Source: Bifidobacterium vansinderenii
Lineage (GTDB): Bacteria > Actinomycetota > Actinomycetes > Actinomycetales > Bifidobacteriaceae
NCBI RefSeq assembly: GCF_002234915.1
Contig: NZ_NEWD01000012.1
Span: 1-45,069 of the forward strand
Direction: 5' to 3'
DNA length: 45,069 nt
Positions 1 through 45,069 of this stretch are shown piece after piece. The position numbers were made by a program, and so were the translations under genes. The notes beneath the pieces are model-generated. The model was not told the DNA's origin and ran no database searches. It saw only the letters and a list, made by a program, of their open reading frames with translations. Positions within the stretch are counted from its first letter, which is position 1, and each line of letters starts with the position of its first letter.

Positions 1-153
1 ATGATTAAGGCCGAAGCCCCTATCATCAAAAAGTTCGGCGAGCCCGATAAGCCCAAGAAGGATAAAGACAAAACCCTGAAGGAGTTGTTCAACGATGCTT
101 GGAACGCAGAGCAGAAACTGATCGATGAGGCGTCGGCCACAAGTCAACAGTAA
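1..153 (+). CDS. C-terminal part of an unknown protein (may start upstream of the window)
   Basis: The frame is open from the first base and ends at a TAA at 151-153, giving 50 residues if the ATG at position 1 is the start. No ribosome site can be seen because the sequence begins there, so this is probably the 3' end of a longer gene. The peptide is very rich in Lys, Glu and Asp and ends in a likely amphipathic helix (KELFNDAWNAEQKLIDEA). I do not recognise the family. A good rho-independent terminator follows about 65 bases later, which supports a real gene end. Confidence 0.5.
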   Translation: MIKAEAPIIKKFGEPDKPKKDKDKTLKELFNDAWNAEQKLIDEASATSQQ

Positions 154-218
154 AAAAAGGTTTTATACTTAGCGTTTGACTTCAACACGTTTCTCGCATC
201 ACAACTAACACACCGCAA

Positions 219-254
219 AATCTCCATGGCAGTTTTTCGCCATGGAGATTTTTT
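219..254 (+). terminator. Rho-independent terminator
   Basis: The arms ATCTCCATGGC and GCCATGGAGAT pair perfectly around an 8-base loop and are followed by a run of T. This ends the transcript of the partial gene at 1-153. Confidence 0.85.
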
Positions 255-294
255 CATTGCACAATACAACTGTCCCAAACAAGAAAGGATTTGA

Positions 295-726
295 TTGGAT
301 AAGAATACAGAAAATTCCGTAAGCCCGCGTACACGCACTATTGCCCTCGGCATTGGAGCAGCAATTGGTTTCTTTATCACTATCCTACTTTTTGTAGGTA
401 TGGCCCATAATTCAATTGCGGGTTACCTTGTTCAACTCGTACCGACCATCGTGCAATTCGCTGCGCTTGCCTCATTTGCTGCAAAAGAAACACAGCCACA
501 AAGGTTTAAAATAAACAAAAACCTTTTTTCCTGGCTGGCATATGGCGCCACTGGTTATGCTCTTGCTTCTTTTATTACAAAAGGTATAGCCCCACTCTCA
601 TTCCACAAAAAGATTGATGTAGGCTACCTTCTCCTCTGTCTTCTATTTATTCTGTTTCTCTTCTTCCTGCGCTGGAACGAAACATCCAAGACAAGAAGAC
701 ACCGGCAACCAAGACAAGAAAACTAG
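295..726 (+). CDS. Small multi-pass membrane protein of unknown function
   Basis: A 143-residue protein that probably starts at TTG (295), 5-6 bases after an AAAGGA ribosome site at 284-289. It has four strongly hydrophobic stretches at roughly residues 16-37, 43-62, 80-97 and 108-126, and a basic C-terminal tail (KTRRHRQPRQEN) that should face the cytoplasm. It has no sortase TLxTC motif, no transporter signature and no signal peptidase site that I can see. It converges on the pilin gene, so it is not part of the pilus operon. The region is more AT-rich than most of the window. No function is proposed. Confidence 0.65.
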   Translation: MDKNTENSVSPRTRTIALGIGAAIGFFITILLFVGMAHNSIAGYLVQLVPTIVQFAALASFAAKETQPQRFKINKNLFSWLAYGATGYALASFITKGIAPLSFHKKIDVGYLLLCLLFILFLFFLRWNETSKTRRHRQPRQEN

Positions 727-756
727 TAGCAAGAACAACTAGTAGTCGAAAGCGTC

Positions 757-785
757 GGTTCGGTCTCGTGCTTCAGAGCCGAACC
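757..785 (+). terminator. Weak hairpin after the membrane protein gene
   Basis: The arms GGTTCGG and CCGAACC enclose a 15-base loop, but no T-run follows. A short direct repeat AACTAGTAG (721-729 and 737-745) precedes it. It could be a weak terminator. Confidence 0.35.
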
Positions 786-822
786 ACACCACCGAACGAG
801 CGGAATTCTCGCAAATACATGA

Positions 823-864
823 CAAAAAGGCCGGTGGCTGACGTGGTGCCAGCACCGGCCTTTG
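823..864 (-). terminator. Rho-independent terminator of the pilin operon
   Basis: Read on the minus strand, AAAGGCCGGTGC pairs with a GCCACCGGCC arm and is followed by TTTTTG. It lies about 45 bases after the pilin stop codon. It ends the pilus transcript immediately, leaving no room for a co-transcribed sortase gene. Confidence 0.75.
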
Positions 865-909
865 CGTTGTAGAACTACAGCGCGAATGGTGTTCGCGCTA
901 TGGGCCGCA

Positions 910-2136
910 TCAGGCGCGAAGGGCGCGCTTGGTGGAGCGGGACTTCAGGAACACGGTTCCGGCGGCAGCGGCGAGAATCACGCCGACCGCGGAGAACAGG
1001 ATCGTGCCCGCAGCACCGGTCAGAGGCAGCTGGGTGATGGACTTGACGTTCTTGACCGTCACACCGCTATTCACATCACCATCCACAAGACTCCAAGTAT
1101 CCAGCGTGTTGACATCGTAGGAAGTAACCTGACCCTGATCATTGATGGTCACAGTGAAGGACGGCAGAGCGGTCTGCAGGTAACCTTCGGCAGCCTTGAT
1201 CTCCTCGACCGTGTACGTGCCAGCAGTCAGACCCTGAACCTGCACGGTACCAAGGTTGTCACCACTCACGAACAGACCGGCAGCCTTACGCTGCGCGTCA
1301 TCAGCGGGAATGTTATCCTTGCCAGGCTTGGTGTCGGTCCAAGTCCAGTTGTTGTTGGAGTACTGACCATACTTACCTTCACTGTTCTTCACCACAAACA
1401 CGGCACCGCTAACCTTGGCATTGTTGGCATCGACCTTCTTGAAGGTGAAACCACCCTTGTGAGTCTCCACAGAACCGCTCTTAGCATCAATGGTTCCTTC
1501 AGAGAGAGCACCAAGAGCATTCTGAATAGCCGGATCGGCATTCTCGATCTTAGTACCGGCAAGGAACGGACCGTTGGCCTTCCACACCAGCTTGCTATCA
1601 ACGGTATCCGTAATAGTCAAGTCGCCGCTCTTATCAACGATCAGGTACAGGCCAGCACTGTCAAAAGTAAATGTCAGGGTCTTGCCCTCATTGGAGGCGA
1701 CAGGCGTGACACCAGTCGTAGCGGAATCCTTCAGGGCATTGACAAAGCCTTTGGTCTGGTCAGCCGTCCACGAACCGGACGTGGTGCCGAGCCACTGCCA
1801 CGGATCGCTGCCGTTCTTGGTAGCGTCATAACCGGCAGCCGCGAATGCGGCATTGGCAGCATCACCGGTAAGACCGTTAACCAGCTTTACACCAGTTCCG
1901 GCGACCTTCTCATAACCCGCAAGCTTCACGTAATCGAACGTACGCAGATTCGACTGCAGGTTCGTCGTATCAACAGTCTGGGTGTAGAACTGCTGAGCGT
2001 CAGTCGCAGTAACAGTGATCGTCTTATTGTTCTCGAAGCTCACCTCAGCCGCGCTGGCGGTGGTGGCGCCGAGGGCGAGGCCGCTGAGCAGCGTGGCGGC
2101 TGCGGCGAGGCCGGCGAACAGTTTCCTCATCTTCAT
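910..2136 (-). CDS. Sortase-anchored fimbrial shaft pilin (FimA/SpaA-like)
   Basis: This 408-residue secreted pilin starts at the ATG at 2136, chosen for the AAGGG ribosome site 7 bases upstream; a longer frame upstream runs through a palindromic repeat and lacks a ribosome site. Residues 1-30 are a signal peptide (MKMRKLFAGLAAAATLLSGL, cleavage near ASA-AE). The body resembles isopeptide-forming Cna-B/fimbrial domains, with an E-box-like GTYTVEEIKAAEGY near residue 315. The C-terminus is a sorting signal: LPLTG, a hydrophobic span, then KSRSTKRALRA. The canonical lysine motif YPK was not found; FLAGTK is a possible stand-in. In this family the protein is polymerised by a class C sortase, but none is encoded here. 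It is the second gene of the operon, after the large adhesin. Confidence 0.85.
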   Translation of the reverse strand: MKMRKLFAGLAAAATLLSGLALGATTASAAEVSFENNKTITVTATDAQQFYTQTVDTTNLQSNLRTFDYVKLAGYEKVAGTGVKLVNGLTGDAANAAFAAAGYDATKNGSDPWQWLGTTSGSWTADQTKGFVNALKDSATTGVTPVASNEGKTLTFTFDSAGLYLIVDKSGDLTITDTVDSKLVWKANGPFLAGTKIENADPAIQNALGALSEGTIDAKSGSVETHKGGFTFKKVDANNAKVSGAVFVVKNSEGKYGQYSNNNWTWTDTKPGKDNIPADDAQRKAAGLFVSGDNLGTVQVQGLTAGTYTVEEIKAAEGYLQTALPSFTVTINDQGQVTSYDVNTLDTWSLVDGDVNSGVTVKNVKSITQLPLTGAAGTILFSAVGVILAAAAGTVFLKSRSTKRALRA

Positions 2137-2243
2137 GAGAGAACCCTTCTTTCTTTTCCTTTGATTGGTTACTGGTTTCTGCTGTCGCGGAGGGGGAACT
2201 GGCGCTCCGCGATCCGCAAATCTTTGGGGTGAGTGGGACGGGC

Positions 2244-2299
2244 GCCCTCCCTCAGTCCGACTTTGTCGGACAGCTCCCTCCCTGGGAGGGAGCACGCAG
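2244..2299. repeat. Intergenic palindromic repeat, type A
   Basis: It is built from CCCTCCCTCAG, a hairpin AGTCCGACTTTGTCGGAC, and a second hairpin CTCCCTCCCTGGGAGGGAG ending in CACG. It lies between the adhesin and pilin genes of one operon and could form RNA hairpins that attenuate or stabilise the message. Related copies occur many times in the window. Confidence 0.8.
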
Positions 2300-2331
2300 G
2301 GGGTTGGGCTTCCCGCTCAATTCCGAGCCGG

Positions 2332-4818
2332 CTACATGATGGCGGCCTTTCGGCGGCGGTATTCGGCCACGATGGCGGCGACCAAAGCCGCGACTCCGGC
2401 GAGCGCTCCGCCGGCAATCAGCCAGCTGCGCGCCGACCATCCGCCCGTGAACGGCAGCACCGAGATCATCCGCGCATTGCCGATCGCGTTGGCGGGAGCG
2501 CCGTTGCCGGTCACGATGCCGTCACCGGAAAGGGTGATCGAACTTTCGGTCGCGCCGATCGTGAAGTCGAACGTCTTGTCGGTCTTCGCGTAGCCGTCGG
2601 GAGCCTTGGTCTCGGTCAGGCGATACTTACCGGGCAGCAGCTTCTCGACCGCCAATCTACCCTTGCTCGTATCGACATCAGCGAGACCGTTCTTCGGCGT
2701 AGTGCACGAGCCAGGCTGACAGTCCACGACCGCCCACGACTTGTCACCAACCGGGTTGTCGGAATCATCGAGCTGCGTGATCGTCCACTCGGACCCGCCA
2801 AGCAGGGTCGCCGCACTGTCCTTATCGACCTTGGACCACGCGAAACGGGTCGGCTTGTTCGCGAACTCGCCAGTCACACCATCGTTCCACGCGACAGTCC
2901 TGTTGCCTGAAGCATCGATGCCAAGCGTGAACGTATACGTACGGTCCGTCTTCCAGTACTTGTCGGGCGCCTGGGTTTCGGTAAGCGTGTAGTCGCCGTC
3001 CGGGAACACCCAGCTTCCGTCAGCATTGGTGAGCTTGATGTCGAGGGCGAACTTGCCCTCCGCATCGTTCGTATCCGCCCCGGCGTCCGACGAGCACGTC
3101 CCCGACTTCGTGCAGTCCGTGATGTTCTCGTACTTCAGCCCGTCGGGTCCAGTCAAGGTCCACTGGCTACCAGCGATGGGCTTGTTGCCATCGTCGGTCT
3201 TCGTCCACTCGAGCTTGCCATCGACCGGCTTGTTGCCGATGATGCGCTGCGCGTTCTGCGAGCCATCACCGGACAGGTTGTCATCCCGATTGCCCTTCGA
3301 GTCCGTCTTGGGCGAGCCTGGAGCGTATTCGAGGTTCGGTTCCTTCGGGATCTCCTTGCTGTCCGATGTGACCGCGACGATCGTGAACGTGTACTCGTTT
3401 TCGGTCTTCTGGTAGCCGTTCGGCGCGGTCTTCTCCGTAAGCGTGTACTTACCGGGGGCAAGATTGTCGAGGCTGATGCCGCCCATGTCCGGGTCGTTGT
3501 CCCTGCGACCGTTGTCCACGATATCGACCGTCCACGTCTGCGAGTCGTCGGTTGCGGACGCGACCTTCCAGCAGTCCGCATCGGTCGCACCCGTTGTCTG
3601 ACAGTCGGTGGGACGCATGTCGTCGTCGTTGTACGGGGTCAGCCATTTCTTCTGATTGTCCTTGCCGAGCGTGACAGACAGGGTCCACGTGGACGACGTC
3701 GTCACCGGTTCGGCCGGATCCGCTGATGAGTCGACCTTCTGCCAGCTCATCGAATACGGGGTATCGAACACGACCACGCCGTTCGAGCCAAAACCGCCGC
3801 CGGACATACGCGAACGATTGCCGTCGATGGTGATCTGCGCCGACTTCTTCGCGTTCTCCTTCAACGCGTTCGCCTGACTCTCACTGCCATTCACAGTGGC
3901 CTTGAACGCCACGCCCGTCTGGTACGCGCCGGGCGTGGAATCCTTGGTAAGGGCGATCAGCCCTTCCTTCTGCACTTCGGTGGATGGATGCAGGGTGGTG
4001 CTGGCCAGAACGGACTGGCCACGATCGCCACCCAGCCACGAGTCCTTGAAACCGGAGGACTCCCGCAGCGGCGTGTTGTCCCAGTGCCAGGTCACGGCGT
4101 CCTCGTTTCGGTCCGTGAACCACGTGTTCATCAGCAGGAACTGATTATCGCCCAGAGTTTTCGCCTGAGGGTTCATGATCGCCAAGTCCGCACCGGCGTA
4201 CGTGACCTCCGCGCCGTTCTCCTTCGGAGCGTTATCCGTATTCGCATCAAGATCCGGATTCACCGAGTTGCCGAACAGGGCGATGTTACCGCCCTTCGAT
4301 GCGGTCGAGTTGCCCGACGGACAGAACCACAGACCGCCACCGAAATGACCGGCCGTGTTCCCGAACGCGACCGTCTTGCCCACATACGCGGTCGTGGACT
4401 CCTCCGTATAGATCGCACCACCTAGATAGCCCGACGTGTTGCCCTCGTATGTGCCGCCCGTGATGGTCGCGGTGGACCTCATCATCAGGAAGACGGCGCC
4501 ACCGGCACCACCACGCTCGATCTGTTCCTTGGCATCACCCGACGGGCGGCGAATCATGGCCCAGTTGTTCCGGAACACCGGCTTCGAGCCATCCGCCCCG
4601 TTCTTTATGTACAGAGTGCCACGGGCCCAGATTGCGCCACCGCCCGAATACAGTTCCGACGACTTCTCCCCGTTGCCGTCGAACAGCACGTTGCCACGCA
4701 CCGTCAGCACGCCTTGATTCCGGGCATCGTCCTCGTTCATGTACACGACACCACCACCGTTGCGTTGGGTGTCGCACGCGGCATGGGACTTCAACGAGCA
4801 ATCGCCCGCGTCCTGCAC
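2332..4818 (-). CDS. C-terminal fragment of the interrupted pilus adhesin
   Basis: The frame reopens after the TAG, and the first possible start is a GTG at 4818 (828 residues) without a ribosome site. It carries the end of the beta-helix, the Cna-B domains and the LPFTG anchor but has no signal peptide, so on its own it could not be exported. It is best read as the downstream half of the same gene. Confidence 0.6.
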   Translation of the reverse strand: MQDAGDCSLKSHAACDTQRNGGGVVYMNEDDARNQGVLTVRGNVLFDGNGEKSSELYSGGGAIWARGTLYIKNGADGSKPVFRNNWAMIRRPSGDAKEQIERGGAGGAVFLMMRSTATITGGTYEGNTSGYLGGAIYTEESTTAYVGKTVAFGNTAGHFGGGLWFCPSGNSTASKGGNIALFGNSVNPDLDANTDNAPKENGAEVTYAGADLAIMNPQAKTLGDNQFLLMNTWFTDRNEDAVTWHWDNTPLRESSGFKDSWLGGDRGQSVLASTTLHPSTEVQKEGLIALTKDSTPGAYQTGVAFKATVNGSESQANALKENAKKSAQITIDGNRSRMSGGGFGSNGVVVFDTPYSMSWQKVDSSADPAEPVTTSSTWTLSVTLGKDNQKKWLTPYNDDDMRPTDCQTTGATDADCWKVASATDDSQTWTVDIVDNGRRDNDPDMGGISLDNLAPGKYTLTEKTAPNGYQKTENEYTFTIVAVTSDSKEIPKEPNLEYAPGSPKTDSKGNRDDNLSGDGSQNAQRIIGNKPVDGKLEWTKTDDGNKPIAGSQWTLTGPDGLKYENITDCTKSGTCSSDAGADTNDAEGKFALDIKLTNADGSWVFPDGDYTLTETQAPDKYWKTDRTYTFTLGIDASGNRTVAWNDGVTGEFANKPTRFAWSKVDKDSAATLLGGSEWTITQLDDSDNPVGDKSWAVVDCQPGSCTTPKNGLADVDTSKGRLAVEKLLPGKYRLTETKAPDGYAKTDKTFDFTIGATESSITLSGDGIVTGNGAPANAIGNARMISVLPFTGGWSARSWLIAGGALAGVAALVAAIVAEYRRRKAAIM

Positions 4819-4836
4819 GTTGTTCTTGAATACGAT

Positions 4837-5850
4837 CTACTTGCCGGCCGTTCCACTGATCGTGATCCTGCCGTTGCCATGGCTGTGGATGACACCGCCA
4901 TTACCGCCGTTCACCGCGCTGTTGTTTTCGAACGTGCCGCCATTAATCGTCAGCGAGGCGCCATTGGTCCCGTACAGCACACCACCACCGGACGTTGAAC
5001 TATTCCCCCGGCTATCGGCACCCGTGCTCTTGTTGCCAGAGAACTTACCACCATTGATGGTTGTGGACCCGGATGTTTGGTAAACCACGCCACCGTCTTC
5101 TGCGATATTCTCCGAGAACGCACCGCCATTGATCGTAAGCGCGCCCTCATTCAACGCGACCGTTCCCTTGCCTCCCCTCAGACCAGTGAACGTACCGCCA
5201 TTGATGGTCACCGTACCGTAGGAGTGCATGAGCGGACCATGCGTTTCCCCGTCCTTCGGGTGCGTGAACGTGAGCATGTTCCCGCCCTTGTCGGGGTCCA
5301 CGCCCTGCACGCCGATGGTCAGGATGGTCAGAGAGTCATCGCCTTTCTGAGGCCAGAGCATCGAGCCCGTGCCCGTCCACGTGATCGTATGCATCGCCTG
5401 TCCGTCGGACACAATCGTGATCGGACAATCAATCTGCGCACTGGCACTGGATAAATCACCCGGATTCACCGTGATGTCACTGGTGACGGTCACGGTACGT
5501 GACGCAGTTGAGCCGCCACACGTCAACGCTGTCGCCAAGCTGGCCGCATCAGAAGCCGTGTACGATGCAGCATCGGCCGCGGTGGATACGGGATCATCCG
5601 CGTAGGCGACGCCCACGGCGAGCGGGCCCATCGCCACCACCGCAATCACAGCCGCGATCTTCGCGGCAAACGTGCGGGTACGAAAATGTGAGATAGAACG
5701 CTTCACATGAGGATCTTGGATATCGGATCCCATATATTGAGAACCAACCGGTCGGTTACCGAAGAGAGTTCGCAACCCCTTGAAGGGCACCTTTTTACCC
5801 CCTTCTCTTTCGGGGGTGTCGTCGCGGCGACGCCACGCACCGTTTCGCAT
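4837..5850 (-). CDS. N-terminal fragment of the interrupted pilus adhesin
   Basis: As written, translation from the ATG at 5850 gives 337 residues ending at the TAG. That start has AAGGA 9 bases upstream; an alternative ATG at 5733 gives a more normal signal peptide position but has no clear ribosome site. The fragment has a signal peptide and beta-helix repeats but no LPxTG anchor, so it would be secreted and lost rather than attached. Confidence 0.65.
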   Translation of the reverse strand: MRNGAWRRRDDTPEREGGKKVPFKGLRTLFGNRPVGSQYMGSDIQDPHVKRSISHFRTRTFAAKIAAVIAVVAMGPLAVGVAYADDPVSTAADAASYTASDAASLATALTCGGSTASRTVTVTSDITVNPGDLSSASAQIDCPITIVSDGQAMHTITWTGTGSMLWPQKGDDSLTILTIGVQGVDPDKGGNMLTFTHPKDGETHGPLMHSYGTVTINGGTFTGLRGGKGTVALNEGALTINGGAFSENIAEDGGVVYQTSGSTTINGGKFSGNKSTGADSRGNSSTSGGGVLYGTNGASLTINGGTFENNSAVNGGNGGVIHSHGNGRITISGTAGK

Positions 5851-5966
5851 CAGCGCAAGTCCTTACGTAACTCTCTATCACTTCACAAGCGTCGGCCCAC
5901 ACCCGATCCTCTCTCGAGTTTGAAAATTACGACATCAGACAAATGCAGTAATTCCAACGCTTTGCA

Positions 5967-5998
5967 CATTTATCCTATAGCGGCATCACGTTTGCCAA
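5967..5998 (-). promoter_or_regulatory. Candidate promoter of the pilus operon
   Basis: On the minus strand TTGGCA is followed after 18 bases by GATAAA (inside TATAGGATAAAT), about 115 bases before the ATG at 5850. The match is moderate and was chosen because it is the only reasonable pair between the G tract and the gene. Confidence 0.35.
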
Positions 5999-6051
5999 AG
6001 AAGAGTGGCGACCACATCCAACTTCCCGCGACGACAATCTCACATCCGTTA

Positions 6052-6062
6052 CCCCCCCCCCC
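6052..6062 (-). repeat. Homopolymer tract of 11 G upstream of the pilus operon
   Basis: Eleven consecutive C on the plus strand (G on the coding strand of the pilus operon) lie about 200 bases before the adhesin start. G tracts are established slippage switches for bifidobacterial pili, but there they are intragenic. Here all three frames after the tract close before 5850, so any effect would be on transcription. Confidence 0.75.
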
Positions 6063-6277
6063 GAATCAGACGACACAACGGGGGTCGAAGTCGCGCATAA
6101 CCACCCGAAATACCTACTAAAACGGGGGCTATGCAAGATTTGGCAATCGACTTGCAAGATTCCATAATTACAAATCAGTCACTTTTGATCGCGCACAATC
6201 AGGTCATTATCAAACATTTTTTATGTTAAATATATTCACGGATTCATCACAGAAAAATCGTATATTCTGCTACCGGA

Positions 6278-6291
6278 TGAGAACGTTCTCA
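6278..6291. promoter_or_regulatory. cre-like palindrome (LacI/CcpA-type operator)
   Basis: TGAGAACGTTCTCA is a perfect 14-base palindrome with the central CG of LacI-family operators, and it fits the CcpA cre pattern TGWNANCGNTNWCA at every position. It lies 69 bases before the mannosyltransferase start, on the far side of the pilus promoter region. The cognate regulator is not known. Confidence 0.5.
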
Positions 6292-6359
6292 CCGTTGCAA
6301 ATCAGCCAATCCGCTTCCCCGTTCGACGCCCACCACAACACTGGACTACCCTTGGAACC

Positions 6360-8183
6360 ATGGGCTCGAAGATTCGCACACGCCGCATCAGGGGAAGTCA
6401 CGGCGCGCACATACGGCACACCGCGGCATCACTACGCGCCAACACGCGCACAATCCCGTCGCTCGCCGGAGCCGTGGACCCGCGCACCGCATCCGAACGC
6501 GCCGCGGGCTGGATCTGGCCCATCCTCATGGCACTGTTCGGCGGACTGCTGCGATTCATCCGACTCGGACAGCCGCAGGCCGTGGTGTTCGACGAGACCT
6601 ACTACGTCAAGGACGCGTGGACCATGCTCAACACGGGTGAACCACGCGACTGGCCCGCCACGATCGGCGGCATCAAAATAGACGATCTTTTCGCCGCCGG
6701 GCATAACCTCACCGACTGGCTGCCCGTGGCCGAATACGTGGTGCATCCGCCGTTCGGCAAATGGTGCATAGCGCTGGGACTGCAGCTGTTCGGCGGCGCG
6801 GCCAACCCATTCGCCTGGCGCGTATCCACCGCCGTGGCCGGCACGCTCGCCATCCTGATCCTGTGCCGCGTGGTGCTGCGCATCTTCCGATCGCTGCCGA
6901 TGGCACTCATCGCCGGATTCCTCATGTCCATCGACGGCATGGGCATTACGCTCAGCCGCACCGGACTGCTCGACAACTTCATCATGGTGCTCGCGCTCGG
7001 TGCATTCTGCTGCATGCTCGCCCATCGCGACTGGGCGAACCGGCGCCTCGCCGCAGCCTACCGACGGCAGTCACGCCGCCGTCATGCCAAATGGATACCC
7101 GTGGTGCCGTGGCGGACGCGGCTGAATGGGGACGCGGGGGATGCGAGCGCGGCCGGCGGCAACGGACGTGTCGGGGACGGCAACGGTCCGAACGGCAAGG
7201 CCTCCGACGAATTCGACCCCGACGCCACCCAGACCATGCCGCCCATCCGGTTCATCCTCGACTCCACCGGACCGGTTATCGCGTTCTCCTGGTGGCGTCT
7301 CGCCGCGGCGATCCTGCTTGGACTTGCCACCGGAGTCAAATGGTCCGGCGCCTACTTCTTCGCCGTGTTCTGCCTGATCAGCGTGTTCTGGGATGCGTGG
7401 CTGCGTCGGCAGAACGGCTTCCGCGCATGGTTCGTCACCGGACTGTGGAAGGACGGCATTCTCGCCGCGCTCTACATGGTGCCCGTGTACATCGCCACGT
7501 ACCTCGCCACATGGATCGGCTGGTTCATCCACCCCGATTCATACATGCACGACTGGGCGCGTACGAACCCCGGCAAGGGCGTCACGTGGCTGCCGGAGGG
7601 GCTGCGGTCGTTCGTGCAGTATCACATCCAGATGTGGCAGTTTCACACCACGCTCGACGCGCCGCATGACTACAAGGCGAACCCGCTCACCTGGCCCATC
7701 CAGCAGCGGCCCACCAGCTTCTACTGGCGTGAGCTTGCCGGACATCCGGGCTTCTGCTCGCTGCGGCCGAACGAGACCTGCGTGGCGGCGGTCACCTCGC
7801 TTGGCAATCCGCTCATCTGGTGGCTCGGCACGGTGTGCGTGGTGCTCGGCGTGATCGTGGCCACGGTGGCCAAGGGCGGCGACTGGCGCATCTGGGCGGT
7901 GCTCGCGGGATTCCTCGGCGGCTGGCTGCCGTGGGCGCAGTATCTCAACCGCACCACGTTCACGTTCTATGCGATCGTGATCCTGCCGTGGATCATTCTC
8001 GGATTCATCTACGTGGCCGACTGGCTGCACGGGCTGTTCGACGCGTTCTCGTTCTGGTGGGTGATGGGCGGCGTGCTCGTGATCATCACGCTCGTGTCGG
8101 TGTTCTTCTACCCGATCTGGACGGCGATCCCGGTGCCGTATTCGTTCTGGCTGTCGCACATGTGGTTCGACAGTTGGATATAG
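6360..8183 (+). CDS. Dolichyl-phosphate-mannose-type protein O-mannosyltransferase (PMT family, GT39)
   Basis: A 607-residue multi-pass membrane protein. After a basic cytoplasmic N-terminus (residues 1-50), the first membrane span is followed by the PMT signature VVFDETYYVKDAW, with the acidic pair D78-E79 that is catalytic in this family. Further spans follow, then a large outer loop (WFIHPDSYMHDWARTNPG...; YKANPLTWPIQQRPTSFYWR) and a C-terminal block of spans ending SHMWFDSWI. A cytoplasmic loop near residues 230-300 is rich in Gly and Asp and looks like a lineage-specific insertion. Family members transfer mannose from polyprenyl-phosphate mannose to Ser/Thr of secreted proteins. Its targets here are unknown; the neighbouring pilins are possible ones. 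The start at 6360 has only a weak ribosome site. Confidence 0.85.
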   Translation: MGSKIRTRRIRGSHGAHIRHTAASLRANTRTIPSLAGAVDPRTASERAAGWIWPILMALFGGLLRFIRLGQPQAVVFDETYYVKDAWTMLNTGEPRDWPATIGGIKIDDLFAAGHNLTDWLPVAEYVVHPPFGKWCIALGLQLFGGAANPFAWRVSTAVAGTLAILILCRVVLRIFRSLPMALIAGFLMSIDGMGITLSRTGLLDNFIMVLALGAFCCMLAHRDWANRRLAAAYRRQSRRRHAKWIPVVPWRTRLNGDAGDASAAGGNGRVGDGNGPNGKASDEFDPDATQTMPPIRFILDSTGPVIAFSWWRLAAAILLGLATGVKWSGAYFFAVFCLISVFWDAWLRRQNGFRAWFVTGLWKDGILAALYMVPVYIATYLATWIGWFIHPDSYMHDWARTNPGKGVTWLPEGLRSFVQYHIQMWQFHTTLDAPHDYKANPLTWPIQQRPTSFYWRELAGHPGFCSLRPNETCVAAVTSLGNPLIWWLGTVCVVLGVIVATVAKGGDWRIWAVLAGFLGGWLPWAQYLNRTTFTFYAIVILPWIILGFIYVADWLHGLFDAFSFWWVMGGVLVIITLVSVFFYPIWTAIPVPYSFWLSHMWFDSWI

Positions 8184-8364
8184 GCGAGGAGATATAGGCG
8201 AAGGGGTCTTGGAAAGACGGCCGTGAGACGCCCGAAGGACTGCGGCCGGGGCCGGGGGCACGCGAGGTCAAAAGCCCCTTCTGGCGGGTCTTTGCCTCGT
8301 TGCGCCATTATGGTTTTCGGTCGTATTTTCTGACCTCTAATCCCAGCGAAGGAAGTAGTGCAGT

Positions 8365-9393
8365 ATGGGACTCGGCAATGTTTCGGAACGACGCAGCCAG
8401 CCGCCGCAGGTGGGCGTATCCGTGGTGATTCTTGCGCTCGGGGAGGATTGCGGGGATTCCTGCGGGAATTCCGGAGAACGGCAGGGACGAGACGGCGGAA
8501 ATCACAACCGCCTCTGGCTGCCGCTGGTCCGCCGCGTCCGGCAGCCGTTCCAAGGCATGTGGGCCCTGCCGGGCGGAGATCTGCGCGCCGACCGCACGCT
8601 CGAGCAGGCGGCCTACGCGGCACTGGAATCCACCACCGATCTGCATCCGCGGTACCTCGAGCAGCTGTACACCTTCGGCGGACCCACGCGGTCGCACGGC
8701 GGACTGCCCATGGTTTCGATCGTGTACTGGGCGCTCGCGGGACGGGCTGAGGCGCGCGAGCTCAAGGCCGGAGACAACGTGCAGTGGTTCCCGGAGAACG
8801 AACTGCCCGAGCTGGCATTCGATCATAGGGAGATCATCAACTACGCGCTGCAGAGGCTGCGCACCAAGATCGAATACCCGCTCGTGGCCACGCGGCTCGT
8901 GGGCGAGGAGTTCACGCTCGCGCAGCTGCATGGCGTGTATGAGGCGATTACCGGGGAGACGATCGATCTGGCGAACTTCCGGCGCAAGATGCTTGCCTCC
9001 GGGCAGCTTGAGGCCACGGGCAACAAGCAACGCGAGGGACGGCACCGGCCGGCCGCCACGTACCGGTATATGCCGGAGGAGGGCGCCGGGGACTCGGTTG
9101 GAGGTTTCGCAAGTGCCGGAACCGGGAACGCCGGGGACACGAGCGGAGTCACGGGGGCGAGGCGTCCGACCGACTTGGGCCTGAGTGCCGGTGTCGAAAC
9201 CGGTGGCGAAGTCGAAGGCGAGATAGGAGTCGGAACCAAGGGCGAACAGTCTGGCTCACATGCCTCCGGGGCAGCCGCAAATAAGCGCTGGGATGGCACG
9301 ACGCCGGGGCCGACTGCTGCCGGAGCCGGAGCAGGGACGGAGCACCTTGATCGGGAGGACCCGCTCGCAGCACTCGTGCCTTCGCGGCGCTGA
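8365..9393 (+). CDS. nrtR: Nudix-related transcriptional regulator, NrtR-like
   Basis: A 342-residue protein starting at ATG 8365 with GAAGGAAG in front. Residues 14-150 form a Nudix fold (VGVSVVILAL..., WALPGGDLRADRTLEQAAYAALESTTDL). The Nudix box is degenerate: the REUXEE core is replaced by ALESTT, as expected for a sensor rather than a hydrolase. Residues 155-240 form a winged-helix domain (FTLAQLHGVYEAI...NFRRKML) typical of NrtR, a repressor of NAD-biosynthesis genes that senses ADP-ribose. No NAD genes are in the window. Two oddities: a Gly/Asp/Asn-rich insert near residues 26-45 inside the Nudix domain, and about 100 low-complexity residues after the DNA-binding domain. Confidence 0.65.
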   Translation: MGLGNVSERRSQPPQVGVSVVILALGEDCGDSCGNSGERQGRDGGNHNRLWLPLVRRVRQPFQGMWALPGGDLRADRTLEQAAYAALESTTDLHPRYLEQLYTFGGPTRSHGGLPMVSIVYWALAGRAEARELKAGDNVQWFPENELPELAFDHREIINYALQRLRTKIEYPLVATRLVGEEFTLAQLHGVYEAITGETIDLANFRRKMLASGQLEATGNKQREGRHRPAATYRYMPEEGAGDSVGGFASAGTGNAGDTSGVTGARRPTDLGLSAGVETGGEVEGEIGVGTKGEQSGSHASGAAANKRWDGTTPGPTAAGAGAGTEHLDREDPLAALVPSRR

Positions 9394-9517
9394 CGTATTG
9401 GCCCGGTTTCGCCTGCACTCCTTCCGGATTTCCGGCTCCGAATGCGAATCGGCGGTATTCGCCACCTCGTATTCGGACCTATCTTCGAGTTGGGACGTTA
9501 ATTGGCGGCCTTGCAGA

Positions 9518-9740
9518 GATCTATCCATGGATTTGGAGGCCCTTTGCCAGGTAGAAACGGCGAGAGAGCACTCCCTAGAAGTTCGGTTTCCATAGTTTTT
9601 CATCAAAACCTAGCTATGCCGCATTGATGTTGCACCACTCTGGGGCATACGGCGATTCCGGCTACTTGAAGAAGGACCTCCAAATCGAGGGATAGAGATT
9701 TGCATGACTGCTCAAGAACCTCCAAATCGGGGGATAGATC
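9518..9740. repeat. 223-base segment bounded by inverted 22-base motifs (possible MITE)
   Basis: The left end at 9518-9539 (GATCTATCC...GATTTGGAGG) and the right end at 9719-9740 (CCTCCAAATC...GGATAGATC) are near-perfect inverted copies of each other. A third copy (9677-9697) lies inside in the same orientation as the right end. No transposase frame lies between them. Confidence 0.5.
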
Positions 9741-9858
9741 CTTTTCAGACGGCAAAACGCTCTCGGAGGACCGCGATCCGGTTCAATCGCGCATTCGAAT
9801 GGAGAAATCGGGCCGCTCAGGTGAAACTCAAACCGGGCTTGTCTCCCCGGATCCTGGG

Positions 9859-10087
9859 CTAACTGCGCTTCGCTAGGCGGTTCGCGGAACCAGCCGATAC
9901 CTAACCTCGCTTCCTTAGGTGCTTCTCAAACTAGAGGAACCGCACCAAACGTGAATCCCGCATCCGTGCAGACAGCTTTTCCCGGAAAGCTATCTGCCAT
10001 GGCCGCCATCCTTTCAGGGTCTACTTTTTGGAGTGCCTAGGGAAGCGCAGTTAGACATCTGCATGCCCCGGCAAGCACCTAGCGAGG
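9859..10087. repeat. Cluster of four ~21-base motifs, two direct and two inverted
   Basis: Copies on the plus strand at 9859-9879 and 9900-9922 share CTAAC..CGCTTC..TAGG. An inverted copy lies at 10034-10054 (GGGAAGCGCAGTTAG) and a shortened inverted copy at 10073-10087 (AAGCACCTAGCGAGG). Confidence 0.45.
9968..9997. repeat. Long hairpin
   Basis: GCAGACAGCTTT and AAAGCTATCTGC pair with one mismatch around TCCCGG. No T-run follows, so it is not a standard terminator. Confidence 0.5.
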
Positions 10088-10409
10088 GGAGGATATCCTT
10101 CGTCCACCATCGGCGAGAGGCCTCGCCAGCTCTGCTCAACCGCACGCCCCGACAGTTTGTGCGAAAGTGTTCGATTTATGCGGGACTTGTGCGTATAGGA
10201 AACGCCACGAACCCCCGTCTTACCGCTGCTGCTAGGGTGTGGTAGTGGTTCGCGGGACCGCGGAAATTTAACCGCCCACACCCGCAGATCGGGGATGCCG
10301 GCAACGCCCGCAACACCCATGAAAGAACCCAAGAACCTAAGAATCACGAGACGCGCCACGGCGGGTGCCACGGCGCCAGAGCGAATAGAGCGGCAGGAAA
10401 CAGTACAGC

Positions 10410-11156
10410 ATGGCTTTTGTCAATTTCATCCTTGAACTCCTGAAGGATCCGCGCGCGGCGATCGCGGCCTGGATCGCCATGGGCCCCGGAGTGGCCTGCG
10501 GATTCATCTTCCTCATCGTCTTCATCGAGACCGGCGTGGTGTTCTTCCCGTTCCTGCCCGGCGACTCCCTGCTCTTCGCGGCCGGCGTGTTCGCCGCCCC
10601 CGACGCCGTCACCGGCCAGTCTGCGCTGCCGCTGGGCATGCTGCTGCCCGTGGTGTGGTGCGCCCCGATCATCGGCGACCAGTGCAACTACTTCATCGGC
10701 CACTTCTTCGGCCGCCGCATCATCAAGTCCGGCAAGGTGAAGGCCATGACCCCGGAGCGCATCGCCAAGACCGAGGCCATGATCGACAAGTGGGGCCCGC
10801 TCGCCGTGTTCCTGGGCCGCTTCTTCCCCTTCATCCGTACGTTCATGCCGTTCATCTCCGGCATCTCCGGCATGCGCTGGAGCCGCTTCACCCCGTTCTC
10901 GGTACTCGGCGGCCTGACCTGGTCCTCCCTGTTCACGTTCCTCGGCTACTTCTTCGGCAACATTCCGGCCGTGCAGAAGCACTTCGAGCTGGTGATCGTG
11001 CTGATCCTGCTCGTGTCGCTGCTGCCGACCGTGATCGGCCTGCTCAAGGCCAAGTTCGGCAAGAAGAAGGAGATCGCCACCGAAGGCGCCGCAACCAGCG
11101 CCGAGGCCATCGACGCCGCCGAGTTCAGCGACTCCACCCCGCATCACGCGGCGTGA
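10410..11156 (+). CDS. DedA-family (VTT domain) membrane protein
   Basis: A 248-residue integral membrane protein; the start at 10410 follows GGCAGGAAACAG. It shows the DedA/VTT pattern: an N-terminal re-entrant and membrane segment ending in ETGVVFFPFLPGDSLLF (the family's E-x(n)-P-x-PG-[DE]-x-LL motif, about residues 47-63), CNYFIGHFFGRRI, the conserved FLGRFFPFIRTFMPFISG near residues 135-152 with its two arginines, and G-x-x-W-SSLFTFLGYFFG. Later spans end with a basic tail and an Ala/Glu-rich end. DedA proteins are linked to proton-dependent lipid or membrane homeostasis, including recycling of the undecaprenyl-phosphate carrier. The exact substrate here is not evident. It is monocistronic. 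Confidence 0.85.
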   Translation: MAFVNFILELLKDPRAAIAAWIAMGPGVACGFIFLIVFIETGVVFFPFLPGDSLLFAAGVFAAPDAVTGQSALPLGMLLPVVWCAPIIGDQCNYFIGHFFGRRIIKSGKVKAMTPERIAKTEAMIDKWGPLAVFLGRFFPFIRTFMPFISGISGMRWSRFTPFSVLGGLTWSSLFTFLGYFFGNIPAVQKHFELVIVLILLVSLLPTVIGLLKAKFGKKKEIATEGAATSAEAIDAAEFSDSTPHHAA

Positions 11157-11239
11157 TTGAACGCGGATTGCCACAATCGGTGTGTAATTGTGAATCTTTC
11201 CCACAGAAGGATTCACAACCGGAAAGGCACCGGCGCCCA

Positions 11240-11396
11240 ATCCCTCCCTCAGACCGACTGCGTCGGCCAGCGTCCCGCAAGAACGGACGGCCTGCGGCCG
11301 GCCTTCCTTCCGGTTCGTCTGTCGGCTCACCTGAGTCCTAAAAACGCCGCCGGCGTTTTCCTGACGGACTCAGCCTTCCATGGAGGGAGCACGAGG
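11240..11396. repeat. Type A palindromic repeat with inserted module M
   Basis: A type A start (TCCCTCCCTCAGACCGACTG) is interrupted after CCAGC by a ~105-base module (GTCCCGCAAGAACGG...GACGGACTCAGCC) and resumes as TGGAGGGAGCACG. The module contains the hairpins GACGGCCTGCGGCCG and AAAACGCCGCCGGCGTTTT. Confidence 0.7.
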
Positions 11397-11454
11397 GGAA
11401 AATCGGGACGTTCACTATGCGAACGGTTTGTGAACGTGACACGGGATTGAATTG

Positions 11455-11483
11455 CGCAAATCCGCGCGCCGTACTATATTAGG
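11455..11483 (+). promoter_or_regulatory. Promoter of tRNA-Ala
   Basis: TTGCGC and TATATT are separated by exactly 17 bases, about 30 bases before the mature tRNA. This is a good sigma-70-like fit. Confidence 0.6.
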
Positions 11484-11514
11484 GCGAGTTGTCAGATATG
11501 GCAGCACGACCTTT

Positions 11515-11587
11515 GGGGCTATAGCTCAGTTGGTAGAGCGCTTCGTTCGCATCGAAGAGGTCGGGGGTTCGACTCCCCCTAGCTCCA
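11515..11587 (+). tRNA. tRNA-Ala (anticodon CGC)
   Basis: A full cloverleaf can be folded. The acceptor stem GGGGCTA pairs with TAGCTCC with one G-T wobble, the D-arm is AGCTCAGTTGGTAGAGC, the anticodon stem CTTCG/CGAAG holds the loop TTCGCAT with anticodon CGC, and the T-arm is GGGGG-TTCGACT-CCCCC. The discriminator is A, and CCA is not encoded. It reads GCG codons. Confidence 0.97.
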
Positions 11588-11588
11588 C

Positions 11589-11626
11589 GAAGGCCTTCCG
11601 AATTCCACCTCGGAAGGCCTTTTTTC
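11589..11626 (+). terminator. Terminator of tRNA-Ala
   Basis: GAAGGCCTTCCGA and TCGGAAGGCCTT pair around ATTCCACC and are followed by TTTTT, directly after the tRNA. Confidence 0.9.
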
Positions 11627-11758
11627 GTATCTGGGGCTACCAACTCGGCATTCGCCTAGCGTCTACTCCGGCCACCCCGAATCCGCTCCGGCCCGCAATA
11701 ACGCAATAAAAGGCCACGGGCAAGCTCAGCATGGAAGCGGAACCGGCGCTGCGCTGCA

Positions 11759-11941
11759 CCCCTCCCTCAGACCGACTGCGTCGGCCAGCTCCCTCCCTAG
11801 GAGGGAGCACACAGGCGAACTTGCCTGCATGCGGTTTCGCCCGTCGTGGGCCAGCCCCTCCCAGGGAGGGAGCACACCGATTGCTTGGCTCGCCCATCGG
11901 CATGATCGCCACCAGCCCCTTCCCCAGGAGGGGAGCACACG
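11759..11941. repeat. Type A palindromic repeat with two partial copies
   Basis: A full copy (11759-11815; ACCGACTGCGTCGGC hairpin plus CTCCCTCCCTAGGAGGGAG) is followed by two partial right ends, CCAGCCCCTCCCAGGGAGGGAGC (starting 11851) and CCAGCCCCTTCCCCAGGAGGGGAGC (starting 11912). Each ends in ACAC. They fill most of the gap between the tRNA and the LacI gene. Confidence 0.75.
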
Positions 11942-11966
11942 GATGTCGGTGCCGAACGGCCAAGTA

Positions 11967-12992
11967 CTAGCCTCGACGGCAGGTGGTGGAGCGCATGATC
12001 AGCGAGGTGCGCAACATGCTGTGAGGCTCGTGCAGGGTTTCGCCGTGCATAAGCGCGACCGCCTTCTCCGCTGCCATACGGCCCATCATCACCGGGTCCT
12101 GATGCAGCGTGGTCAGCTCGGCCATGGAGGAACGGTCGTTGTCGTCGAAGCCGATGATCGCCAGATCCTCGGGCACGCGGATGCCCACGCGGCGCATCGC
12201 ATAGATCAACGCGATAGCAAAGTCGTCGGTCTCCACGCAGATGGCGGTCGGCCGGTTCGGACGCGAAATGATACGGTTCGCGGTCTCCGAGACGGCGTCC
12301 TGGAAGCTGCGGAACTTGCTGGAGTCGCGCCCCTCGAACAGCGCCAGATTCTTCTCCTCGTACCCCATCTCGCGCGCGGCGTCCATGAATGCGCCGGAAC
12401 GCAGCTTGGCACTGAACAGGAAGTCGGGGTTGTCGGGCATTTCCACGAATCCGATGCGCTCATGACCGAGCGAGTGCAGCAGCTGCACGGCCTGATGCAT
12501 GGAGTCGGCGTCGTCCACGCGCACGGTGGCGCTATACCCGCCGATGGCGCGCGCGTCGAGGCCCACGGACGGAATCGTAAGATCCTCAAGAATGCCCACC
12601 TGGGCGTTGTCGAGCATGATGGACACGACGATCATGCCGTCAAGATTGCGGTTGCCGGGCAGTCGCTCGAAGAAGCGCTGCATGTCGGCCTGCGTGCGCA
12701 CGATCATCGGCACCAGGTCGTACCCGGCCTCACTGAGCACCTCGTAGGCGCCTTCGAGCGCGGCGGAGTTGAACCACGTGTTGAGCGTATCGGTGAACAC
12801 CATGGTCACACGCATGGTCTTGCCGCTGGCCAGCGACGACGCGCTGCGCGACAGCGTGAAATGCAGGCGGTTGGCGACCTCCTGCACGTGGGCGCGCGTC
12901 TTGGCGCTCACTCGTCCGGTGCCGCGCAACGCACGCGATACCGTGGATTCGGAGACTCCGGCCTGTTCCGCCACTTCCTTGAGACTCGCCAC
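11967..12992 (-). CDS. LacI-family transcriptional repressor
   Basis: A 341-residue regulator starting at GTG 12992, 8 bases after AAAGGAG. Residues 1-50 are the LacI helix-turn-helix and hinge (MASLKEVAEQAGVSESTVSRALRGTGRVS). Residues 60-335 are the periplasmic-binding-protein-like sugar sensor, with the family's TAICVETDDFAIALIYAMRRVGIRVPEDLAIIGFDD core. It is divergent from the first GH31 gene across 342 bases that contain repeated TTGCGCAA-like palindromes, so it most likely represses that GH31 gene and itself until a sugar binds. The inducer is unknown. Confidence 0.9.
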   Translation of the reverse strand: MASLKEVAEQAGVSESTVSRALRGTGRVSAKTRAHVQEVANRLHFTLSRSASSLASGKTMRVTMVFTDTLNTWFNSAALEGAYEVLSEAGYDLVPMIVRTQADMQRFFERLPGNRNLDGMIVVSIMLDNAQVGILEDLTIPSVGLDARAIGGYSATVRVDDADSMHQAVQLLHSLGHERIGFVEMPDNPDFLFSAKLRSGAFMDAAREMGYEEKNLALFEGRDSSKFRSFQDAVSETANRIISRPNRPTAICVETDDFAIALIYAMRRVGIRVPEDLAIIGFDDNDRSSMAELTTLHQDPVMMGRMAAEKAVALMHGETLHEPHSMLRTSLIMRSTTCRRG

Positions 12993-13116
12993 GCCCCCAC
13001 TCCTTTATGCTCGATGTCGTATACGCAGGACTTCCCGGCCACCCAATTATTCAAACGAATTATTCAAACGCTTGTTCCGCTCGAAATACACGGATGAACC
13101 GCAAACAAGCATAGGC

Positions 13117-13155
13117 GTGCGCAAGTGATTTGCGCAAGTCGGCAACCGTGCGCAA
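13117..13155. promoter_or_regulatory. Cluster of LacI-type half-palindromes
   Basis: GTGCGCAA (13117-13124), TTGCGCAA (13130-13137) and GTGCGCAA (13148-13155) occur within 39 bases of the divergent LacI-GH31 intergenic region. The central CG and their position suggest binding sites for the adjacent repressor, near its own promoter. Confidence 0.5.
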
Positions 13156-13263
13156 TCTCACGTCATGCATAACGTCGCAGGCAACGCCGAGCATAGCGCC
13201 ACGCACAATGCCGAACACGATACTAACGTTTGCATACATAAAGGCAACAACACGACGTACCGC

Positions 13264-13304
13264 TTGCGTATCAATTGCGCAAGCGCTAGCATAATAGTGC
13301 GCGT
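13264..13304. promoter_or_regulatory. Operator and promoter region of the first GH31 gene
   Basis: TTGCGTAT, a perfect palindrome TTGCGCAA at 13275-13282, a candidate -10 CATAAT at 13290-13295 and GTGCGCGT at 13297-13304 lie together 30-70 bases before the GH31 start. A repressor bound here would block RNA polymerase. Confidence 0.5.
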
Positions 13305-13334
13305 TTTACTGACACATGCAACGAAGGAGTTCAT

Positions 13335-15911
13335 ATGGTCGACAAATCCCTCTTCTCACTTAAGGCACTCGGCACCGCCCCCGCCATGAACCCCGCCGCA
13401 ACACTCGGCGGCGAGACGGAAGGCAAGCAGTGGCGCATCGGCATCATCACCGAATCGCTCGTCCGCTTCGAATGGTCCGACTCCGGCAAGTTCGTGGACG
13501 CGCCCACGCAGACCGCGTTCGTGCGCGACTTCCAGACCGCGTACGGCGACAACCTGCCGCAGTTCTCGGCGATCGAGCGCGACGGCTGGCTGGAGATCGA
13601 CACCCCGCACCTGCACATCTCGTACAACCAGAAGCCGTTCACCAAGGAAGGCCTGTACGTCACCGTCAAGGGCGTGAAGTCCACCGACAACACGTGGCAT
13701 TACGGCGACGAGCAGACGCACAACCTCGGCGGCACCGCACGCACGCTCGACATGGTGAACGGCCGCACGCCCGTCGGCCCCGGCGTGATCAACACCGACG
13801 GCTGGGCGATGATCGACGATTCGCAGTCCAATATCATCGTCGAGGCCAGCGAGGTGAACGGCCACGAGAACCCGTTCGGCACGTGGGTCACGCCGAAGAG
13901 CGAGCCCACCGAGGACTTCTACGTGTTCGGCTACGGTCACCGCTACCGCGAGGCCGTGCACGACTTCTACAAGCTCACCGGCCCCACTCCCCTGCTGCCG
14001 CGCTTCGTGCTGGGCAACTGGTGGAGCCGCTACCACCGTTACACCGAGGCCGAGTATCAGGAGCTCGTCACGCGGTTCGAGAAGGAGGGCATCCCGTTCA
14101 CCACGGCCGTGATCGACATGGACTGGCATCTGGTGGACGCGGTGGATCCGAAGTACGGTTCCGGCTGGACCGGCTACACGTGGAACAAGGAGTTCTTCCC
14201 CGACCCGCAGCGCTTCCTGCACTGGCTGCACGACCATGGCATGAAGACCACGCTGAACGTGCATCCGCGCGACGGCGTGCGCGCGTTCGAGGAGCTGTAT
14301 CCCGAGGTGGCCGAGGCCGTGGGCATCGATCCGAAGACCGGCGAGGCCGTGCAGTTCGATCTGACCGATCCGACGTTCATGAACGCGTACTTCGACAAGC
14401 TGCATCATCCGATGGAGGATGAGGGCGTCGACTTCTGGTGGCTGGACTGGCAGCAGGGCGGCGTGACCCGTCAGCGCGGGCTCGACCCGCTGTGGATGCT
14501 CAACCATCTGCATTACCTGGATTCGGCGCGCGCTGACGCCAGCCGTAGCGGTGAGGGCGACGATCCGGCGCAGCGCATGGATGCCCGTCCGCTCACGTTC
14601 TCGCGCTACGCCGGCCCGGGCTCGCACCGCTACCCGATCGGCTTCTCCGGCGACACCGTGGTGACGTGGGAGTCGCTGAAGTTCCAGCCCGAATTCACCG
14701 CCACGGCGAGCAACATCGGCTACGGCTGGTGGAGCCACGACATCGGCGGCCACATGTTCGGCTACCGTGACGAGGAGCTGGAGGCACGTTGGTACCAGCT
14801 CGGCACGTTCAGCCCGATCAACCGTCTGCATTCCACCGATTCTCCGTTCAACGGCAAGGAGCCGTGGAACTTCCACACCGAGGTGCGCGACGCGATGACC
14901 GCCACGCTGCGTCTGCGTCACGCGCTGATCCCGTACCTGTACACGATGAACTGGCGTGCGGCCGAGGACGGCGAGCCGATCGTGCAGCCGCTGTACTGGG
15001 ATTACCCGGAGATCCGCGACGCGTACAAGCTGGTCGACGAGTTCCGTTTCGGCACCGAGCTGCTGGTCGCGCCGATCGTCTCCCCCGCCGACCGCGACGT
15101 GCAGATGGCCAAGGCCGACGTGTGGCTGCCGCAGGGCACGTGGTTCGACTTCTTCACCGGACGCCATTACGTGTCCCGTCCGGCCGATGGTCGTCGCCTG
15201 GAGGCATGGCGCGGTCTCGACGGCGTGCCGGTGTTCGCCAAGGCTGGCGCGATCGTACCGCTGCAGGAGGAGACGGAGGGCACCGCGCTGAACTCCGTGG
15301 CCAACCCGTCCGCTCTGCGCGTGGTCGTGTTCCCCGGCGCGAACGGCGAGTTCACGATGGTGGAGGACGACGGTGCGGTGGAGTCCGCCGTACGCAAGGC
15401 CACCACGGCGTTCACGTGGAACGTGGGTGCCGGTGCCGGTCAGACGGCTGCGTTCACGATCGGCGCGGCTCAGGGCGCGACCGACGTGGTGCCCGGCGAG
15501 CGCACGTGGACGGTAGTGTTCCGTGGCGTGAAGGAGTCCGCGGTGGCGGTGTCCGTCGATGGTTCGGCGTCGATCGAGGCCCGCACGTCGTATGATCCGG
15601 AGACGCTGAGCCTGGTGGTGGAGCTGCCTGCCGTGAGCACGACGGAGTCGGTCACGCTTACGCTGACCGACGGTCTTGCCGTGGCGGACAACCCGACGTC
15701 CGACGATGTGTTCCGTATTCTCAAGGACGCGCAGATGTACTACCTGACCAAGGAGAAGGCCAAGGCGCTGATCGACGATCTGGGTGTGGCCGCGCTGCCG
15801 GGTCTCGCCACGCTCGAAGACATGCACGGCGTGGACGAGAGCCGTTTCAACGACTCCCACATGCCGCAGTCGGTGATCCAGGCCCTCACCGAGGTGCTGA
15901 CGCGGGAGTAG
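13335..15911 (+). CDS. GH31 family alpha-glycosidase, copy 1
   Basis: An 858-residue cytoplasmic enzyme (no signal peptide); ATG 13335 follows GAAGGAG. The order is an N-terminal beta-sandwich (about 1-220), a GH31 (beta/alpha)8 barrel (about 225-570; LGNWWSRYHRYTEAEY, TAVIDMDWH, GYTWNKEFFPDPQ), and C-terminal beta domains, including a region near 640-770 like the DUF5110 sandwich. The catalytic nucleophile should be D371 in FWWLDWQQG, and the acid/base D440 in FSGDTVVTW. The WLDWQQG nucleophile motif differs from the WxDMNE of classic alpha-glucosidases, so the substrate cannot be named from sequence. It is probably controlled by the divergent LacI repressor. It is close in sequence to copy 2 at 18188. 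Confidence 0.9.
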   Translation: MVDKSLFSLKALGTAPAMNPAATLGGETEGKQWRIGIITESLVRFEWSDSGKFVDAPTQTAFVRDFQTAYGDNLPQFSAIERDGWLEIDTPHLHISYNQKPFTKEGLYVTVKGVKSTDNTWHYGDEQTHNLGGTARTLDMVNGRTPVGPGVINTDGWAMIDDSQSNIIVEASEVNGHENPFGTWVTPKSEPTEDFYVFGYGHRYREAVHDFYKLTGPTPLLPRFVLGNWWSRYHRYTEAEYQELVTRFEKEGIPFTTAVIDMDWHLVDAVDPKYGSGWTGYTWNKEFFPDPQRFLHWLHDHGMKTTLNVHPRDGVRAFEELYPEVAEAVGIDPKTGEAVQFDLTDPTFMNAYFDKLHHPMEDEGVDFWWLDWQQGGVTRQRGLDPLWMLNHLHYLDSARADASRSGEGDDPAQRMDARPLTFSRYAGPGSHRYPIGFSGDTVVTWESLKFQPEFTATASNIGYGWWSHDIGGHMFGYRDEELEARWYQLGTFSPINRLHSTDSPFNGKEPWNFHTEVRDAMTATLRLRHALIPYLYTMNWRAAEDGEPIVQPLYWDYPEIRDAYKLVDEFRFGTELLVAPIVSPADRDVQMAKADVWLPQGTWFDFFTGRHYVSRPADGRRLEAWRGLDGVPVFAKAGAIVPLQEETEGTALNSVANPSALRVVVFPGANGEFTMVEDDGAVESAVRKATTAFTWNVGAGAGQTAAFTIGAAQGATDVVPGERTWTVVFRGVKESAVAVSVDGSASIEARTSYDPETLSLVVELPAVSTTESVTLTLTDGLAVADNPTSDDVFRILKDAQMYYLTKEKAKALIDDLGVAALPGLATLEDMHGVDESRFNDSHMPQSVIQALTEVLTRE

Positions 15912-15950
15912 CCGATGCTCATCGGCATCAGACGCCGGTAGCACACGCGT

Positions 15951-15990
15951 GCCGGGCGGCCAACATCACCGACCGCCCGGCTCTCTTCCA
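15951..15990 (+). terminator. Terminator after GH31 copy 1
   Basis: GCCGGGCGG pairs with CCGCCCGGC around a 13-base loop, followed by the pyrimidine-rich TCTCTTCC, 40 bases after the stop codon. Confidence 0.6.
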
Positions 15991-16010
15991 TCCGGCTCTC
16001 TTCCATCCGG
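15977..16010. repeat. Tandem 15-base repeat
   Basis: CCGGCTCTCTTCCAT occurs twice in direct tandem, followed by CCGG. It overlaps the descending arm of the terminator. Confidence 0.7.
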
Positions 16011-16033
16011 CGCAAAGTATGGCGCATAATGCT

Positions 16034-16085
16034 TTATACATATATAACAAATCATGGCAATTGGTACCGCACGATATAATCGTGC
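16034..16085. promoter_or_regulatory. Candidate GntR operator region
   Basis: Two palindromes precede the GntR gene: TTATA-CATA-TATAA at 16034-16047, overlapping a likely -10, and GCACGAT-ATA-ATCGTGC at 16069-16085. HutC-type GntR proteins usually bind AT-rich palindromes near their own promoter. Confidence 0.4.
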
Positions 16086-16132
16086 ACTGACTCCGCGCCG
16101 CGGAACCATTATCGCAATCGCAAGGATGGGCC

Positions 16133-16942
16133 ATGACCGAGAATGATTTGATGGCATCGTTCACTCCATCGCAGATCGGGAATATTCCCCTGTATGAGCA
16201 AGTGGCCTCATTCTTCAAGCAGAAGATCCAGTCAGGTGCGCTGAATCCGGGAGACAGGATTCCCACCGAAACGTCGCTGTCGCAGGATCTCGGCATCAGC
16301 CGCACCACCATTAGGCAGGCCATGGATTCGTTGGTCAATGAAGGATTGATTATCCGACAGCGCAGACGAGGATCATTCGTGGCCAGCCCCAAGATGCGCC
16401 GACCACTCAATTACCTCTACAACTTCACCGAAAACATGCGGGAGCTCGGCGCCACGCCGCAATCCCGCGTACTGGCTTGCACGGTCGACGACGCCCGACC
16501 GGAAATCGCCGAAAAACTGCAGCTGCCCGACACGCAGCGTCGGGTATTCCACCTATGGCGTCTGCGCTGCGCCGACGGCAATCCAATTCTGCTGGAGGAC
16601 ACGTTCGTCCCCTATCACCTGTGTCCAGGCATCGAAGACACCGACTTCTCCACGCATTCGCTGTATCAGACTCTCGCCACCAGCTACTCGCTGAATCTGT
16701 TCCACGCAACGGAGACCATCGAGGCGATCATCATCAACACCAGCGACGCGCAACTGCTGGACTGCAAGAGCCCGGCCCCGGGCTACCGCATTACGCGCAC
16801 GTCGCACCTCGATACCGGACTGGTATTCGAATACACAAAATCGGTGACCAACGCCGAACGCTGCATGTTCCAGATGGAGCTGTACCGCAACCCTGCCGCA
16901 GCAAAGAAATCCACGGCAGTGGAACGCAAAGTGAGCCTGTAG
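16133..16942 (+). CDS. GntR-family regulator with UTRA ligand domain (HutC subfamily)
   Basis: A 269-residue regulator; ATG 16133 follows CAAGGATGGGCC. Residues 18-85 are the GntR winged helix (IPLYEQVASFFKQKIQSGAL-NPGDRIPTETSLSQDLGISRTTIRQAMDSLVNEGLI-RQRRRGSFVA). Residues 95-250 form the UTRA effector domain (ELGATPQSRVL...RVFHLWRLRCADGNPILLEDTFVP...YRITRTSH). In the HutC group this domain usually senses a phosphorylated sugar or a related metabolite. It precedes the YdcF-like gene and GH31 copy 2, and probably controls them through AT-rich sites here and at 17119. Confidence 0.9.
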   Translation: MTENDLMASFTPSQIGNIPLYEQVASFFKQKIQSGALNPGDRIPTETSLSQDLGISRTTIRQAMDSLVNEGLIIRQRRRGSFVASPKMRRPLNYLYNFTENMRELGATPQSRVLACTVDDARPEIAEKLQLPDTQRRVFHLWRLRCADGNPILLEDTFVPYHLCPGIEDTDFSTHSLYQTLATSYSLNLFHATETIEAIIINTSDAQLLDCKSPAPGYRITRTSHLDTGLVFEYTKSVTNAERCMFQMELYRNPAAAKKSTAVERKVSL

Positions 16943-17103
16943 GCGAGTTCGTCCACGCGCAGCTTTCATCATGTAGCCTCCACCACACAATCATCTGGAG
17001 TCGTAGACGACGTCTGTACCCCCAGCGATGCCGCGCCAGGCAATCATTCTGGTCTCGGTAACCCTGATGGAAATCTCAATAACTCTCTCGCGCCGCATTG
17101 CAT

Positions 17104-17138
17104 TTGTTTTATTTGTTTGATACATTTAGTATATATCG
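17104..17138 (+). promoter_or_regulatory. Promoter with overlapping AT-rich candidate operator
   Basis: TTGTTT (17104-17109) and TAGTAT (17127-17132) are 17 bases apart. The sequence GATACATTTAGTATATATC overlaps the -10 and resembles the AT-rich palindrome in front of the GntR gene, which suggests control by that regulator. Confidence 0.45.
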
Positions 17139-17186
17139 TTCAAATTGTTGTTGACTCGAACGTTGCAAAACCCGCAAGGAGGCGTC

Positions 17187-18077
17187 ATGTACTACACCGA
17201 GACCGAAGACACGACTGCGGTACGTCTCGGCGAACTGACCCAGGCGATCAATACGATCAGCGAGTTCTGCGGCCCACGGGACGTGTCGGCGCTGACACAG
17301 ACCGCGGTCAGCACACAATTGGCAACACTCGTGGCACCGACGGGAAACGCCGACCAAGCCGACGTGATGGTGCTGTTCGGCGGCAGTATTCTTCATGGCG
17401 TTGACGTGCTCGCGCAGGGCATCCGCAATGACGTGGCCAAACATTACGCGATCGTCGGCGGAGCAGGCCACACCACGCAGACACTACGCGACGTGGCAGG
17501 CCGCGCATTCCCGAACATCAGCACCGACGGCAAGCCGGAGGCACAGATCTTCGCCGAGTGCCTACGCGAACGACACGGCCTGTCGGCCGATTGGCTGGAA
17601 ACGAAATCGACGAACTGCGGCAACAACATCACGAATCTGCTCGACCTGCTGCGAGACCATCTGCCCGACTGTCGGTCACTGATCCTATGTCAAGACGCCA
17701 CCATGCAGCGACGCATGACCGCGGGACTGCGCAAGTTTGCGCCCGATATGACAACGATTGACTTTGCTGCGTACCGGACACGCGTGACGCCGATCGAGAA
17801 TGAGACCATACAGTTCGGCAACGATCCCGTGGCCATACTTGATCATCTGGTCTACGTCGACGAACCCGAAGGCATGTGGTCGATCGAACGCTATGTAAGT
17901 CTGCTCATGGGCGAGGTGTCGCGCCTCTCCGATGACGAGCACGGATATGGACCGCGCGGCAAGGGGTTCATAACGCATGTGGATATTCCGGATGCGGTCC
18001 GGCAGGCGTCGGCGTTCATCAATGCGGCCCTCGGCGATATGACACGTGCGGCGGAACCGGCATTCGCATCTGCATGA
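17187..18077 (+). CDS. YdcF/SanA-like protein (DUF218 domain)
   Basis: 296 residues from ATG 17187, directly after AAGGAGG; an in-frame upstream start lacks a ribosome site. The DUF218 core is clear: DVMVLFGGSILHGVDVLAQGI, HYAIVGGAGHTTQTLRD, EAQIFAECL, the conserved STNCGNNITNLLDLL (the family's E.S.N(T)xEN region), and SLILCQDATMQRRMTAGLRK. DUF218 proteins have a Rossmann-like fold and are little understood; E. coli YdcF binds S-adenosylmethionine and SanA/ElyC act at the envelope. There is no membrane segment here, so it is probably cytosolic. It is followed after 110 bases by GH31 copy 2, probably in one transcript, which suggests a link to sugar metabolism. Function unknown. Confidence 0.75.
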   Translation: MYYTETEDTTAVRLGELTQAINTISEFCGPRDVSALTQTAVSTQLATLVAPTGNADQADVMVLFGGSILHGVDVLAQGIRNDVAKHYAIVGGAGHTTQTLRDVAGRAFPNISTDGKPEAQIFAECLRERHGLSADWLETKSTNCGNNITNLLDLLRDHLPDCRSLILCQDATMQRRMTAGLRKFAPDMTTIDFAAYRTRVTPIENETIQFGNDPVAILDHLVYVDEPEGMWSIERYVSLLMGEVSRLSDDEHGYGPRGKGFITHVDIPDAVRQASAFINAALGDMTRAAEPAFASA

Positions 18078-18187
18078 CGGGCACCGTTTGAGGTGCATCG
18101 ACGAGAACGAACACCGCTCCGCCGACCGCCGACAACCATCTGCCAGCACAACGTCAAACAACACAATCCAATAGCAAAGGAGCAATC

Positions 18188-20743
18188 ATGGTAGACGCAT
18201 CACTGTTCTCGATCAAGAACCTGCACGGCAAGACAACGATGAATCCGGCGGTCGTACTTGGCGGCGAAGTAGACGGCAAGCACTGGCGCATCGGACTGAT
18301 CACCGAATCGCTCATCCGATTCGAATGGTCCGACTCCGGCAAGTTCGTCGACGATCCCACGCAGACCGCGTTCGTACGCAACTTCCAGGTGGCATACAAC
18401 GAACCGGTCCCTGAATTTACCGTGCTTGAACGTGATGGCTGGCTGGAGATCGACACCCCGCATCTGCATGTCTCGTACGACCAGCAGCCGTTCACCAAGG
18501 AGGGACTGTACGTCACCGTCAAGGGTATGTCGGTGATCGACAACACTTGGCATTACGGCGATGCACAGAGTCGCAACCTCGGCGGCACGGCCCGTACACT
18601 CGACATGGTCAACGGGGCCACACCGCTCGATCCCGGTGTCATCGGCACTGACGGATGGGCCGTGATCGATGACTCGCAGTCGAACCTCATCATCGAATCC
18701 GATGAGGTGAATGGTCATGCCAATCCGTTCGGCACATGGGTCACCCCCAAGCCGGAAGCAACCGAGGATTTCTACTTCTTCGGCTACGGTCACCGCTACC
18801 GCGAGGCCGTGCACGACTTCTACAAGCTCACCGGCCCCACTCCCCTGCTGCCGCGATACACGCTCGGCAACTGGTGGAGCCGCTACCACCGCTACACCGA
18901 GGCCGAGTACATGCAGCTGGTGAAACGGTTCGAGGATGAGGGACTGCCGTTCACCACGGCCGTGATCGACATGGACTGGCATCTGGTGGACGACGTAGAT
19001 CCGAAGTACGGTTCCGGCTGGACCGGCTACACGTGGAACAAGGACTTCTTCCCCGACCCGCAGCGCTTCCTGCACTGGCTGCACGACCACGGCATGAAGA
19101 CCACGCTCAACACACATCCACGCGACGGCATCCGTGAATTCGAGGACTCGTACGAGACCGTGGCCAAGGCGATGGATATCGATCCGAAGACCGGCGAGGC
19201 TGTGCAGTTCGACCTGACCGATCCAAAGTTCATGGCGGCGTACTTCGATCTGGTGCACCATCCGATCGAGGATGAGGGCGTCGACTTCTGGTGGCTGGAC
19301 TGGCAGCAGGGCGGCGTGACCCGTCAGCGCGGACTCGACCCGCTGTGGATGCTGAATTATCTGCATTACCTTGACTCCGGCAGGCAGGACGGCGAGCGCG
19401 CCGGCAACCGTCCGCTCACGTTCTCGCGCTACGCCGGCCCGGGCTCGCACCGCTACCCCGTGGGATTCTCCGGCGACACGATCGTGACGTGGGAGTCCCT
19501 GCGATTCCAGCCGTATTTCACCGCCACGGCGAGCAACATCGGCTACGGCTGGTGGAGCCATGACATCGGCGGCCACATGTTCGGCTACCGTGACGAGGAG
19601 CTGGAGGCGCGCTGGTACCAGCTCGGCGTATTCAGCCCGATCAACCGTCTGCATTCCACCGATTCCACGTTCAATGGCAAGGAACCTTGGAATTTCCATG
19701 CCGAGGTGCGCATGGCCATGACCGATGTGCTGCGACTGCGCCATGCCATGATTCCATACCTGTACACGATGAATCGTCGTGCCGCATTCGACAACGAGCC
19801 CTTGGTACAGCCCATGTATTGGGATGCACCGGAGATCGCGGAGGCATACAACGTGCCGAGCGAGTTCCGCTTTGGCACCGAGCTGTTGGTCTCGCCGATC
19901 GTGCAGCCGGCTGACCGCGACGTGCAGATGGCCAAGGCCGACGTGTGGTTGCCGCAGGGCACGTGGTTCGACTTCTTCACCGGACGTCGATACGACTCGA
20001 CGCCTGCCGAGGGACGGCGAATTGAAGCATGGCGCCAGATCGATCGCATACCGGTATTCGCCAAGGCAGGCGCAATCGTACCGCTGCAGCGCGTTCCCGA
20101 ACACGGTCTGGTCAATGCGGTAAGCAATCCGGATGAACTCGACGTGATCGTATTCCCCGGCGCAAGTGGATCGTTTACATTGTGGGAGGATAACGGCGAT
20201 GTCGAAACGGATGCCCGTTGGGCGAGCACCGCGCTGACGTTGACGTTGAACACCGATTCCGCCGTGTTCAACGTGGCAGGTGTGGATGGAGCCAGCGATG
20301 TCGTTCCGGGACACCGATCGTGGAATCTCGTATTCCGCGGGGTGTCACGCAACGCGATGGGACACGTAGTGGTGAACGTAGGCACAGGCGCCAAGGACGT
20401 GGCGGATACGGTAAGCGTGCGTTACGACCAATCGACGCTGAGCCTGATCGTGCGTGTGGAAAACGTTTCTGTGACCGATGCGATTACGGTGAGATTCACG
20501 AACGCGCTGGAGATCGCCGACAATCCAGTGGCCGATGACGTGTTTGCTGTGCTCAAAGATGCACAGATGCGCTACCTGACCAAGGAGAAGGCCAGCCGTA
20601 TGATTGACCAGCTCGGAGTGAACGCGCTGCCCGCACTAAGCACGCTCGAAGCCGGACCGGATCCGACCGAGCGCTCCTATCCGGAATCCCACATGCCGCA
20701 GTCGGTGATCCAGGCCCTCACCGAGGTGCTGACGAGGGAGTAG
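18188..20743 (+). CDS. GH31 family alpha-glycosidase, copy 2
   Basis: An 851-residue paralogue of the enzyme at 13335, with AAAGGAG in front of ATG 18188. Domain order is the same: N-terminal beta-sandwich, GH31 barrel and C-terminal beta domains. The expected nucleophile is D371 in FWWLDWQQG and the acid/base D430 in FSGDTIVTW. Ten residues of an inter-strand loop (near 400) are missing relative to copy 1, and the distal C-terminal domain is the most diverged part. Long stretches of the barrel and the last 55 bases are almost identical at the DNA level between the copies. It lies downstream of GntR and YdcF, so its control differs from copy 1. Substrate not evident. Confidence 0.9.
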   Translation: MVDASLFSIKNLHGKTTMNPAVVLGGEVDGKHWRIGLITESLIRFEWSDSGKFVDDPTQTAFVRNFQVAYNEPVPEFTVLERDGWLEIDTPHLHVSYDQQPFTKEGLYVTVKGMSVIDNTWHYGDAQSRNLGGTARTLDMVNGATPLDPGVIGTDGWAVIDDSQSNLIIESDEVNGHANPFGTWVTPKPEATEDFYFFGYGHRYREAVHDFYKLTGPTPLLPRYTLGNWWSRYHRYTEAEYMQLVKRFEDEGLPFTTAVIDMDWHLVDDVDPKYGSGWTGYTWNKDFFPDPQRFLHWLHDHGMKTTLNTHPRDGIREFEDSYETVAKAMDIDPKTGEAVQFDLTDPKFMAAYFDLVHHPIEDEGVDFWWLDWQQGGVTRQRGLDPLWMLNYLHYLDSGRQDGERAGNRPLTFSRYAGPGSHRYPVGFSGDTIVTWESLRFQPYFTATASNIGYGWWSHDIGGHMFGYRDEELEARWYQLGVFSPINRLHSTDSTFNGKEPWNFHAEVRMAMTDVLRLRHAMIPYLYTMNRRAAFDNEPLVQPMYWDAPEIAEAYNVPSEFRFGTELLVSPIVQPADRDVQMAKADVWLPQGTWFDFFTGRRYDSTPAEGRRIEAWRQIDRIPVFAKAGAIVPLQRVPEHGLVNAVSNPDELDVIVFPGASGSFTLWEDNGDVETDARWASTALTLTLNTDSAVFNVAGVDGASDVVPGHRSWNLVFRGVSRNAMGHVVVNVGTGAKDVADTVSVRYDQSTLSLIVRVENVSVTDAITVRFTNALEIADNPVADDVFAVLKDAQMRYLTKEKASRMIDQLGVNALPALSTLEAGPDPTERSYPESHMPQSVIQALTEVLTRE

Positions 20744-20759
20744 CGGGCCGACTTCCGGC

Positions 20760-21158
20760 TTCCCCTTGAGGCTGAGCCGTCAAGTAAACCAGTCCGGTGG
20801 ACTGTTTATAGGCGAAGACGAGCCGACAGGCGAGCAGGATTCTCGGCCGCAGGCCGTCCGTTCTTACTGGTGAAGGTGGACGGAAACAGTCCCTCTTCTC
20901 TCCTTCCCCTTGAGGGGAAGGTGGACGGCGTAGCCGGACGGATGAGGTGACTGCGACGAAGTCGCACAATACAACATCGCCGAAGGCGATTCACAACTCT
21001 GCCGGAGTCCGGTATGAGGATTGGAATCGCCTTCGGCGATGTTTTTGTTGCGGCTGACGCCGCTGCCACCTCATCCGTCAGCCGTTGGCTGACACCTTCC
21101 CCTCAAGGGGAAGGGAAGAGAGAAAGGACTGCTTGGCTCTTCCCCTCAAGGGGAAGGA
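20760..21158. repeat. Type C composite palindrome, copy 1, with a module M fragment
   Basis: The core at 20902-21115 has nested inverted arms: TTCCCCTTGAGGGGAAG at both ends, then GATGAGGTG/CACCTCATC, then ACATCGCCGAAGGCGATTC/GAATCGCCTTCGGCGATGT with a T-run on the plus strand. To the left lies a fragment of module M (GAGCCGACAGGCGAGCAGGA, CCGCAGGCCGTCCGTTCTT). It sits between convergent genes and can act as a terminator for GH31 copy 2. Confidence 0.8.
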
Positions 21159-21167
21159 GGGGAAAAG

Positions 21168-22583
21168 CTACTTGGCGGGGCGGAAGAATTCCTGAATCTC
21201 TTCGAGGCGCTTGCCCTTGGTTTCGGGGACCAGGAACCGCACGCCGAGGAAGCCGATGATGTCGAGCACGGCGAAGAACAGGAACATGCCCTGTCCGCCC
21301 CAACTGGCGAACATCATAGGCGTGAACTGGCCGATCAGCCATGCGGTGCCCCAGATGAACACGCCGCACAGGCCGGATGCACGGCCGCGCAGATGCGTGG
21401 GGAATAGTTCGGGAATCATCACCCACGTAACCGGTCCCATGGAGAACGCGAACGCGGCGATGAATCCGCAGGCGAACACCACCACGAGCACGCCGGGCGC
21501 GTCGAACATGAACGTGAGCGCCATCGCCACGGCGAACACGGCCATCAGCGACGTGCCCCACAACATGAGCGGCTTGCGGCCGGCACGGTCGATGAGCACC
21601 ATGCCCACGACGGTGAACACGAGCTCCACGCCGCCCACCATGGTGGAGGCCAGAAACTCCGAGTTGCCGCCGAATCCGGCGTTGCGGAAGATCGTGGGAC
21701 CGTAGAAGGAGATGGTGTTCTGGCCCACCGCCTGATTGAACACGGCCAGGAAGATACCCACCAGCAGCGCCTTGCGCAGACCGGGGCCGAACAGTTCGGC
21801 GAAGCTGCCGCTCTGGTCGAGCTTGATCGACGCCTCGATTGCCTTGGCCTCCTCGCGGGCGCCGGCCGTGCCGTTGATGCGTTCGAGAATGCGGAAGCCC
21901 TGCTCCTCCTTGCCGGACTGCATCAGGAATCGCGGGCTTTCCGGCGCGAACAGCATGAACACGAACAGCACCAGCGCGGGCGCGGCGCCAATGCCCAGCA
22001 CCCAACGCCATCCGGTGCTCACACCCCATTCGTGCGAGCCGGACTGTGCGATGCAGAAGTTGATGATGTTGGTGAGGAAGATGCCGATGATGCACAGAAA
22101 CTGGTACATGGACGACAGTGTGCCGCGCCATTTTGCGGGCGCGCATTCGGTGACGTAGGTGATGGAGATCGACGACGACAGGCCGATTCCCAGACCGCCG
22201 ATGATTCGGGCGGCGATCAGCTGCTCGGGCGACTGGGTGAACGCGGAGAACAGTCCGGCGATGAAGAAGAACAGCGCGCCGAACATCATGACCTTGCGTC
22301 GTCCGATGCGGTCGCTGAGGAAGCCTGAGACGCCGACGCCGACCACGCCGCCGATGAAGATGCTGGAGACGATGAGTCCTTCATGCGCGGGGGTGAGATC
22401 GTAGAGTTCCTGCAGGAATCCGATGGCGCCGGAGATGCTGACGGCGTCGTAGCCGTAGAGCAGGCCGGCCATGCCGGCGCTGAGCGCCAGGATGATGACA
22501 TATTTCATGGAGCCTTGGGCGACGGCCGGCTGGGCGGCCTCCCTGGTCGTGCCGTCTCCGTTGACGGCCTGGGTTGTGGACAT
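21168..22583 (-). CDS. MFS sugar:proton symporter (sugar porter family)
   Basis: 471 residues from ATG 22583, preceded by AAGGA at good spacing. It has twelve predicted membrane segments and the sugar-porter signatures: GYDAVSISGAIGFL in helix 1, DRIGRRKVM in the loop after helix 2, PESPRFL at the end of the N-half, NQAVGQNTISFYGPTIF in helix 7, DRAGRKPLM after helix 8 and PETKGKRLEEI at the C-terminus. Members carry hexoses or pentoses such as glucose, galactose, xylose or arabinose. The exact sugar cannot be read from sequence. It lies downstream of the DUF5107 gene on the same strand, but a strong terminator lies between, so it may have its own promoter in 22584-22740. Confidence 0.9.
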   Translation of the reverse strand: MSTTQAVNGDGTTREAAQPAVAQGSMKYVIILALSAGMAGLLYGYDAVSISGAIGFLQELYDLTPAHEGLIVSSIFIGGVVGVGVSGFLSDRIGRRKVMMFGALFFFIAGLFSAFTQSPEQLIAARIIGGLGIGLSSSISITYVTECAPAKWRGTLSSMYQFLCIIGIFLTNIINFCIAQSGSHEWGVSTGWRWVLGIGAAPALVLFVFMLFAPESPRFLMQSGKEEQGFRILERINGTAGAREEAKAIEASIKLDQSGSFAELFGPGLRKALLVGIFLAVFNQAVGQNTISFYGPTIFRNAGFGGNSEFLASTMVGGVELVFTVVGMVLIDRAGRKPLMLWGTSLMAVFAVAMALTFMFDAPGVLVVVFACGFIAAFAFSMGPVTWVMIPELFPTHLRGRASGLCGVFIWGTAWLIGQFTPMMFASWGGQGMFLFFAVLDIIGFLGVRFLVPETKGKRLEEIQEFFRPAK

Positions 22584-22660
22584 GAGTGGGGTCCTTACTG
22601 TGATGGTTGATGGGGATTGATGGGAGCGGCTGCGTTGCCGCGAGGTGGAGAATACCGGGG

Positions 22661-22721
22661 TTCTCCCTCCTTGGGAGGGAGATGTCACGGCGAACGCCGT
22701 GACAGAGGGAGGGAACACAGG
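22661..22721. repeat. Intergenic palindromic repeat, type B
   Basis: CTCCCTCCTTGGGAGGGAG is followed by a hairpin TGTCACGGCGAACGCCGTGACA and GAGGGAGGGA. It lies upstream of the MFS gene. Confidence 0.75.
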
Positions 22722-22739
22722 GTAGAAGCAAAAAAGACG

Positions 22740-22778
22740 AAAAAGGGGCGTCCTGAAGGGTGAAGGACAGGACGCCCC
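22740..22778 (-). terminator. Terminator of the DUF5107/TPR gene
   Basis: On the minus strand GGGGCGTCCTG and CAGGACGCCCC pair perfectly and are followed by TTTTT. Confidence 0.9.
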
Positions 22779-22799
22779 ATGAATGGGGATGGGTTCGGT

Positions 22800-22838
22800 T
22801 GCCGGTGCGGATGATCGGAATCCGATCCGCACCGGCAA
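22800..22838. repeat. Strong hairpin between stop codon and terminator
   Basis: TGCCGGTGCGGAT pairs with ATCCGCACCGGCA. The middle holds a second palindrome, GATCGGAATCCGATC, so two alternative folds compete. It may protect the 3' end of the message. Confidence 0.5.
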
Positions 22839-22865
22839 CAAGAACCCGGTGCCTGGCGTTGACCG

Positions 22866-25800
22866 TCAGGCGTCGAGCGCGCCGAGCAGGTGCAGCTCGA
22901 AGCGGGCCTTGAGGTTGTCGGGGTTGAGCTCCAGGCTCTTCTCGAACAGCTCACGGGCGCCGGCCTTGTCGTTGAAGAACAGGCGGCTGTAGGCGAGCGC
23001 GCGAACCGTTTCGGCCTTGTGCTCGGTCACGCCGTCGGGCACGAACGACAGGTGCAGCGAGGTGACGATGGGCTTGCGGTCGAGGTCGTTCTTCACGTCC
23101 TCCTCCCACTTGACCACGGAGGCGCTCATGTCCTTGCGGGAGATGATGTTGTCGCCGAGCAGTCGTTCGGCGAGCGCCACGTAGTAGTCGGTTTCCGGTC
23201 CCATGTACGGGCTGTAGTTGCTGTGGATGAAGGGCAGCAGGCGGGATGCGGCCTTGCGGGCCTCGTCCTCGCGGCCGAGCTTCTGCAGCGCGGCGGCCTC
23301 GAACCAGCGGGCGTAGTACAGCTGCTGAGTGTCCCACCAGCCTGCGCGGAAGTTGGCGGGCACGATCTGCGCGTTGCGGTAGCATTCGAGCGCTTCCTCG
23401 ACCTTGCCGTCGCGTTCGAGCAGTCGTCCCTTGCAGCACAGGGCGAAGGTGTACGACTCGGTGAGGTAGGTCTCCTGGCATTCGGCGGCCACGAACTCGT
23501 GGTTCTTGAGCACGTCGAGCGCCTTGTCGAACTCGAACACGTTGCTGTAGGCGTCGGCCACCTCCCAGGCGAGCGTGTCGGAGGGCTTGTCGGGCAGGTT
23601 GGCGAGCAGCCAGTCGAGGCGTTCGCGTCCGTCCACGCCGAGCTTGGCGGCCACGTAGTTGGTCTCGCGCACGAGCGTGTCGTCCTTGGGGTTGACCTCG
23701 CAGGCCTTCTTCATGAGCTCCAGCGCCTCTTCGCGGCGGTCGAACTTGCTGAAGTAGGCGATGGCGAGGTTGCGCCAGCCGATGTAGAAGTCGGGCTTGA
23801 GTTCGGTGACCTTCTTCCACTGGTCGGCCGCGGCCTTGTACTGCAGCTTGTTGTACAGCAGGCAGCCGTACAGGTAGGCGGCGGTGTAGTCGGTCGGGTC
23901 GGCTTCGACTGCGGCCTTGAGCACGGGCAGCTCCTCGAGGCGGTACGGGAACACGTCCACGATCGGGCTGTCGGACACGGCCTTGCGGTTGGACGCGGCG
24001 GCTTCGCTCTTGCCGAGCGAGTCGTAGACGAAGGCGAGCGTGTAGTGGGTCATCGGGGTGGACTGTCCGGCGAGCTTGGCGCCTTCGAGCAGGGCGACGG
24101 CCTCCTCCTTCAGCCCGGCGCGCAGCAGGTCGAACGTGACGTCGAGGATGGTCTGCGCGGGGTTGCTCAGCAGGATCGAGTAGAACTCGCCCAGGTCCTT
24201 GCCGGAGTAGTAGAGGTGCGCGAAGCGTGCCAGATGGTCGAGCTGGTCGCGGGCGATGATGCCTTCGAGCTCCGCCAGACCGGTCTCACGGTCGCCGAGC
24301 TTGATCTCCGCGATGGCCTTGTAGGCACCGCAGACGGCGTGGTCGGCTTCCTTCTTGAGCGCCTGCTCGGCGTGCTCCTTCATCTTGGCCCAGTCGCCGC
24401 GCTGTCCGTCGATGCCGGCGATGAAGGTCATGGCCGGGGAGATGACGTTGTTGCTCCATGCGGCCTTGAAGAAGGTCTCGTAGGCGGCGTCCACCTGACC
24501 CTTGCCGTACTCGCACAGCGCCTTGAGGTAGCTGTAGGTGCCGTCGTACGGGTTGTGGTTGAACCTGTTGAGCACCTTGTCGGCACGGTCGAGGTACTGC
24601 AGCGCCTCGTCGTACAGGGCGTTGTTGTAGCGGTCCTCGGCCATGGCGAGCAGGGACGGCAGGTGCTCGGGGTCGCGTTCGAGAGCCACCAGATAGTAGT
24701 CGCGACCCTTGAACGACGGGTCACGGTACTGGTCGATGTGCTCGCCGGCCACGTAGATCTCCTGCGCGGTGGTGAGCTCGTGCGGGGTGGGGATGCCGGG
24801 GTTGTCCTCGGGGATGCGCAGCACGTCGGGCTTGTCCTCGGTGTAGTCCATGAGCACGGTGCCGTCGGCGGCGGTCAGGCGCAGCGTGTAGACGTCGGCC
24901 GGCAGCGCCACGTCGAACTCGCGGTAGTCGCCGGGGTCGAGCGTGATGGTCTCGCGCAGCACCGTGTTCTCACCGTCGGACACTTCCAGCACGGCGTCGG
25001 CCACGCTCTTGGTGACGGCGATGCGCACTTCGCTGTTGGCCTTGTCGAGGTTGACCACGCCGTGGATGTTGGCGAAGGTCGGGGCCTTGGTGCCGTGGAT
25101 CGGGTACCAGAACTGCGACCAGGTCTTCACCTCGTAGGGGGCGATGTACGTGAAGTCGGGCTGGTCGTCGGAGTAGGCGCCGGCCATGAGCTCGGCGTGC
25201 TCGCCGTCGTTGTCGGTCAGGTTGGCGTTCCACGCGTCGCCGAGGTCCTCGAGTGCCCACATGAACTGCTTCTTGCCAGGCACCACGTGGTGGTCGGCCA
25301 CGTGCACGGTGCCGCAGTCGCGGTCGTGGTCGTAGCCGCCGAAGAAGTCGTACTTCGACGGGGCGGCGAAGTAGGAGTTGCCCTTCAGCGTGTTCTTGTG
25401 GATGCTGATGTCGGTTTCCTCTTCGTGGTTCTCCACCGCGTACCAGCCCTTGGTGATCGGGAAGGTGGCGTGGTGGCGGTCGTAGTGGTGGTGCACGTAG
25501 CCGACGTCCTGCGGGAAGAACAGCTGGTAGTTGGCATTGACGTGGATGCCGGCGTTCTCGTACCAGAGGAACGGATGCTTGACGGGCGTGCGGTTGTCGA
25601 TCTTCACCACGGTCTCGTAGTAGGAGACGTCCGGGCGAAGCTTGACGCCCCACGTGCCCTTGAGACGGTACTGGCCCGGCGAGGGCGCGGCCTCGGAGCA
25701 CCAGACGATCACGGTGCCGTCATCGAGCTTTTCGATGCTGTAGTCGACGGGCATCCACGTGCCGGGACGGTGATGGAACGGGAAGTTGAACTCCATGCCA

Positions 25801-26147
25801 CCGGAGATCCAGTTGCCGTAGGAGCCGACGATGACGGGCTTGATGCGGTGGTGACGGTAGAGGAAGTTGTAGTCGTTGACCTTGTCGTAGCCTTCGAGGA
25901 TGCGGCCGCCGAGCTCGGGCAGGATCAGCAGGCGGATGTAGTCGTTCTCCAGGCGGACCACGGTGTACTCGTGATCGGTGAGCTTGTCGCGTTCCACGCC
26001 GAGCGTCACACGGTTCGGGTAGGCGTAGCCGGTGGAACCCTGATGCTGACGGAACTCCGAGTACATGGGCATTTCGTCGGGTGCGGGCGGTTCGTAGGTC
26101 GGGATGATCATCTTCTCGACGCCGGTGACCACAGGATTGTGAGACAT
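22866..26147 (-). CDS. DUF5107 mutarotase-like domain plus TPR repeats, large cytoplasmic protein
   Basis: 1093 residues; ATG 26147 follows AAAGGAG. The first ~440 residues resemble the DUF5107 / galactose-mutarotase-like beta-sandwich (ENDYIRLLILPELGGRILEGYDK...NFLYRHHRIKPV, GGMEFNFPFHHRPGTWMPVDY, YETVVKIDNRTPVKHPFLWYENAGIHVNANYQLFFP). Residues ~470-1090 are TPR-like helical repeats (DEALQYLDRADKVL, AADQWKKVTELKPDFYIGWRNLAIAYFSKFDRREEALELMKKACEVNPKDD, AGARELFEKSLELNPDNLKA). No signal peptide is present. Conserved His, Asp and Glu in the first domain would allow sugar binding or catalysis, but the activity is not established. The neighbours (AraC regulator, sugar transporter, mutarotase) point to glycoside utilisation. 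Confidence 0.8.
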   Translation of the reverse strand: MSHNPVVTGVEKMIIPTYEPPAPDEMPMYSEFRQHQGSTGYAYPNRVTLGVERDKLTDHEYTVVRLENDYIRLLILPELGGRILEGYDKVNDYNFLYRHHRIKPVIVGSYGNWISGGMEFNFPFHHRPGTWMPVDYSIEKLDDGTVIVWCSEAAPSPGQYRLKGTWGVKLRPDVSYYETVVKIDNRTPVKHPFLWYENAGIHVNANYQLFFPQDVGYVHHHYDRHHATFPITKGWYAVENHEEETDISIHKNTLKGNSYFAAPSKYDFFGGYDHDRDCGTVHVADHHVVPGKKQFMWALEDLGDAWNANLTDNDGEHAELMAGAYSDDQPDFTYIAPYEVKTWSQFWYPIHGTKAPTFANIHGVVNLDKANSEVRIAVTKSVADAVLEVSDGENTVLRETITLDPGDYREFDVALPADVYTLRLTAADGTVLMDYTEDKPDVLRIPEDNPGIPTPHELTTAQEIYVAGEHIDQYRDPSFKGRDYYLVALERDPEHLPSLLAMAEDRYNNALYDEALQYLDRADKVLNRFNHNPYDGTYSYLKALCEYGKGQVDAAYETFFKAAWSNNVISPAMTFIAGIDGQRGDWAKMKEHAEQALKKEADHAVCGAYKAIAEIKLGDRETGLAELEGIIARDQLDHLARFAHLYYSGKDLGEFYSILLSNPAQTILDVTFDLLRAGLKEEAVALLEGAKLAGQSTPMTHYTLAFVYDSLGKSEAAASNRKAVSDSPIVDVFPYRLEELPVLKAAVEADPTDYTAAYLYGCLLYNKLQYKAAADQWKKVTELKPDFYIGWRNLAIAYFSKFDRREEALELMKKACEVNPKDDTLVRETNYVAAKLGVDGRERLDWLLANLPDKPSDTLAWEVADAYSNVFEFDKALDVLKNHEFVAAECQETYLTESYTFALCCKGRLLERDGKVEEALECYRNAQIVPANFRAGWWDTQQLYYARWFEAAALQKLGREDEARKAASRLLPFIHSNYSPYMGPETDYYVALAERLLGDNIISRKDMSASVVKWEEDVKNDLDRKPIVTSLHLSFVPDGVTEHKAETVRALAYSRLFFNDKAGARELFEKSLELNPDNLKARFELHLLGALDA

Positions 26148-26242
26148 TGGAAACTCCTTTATTTCGTAGGCGTTGGTTGATGTTTGCGTTGTTCTTGACT
26201 GCGCTGTCACCATCAACGTTATGCGCGAAGCAAAGGCGTTTA

Positions 26243-26270
26243 TTTATAAAAAGTGCTCTGCGATATGCAA
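26243..26270 (-). promoter_or_regulatory. Promoter of the DUF5107/TPR gene
   Basis: On the minus strand TTGCAT and TATAAA are 16 bases apart, about 95 bases before the start codon. The leader between them and the gene is a likely target for the adjacent AraC regulator. Confidence 0.6.
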
Positions 26271-26340
26271 AAAACATCCAGCGAAACGAACAGCGACGAT
26301 GTGCGGAATCGACGACGATCACGCCACGTCATCATCGTCA

Positions 26341-27198
26341 CTATTCGCGTACCGATCGCCGATACTCCAACGGCGTCATGCCCTCCGCCTTGCGAAACGC
26401 CAGACAGAACGCACTGGACGAGGAGAACCCGCACTTCGCGCAGATCCGCTTCAGCGAATCGTCGGTCTTGGCCAACAGCCGCTTCGCTGCGTCCATGCGG
26501 GCGTTGACCAGGAACGCGTGCGGCGTCATCCCCGTCGCCTTGCGGAACTCCTTGATGAAATAGCCGCGACTCATGCACGCCATATCCGCCAGCTCGTCGT
26601 TCGTCAGCGGCTGCGCCAGATTCGCCACGATGAAATCCTGCACGTCATCCATGGCGTACTGATGCTCCGGTTCCTCGATGGGTGACTCCTCCGCCGAGCC
26701 GGCGCATTCGGTGAGGATGTCGGTCAGATACCGCGACATCATCGGCTCCGAAATCCGCTGCCCCTCACGGAAACCGTCACCGATGCGCCGCAGACGGTTC
26801 ACCGCGAACTGCGAGTTGGCGGTGGAGAACACGTTGCCTACACGCTCGCTGATGAAGTCGTAGTACATGCGCGCGGATACGCCGTTGAAGTGGATCCACA
26901 GCACCTCACTGTCGGCCAGCGCCTCGTACGACTGCGGTTCGTAGCAGTCGATCAGCACGAAGTCGCCGGCGCGCGCAACGATGCGATCACGCCCGGGAAT
27001 GTCGATGCCGAACCTGCCCGAGCGGATGAAGAACAGCAGAAAGTTGTCGAGCGGGCCACGGTTGAGCGTGTACCCGGCCACGTATCGGTACGATCCCAGC
27101 CACTCCGGGTAGAGGAACACCTTCGCGCCGGAATTCGACGGATGGTACCGGTAATGCTCGGACTGTTCATTGACCACGTTCCGTTCCGCTGGCTTCAT
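26341..27198 (-). CDS. AraC-family transcriptional regulator
   Basis: 285 residues; ATG 27198 follows GAGGAG. Residues 20-150 form a cupin-like sugar-sensing arm (FLLFFIRSGRFGIDIPGRDRIVARAGDFVLIDCYEPQSYEA). The last ~100 residues hold two helix-turn-helix motifs of the AraC/XylS type (NDELADMACMSRGYFIKEFRKATGMTPHAFLVNARMDAAKRLL, SLKRICAKCGFSSSSAFCLAFRKAEGMTPLEYRR). It lies just upstream of the DUF5107 gene in the same direction and divergent from aldose 1-epimerase, so it probably activates one or both when a sugar is present. Confidence 0.9.
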   Translation of the reverse strand: MKPAERNVVNEQSEHYRYHPSNSGAKVFLYPEWLGSYRYVAGYTLNRGPLDNFLLFFIRSGRFGIDIPGRDRIVARAGDFVLIDCYEPQSYEALADSEVLWIHFNGVSARMYYDFISERVGNVFSTANSQFAVNRLRRIGDGFREGQRISEPMMSRYLTDILTECAGSAEESPIEEPEHQYAMDDVQDFIVANLAQPLTNDELADMACMSRGYFIKEFRKATGMTPHAFLVNARMDAAKRLLAKTDDSLKRICAKCGFSSSSAFCLAFRKAEGMTPLEYRRSVRE

Positions 27199-27345
27199 GA
27201 TGCACTCCTCGTTGAGTCGGTCTGCGGACCCGAGTTGGTCTGCCACGACCGGTGTCATTACGACTGACCGCATTGCGCACTTTTCGATAACGACAGTGCA
27301 CTTTCTATATAGTATGCCGCTCGGCTGTCACCCTAGTCTGGATTC
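27199..27345. promoter_or_regulatory. Divergent promoter region between AraC and galM
   Basis: A good -10, TATAGT, lies at about 27316 for galM, with a short leader that has no clear ribosome site. The stretch TTGCGCACTTTTCGATAACG upstream may hold the -35 and an operator. Boundaries are approximate. Confidence 0.4.
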
Positions 27346-28440
27346 ATGGAGCAATGGCGCACAACAGACGATCATGAATTAGTTACCTCATCGAACGATA
27401 TTCGCGCGGCGACCATTGCCGGGCCGAACGGCATGGCTGCACGCCTTACGAATCATGGCTCCCGACTCATGTCATTGACGATTCCCGACGGCGACGGCAA
27501 GCCGGTGGATGTGGTGCTCGGCAAGGACGATCCGCATGATTACGTTGCGGACGACACGTTGATGGGCGCGATCGTGGGACGCAACGCCAACCGCATTCGG
27601 GGCGCACGGTTCACGCTCGGCGGGCGCGAATACCGGTTGACGGCGAACGAGGGACCGAACAGCAATCACAGTCAGCCGAACGGATACGAGCATCGGAATT
27701 GGACGATTCTCGAGGCCGGCGATTCGTTCGTGCGGTTCGGACTGGACAGCCCCGATATGGATCAGGGATTCCCCGGACGGTTCCGGGTGAGTGTTCGGTA
27801 TGCGCTGGTCGAGTCAGGATTGACGATCACCGTGCGCGGCACGTGCGATGCGACGACCGTGGCCAATCTGACCACGCACACGTATTGGAATCTCAACGGC
27901 GAGGGCAGCGGCGACGTGTTCGGCCACCGATTGCGTATACCGGCCGATCGGTTTTATTCAACCGATGAACAATTCATTCCGCTGGCCGGTCCGGCAGGTC
28001 GCGTGGATGGAACACCCATGGATTTTCGCAGGTCGGTCGGCATCGGGGAACAGCTGCGAATTGGGGCCCTGCGAGACAATCGACAACTTGCCATCGCCCG
28101 CGGCTACAACCACGCGTTTCCGATCGAAGCGACCAAGAACGGAGACGCATATGGCACAGGCGCTGAGGAATGGACAGGGCTAAAACTCATGGCCAAGGCG
28201 GTCGGCGAGCGCAGTGGCATCCGCATGGCGATGTACTCGGATGCGCCGGCGGTGCTGCTGTACACGGCTGGGTTTCTGGACGATGTGCCTGGCAAGAACG
28301 GTCACCGATATGGCCCGTCCGCGGGACTGTGTCTGGAACCGGGATTCGTGCCGAACGCCATCAACCGCACGGACTGCGAGCGTCCCGTATTGCCCGCCGG
28401 CAAGGAATACCAGCTCACCGTCCTCTACCGCTTCGGCTAG
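27346..28440 (+). CDS. galM: Aldose 1-epimerase (mutarotase)
   Basis: A 364-residue cytoplasmic enzyme that interconverts the alpha and beta anomers of hexoses such as galactose. Family signatures are present: VGRNANRIRGARFTLGGREYRLTANEGPNSNHSQPNGYEHRNW near residues 77-119 (catalytic-site His and Asn), TTHTYWNLNGEGSGD with the catalytic His, FPIEA near the C-terminal third, and LCLEPGFVPNAIN with the catalytic base Glu. The ATG at 27346 has only a weak GGA upstream. It is divergent from the AraC regulator and belongs to the same sugar-use region as the MFS porter and GH31 genes. Confidence 0.9.
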   Translation: MEQWRTTDDHELVTSSNDIRAATIAGPNGMAARLTNHGSRLMSLTIPDGDGKPVDVVLGKDDPHDYVADDTLMGAIVGRNANRIRGARFTLGGREYRLTANEGPNSNHSQPNGYEHRNWTILEAGDSFVRFGLDSPDMDQGFPGRFRVSVRYALVESGLTITVRGTCDATTVANLTTHTYWNLNGEGSGDVFGHRLRIPADRFYSTDEQFIPLAGPAGRVDGTPMDFRRSVGIGEQLRIGALRDNRQLAIARGYNHAFPIEATKNGDAYGTGAEEWTGLKLMAKAVGERSGIRMAMYSDAPAVLLYTAGFLDDVPGKNGHRYGPSAGLCLEPGFVPNAINRTDCERPVLPAGKEYQLTVLYRFG

Positions 28441-28451
28441 AGCCCTTTTGG

Positions 28452-28666
28452 CTTCCCCTTGAGGGGAAGCTGTCGGCGCAGCCGACTGATGAGGTGATTG
28501 CGACGAAGTCGCAAAAACACAACATCGCCGAAGGCGATTCAAAACTCCGCCGGGCTCCGGCACGGGGATTGGAATCGCCTTCGGCGATGTTTTTATTGCG
28601 GCTGACGCCGCTTCCACCTCATCCGTCCGGCTGCGCCGGACACCTTCCCCTCTCAAGGGGAAGGGG
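28452..28666. repeat. Type C composite palindrome, copy 2
   Basis: It has the same nested arms as the copy at 20902: outer TTCCCCTTGAGGGGAAG, then GATGAGGTG/CACCTCATC, and an inner ACATCGCCGAAGGCGATTC hairpin followed on the plus strand by TTTTT. It lies between the convergent genes galM and the HAD phosphatase and probably works as a terminator for galM. Confidence 0.8.
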
Positions 28667-28701
28667 GAGAAGAGGAGGCAAGGAAGGCGCAATAGCGACG
28701 A

Positions 28702-29433
28702 CTACTTGCCGGACTTGAGGCGGAGGGTCACCAGGTCTCGGAACATCTGCGGGGTCACGCCGTCCCAGGTCTCGATGGAGGCAAACTGGGGACCGTTCTT
28801 CGACGGCGGATTGTCGGAATGGATGTAGCCGGTCAGCGCGATCGTGGTGGCGCCGGAACGGGCCGCGGACTCCAGACCCACCGCGGAATCCTCAAGCGCG
28901 ATGCACTCGCGGATCTCGTCGCCCTTGATGCCGAGTTTGGCGGCCGCGGCCAGGAACGGCGCGGGATTCGGCTTCTTCTCCTTCACGTCGTCGCCGCACA
29001 CATACGCGGCGAACACGCCTTCGGGGGCCTGCGCGATGGCCGACTCCGCCATGGCGCGCGGCGATGCGGTGACGAGCACACTGGGAATGCCGGCGTCACG
29101 CACGGCGACCAGCACGTCGAGCACGCCCGGCATCCACGGCATCTGCTCCATCTCACGCTTGGCCACGAAGTCGATGAGTCCCGCACCCAGCTCCTCCACG
29201 CCGAGCTTGGTGCCGCGGTCGATCATCATCTGCGCCACCTTGGGCACGGGTGTGCCGGTGACCTTCCAACCCATCTCCTCCGACCAGTCGCCGCCATACT
29301 GTTCGGCGAACCACAGCTCGGCCTCATGCCAGATCGGTTCGGAGTCGATGAGCGTGCCGTCCATGTCCCAGAACGCCGCGCGCGGCAGCTTGGCAGCGGT
29401 CGTTGTCGTCTTCGATGCAGTCGCTTTCGTCAT
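28702..29433 (-). CDS. HAD-superfamily phosphatase (beta-phosphoglucomutase-like group)
   Basis: 243 residues from ATG 29433. All HAD motifs are visible: motif I WDMDGTLIDSEP (nucleophile Asp and acid/base Asp), motif II VTASPR, motif III Lys in KEKKPNPAPF, and motif IV ALEDSAVGLESA. The helical cap between motifs I and II (IWHEAELWFAEQYGGDWSEEMGWKVTGTPV...) places it with the phosphoglycolate phosphatase / beta-phosphoglucomutase group. It could dephosphorylate sugar phosphates; the substrate is not known. The ribosome site GGAG is only 2 bases from the ATG, so initiation may be weak. It converges on galM. Confidence 0.85.
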   Translation of the reverse strand: MTKATASKTTTTAAKLPRAAFWDMDGTLIDSEPIWHEAELWFAEQYGGDWSEEMGWKVTGTPVPKVAQMMIDRGTKLGVEELGAGLIDFVAKREMEQMPWMPGVLDVLVAVRDAGIPSVLVTASPRAMAESAIAQAPEGVFAAYVCGDDVKEKKPNPAPFLAAAAKLGIKGDEIRECIALEDSAVGLESAARSGATTIALTGYIHSDNPPSKNGPQFASIETWDGVTPQMFRDLVTLRLKSGK

Positions 29434-29493
29434 GACTCCAACTTTACGGAGGCCCGTGGTCCGGTTCGCTGGAAGACTCGCGTGGCAGGGATG

Positions 29494-29598
29494 CGAGTTT
29501 TGTGGTTTTGTTCCGGAATCCACGTCCCTTTTCCGTCGAAAACCGCCAGAATCGATTCGATTAGGCCGGTATGACGGCAACGAAAACCACAAAACTCG
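29494..29598. repeat. Perfect 16-base inverted repeat between divergent genes
   Basis: CGAGTTTTGTGGTTTT at 29494-29509 and AAAACCACAAAACTCG at 29583-29598 are exact reverse complements, 73 bases apart. They flank the region between the HAD gene and the DUF5067 gene and could be a paired operator or the ends of a lost insertion. Confidence 0.6.
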
Positions 29599-29656
29599 AC
29601 GTCTCCGCCGGTAGACTGGAAGCGGAAGCCGAGAACAGCGAGCAAAGGGGTTCGTG

Positions 29657-31162
29657 ATGGGCAGACGGGACAGGGGAAACAGCGGTTCCGATGGGTTTGG
29701 GAGCAGCGGCGACGGATATGTTTCGCCGTTTTCCGACGACGGATACGTGAGTCATGACGATGGGGACGCCAATGCCGACGCCAATTATGTGAATTACAGC
29801 GACGACACTGGGCAGAACGCCAGACAGAACCCCGCACACAGTACCGTGCATAATGATCGCCGTGGCGGAACGAACGATGGGCAGACACGGTCGTCCTCTC
29901 GCGTCGACGGAAGATACGAAACTCCCCCGTCCTCCGCGCCAAAGCAGACACCCCTGCCGGATCCCGTCGGCAACGTATTCAACGGCGAATCCGATGATTC
30001 CGGTTCCCGCAGTTCGAACGACACCTCATCCGCCAAACGCAGCCCCACACGGTTCATCCCCGCGCTCATCATCATGGCGATCGCGTTCGCCCCCGGATTC
30101 ATCAGCAGCATCACCGACAACCATTCGTCAGACAGCTCGTCCGGTTCCTCCCAGACCACGGAGGCCGTGGACAACACCACCTACAAGACGCTCGACATCA
30201 GCGGCGAACTCAAATACTACGAAAGCTCGGGTAGCACCGGCAAGACGCTGGCCGGCAAGTTCGCCATCGTCGGCGCGCAGCGCGGGCCGTCCGACTGCAA
30301 TGGTCAGCCCACCATGCTCGTGACCTACCAGTTCACGAACCTGTCCAAGGAGATCACCAGCGCACAGGACTACCTCTCCTACAGCGTGTACCACCAGGGC
30401 ATGGGCCTGCGGCAGATCGGCTGCTTCGCCAAAAGCAACCCGGACGGCTACAACATGAGGGACATCTCCAAGGACGTGCAGCCCAAGGCCACGCACGAGT
30501 TCAAGGTCGCCTACGAGATGCCCGATCAGGCCGTGCGCACATTCCAATCGCAGAACACCGGACAGGACATCACGCAGATCGATCAGGATCTCACATACGA
30601 TGTGCGGATCAGCAACTACTCACGTAATCTGCCCACGTCGATCGGCGCCACGATCACGCTGCCGCAGGACGCGAACGATTTCAATCCCACCGACGTGACC
30701 AAGCCGCGCACGATCGAGACGTCGTCCGCAACCGGCGATTTCAAGAACGGACTGCAGCGGATCATCGGCAACTCGTACGTGTATAGCGACGTGTTGGGCG
30801 CGAACAAGCAGATCGACGTCAAGGCAGTGAGCGCCAAGCGCGGGCCGGACACGTACGACGGCCGGCACACGGTGATCGTGACCTATCAGTGGATCAACCA
30901 CACGAAGATCCCACTCACGTTCAACGACGCCATGACCGAGACCGCGTACCAGAACGGCGTGGAACTGGAGAAGACCGTGTTCTCCGACCCGACCGACACG
31001 TATTCGGTGGCCACGCGCGACGCTCCCGTGATGCCGGACGTGCCCACGACCACCACGATCGCATACGAGCTGCGCGACGACACGAGCCAGGTGAGCGTGG
31101 ACGTGCAGGGCTACGCGAACTCCGACGGCGGCAAAGCCAGCTGGAAACTGAATCTGGAATAG
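29657..31162 (+). CDS. Single-pass membrane protein with two DUF5067-like domains
   Basis: 501 residues; ATG 29657 lies 6 bases after AAAGGGG. Residues 1-130 are a disordered cytoplasmic region rich in Ser, Asp, Gly and Asn. One membrane segment follows (FIPALIIMAIAFAPGFISSI, about 132-152), so the rest should be outside the cell. Two related beta-sandwich domains are present, at about 175-300 and 360-495. Both contain an A-x-RGP start, a V-TYQ(F/W)-N strand, an (A/V)YQ(N/H)G segment and a final (A/I)AYE(M/L) strand, the DUF5067 pattern found in Firmicute and actinobacterial surface proteins. No enzymatic residues are evident. The role is unknown; binding at the cell surface is possible. Confidence 0.75.
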   Translation: MGRRDRGNSGSDGFGSSGDGYVSPFSDDGYVSHDDGDANADANYVNYSDDTGQNARQNPAHSTVHNDRRGGTNDGQTRSSSRVDGRYETPPSSAPKQTPLPDPVGNVFNGESDDSGSRSSNDTSSAKRSPTRFIPALIIMAIAFAPGFISSITDNHSSDSSSGSSQTTEAVDNTTYKTLDISGELKYYESSGSTGKTLAGKFAIVGAQRGPSDCNGQPTMLVTYQFTNLSKEITSAQDYLSYSVYHQGMGLRQIGCFAKSNPDGYNMRDISKDVQPKATHEFKVAYEMPDQAVRTFQSQNTGQDITQIDQDLTYDVRISNYSRNLPTSIGATITLPQDANDFNPTDVTKPRTIETSSATGDFKNGLQRIIGNSYVYSDVLGANKQIDVKAVSAKRGPDTYDGRHTVIVTYQWINHTKIPLTFNDAMTETAYQNGVELEKTVFSDPTDTYSVATRDAPVMPDVPTTTTIAYELRDDTSQVSVDVQGYANSDGGKASWKLNLE

Positions 31163-31176
31163 CCTCAACCCCTTCG

Positions 31177-31231
31177 TTCTCCCTCCGAGGGAGGGAGATG
31201 TCATGGCGCATGCCATGACAGAGGGAGGGAT
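31177..31231. repeat. Intergenic palindromic repeat, type B
   Basis: CTCCCTCCGAGGGAGGGAG followed by the hairpin TGTCATGGCGCATGCCATGACA, just after the DUF5067 gene. It may serve as a 3' hairpin for that gene. Confidence 0.7.
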
Positions 31232-31254
31232 CCGGAACCAGAAGGGCCCATGGC

Positions 31255-31446
31255 CCCCTCCCTCAGTCACGCTACGCGTGCCAGCGTCCCGCAAGAATGG
31301 ACAGCCTATGGCCGGCTATATCGTCTGTTCGCCTGTCGGCTCACCTGAGTCCTAAAACGCCGCTGGCGTTTCCCTGACGGACTCAGCCTCCCTAGGAGGG
31401 AACACAACGGGGATGAGCGTGCCAGCGTCCTGCAAGAATGGACGGC
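31255..31446. repeat. Type A repeat with module M, plus a module remnant
   Basis: A type A start (CCCTCCCTCAGTCACGC) is interrupted by module M (GTCCCGCAAGAATGG...GACGGACTCAGCC) and ends TCCCTAGGAGGGAACAC at 31410. A short remnant, GCCAGCGTCCTGCAAGAATG, follows and runs to the end of the aarF-like gene. Confidence 0.7.
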
Positions 31447-33441
31447 CTACTGCCGGCGCTTGGGGCGGTTCTTGCGGAAGATGTCGATCACGATCCACAG
31501 CGACAGCACGAACGCCACCACGTATCCCAGGAATCCGATGACCGGAATGCCGAACACGACCGGCTTCATGCCCGCGTAATACACGATCGACGAGCCGACG
31601 AACAGACCTACCACGATCAACGCCATGGTCAGACGGTCCACCATGTAGCTCATCTGTCGAATCGGCTCCTCCGACCCGACCATTTCCACGTTTGCCTTGA
31701 TCTGCCCGCGCGTGAGCATACGCATCGCCGTACGCGACTCGGACAGCGCGCCCAACGCGCCGTGAATCGCCTTCTGCCCCTCGATGCCGAGCGTCTTCAC
31801 CTCCTCCTTGGCGGCGGAACGCAGACCCTTCGTGTTCGCGATGTGCGCGGTGATGATCGCGATCATGTCGGTCTCGGGTAGGAACTCGTCGAGCACGCCC
31901 TCGAGCGTCACCAGGCCGCGCGCCACCGTGGTCACGATGCCCGGCAGCTCCACGTGATGCTTGCGCGACAACTGCACCAACGCGTTCACGAACGCACCGA
32001 TGTCGAGATCCTGAAGGCTCACCGTACCGAAGTCCTGCACGATCGCGTCGAGATCGCTCAGCAGTCCCGGATAGTTCACCTCGGACGTGTCGGTGGGGCC
32101 GGCGAACCGCAGGAACGCCTCGGCCAATGCGGGCGAATCCTGCTTGCCCACGGCGAAGATGATGTCCTGCAGAATCGACCGCGTACGCGCGGACAGGCGG
32201 CCGGTCATGCCGAGGTCGATCATCACGATCTGCCCGTCGTGGATGATGATGTTGCCCGGATGCGGGTCGGCGTGGAAGAAGCCCTCGTCGAGCACCTGCG
32301 CCGCGTAGTTGTCGACGAGCTTGTTGCCGATCTCCTCCAGCGAGTAGCCGGCCTCCACCAGACGATCGGGATGCGAGACGGAAATGCCCTCCACGTAGTC
32401 CATCACCACCACGTGCTCGGTGCACAGATGGATGTACGGCTTGGGGCAGTCCATGTACTTGTAGTCCTTGGCGAATTCGCGGAAATCCACCAGATTACGC
32501 GCCTCGATGAGGAAGTTCGTTTCGGACTGGAAGCTCTCCCACAGCTCCTCGATCACGCCGTTGAGATCGACGATCTGCGCGGACTTGACGAATTTCGTAG
32601 CGTATTTCGACACCGATCGCATGATGTCGATGTCCTGCGCCATGGTCTCGCGCACGCCCGGACGCTGCACCTTGACGGCCACGTCCTCGCCGGTGACGAG
32701 TCGGGCGCGATGTACCTGGGCGAGCGACGCCGAGCCAAGCGGCGTGCGGTCGATCGATTCGAAGATCTCGTCGACGGGCCGGCCGTATTCGCGCGAGAGT
32801 GTGTCGAGCACGGTCTCGTAGGGCATGGGGTCGGCGTCGGCGCGCAGTTTGGCGAGTTCGTCGCAGAACTCCTGCGGCAGGATCTCGCTTCGCATGGAGA
32901 GGTTCTGACCGACTTTGACGAACGTGGGACCGAGCGCCTCGAACATGAGGCGCATCTTGACCGGCGTGAGGCCGTGGAAGATGTCGAACTGCCGGGCGAT
33001 GCCGAAGATCTCGCGGATGCGGTGGATACGGCCCTTGCGTGTGAGATGGTACTGCTGCGCGAACGTGGGCTCGTTGCTGCCGAACAGGCCGATCGTGCGT
33101 TCATGACCGGCGGCGTCGGTGAGATTGTCCTCCTCTTCGGTGACCGGGGTGCCGGAGATCGCGTCGAGTACCTGTTCGTCGGTGATCAGCGGATCGTTGG
33201 GGGCGTCGGTGACGGGGGCGGTGAATCTGGGGAGTTTGGGGCGCTTGCGCTCGGATGATGATGCGGTGGCGGCGTTGGTGTTGGTCGACATGGTGTCGGG
33301 GTTGCGTGTGACGTCGGGGTTTTGTGTGACGTCCTGTGCGGTCTGTGATGTGGACGACTGGTTCAGCCGCGACCGCTGCTGACGGCGCGGGCTGTGCTTC
33401 TTCCGCTGATTGTGCTGATTCGCGTGCGCCTTGTGTGCCAT
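31447..33441 (-). CDS. AarF/ABC1/UbiB-type atypical kinase
   Basis: 664 residues. A disordered, basic and Ser/Thr-rich N-terminus (about 1-120) precedes the ABC1 domain. The family's KxGQ motif is at FVKVGQNLSMRSEILP, the Ala-rich loop at GSASLAQVHRA, the Lys in VAVKVQRPG, the catalytic loop at FHADPHPGNIII, and the metal-binding DLG at MIDLGMTGRLS. Two membrane segments end the protein (MALIVVGLFVGSSIVYYAG, VVAFVLSLWIVIDIF). Known relatives support quinone or isoprenoid lipid biosynthesis and bind ATP without typical protein-kinase activity. Bifidobacteria are not known to make ubiquinone, so another lipid role is likely. The start is at 33441 after a weak GGTG; a downstream Met (33291) has none. 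Confidence 0.85.
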   Translation of the reverse strand: MAHKAHANQHNQRKKHSPRRQQRSRLNQSSTSQTAQDVTQNPDVTRNPDTMSTNTNAATASSSERKRPKLPRFTAPVTDAPNDPLITDEQVLDAISGTPVTEEEDNLTDAAGHERTIGLFGSNEPTFAQQYHLTRKGRIHRIREIFGIARQFDIFHGLTPVKMRLMFEALGPTFVKVGQNLSMRSEILPQEFCDELAKLRADADPMPYETVLDTLSREYGRPVDEIFESIDRTPLGSASLAQVHRARLVTGEDVAVKVQRPGVRETMAQDIDIMRSVSKYATKFVKSAQIVDLNGVIEELWESFQSETNFLIEARNLVDFREFAKDYKYMDCPKPYIHLCTEHVVVMDYVEGISVSHPDRLVEAGYSLEEIGNKLVDNYAAQVLDEGFFHADPHPGNIIIHDGQIVMIDLGMTGRLSARTRSILQDIIFAVGKQDSPALAEAFLRFAGPTDTSEVNYPGLLSDLDAIVQDFGTVSLQDLDIGAFVNALVQLSRKHHVELPGIVTTVARGLVTLEGVLDEFLPETDMIAIITAHIANTKGLRSAAKEEVKTLGIEGQKAIHGALGALSESRTAMRMLTRGQIKANVEMVGSEEPIRQMSYMVDRLTMALIVVGLFVGSSIVYYAGMKPVVFGIPVIGFLGYVVAFVLSLWIVIDIFRKNRPKRRQ

Positions 33442-33541
33442 AGTTCACCAATGATAGTTCGCGGTTGTGGCGAGAGGGCCGGGCGGCCACGGGCAGGTCC
33501 GTTCTTGCGGAACGCTGGCCGGCAAGATCGGCCATCCCAAC

Positions 33542-33968
33542 GTGCTCCCTCCTAGGGAGGGAGCTGGACGACGAAGTCGGACTGAGGGAGGGATTGCGAG
33601 CCTTCCCGGTTCTGGATCCCTCCCTCTGTCATGGCGTGCGCCATGACATCTCCCTCCCCCGGAGGGAGAACGCAGGGCTGGAATCCGTGTGCTCCCTCCT
33701 AGGGAGGCTGAGTCCGTTAAGAGAAAACGCCAGCGGCGTTTTTAGGACTCGGGTGAGCCGACAGACGAACCGGAAGGAAGGCCGGCCGCAGGCCGTCCAT
33801 TCTTGCGGGACGCTGGCACGCTCATTCCCGTCGTGCTCCCTCCTAGGGAGGGAGCTGGACGACGAAGTCGGACTGAGGGAGGGATTGCGGGCCTTTCGGA
33901 GGCTGGATCCCTCCCTCTGTCATGGCGTGCGCCATGACATCTCCCTCCCATGGAGGGAGAACGCAGGG
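33542..33968. repeat. Array of palindromic repeats: A, B, A with module M, A, B
   Basis: Five elements stand in a row: type A (33542-33594), type B (33616-33675), a type A end carrying module M in reverse (33688-33820), type A (33832-33885) and type B (33907-33968). All are in the opposite orientation to the copy at 31255. The A-B pair occurs twice with nearly identical spacers (GGATTGCG...GGATCC), so the array looks like a duplication. The gap holds no gene. Confidence 0.75.
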
Positions 33969-34009
33969 CTGGAACCGGTGTGCTTCGATAGACTCCGAAC
34001 CTTTTATCC

Positions 34010-34498
34010 TTACTCGGCCTTGGCCTCGGCGCCGTCGGCCTCAGCGGTGTCGGTAGAGGGCTCGCCCTCGGCCGGTGCGTCGGTTTCGGCCGGAGCTGCG
34101 TCCTCATCCGCGCTCTTGGCTGCTGCGGCGTCGGCGGCCTTCTCGGCGTTCACGGTCTCGGCGATCTTGGCGACACGGGCCACGTATTCGGCGCGCTCCT
34201 CCTCGCTCATCACGGACAGACGGGCCTTGAGCGCGGCATCCTTCACGTCGTCGACGGCATCGCGAGCCTTGGATGCGGCGTCGGTGGCACCGGCGAACGC
34301 GCCCTTGGCGGCGCCCTGCGCCTTGCGCGTCAGCTCGGAATTGAGCACCTTGCCCTGCTCCACGGTCAGCTCGCCCTTCTTCACGAGCTCATCGACGATC
34401 TGCTGGCTCTTCTCGGCGCTGGCGGCCACGGCTCCCACGCCCGCAAGGAAGATGGTGCGCAGGCCATCACCGAGATTGTTGAAGTTGAAATCAGCCAT
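34010..34498 (-). CDS. Phasin-like protein of unknown function
   Basis: 162 residues; ATG 34498 follows AAGGAGTG. Residues 1-30 contain a hydrophobic helix (GLRTIFLAGVGAVAASAEKSQQIVDELVKKGELTVEQGKVLNSEL), which matches the start of PhaI/PhaF-like and COG3937-like proteins. The middle is a likely amphipathic coiled coil (AASKARDAVDDVKDAALKARLSVMSEEERAEYVARVAKIAE). The end is an Ala/Glu/Asp-rich acidic tail. No polyhydroxyalkanoate genes are present, so the granule role of phasins cannot be assumed. It may be an envelope- or nucleoid-associated stress protein; function unknown. Confidence 0.7.
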   Translation of the reverse strand: MADFNFNNLGDGLRTIFLAGVGAVAASAEKSQQIVDELVKKGELTVEQGKVLNSELTRKAQGAAKGAFAGATDAASKARDAVDDVKDAALKARLSVMSEEERAEYVARVAKIAETVNAEKAADAAAAKSADEDAAPAETDAPAEGEPSTDTAEADGAEAKAE

Positions 34499-34778
34499 GA
34501 TGACACTCCTTCATATCCGCCGGATGCCCGGCCATACGGCTGTTACGTACTGCTTATGCGGACCGCACGCGGTCGTATATGGTTGCGCACGATTCCCGCA
34601 TCGACTCCAACTTTACCCCAGCAGCCCCCGTCTCCCCCTGAACACACTCGGGTGTCATGTCGTCGCTTCAAACGCCCGGCGGCGATTGCCGTGCCGTCCC
34701 GCTGGAAGTGTCGTCAGCAAAGGCGGCACGACAATCACCAAACACTCAATTCGTTAAGCGTTACCGACTTGTCAAACG
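34499..34778. other. Intergenic gap between the phasin-like gene and gatD
   Basis: 280 bases without a gene. The right end contains an imperfect direct repeat, AAGCGTTACCG / AAACGTTACCG (about 34757-34785), overlapping the gatD stop codon. No clear terminator for gatD was found. Confidence 0.5.
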
Positions 34779-35648
34779 TTACCGCGGGCGGGATTCGGCC
34801 ACTCGGCGCGCCTCGGACGCGAACCGGTCGAGACGGTCGAGCTCCTCACGTGCGGCGGGCGTGACCTGCGGATCGAATACGCCGTAGCGGTGCTCGGCGG
34901 CCTTGGCGATCAGGAAGTCGGCGATACGCGGATTCTTCGGCAGCAGCGAGCCGTGCATGTACGTGCCGATCACGTTGTTCACGCGCGCGCCCTCGAATCC
35001 GTCCTTGCCGTTGTTGCCCGCGCCCTCGCCGCGCACCTTGCCGAGCGGCTTCGCGCCGTCGCCGAGGAACGTCTGGCCGGAATGGTTCTCGTAGCCGATC
35101 ACCGTGCCGAAGTCGTCGGACTCCTCCACCAGATTGCCGATCAGACGCACCTCCTCGCCCACGGTGTGCGCGTCGAGAATGCCGATACCGGGCAGCTTCT
35201 CGCCCTCGCTGGTCTCGAAGTACTCGCCGAACAGCTGGTACATGCCGCAGATCATGAGCATGGGCACGCCGTCGGCGGCGAGCTCGCGGATCAGGTTGGC
35301 GCGCGCGAAGAAGTCCTTGATGATCTTCTTCTGGCCGGTGTCCTGGCCGCCGCCGCCGAGGATCAGGTCCACCTCGATCGGCCACTGGTCGCCCTGGTTG
35401 TAGTAGTGCGTGACCGGCTCGTATCCGTACAGCGCCATGCGACGCTGGATGGTGAGCACGTTGCCCGAATCGCCGTAGATGTTCATGTCCTTCGGGTAGA
35501 GGCTCATGATGTCGAGGCGGCGGTCCTCGGCGGGAGTCTCGGTCTCGACGGTTGCGGCAGTTGCGGTCGCAGTGGCCTCGGCGGGTTCGGCAGTCTCGGC
35601 GGGTTCGTTCACAGCGGTTTCGTTCACGTTTGTGGTTTCGTTCGTCAT
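34779..35648 (-). CDS. gatD: Lipid II isoglutaminyl synthase, glutaminase subunit GatD
   Basis: 289 residues from ATG 35648 (GAGGA upstream), 23 bases after the murT stop codon, so the two are one operon. An Ala/Glu/Thr-rich tail of about 45 residues precedes the class I glutamine amidotransferase-like (CobB/CobQ type) domain (LDIMSLYPKDMNIYGDSGNVLTIQRRM...). The nucleophile is C134 in LMICGMYQLFGEYF and the partner His is H232 in GTYMHGSLLPKNPRIADFL. GatD supplies ammonia from glutamine, and MurT uses it with ATP to amidate D-Glu of the peptidoglycan stem in lipid II. This amidation is needed for efficient crosslinking in many Gram-positive bacteria. Confidence 0.92.
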   Translation of the reverse strand: MTNETTNVNETAVNEPAETAEPAEATATATAATVETETPAEDRRLDIMSLYPKDMNIYGDSGNVLTIQRRMALYGYEPVTHYYNQGDQWPIEVDLILGGGGQDTGQKKIIKDFFARANLIRELAADGVPMLMICGMYQLFGEYFETSEGEKLPGIGILDAHTVGEEVRLIGNLVEESDDFGTVIGYENHSGQTFLGDGAKPLGKVRGEGAGNNGKDGFEGARVNNVIGTYMHGSLLPKNPRIADFLIAKAAEHRYGVFDPQVTPAAREELDRLDRFASEARRVAESRPR

Positions 35649-35671
35649 CGTCAGTCCTCGTTTCGTTTCAC

Positions 35672-37246
35672 TCAGCGGCCCACGCCGGCGTCCGACACCT
35701 TGGTCAGGTGGCCCAGATGCGAGCGCACCTTGAGCATCGACGTGTACGTGCAGTAGATGCGCTTCGGCGTGCCGGGGTTCGCCTTGACGAACGCGTCCAC
35801 GGCGGCATCGATGTCGGGCTCGACCTTGCCGACGGGCACCTGGTCGTATTCGAGGCGCAATGCCATGTCCCACGCGCGCACACCGGAGACCATGCGCACG
35901 CCGGTGCCACGCAGTCCGGTGAAGTCCACGTCCCACAGCCAGCTCATGTCGCGACCGTCGGCGTACTGGTCGTTGATCACGATCATCGTGTCGTGACCGG
36001 CCGGGTCGAACGACTTGAGCGACATGCGGAAGCCCATCGGGTTCTTGACGAGCAGCAGTTCCACGCTCGTGCCGTTCACGTCGATGGATTCGCCGCGGCC
36101 GAACGCGGGGGTGACCTGCGCCACGGCGTTGATCAGGTCGTGGGTGCCGGCATTCGCGAACTTCTGGATGCGACGGCGGGCGGCGGGCTTGGCGAGCTTC
36201 GACGACTCCATGACGGTGGCGTCGACCATGGCGGCGCGCACCACGGCGAGCGCGGCGGCCGCGTTGTAGAGGTTGTAGACGCCTTCGAGCTTGACGCCGG
36301 TGGACTGGGTGGTGCCGTCGATGAGGAATTCGGCGGTGTGGTCGCCCACCTTGGTGAGGGTGACGTCGGCGGGGAGGGGGTTGTGGGACGACTGGGCGTC
36401 GGACCCCCTCAGTCCGGCCTCGCCGGACAGCTCCCCTTGGGAGGGGGAGCCGGTAGAAGTGGATTCCGACTTGGAAGAGGAAGAGCCGGAAGAGACCATG
36501 TCGGCGGCGTGCATGTCGTCGTCGGACGGGAAGAAGGTGCGCAGGTCGTCGGACAGGCCGAAGTAGTGCACCTTGGTTCCGTCGGGAACGAGCGAGGCGA
36601 GCTTGGCGATGCGCGGATCCTCGCGGTTGAGCACCACGGTGCCGTCGGTCGCCTCGGCCACGTGGCCGAGCAGTCGGGCGGTGTTGTCGATCTCGCCGAA
36701 ACGGTCGAGCTGGTCGCGCATCACGTTGAGCAGCAGCGCGTACCGCGGGCGCACCTGCTTCACGAAGTGCACGGCGTACGCCTCGTCGAGCTCGAGCACG
36801 GCGATGTCGGCGTTGAGATGGCCGGTGATCGACACCTGCTGCAGCAGTGCGGACACCACGCCGCGTGTGAAGTTCGATCCGGTGGGGTTGGTGAACACCT
36901 TGAGGCCGAGCTGCGCGAACATGGATGCGACCATGCGCGTGGTGGTGGTCTTGCCGTTCGTGCCGGACACGAGCACCACGCCGTACGGCAGACGGCTCAG
37001 CGTGCGGGCGAGGAATCCGGGGTCGATGCCCTCGATCACCTTGCCGGGGAACGCGCTGCCGCCGTGATGGGTCACGCGGGCGGCCAGACGCACGCCCTTG
37101 CCGATCAGCGGGGTGGCGAAGGCGCTCCACGGTTTGCGCGGAATGGCCGGACGCGTGCCGTTCGCACCCTTTGCACCCGCGCCGCTGCCCGAACCGTTCG
37201 ATCCGCTGTCGTTCGCCGAAAGACCGGCCTGACCATTACTCTTCAC
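35672..37246 (-). CDS. murT: Lipid II isoglutaminyl synthase, Mur-ligase-like subunit MurT, with a repeat insertion
   Basis: 524 residues from GTG 37246. After a low-complexity N-terminus come the Mur ligase P-loop GTNGKTTT (95-102), the middle ATPase domain, and the C-terminal DUF1727 domain with NDQYADGRDMSWLWD. D433 corresponds to the Asp that completes the catalytic triad with the GatD Cys and His. Other MurT proteins carry a Cys4 zinc ribbon just after the (Y)FG(L/I) segment; here that place (about 232-292) has no cysteine. It holds a Ser-rich linker, and residues 266-282 are encoded by a palindromic repeat of the intergenic A family. The protein has one Cys in total. All ATP-binding residues look intact, so it is probably active. 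Confidence 0.92.
   Translation of the reverse strand: MKSNGQAGLSANDSGSNGSGSGAGAKGANGTRPAIPRKPWSAFATPLIGKGVRLAARVTHHGGSAFPGKVIEGIDPGFLARTLSRLPYGVVLVSGTNGKTTTTRMVASMFAQLGLKVFTNPTGSNFTRGVVSALLQQVSITGHLNADIAVLELDEAYAVHFVKQVRPRYALLLNVMRDQLDRFGEIDNTARLLGHVAEATDGTVVLNREDPRIAKLASLVPDGTKVHYFGLSDDLRTFFPSDDDMHAADMVSSGSSSSKSESTSTGSPSQGELSGEAGLRGSDAQSSHNPLPADVTLTKVGDHTAEFLIDGTTQSTGVKLEGVYNLYNAAAALAVVRAAMVDATVMESSKLAKPAARRRIQKFANAGTHDLINAVAQVTPAFGRGESIDVNGTSVELLLVKNPMGFRMSLKSFDPAGHDTMIVINDQYADGRDMSWLWDVDFTGLRGTGVRMVSGVRAWDMALRLEYDQVPVGKVEPDIDAAVDAFVKANPGTPKRIYCTYTSMLKVRSHLGHLTKVSDAGVGR
36402..36451. repeat. Type A palindromic repeat inside murT, in frame
   Basis: CCCCCTCAGTCCGGCCTCGCCGGAC followed by AGCTCCCCTTGGGAGGGGGAGC matches the intergenic type A layout: CCTCAG, a stem of the AGTCCG...CGGAC type, then the CTCCC/GGGAG hairpin. 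It is read through in frame as Gly/Ser/Glu-rich residues. Confidence 0.7.
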
Positions 37247-37423
37247 TGTTCACTGCCTTCTGTTCTGTCTGTTCGACCTGATTGTTCGGCTTGATTATCG
37301 TCCTGATCAACCGATCGTCAATCAATCCGACTGCCCATAACCATACCAATTCCACGTCACGTTTATGAGGGTCGACAGGGGTCTGATGATCATGTTGGAT
37401 AAGGCGCTTTTCACCCCGCCCCG

Positions 37424-37477
37424 CGTTCTCCCTCCAAGGGAGGGAGATGTCACGGCACGCCGTGGCAGAGGGAGGGC
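37424..37477. repeat. Intergenic palindromic repeat, type B
   Basis: CTCCCTCCAAGGGAGGGAG and TGTCACGGCACGCCGTGGCA hairpins between dnaB and murT, ending 14 bases from the dnaB stop codon. It can serve as the 3' structure of the dnaB message. Confidence 0.75.
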
Positions 37478-37490
37478 TAAGGCACCTGAT

Positions 37491-38912
37491 TCACACGCCC
37501 TGCTGGAAGTCCTGGGGCATGTCCTGGAAGCGGGAGTTGGCGCCAAGGAACGCGAGTCCGAACGTCTCCGTGGGGCCGTTACGGTGCTTCGCCATGATGA
37601 TGTCGGCCTCGCCCGGGCGGTCCTCCTTGTCGTAGAAGTCGGGTCGGTGCACCAGGAACACCACGTCGGCGTCCTGCTCGATCGAACCGGATTCACGCAG
37701 ATCGGACAGCTGCGGCTTCTTGTCGTTGCGCATCTCCGGGCCACGGTTCAGCTGCGAAAGCGCCACCACGGGCACCTCGAGCTCCTTGGCCAGCAGCTTG
37801 AGCGCACGCGAGAACTCGGACACCTCCTGCTGGCGGCTCTCCACGGCCTTGCCGGAGCTCATGAGCTGCAGGTAGTCGATCACCACGAGCTTGAGGTCGT
37901 TGGTCTGCTTGAGGCGGCGGCACTTCGCGCGGATCTCCATGAGGCTCATGTTCGGCGAATCGTCGATGAACAGCGGCGCGTTGGCGAGCTTGCCCCAGAA
38001 GTTGTTGAGCGTGTTCCAGCGTTCGGGCGTGATCTCGTCGGCGCGGCGCAGTGCACCCAGCGGGATGTTCGTCTCGGCGGCGATGATGCGCTGCGCGAGT
38101 TCGTTCTTGCTCATCTCCAGGGAGAACACGACGGTGGTCATGTTCGCGTGCAGGGCCGCGTGGCGCGCGAAGTCGATGCCGAGTGTGGACTTGCCCATGG
38201 CCGGACGTCCGGCGACCACGATCATCTGGCCGGGCTGCAGGCCTTGGGTCACGTCGTCGATGTCACGGAAACCGGTGGGCACGCCCTTCTGGATCAGGCC
38301 GTTCTGCAGGGCGTCGAGCTGGTTGAGCGTCTCCTCCACCACGGGGCCGATGGCCTCGTAGTCCTGACGCACCTTGCCCACGCTCATCTCGTACACCTCG
38401 GCCTGCGCGAGGTTCACGATATCCTCAGCCTGCGAGCCTTCCGCGGAGTAGCCCATCTGCGCGATCTTGGTGCCCGCGGCAATCACGTTGCGCAGGATCG
38501 CGCGCTGGTGCACGATGTCCGCATAATACGTGGCGTTCGCGGCGGTGGGCACGGACGCGACCAGACTATGCAGATAGTCGGCGCCGCCCACCTTCTCGAG
38601 ATTGCCCTCCTTCAGGAGTTCGTTCGCCACGATCACCGCGTCCACCGGCTGCGAGGCGGAGAACAGCGTGATGATCGCCTCATACACGGTCTGATGCTTG
38701 GGCTGATAGAAGTCGGTGACGTCGATCATCTGGCTGACCTCGCCGATCGCGTCCTTGCTCATGAGCATGCCGCCGAGCACGGCCATCTCCGCGTTGTCGT
38801 CGTGCGGGGGGACACGGTCGAAGATCGGGTCGCGATCCGACCGCCCGTTGTGCGCGGAGGGGACTCCGTCTCCGCGCTCGTTCCTCTCAAACGTCTGTTC
38901 TGCCATACTCAC
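37491..38912 (-). CDS. dnaB: Replicative DNA helicase DnaB
   Basis: 473 residues from GTG 38912, or 471 from ATG 38906. The N-terminal DnaB domain (about 38-140; PPHDDNAEMAVLGGML, FYQPKHQTVYEAI) is followed by the RecA-like ATPase: Walker A GRPAMGKST near 235, VVFSLEMSKNELAQRI, Walker B KLVVIDYLQLM, the arginine-rich SQLNRGPEMRNDKKPQLSDLRESGSIEQDADVV, and KHRNGPTETFGLAF. It unwinds DNA ahead of the replisome. No intein is present. The GTG start overlaps the kinase stop codon (GTGA), which suggests translational coupling. A TACAAT just upstream could also give a leaderless message starting at the ATG. The usual neighbours rplI, ssb and rpsR are absent. Confidence 0.93.
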   Translation of the reverse strand: MSMAEQTFERNERGDGVPSAHNGRSDRDPIFDRVPPHDDNAEMAVLGGMLMSKDAIGEVSQMIDVTDFYQPKHQTVYEAIITLFSASQPVDAVIVANELLKEGNLEKVGGADYLHSLVASVPTAANATYYADIVHQRAILRNVIAAGTKIAQMGYSAEGSQAEDIVNLAQAEVYEMSVGKVRQDYEAIGPVVEETLNQLDALQNGLIQKGVPTGFRDIDDVTQGLQPGQMIVVAGRPAMGKSTLGIDFARHAALHANMTTVVFSLEMSKNELAQRIIAAETNIPLGALRRADEITPERWNTLNNFWGKLANAPLFIDDSPNMSLMEIRAKCRRLKQTNDLKLVVIDYLQLMSSGKAVESRQQEVSEFSRALKLLAKELEVPVVALSQLNRGPEMRNDKKPQLSDLRESGSIEQDADVVFLVHRPDFYDKEDRPGEADIIMAKHRNGPTETFGLAFLGANSRFQDMPQDFQQGV

Positions 38913-40489
38913 GATTGTAGGAACGACACCATAACGGCACTCATGCTCTCAATGTTCACGGTTTCTAAATTGGCCGCGGAGAACGGATATCCACCTCCGA
39001 TTTTCCATGCAGCGCCGATTATCAGTGCCATCATCACAACGGCGAGCACCCTGCTTCTGCGCTGCTTTCGACGCTCCTGCTTTGACCGTTCCACCGGACT
39101 GGGTTCGTAGTCAACCGCACGATTCGTGCTGCGTATGCCACGCTGCTGACCGTCCGTCACTGATCGCTTACTCCGGAATTCCTCCTCGCTCATAGTGGCC
39201 ACGACATCCTGCTCACTCCGCGATTGGGGATATCGAGACGATTGGGGATATCGAGACGATTCCGGCATCTTTCGTGTCGGCTTCACCTCAGAATTCTCAG
39301 ACGTTTTCTTCCCAAGAGTTCGCGTGGATCCGTCGTGTACAGCCTTCGTCTCGCCGAGCTGATCGTCTTTCTTATCGATGTCCTTGGTTTCAGGCAGCGA
39401 TTTATGCGCTGAGGATAGAGTTCCACCGTCCTGCCTTAAACGGACGGGCTTGTATCCGAGTCCGTTTTCCTCGTCCGTACCCTGACTGTCCGATACGTGG
39501 CCACGAGGATTGTTCCGCGCCTCCAGCAACGCCTGTTGCAGTTCATCAACGGTCTGGTACCTGTCCTCCGGTCGCAACGCAGTCGCTTGGGCGATCACCT
39601 TACGCAGGGCCTTACTGCCATGTTCCGGTTCAGGCAATGGGCCGGTGCATCGTCGTATCATCGACATTTCCAACGGCATTTCGGCATACGGCAGCGCACC
39701 ATCGTTGCACATGCGAAACAGAATAATGCCCACACTGTAAATATCGGCACGTGAATCATACAGCTTGTGCTGCAGACGTTCCGGTGCTGCATACTGCATG
39801 GTGGCAACGGCCGTAGGCGCATCCTCACCGTCGGCGAGTAAACGCGAAATGCTGAAATCGCCAAGTTTATACCGCCTGTCGATGTCATCATAGAAAACGT
39901 TGGCCGGTTTCACATCACGGTGAAGAATGTGCATCGTCTCGCCATCGATCTTCATCGTCGTCGTGGTGCACTGCAACAATCCGGCACACAAGTCGAGTCC
40001 TACCGCAAAGACCTTATTCTCATCATATGGATGGGCCTTGTCGCGATCATCATTGATGACGTCCGCCAGGGTCCGCGGCAGATACTCCATGAGAATGACC
40101 AGATCCTGACCGGAACGATCGTCATTCCTCCATGCCACCGTGGCATGATCCCAGATCTGCACGATATGGGATCGTCCCCGCAAGCTTTCCATGAGCTGCC
40201 ATTCCATGCTCGCCTTACGGACACGTTCAGCTTTTTGATTGTCCGTCAACGGATGGGATGATTCCTCGGAGAACATCTCGATCACCTTTACGGCGCCCTC
40301 CAGCACACCATCGTATCCGGCATTGACCGCGAAAATAGCGCGATCCGAACCCACATACAGGCAGTCCCCCAGACTCCATGAGACCTCTTCGACGTAGGAG
40401 TTCGTACCACGCCGTACATGCGACACCGCCTGAAGATACCGGCTCCTCTGCTCACGTACCCGCGTCTCTACACTCACGCTTTTTACCAT
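38909..40489 (-). CDS. Membrane-anchored Ser/Thr protein kinase
   Basis: 526 residues. The kinase domain spans about 37-315: Lys in EGAVKVIEMF (K68), HRDVKPANVF (190-199), DFSISRLL (211-218; DFS in place of DFG), TMQYAAPERL and DIYSVGIILFRM. The Gly-rich loop is degenerate (GDCLYVGSDRAIF). Residues 320-478 are a hydrophilic linker rich in Ser, Lys and Glu, with an 18-base tandem duplication giving SSRYPQ twice. One membrane span (about 479-498, VLAVVMMALIIGAAWKIGG) leaves a short outer tail with no PASTA or sensor domain. It is the third gene of the GrpE-like/Hsp70-like set, 39 bases after the Hsp70 gene, and ends in a GTGA overlap with dnaB. Its DNA looks less GC-rich than dnaB. Confidence 0.88.
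   Translation of the reverse strand: MVKSVSVETRVREQRSRYLQAVSHVRRGTNSYVEEVSWSLGDCLYVGSDRAIFAVNAGYDGVLEGAVKVIEMFSEESSHPLTDNQKAERVRKASMEWQLMESLRGRSHIVQIWDHATVAWRNDDRSGQDLVILMEYLPRTLADVINDDRDKAHPYDENKVFAVGLDLCAGLLQCTTTTMKIDGETMHILHRDVKPANVFYDDIDRRYKLGDFSISRLLADGEDAPTAVATMQYAAPERLQHKLYDSRADIYSVGIILFRMCNDGALPYAEMPLEMSMIRRCTGPLPEPEHGSKALRKVIAQATALRPEDRYQTVDELQQALLEARNNPRGHVSDSQGTDEENGLGYKPVRLRQDGGTLSSAHKSLPETKDIDKKDDQLGETKAVHDGSTRTLGKKTSENSEVKPTRKMPESSRYPQSSRYPQSRSEQDVVATMSEEEFRSKRSVTDGQQRGIRSTNRAVDYEPSPVERSKQERRKQRRSRVLAVVMMALIIGAAWKIGGGYPFSAANLETVNIESMSAVMVSFLQS
39221..39256. repeat. 18-base tandem duplication in the kinase gene
   Basis: CGATTGGGGATATCGAGA is repeated exactly twice, in frame, within the region encoding the flexible linker. 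It could change copy number by slippage without breaking the frame. Confidence 0.8.
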
Positions 40490-40528
40490 GTCTTTGTTCT
40501 CTCACTCCTGTATATCTAAAATTCAGAC

Positions 40529-42037
40529 TTAAAACTCAAACCCATCGCCGGAAATTTTGACTTTCCCCTGTGCGGTGTGGCCAGCGTCGTCCCACGCTTC
40601 GAGCTCCAACAGTCCGTCAGTATTCAACGTCATCATCACTTTGAATTTCGTGCCCGCAGGTACTTCGACACCAAAATCAAAAGTCACTTCGAGAACGGCA
40701 TTGTCATTAAGCGAGTTATATATCTCACTGGCTGCGACATCCTCATCGGTCTCATATACGCGAATCGTCACCAACGCGCTATCGCTATGCATGGCATAAG
40801 TACGAATCTCACTCGCAGGAAGCACCGCACCCTTGCGAATCAAATTGGAAATGATTCTTTTATCGGAGTCCGCACGTTCAAAGGCACGGATGCCATATGA
40901 CAACGGGGCCCTGTCACGCAGGAATGAATTGTCACGCGCATTTGGATCGCAATGTTGCGCATAATACGCGGCGCCGGACACCACCGCGTACTCAGGACGT
41001 TCCACGACGACAGGCAAACTCGGGAACCGCTTTTGCAGGGCCGCCTTCACCTGCGGCATGTTCGACGATCCGCCCACACAGACGATACGCTGCACCGCAC
41101 CGCCATCCACATGAGCAATCACCCTATCCACCGCAGCCATTGTCCGTTCCAGAAGATCGTGAGTCAGCTCCTCGAACTTGGCACGCGTCACATCGATCTC
41201 ATACGATTTCTTGTCCGACAGGATGAACATGGCTGTCGCCACATCCCTATCCGACAACTCCCATTTCACCTCTTCGGCGGCGTTCCGAATGTAGCTCCTA
41301 TCCATCGGGGTAAGCGGTATTGGCCCATACTCGCGCTCGCATTCCTCGATGAGGTACCGCTCCAAACAATCGTCCCAGTCTCGACCTCCGCAACGTTCCA
41401 TCTCAGAAGTCAGCACATCAAACTTGGCACCCTTGCTGCCGTCGGCCGTGACCACGGCAATGTCGCACGTACCGCCGCCAAGATCGTAGACCAACACCCG
41501 TGTATCGTTGTCGAGAGTATTGCGAAAATAGTTGAGCGCCGCCGCCACCGGTTCCTTGATCAATCCGATCACATTCAATCCCGGCCCGCCGGCCTCCGCC
41601 GGCAGACATGCGGCCTGACGAATGATCTCTTTCTCCATATCCGTGAACTTGGCCGGCACGGAGAGCACCACACCGTCGATCCTGCCATCAAAACCATCCT
41701 GGGGAGACACCGAAATGACAAGATCGGCGACCTCTTTGAGGATTGCCGCGGCGATCTGCACCGAACTGAATGATCGTCCATCGATCACTCGGGAGGCAAC
41801 ACCACCACGCCGGTCAAGAAGATTGAGCTTGATTGCTCGCACCACCTGTTCCGCCTCTTCGCCGTAGCTCCTCTTCTCGGCCTCCTTGCCGGTGCGCACG
41901 CCCCTTTTCCGCCCATAATAAAATACCGACGGCACGGCATAGTCATTTTTGCGTTTGAACACCACCGTGCCGCCGAACTCCTCATCGACGGATGCGGCTT
42001 CAGAAAAACTCGTACCGAAGTCTATGCCGATCCTCAT
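40529..42037 (-). CDS. Hsp70-like (DnaK-family) ATPase without the C-terminal lid
   Basis: 502 residues; ATG 42037 follows GAGGGGAG. The actin/Hsp70 ATPase domain (1-365) is intact: phosphate-1 GIDFGTSFSEA (4-14), VVLSVPAKFTDMEKEIIRQAA, IKEPVAAALNYF, phosphate-2 VYDLGGGTCDIAVV (183-196) and the adenosine motif VCVGGSSNMPQV (319-330). A beta-type substrate domain follows (about 378-495; APLSYGIRAF...GAVLPASE...LVTIRVYE...LEVTFDFGVEVPAGTKFKV). The acidic-hydrophobic linker of DnaK (DLLLLD) is replaced by SFLRDR and the helical lid is missing. That argues against a normal DnaJ-driven folding cycle. It lies between the GrpE-like and kinase genes and is probably a specialised chaperone or switch rather than the housekeeping DnaK. 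Confidence 0.88.
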   Translation of the reverse strand: MRIGIDFGTSFSEAASVDEEFGGTVVFKRKNDYAVPSVFYYGRKRGVRTGKEAEKRSYGEEAEQVVRAIKLNLLDRRGGVASRVIDGRSFSSVQIAAAILKEVADLVISVSPQDGFDGRIDGVVLSVPAKFTDMEKEIIRQAACLPAEAGGPGLNVIGLIKEPVAAALNYFRNTLDNDTRVLVYDLGGGTCDIAVVTADGSKGAKFDVLTSEMERCGGRDWDDCLERYLIEECEREYGPIPLTPMDRSYIRNAAEEVKWELSDRDVATAMFILSDKKSYEIDVTRAKFEELTHDLLERTMAAVDRVIAHVDGGAVQRIVCVGGSSNMPQVKAALQKRFPSLPVVVERPEYAVVSGAAYYAQHCDPNARDNSFLRDRAPLSYGIRAFERADSDKRIISNLIRKGAVLPASEIRTYAMHSDSALVTIRVYETDEDVAASEIYNSLNDNAVLEVTFDFGVEVPAGTKFKVMMTLNTDGLLELEAWDDAGHTAQGKVKISGDGFEF

Positions 42038-42124
42038 GCCTGTCTCCCCTCATATCATCTTTCCGCAACGCAGTCCGCCATTGCCAAGATGCACTTCCAT
42101 ATCCCAATATGTCTGCCCTGTTGC

Positions 42125-43468
42125 TCAACGTTGCCCTGCAAGCACAACGATCTCCTTACGGTCCAATTGAGCGAACTGGTCCGAATGGAACCCCGGCGCC
42201 ATGCTCGATGCGACGATCGCCGTGTCGGGGTCAAAACTTCCGACCCTTCCATCACCAACAGCGCTATCGATCTTATGCAGTTCCGGGTCAAACGGTGTTC
42301 CCGGCTTCGAACGGACCACAGTCACCCCGTACATATTCAACTGTCGTTCCACAGCATCTCGAACCACCTGCAGGGTTTTCACCGCCTTGAGATGGTCCTC
42401 GTCCAAAGCCGCCACGACATTGCCGCTTCTCCTGCGCTTGATCATATCGCTTTGATATGTGTACTGACTATCAAGCATGATGTAGGTTTCAATAAGCTGG
42501 CGTGCGTGCGTAATGGTTTCGTCAGCGACGTATCGCTCCTGGAAATCACGCATGCTCCTGACAAGCTCGCGAGCGCCGCTCTGCATCTGCCGCATAGTGG
42601 TTTGCCACTCAAGCTGTGTGGCAGACCATCGTTCGGTGACCGCCTGCATATCCTGTGACGTTTCCACATGCCGCGGCCCCGCTCCGTCCGATCCCGTTGA
42701 CACGAATCGATCACTCTGATTCACCGCAGACGCGTCATTCAGCGCGGTCCGCCCCGTGGTCGCAACACGACGACGCTGTCTGCGTGGATTCACCGCAGCC
42801 GGCTTCCCATCAAGTCGCACAGTAGATTCCGCGTCGGCATCTGTAATACGATCGTTTGTCGACCTTACGGTGGCGCCGTCGTCATGGCCGACGTGGGCCA
42901 CACGGCCATCCGCAGCATCAGTTCGATCGGCACCACTTAATAACCCTTGCTGTTCACAGAGCTGTCTCAACGCGGTATTCAAAGACAAACTACCGCCATC
43001 CCGTACATGATGATACCGAGACAGCTGCTGGAACATATCTACAAATTGTTGCAACCATTCATCGGATTCAACTGCTCCGGTAAACAGATACCCGATATTG
43101 CCCCTACTGCCATCAAAACTTGTGGAGTAATCCTTCCCGGACCACTGCTGATATAAACCAGCTAATAGATAGTACAGATCAAATGAGGTAGGCTTCCACT
43201 GCGTTGGCACCGGCTCACCCTGCATGAGCAAATAGGCGATCTTGAGGAGACTGGAGTCGAACGCGTTCACATTTTGATGCTCTTGCCACGCAATGACCTC
43301 ACGGTCCATCGTTTCGATTATCGTCCCCATCCGAGCAAGCCGATCATCATTGGCGGTTTTGTCCCGCATTTTGCCGTCATAGGCTATTCGGGCATCCTCA
43401 TAAAACTGTAGACTTCCCGGCATGGCCGTGTTGTCCCTACCGGATTTTCCTTTACCGAACAACGCCAT
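42125..43468 (-). CDS. GrpE-like protein with an extra N-terminal domain
   Basis: 447 residues from ATG 43468, 7 bases after GAAGGA. Residues 1-175 are a helical domain that I do not recognise (DFYEDARIAY-like start, FDLYYLLAGLYQQWSGKDYS). Residues 178-265 look disordered. Residues 268-380 are a long predicted coiled coil (WSATQLEWQTTMRQMQSGARELVRSMRDFQERY...LKAVKTLQVVRDAVERQL). The last 70 residues resemble the GrpE beta-domain: YGVTVVRSKPGTPFDPELHKIDSAV (GxxFDPxxHxA at 390-403) and an ending DRKEIVVLAGQR. GrpE is the nucleotide exchange factor of Hsp70 proteins. With an Hsp70-like gene next door, this is probably its dedicated exchange factor. The function of the N-terminal domain is unknown. 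Confidence 0.7.
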   Translation of the reverse strand: MALFGKGKSGRDNTAMPGSLQFYEDARIAYDGKMRDKTANDDRLARMGTIIETMDREVIAWQEHQNVNAFDSSLLKIAYLLMQGEPVPTQWKPTSFDLYYLLAGLYQQWSGKDYSTSFDGSRGNIGYLFTGAVESDEWLQQFVDMFQQLSRYHHVRDGGSLSLNTALRQLCEQQGLLSGADRTDAADGRVAHVGHDDGATVRSTNDRITDADAESTVRLDGKPAAVNPRRQRRRVATTGRTALNDASAVNQSDRFVSTGSDGAGPRHVETSQDMQAVTERWSATQLEWQTTMRQMQSGARELVRSMRDFQERYVADETITHARQLIETYIMLDSQYTYQSDMIKRRRSGNVVAALDEDHLKAVKTLQVVRDAVERQLNMYGVTVVRSKPGTPFDPELHKIDSAVGDGRVGSFDPDTAIVASSMAPGFHSDQFAQLDRKEIVVLAGQR

Positions 43469-43525
43469 AATCGCATCCTTCCATACATCGATGCATCCGC
43501 CCATATCTTGCCCCCTATCAAGTGT

Positions 43526-43554
43526 ACTTTACGTCGTTGTTTACAGGTCTTCAA
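43526..43554 (-). promoter_or_regulatory. Candidate promoter of the GrpE-like/Hsp70-like/kinase set
   Basis: On the minus strand TTGAAG and TAAAGT are exactly 17 bases apart, about 58 bases before the start codon at 43468. The sequence around it is AT-rich. Confidence 0.5.
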
Positions 43555-43862
43555 GAATAGCAAAAAGATCCCCCATAAAATGTAGTGGTCACATAGTGTT
43601 CCGCGACGTATTTCCTCCACATCGTTGCCCTGCCCCGCATACCCCCTTCCAAGTATCTAGGCAACATGATCCCATCATGATGCGAAAGAGGACCAACGGG
43701 ATCACGATCTTCGACAGAGCAAGCTTCCCGTGGCAGAAAATCGCCAGTGGCCATAACAGGAACTACGATTGGACGACAACACGGCAAACGGATGACGGCG
43801 ACGACGCCCGGCATCTCGATCGGCACCGCGCCGGCACCGCATTAGGGAAAGGAATCTCCACC
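43555..43862. other. Gap between divergent genes
   Basis: About 310 bases between the promoter of the GrpE-like set and the YbjN-like gene. An in-frame extension of the YbjN frame exists here but has no ribosome site and no family resemblance. A palindrome ATGATCCCATCATGATG lies near 43668. Nothing else was recognised. Confidence 0.4.
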
Positions 43863-44393
43863 ATGGCATACTCAACCGCACTGTACGCTCGCGTCAAGGA
43901 ATACCTCGACTCCGACGGCCTGCACTACGACGAGGACCCCACGCAGGGCCGTTTCGAGTTCGGCATCAACATTCACTCCAAGGTGCGCAACGTGCGCGTG
44001 CGCATCTTCGTGGACGACGACAACTTCAGCGTGGTCGCCGTTCCGCAGTTCGGCGGCGACACCCAGGACCCGGAGAACATGCGCGCGCTGGCCGAGTACA
44101 CCGCCCGCGCCAACTACGGTCTGGTGCAGGGCAACTTCCAGTTCGACTTCCGTGACGGCGAGATCCGCTACTGGAGCGCCATGCTCACCGATGATGACAG
44201 CCTGCCGTCGATCCACACGATCGGCCGCGTGGTGTTCGTGGCGATCATGATGTGGGAGCGTTACGGCGACGGCTACCTCAAGGTGGGCCTGGCCGGCGTG
44301 GATCCGGAGACCGCGGTGAACGAGGCCGAGAACCCGGAGCCGCAGGCCCCGGCCGAGCCCTCCCCCACCACCATCGATCCCGAGATCCTGTAA
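43863..44393 (+). CDS. YbjN-domain protein
   Basis: 176 residues; ATG 43863 follows AAAGGAATCTCCACC. It has the alpha/beta YbjN fold, related to type III secretion chaperones: LYARVKEYLDSDGLHYDEDPTQGRFEFGINIHSKVRNVRVRIFVDDDNFSVVAVPQF, then NMRALAEYTARANYGLVQGNFQFDFRDGEIRYWSAM and a final helix IGRVVFVAIMMWERYGDGYLKV. The last 30 residues are a Pro/Glu-rich tail. YbjN proteins have no settled biochemical role; they are linked to stress responses and may bind other proteins. The codon use is strongly GC-biased, as in well-expressed genes. It is divergent from the chaperone-kinase set. Confidence 0.8.
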   Translation: MAYSTALYARVKEYLDSDGLHYDEDPTQGRFEFGINIHSKVRNVRVRIFVDDDNFSVVAVPQFGGDTQDPENMRALAEYTARANYGLVQGNFQFDFRDGEIRYWSAMLTDDDSLPSIHTIGRVVFVAIMMWERYGDGYLKVGLAGVDPETAVNEAENPEPQAPAEPSPTTIDPEIL

Positions 44394-44413
44394 GGAGCAG
44401 GTTCACACGCTTT

Positions 44414-44437
44414 GGCTCCCCTTTTCGGAGGGGAGCC
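44414..44437 (+). terminator. Hairpin after the YbjN-like gene
   Basis: GGCTCCCC and GGGGAGCC pair around an 8-base loop 20 bases after the stop codon, without a T-run. It probably helps termination or protects the 3' end. Confidence 0.5.
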
Positions 44438-44509
44438 TATGTATGGGCTCTGTGTTCTGTTTACCATGGCGTAACTTTGATCGAACGTAATCCCCAGCTC
44501 TGCACGTAC

Positions 44510-44626
44510 TTATCCACTATCTGTGGATAGAAATTCGGAGTTATCCACATTTTGGGCGTGTCTCAGTGGATAATCCACTCACTTTTCCACATCATGGGGA
44601 TAACTATGTGGAAAACATGGGGATAA
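44510..44626. other. DnaA-box cluster (origin-like or DnaA-titrating region)
   Basis: Within 117 bases there is one perfect DnaA box, TTATCCACA (44541-44549). Seven others have one mismatch: TTATCCACT (44510-44518), CTATCCACA (minus, 44522-44530), TTATCCACT (minus, 44565-44573), TTTTCCACA (44583-44591), TTATCCCCA (minus, 44595-44603), TTTTCCACA (minus, 44607-44615) and TTATCCCCA (minus, 44618-44626). The palindrome AGTGGATAATCCACT spans 44565-44579. An AT-rich stretch follows at about 44661-44690. No rpmH or dnaA gene is adjacent. Confidence 0.7.
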
Positions 44627-44693
44627 ATCAGCGCGCTTCATCGTCGAAGTTGCCAACATCCAAATTTATGATATAGATCACATCTCACTCAAA

Positions 44694-44714
44694 TCGAACA
44701 TTTTCCATGTTCGA
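44694..44714. promoter_or_regulatory. Inverted repeat upstream of the toxin-like gene
   Basis: TCGAACAT and ATGTTCGA are perfect 8-base arms around TTTCC. Two more TTCGA half-sites follow. It lies about 100 bases before the next gene and may be its operator. The spacing does not fit a LexA box. Confidence 0.5.
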
Positions 44715-44815
44715 TTTTCGGCGTTTCTCACGTTCGACCACATTGGCCGGTTTTCTTCCATCCACATCGACATCTCCGTAGAGTCACGATCACCGACAAC
44801 CAATGGAGGTGATCA

Positions 44816-45069
44816 ATGCACTACGACAACGCCGGGAACACACTTCCGGAAGAACCCGACGAGCCACTGATCCTCCCGTCCGCATTCAAGCATGGCGTAT
44901 CGGAAAACGATATCCTGCATGCTTGGCGAATGGCACGAGGACCAGTGGACGTCAACTATCATCGAGACCCACCCACCTATATGTACGTAGGGCCGGGAGT
45001 TTCGGGAGCAGTCTGGTATGAAATCGGAACCGCATCCCGCGCCGGCTATGATCAGGAGCTAATAGTCCA
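44816..45069 (+). CDS. Small toxin-like protein (BrnT-like), 3' end beyond the window
   Basis: ATG 44816 follows an excellent GGAGGTGAT site, and the frame is open to the window end (84 residues seen). The start MHYDNAGNTLPEEPDEP is followed by LPSAFKHGVSENDILHAWRMARGPVDVNYHRDPPTYMYVGPGVSGAVWYEIGTASRAG-YDQELIV. This matches a family of small actinobacterial proteins whose usual pattern is (I)VPSAxKHG(V)..EDxxHA.R...xx(V)GPD..G.LLEVG...IVHAMPA, related to the BrnT/DUF4258 toxin fold. Such genes often pair with a short antitoxin gene, which would lie downstream, outside the window. Function as a toxin is not shown. Confidence 0.65.
   Translation, partial: MHYDNAGNTLPEEPDEPLILPSAFKHGVSENDILHAWRMARGPVDVNYHRDPPTYMYVGPGVSGAVWYEIGTASRAGYDQELIV

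Follow-up and report, generated by a model that had tools for sequence, protein, structure and literature searches.

A lidless Hsp70, a GrpE-like protein, and a membrane kinase encoded by a low-GC insert upstream of dnaB in Bifidobacterium vansinderenii

Results

An insert upstream of dnaB

The window, meaning the whole 45,069-nucleotide stretch of B. vansinderenii DNA that was analyzed, contains three genes encoded next to dnaB on a single strand with intervening gaps of 87 and 39 bases, as the preliminary description had reported, together with a YbjN-like gene (Table 1). The kinase stop codon and the GTG start of dnaB overlap by 4 bases. An in-frame ATG at 43504 would lengthen the GrpE-like ORF from 447 to 459 aa. 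A shared promoter that had been proposed at 43526-43554 was absent from the consensus matches, and promoter-like sites numbered 3 against 3.8 in shuffled sequences. The YbjN label also found no backing in Pfam, which returned no match for the 176-aa protein, and we keep the name given in the preliminary description; in B. tissieri and B. italicum, homologues of this protein identified by a local profile lie next to the genes for Hsp70 and GrpE.

Table 1. Features of the locus, with positions in the window
Feature	Coordinates	Strand	Evidence or remarks
dnaB	37491..38912	-	directly downstream of the kinase gene; GTG start, alternative ATG at 38906
Inserted cassette, 5.5 kb, GC 55.5%	38922..44452	.	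between dnaB and ancestral upstream sequence; blastn boundaries and GC
Ser/Thr kinase of the Hanks type (526 aa) with a long polar tail and a single C-terminal membrane span	38909..40489	-	Pkinase, motifs, hydropathy
Predicted membrane span of kinase, residues 481-499	38993..39049	-	Kyte-Doolittle mean 2.04
Hsp70-like ATPase without an alpha lid, 502 aa, with NBD, beta-sandwich SBD, and an altered linker	40529..42037	-	PF00012, alignment, model
GrpE-like protein, 447 aa	42125..43468	-	ORF, Pfam, profile, AF2 model
Region homologous to GrpE (residues 268-447), made up of an 80-residue helix, a second helix, and a beta wing containing GTPFDPELH	42128..42667	-	
YbjN-like protein, 176 aa, divergent	43863..44393	+	local profile
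Ancestral dnaB-MATE intergenic sequence, pushed away from dnaB by the insert	44453..44626	.	blastn

The GC content of the insert (55.5% vs. 61.5% in the remainder of the window) falls under that of all 67 equal-length windows over positions 1-38921, the lowest of which has 57.6%, and GC3 is 0.58-0.63 in the cassette vs. 0.905 in dnaB, confirming an earlier remark that these genes are less GC-rich than their surroundings. By blastn, the ancestral intergenic sequence was matched wholly or partly in five stretches (L111, L112, L113, L114, and L115) and as far as 44718 in L010, and was unmatched in L116 and in the G007 stretches L110 and L117. The slot upstream of dnaB is free of any insert in five of nine same-genus genomes; in one same-genus genome with an identical DnaB, it is occupied by a predicted DO-GTPase/GAP1 conflict system (DO-GTPase2 and GAP1-M genes in the stretch upstream of dnaB of G007). 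The best reading of the four-gene insert (the trio plus the YbjN-like gene) is that of a horizontally acquired accessory cassette with a foreign-looking composition, and the gap upstream of dnaB would be an accessory-island site in Bifidobacterium.

Architecture of the encoded proteins

The GrpE-like protein comprises a predicted N-terminal helical domain (residues ~13-175), a disordered linker (181-264), and a GrpE-type long helix and beta wing (268-447); the N-terminal domain is barely covered by the alignment rows. The linker bears TVR at residues 200 and 216, candidate sites for phosphorylation. Its C-terminal similarity to GrpE, noted previously, is sub-threshold in Pfam alone (PF01025, E=5e-4, 20.2 bits vs. 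a 25.8-bit cut-off), and the protein was absent from the Pfam search of its own genome at E<=1. The similarity is nonetheless borne out by relatives that pass the PF01025 cut-off (L027, 38.3 bits; L060, 43.2; L058, 26.9), by a 33-row family profile whose top three PDB matches are all GrpE (4ani, 6e-8; 1dkg, 1.3e-5; 3a6m, 4.3e-5), and by an AF2 model whose eight best Foldseek matches are all GrpE, four of them at E<=0.001; the long helix and C-terminal beta wing of the GrpE fold are thus present by both profile and predicted fold. The GrpE-like protein of B. italicum has no Pfam GrpE match, and its assignment rests on local profiles.

Membership of the Hsp70-like protein in the Hsp70 superfamily is clear from its match to PF00012 (189.8 bits, cut-off 20.6), and the alignment shows that the ATPase motifs IKL, KEPVAAA, DLGGGTCD, and VGGSSNMP are retained. 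It is not a canonical DnaK, as only 9 residues extend beyond the beta SBD vs. 147 in the genome's own DnaK, and the linker region reads NSFLRD rather than DVLL(I/L)D, so that the reported lack of both lid and canonical linker is confirmed by alignment. The lid was absent in all 34 aligned Hsp70 rows, which represent the window and 33 of 40 relatives (L034, L037, L039, L041, L043, L045, and L047 were not in the alignment). The predicted model, docked with ATP, is DnaK-like, and its best structural match is DnaK 4b9q (E 2e-39). Canonical grpE and dnaK genes are encoded elsewhere in the same genome, separate from the cassette. A third Hsp70 match in that genome (G000:C32) was rejected, the ORF being by eye a xylulokinase-like sugar kinase.

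The kinase matches Pkinase at 96.7 bits from profile position 37 onward, leaving the glycine-rich loop unmatched, and has the catalytic Lys, the HRD, and the metal-binding Asp in the motifs VKVI, HRDVKPAN at 190, and DFS at 211, which identify it as a Hanks-type Ser/Thr kinase. The DFS motif and the single hydrophobic span (~481-499) agree with what had been described; DFS is not shared by the two relatives (B. tissieri and G567), which have DFG. The best PADLOC match was to mad6 (5e-36) over residues 84-351, i.e., the kinase domain, in a search for which PADLOC gives no cut-off, and the antiphage_MADS6 equivalog scored 55.8 bits vs. a cut-off of 460, which places the protein outside the MADS kinase MAD6 / PD-T4-6 defense kinases. 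We regard the architecture and family assignment of the cassette proteins as close to certain.

Relatives and gene neighborhoods

A GrpE gene lies immediately upstream of the Hsp70 gene in 37 of 40 relatives vs. 0 of 40 other Hsp70 loci, the latter being weaker Hsp70 loci from the same scan; the 37 are not independent cases, as the profiles were trained on the same loci and many of these come from related Selenomonadaceae bins, and two of the 40 relatives (L021 and L059) are the query's own Bifidobacterium sequences. One control locus (L096) has a GrpE-profile match 8.5 kb from its Hsp70 gene. In B. italicum, the order is Hsp70-GrpE-Hsp70, and no kinase of the window type was found. Among the 40 relatives, dnaB was seen near the pair only in B. 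tissieri in the flanking stretches examined.

The pair is accompanied by a VWA-PP2C-kinase triad resembling TerY-P in 23 of the 40 relatives (Pfam was run on single loci), and paired CxxC motifs were read by eye in the tails of three triad kinases (L027, L060, and L058). No homologues of the VWA, PP2C, or triad kinase proteins were detected by profile search among the 285 ORFs of the window, which therefore holds no TerY-P triad. The window kinase falls in a different lineage from the triad kinase in a tree that has long branches, in which triad rows were limited to E<1e-90 and host rows L121 and L122 are one protein. Of 189 family genomes, three, counting that of the window, have a kinase of the window type adjoining the lidless Hsp70, and a membrane-anchored kinase in a lidless Hsp70-GrpE context appears from these comparisons to be confined so far to Bifidobacterium. 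In G567, the kinase still adjoins the Hsp70 at 31-38% identity; no GrpE-like gene was found within 19 kb around this Hsp70, and genes for VWA and PP2C, along with another kinase-like gene that scores below threshold, lie ~9 kb off on the strand opposite the Hsp70-kinase pair. A weak GrpE-profile match in that genome (L016:13732-15372, E 1e-6) belongs to a coiled-coil protein that is DivIVA-like by eye. The earlier proposal had named GrpE similarity in profile searches and co-conservation of the three genes as its tests; the similarity held, and co-conservation of the full GrpE-Hsp70-kinase trio, present in 2 of 189 family genomes, passed only narrowly.

A motif search of 43 loci found no J-domain partner using a looser regular expression, which the host DnaJ as a positive control fits by inspection; the sole match sits inside a radical-SAM protein (L055) and is not a J domain. 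DO-GTPase/GAP1 homologues were likewise absent from the 43 loci and the window in single-sequence searches with G007 proteins. Defense-profile searches assigned the cassette to no recognized defense system, PADLOC returning kinase-domain matches and weak matches to the Hsp70 and a coiled-coil region, and Pfam recognized no effector (nuclease, pore, or NADase) in the cassette. Plasmids gave no match to the GrpE-like (1e-5) or Hsp70-like (1e-40) protein, 35 phage records had an Hsp70 match, all at <60% identity (24.7-29.6% in the 20 listed), and 10 IMG/VR loci matched at 23-30%; these collections thus gave no sign of a phage- or plasmid-borne family.

Discussion

The gene comparisons point to a conserved core in which an Hsp70 lacking its lid is paired with a GrpE that carries an additional N-terminal domain. 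Adjacency of grpE and dnaK is common in ordinary operons, so the gene order alone is not proof of a dedicated function. The earlier proposal of a dedicated Hsp70/exchange-factor pair is nevertheless well supported by gene linkage, given the separate host grpE and dnaK and the retention of the pair among relatives, and the GrpE-like protein is probably the dedicated exchange factor of the lidless Hsp70. The pair shares with canonical GrpE-DnaK the long helix and beta wing of GrpE, the NBD and beta SBD of Hsp70, and the precedence of the GrpE gene, and differs from it in the N-terminal domain and linker of GrpE, the lost lid and altered linker of Hsp70, and the lack of a J-domain gene seen beside it in a host with its own set. 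The proposed link to a kinase finds support in a wider and altered form, as many relatives carry the triad, whose kinase is of another lineage, and the window type is rare. Since the Bifidobacterium kinase differs from the triad kinase, the link rests on independent pairings, and we give phosphorylation coupling of the chaperone pair an even chance.

Parts of this gene set occur in known systems. TerY-P triads, made up of VWA, PP2C, and a zinc-ribbon kinase in the account of PMC11090510, resemble the triad beside the GrpE-Hsp70 pair of relatives; the window, with no triad member, differs from them in its HRD/DFS kinase with a membrane span. That paper places in CoCoNuT type III-A systems an Hsp70-like NBD/SBD unit that occurs together with TerY-P, is fused to McrC/McrB, and has a degenerate Walker A-like motif, whereas the Hsp70 here is stand-alone, keeps DnaK-like motifs, and has its own GrpE. 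The GTPase-centric GAP1-N2 conflict systems share Hsp70, GrpE, kinase, PP2C, and vWA components with the pair and its relatives, and in G007 genes of such a GTPase system are located upstream of dnaB. In Kaur et al. 2020 (PMC7159879), the authors term the HSP70/GrpE and kinase/PP2C/vWA themes non-overlapping, whereas both are merged in one gene cluster among relatives of the pair, mostly in Bacillota, with no GTPase or GAP1 in the loci or window. In the literature searched, we found no description of a lidless Hsp70, GrpE, and VWA-PP2C-kinase triad within one cluster.

A paralogous grpE-dnaK pair could simply be an ordinary extra stress chaperone that aids DnaK/DnaJ and has the kinase as a chance neighbor, which would fit the maintained gene order, the dissimilarity of the window and triad kinases, and the B. 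italicum arrangement; we consider this unlikely, as uniform loss of the lid is odd for a general folder, a J-domain partner was not seen, the kinase-Hsp70 adjacency persists in G567 despite low identity, and the kinase-phosphatase triad recurs among the relatives. Somewhat less improbable is a self-contained defense module directed against phages or plasmids, related to the two GAP1-N2 themes but free of a GTPase and triggered by the kinase. The DO-GTPase2 and GAP1-M genes of G007 speak for such a module, as do the description of both themes by Kaur et al. 2020 (PMC7159879) and the citation in PMC11090510 of TerY-P-like modules, in which the kinase carries a fused OB fold, as shown to act against phages, while the lack of a recognizable effector or of GTPase/GAP1 homologues and the limited PADLOC matches speak against it. 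That the cassette regulates replication by controlling DnaB expression or loading, its last gene perhaps carrying dnaB transcription, accords with the 4-base overlap and the 5.5-kb displacement of the ancestral upstream sequence but is highly improbable given the insert-free dnaB genes of most same-genus genomes compared and the near absence of dnaB beside the pair in relatives.

We lean, by a modest preference, towards a horizontally acquired accessory cassette that encodes a chaperone machine of its own, controlled by phosphorylation. In such a machine, the exchange factor for the lidless Hsp70 would be the GrpE-like protein, whose N-terminal domain or long linker may recruit a target or regulator; the Hsp70 would bind its client briefly and work less as a general folder than as a switch or an assembly factor, and the kinase could set the chaperone cycle by phosphorylating, at the membrane, a client that is shared, the chaperone itself, or the GrpE linker. 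Judging from the history of the slot, the cassette may act in inter-element conflict or in stress, and the slot context leans towards accessory or conflict functions; the stress or phage response proposed earlier is one candidate role, and a conflict or defense role is only tentatively put forward. The frequent kinase-phosphatase switch among distant relatives suggests a little-studied chaperone-based accessory system.

More speculatively, a so far undescribed class of chaperone systems gated by phosphorylation might be built around the lidless Hsp70 and its dedicated GrpE, and might have spread horizontally over Bacillota, Actinomycetota, and, judging by single metagenome bins, also Planctomycetota, Bacteroidota, Spirochaetota, and Synergistota. 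Such systems would have acquired kinases on at least two occasions (the triad kinase and the Bifidobacterium membrane kinase), as well as a GrpE-fused radical-SAM activase, and would act as nucleotide-driven switches in inter-genomic conflict rather than as folding chaperones. If true, this would be a rare bacterial case of an Hsp70 serving as a regulated molecular switch, one that has dispensed with a lid and is accompanied by kinase-phosphatase switches, and the sparse distribution in Bifidobacterium makes the system testable by simple deletion and transfer.

Results

Gene layout and the dnaB slot

The window, one complete contig (C4), comes from a 3.1 Mb genome assembled in 68 contigs. Upstream of dnaB, the GrpE-like, Hsp70-like and kinase genes share a single strand and are separated by 87 and 39 bases, as the preliminary description had them. 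DNA similarity to G007, a relative with an identical DnaB, ends at 38921, and the sequence found upstream of dnaB in five cassette-free relatives (L111-L115) picks up again at 44453-44510; from this break and resumption, we identify the 5.5 kb between as an insert. Its GC content is 55.5% vs 61.5% in the rest of the window, and its GC3 is near 0.6 vs 0.905 for dnaB, in keeping with the earlier impression that the three genes are less GC-rich. The kinase stop codon and the GTG start of dnaB share four bases (38909-38912), so transcription of dnaB, an essential gene, may now come from the cassette. A shared promoter had been proposed at 43526-43554, which the promoter scan did not support, returning three sites vs 3.8 expected from shuffles and none at that position.

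Coordinates of the three cassette genes in the window
Gene	Position	Strand	Length
GrpE-like	42125-43468	-	447 aa
Hsp70-like	40529-42037	-	502 aa
Ser/Thr kinase	38909-40489	-	526 aa

The cassette occupies the dnaB slot in two of nine same-genus genomes. Upstream of dnaB in G007 (L110:2151-9950, L117; 28 kb covered, with the far end beyond) are DUF1810, PARG, DO-GTPase2 and GAP1-M genes, the latter two belonging to a predicted conflict system. The slot of G055 (L113:7029-8414) is taken up by one gene, about 436 aa long, whose FtsZ_C match stays below the threshold (20.8 vs 27 bits). In G059, G063, G035, G023 and G046, the interval from dnaB to the MATE gene contains no ORF of 100 aa.

The Hsp70-like protein

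The window protein scores far above the Pfam PF00012 cut-off and retains the ATPase motifs, with nine residues after the beta sandwich vs 147 in the host's own DnaK. Every row of an alignment of the window protein with 33 of its 40 closest relatives (34/34) ends 0-13 residues past the sandwich, which makes the missing lid a family trait rather than a local truncation. DnaK carries the linker DVLLID, whereas the window protein has NSFLRD and its relatives often FLxD or YLRD. The predicted structure (mean pLDDT 88.8) is nearest to docked, ATP-bound DnaK, making domain docking plausible.

Distribution and distant relatives

Within the bacterial family, the Hsp70 was found in 4/189 genomes (E<=1e-45) and the kinase in 3/189 (E<=1e-30), both counts including the window's genome, and the GrpE-like protein in 2/121 (E<=1e-3). 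Only the window's own genome matched at phylum level for the Hsp70 (1/396, E<=1e-45) and at class level for the GrpE-like protein (1/394). Co-conservation of the three genes, which had been set as a check, held only narrowly: the trio is complete in the window and in G051 (B. tissieri), but G567 has adjacent Hsp70 and kinase genes with no GrpE-like gene seen near the pair, and G076 (B. italicum) has an Hsp70, a GrpE-like gene and a second Hsp70 adjoining YbjN-like genes, with no kinase of the window type found in the search of the 189 genomes (E<=1e-30). The B. italicum GrpE-like protein (250 aa) has no Pfam GrpE match, and its gene lies between the two Hsp70 genes (L017:8889-16258; L059), the first of which encodes a C-terminal SEC-C motif; close by are three YbjN-like genes and, by eye, a TraG/VirD4-looking gene. 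About 9 kb from the G567 pair, on the opposite strand, are a VWA gene, a PP2C gene and one sub-threshold kinase-like gene.

Four Hsp70-like sequences served as queries against the species-genome collection; 374 stretches were confirmed, of which the best 80 were kept. The 40 closest (L021-L060) are mostly Bacillota bins, with two Bifidobacterium loci and one bin each from Tannerella, Treponema, Synergistaceae and Planctomycetia. A GrpE-like gene overlaps the Hsp70 gene or lies within 150 bases upstream in 37 of these 40 (one, L055, by a weak match, E 4e-5) and lies within 150 bases in none of the other 40; it is 1.8 kb away in L052, and L050 has none in the locus. In the remaining locus of the 40, from the Tannerella bin (L054:1256-3181), the protein encoded immediately before the lidless Hsp70 is a radical-SAM activase (Fer4_12) with a C-terminal GrpE domain (Pfam, 34.9 bits); the Treponema bin (L055:6383-8017) has the same arrangement with a sub-threshold domain (21.1 bits). 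Directly upstream of the pair in L025 is a phage-type integrase gene (2866-3945), a sign of mobility.

Using local profiles, we found VWA, PP2C and kinase genes upstream in 23 of the same 40 loci (L010 standing in for L021, and L017 for L059). Seven loci end close upstream at a contig end (L026, L034, L039, L041, L042, L048, L057), and the complete triad is absent from the stretch covered in ten (L021, L025, L028, L037, L044, L049, L050, L054, L055, L059), although a kinase fragment is present in L028, and weak PP2C and kinase matches lie downstream in L025. Pfam confirmed VWA, PP2C_2 and Pkinase in L027 and L023, VWA and PP2C_2 in L060, and PP2C_2 and Pkinase in L058, with VWA slightly below cut-off. 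A DUF6273-type protein is encoded between PP2C and GrpE in L060:5848-6873 (Pfam), L053:5893-6882 and L052:3219-4898 (local profile).

Kinases

By its motifs (VKVI, HRDVKPAN, DFS), the window kinase is canonical, with a long tail and a single C-terminal hydrophobic span; the DFS noted previously in place of DFG is present there, but the B. tissieri and G567 kinases have DFG. Triad kinases of L027, L060 and L058, read by eye, have a D(V/L/I)(N/S)xxN loop, CxxC pairs, and DND or DPDN replacing DFG, features that match TerY-P as described in a passage of PMC11090510. A 33-row tree places the three Bifidobacterium kinases in one clade (100/100) that groups with host kinases, and the 23 triad-type kinases (99/99) stand separate, with long branches on either side; G567's other kinase-like gene, whose branch is very long, joins the triad side. 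The simplest reading of these sequences is that the chaperone pair was coupled to kinases at least two times.

Discussion

The three-gene module is real, and the sequences establish its parts, their family and their linkage. Judged by its distribution and composition, the cassette is mobile, and it is a new form within a class only loosely described so far. Passages of Kaur et al. 2020 (PMC7159879) present GTPase-centric systems, predicted to act in biological conflicts, in which HSP70 with GrpE is one theme and kinase with PP2C and vWA another; here both themes co-occur. A search of 43 loci and the window turned up neither a GTPase nor a GAP1 homologue.

We propose that the GrpE-like protein resets the window Hsp70, with its N-terminal extension providing targeting; for E. 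coli GrpE, a passage of PMC12915176 describes disordered tails extending into the SBD. A lidless Hsp70 would bind its client briefly. A motif search of the 43 loci revealed no J-domain protein. The kinase would contribute a phosphorylation input, for which two TVR motifs in the GrpE linker are candidate sites; both are retained in B. tissieri, where the rest of the linker is divergent.
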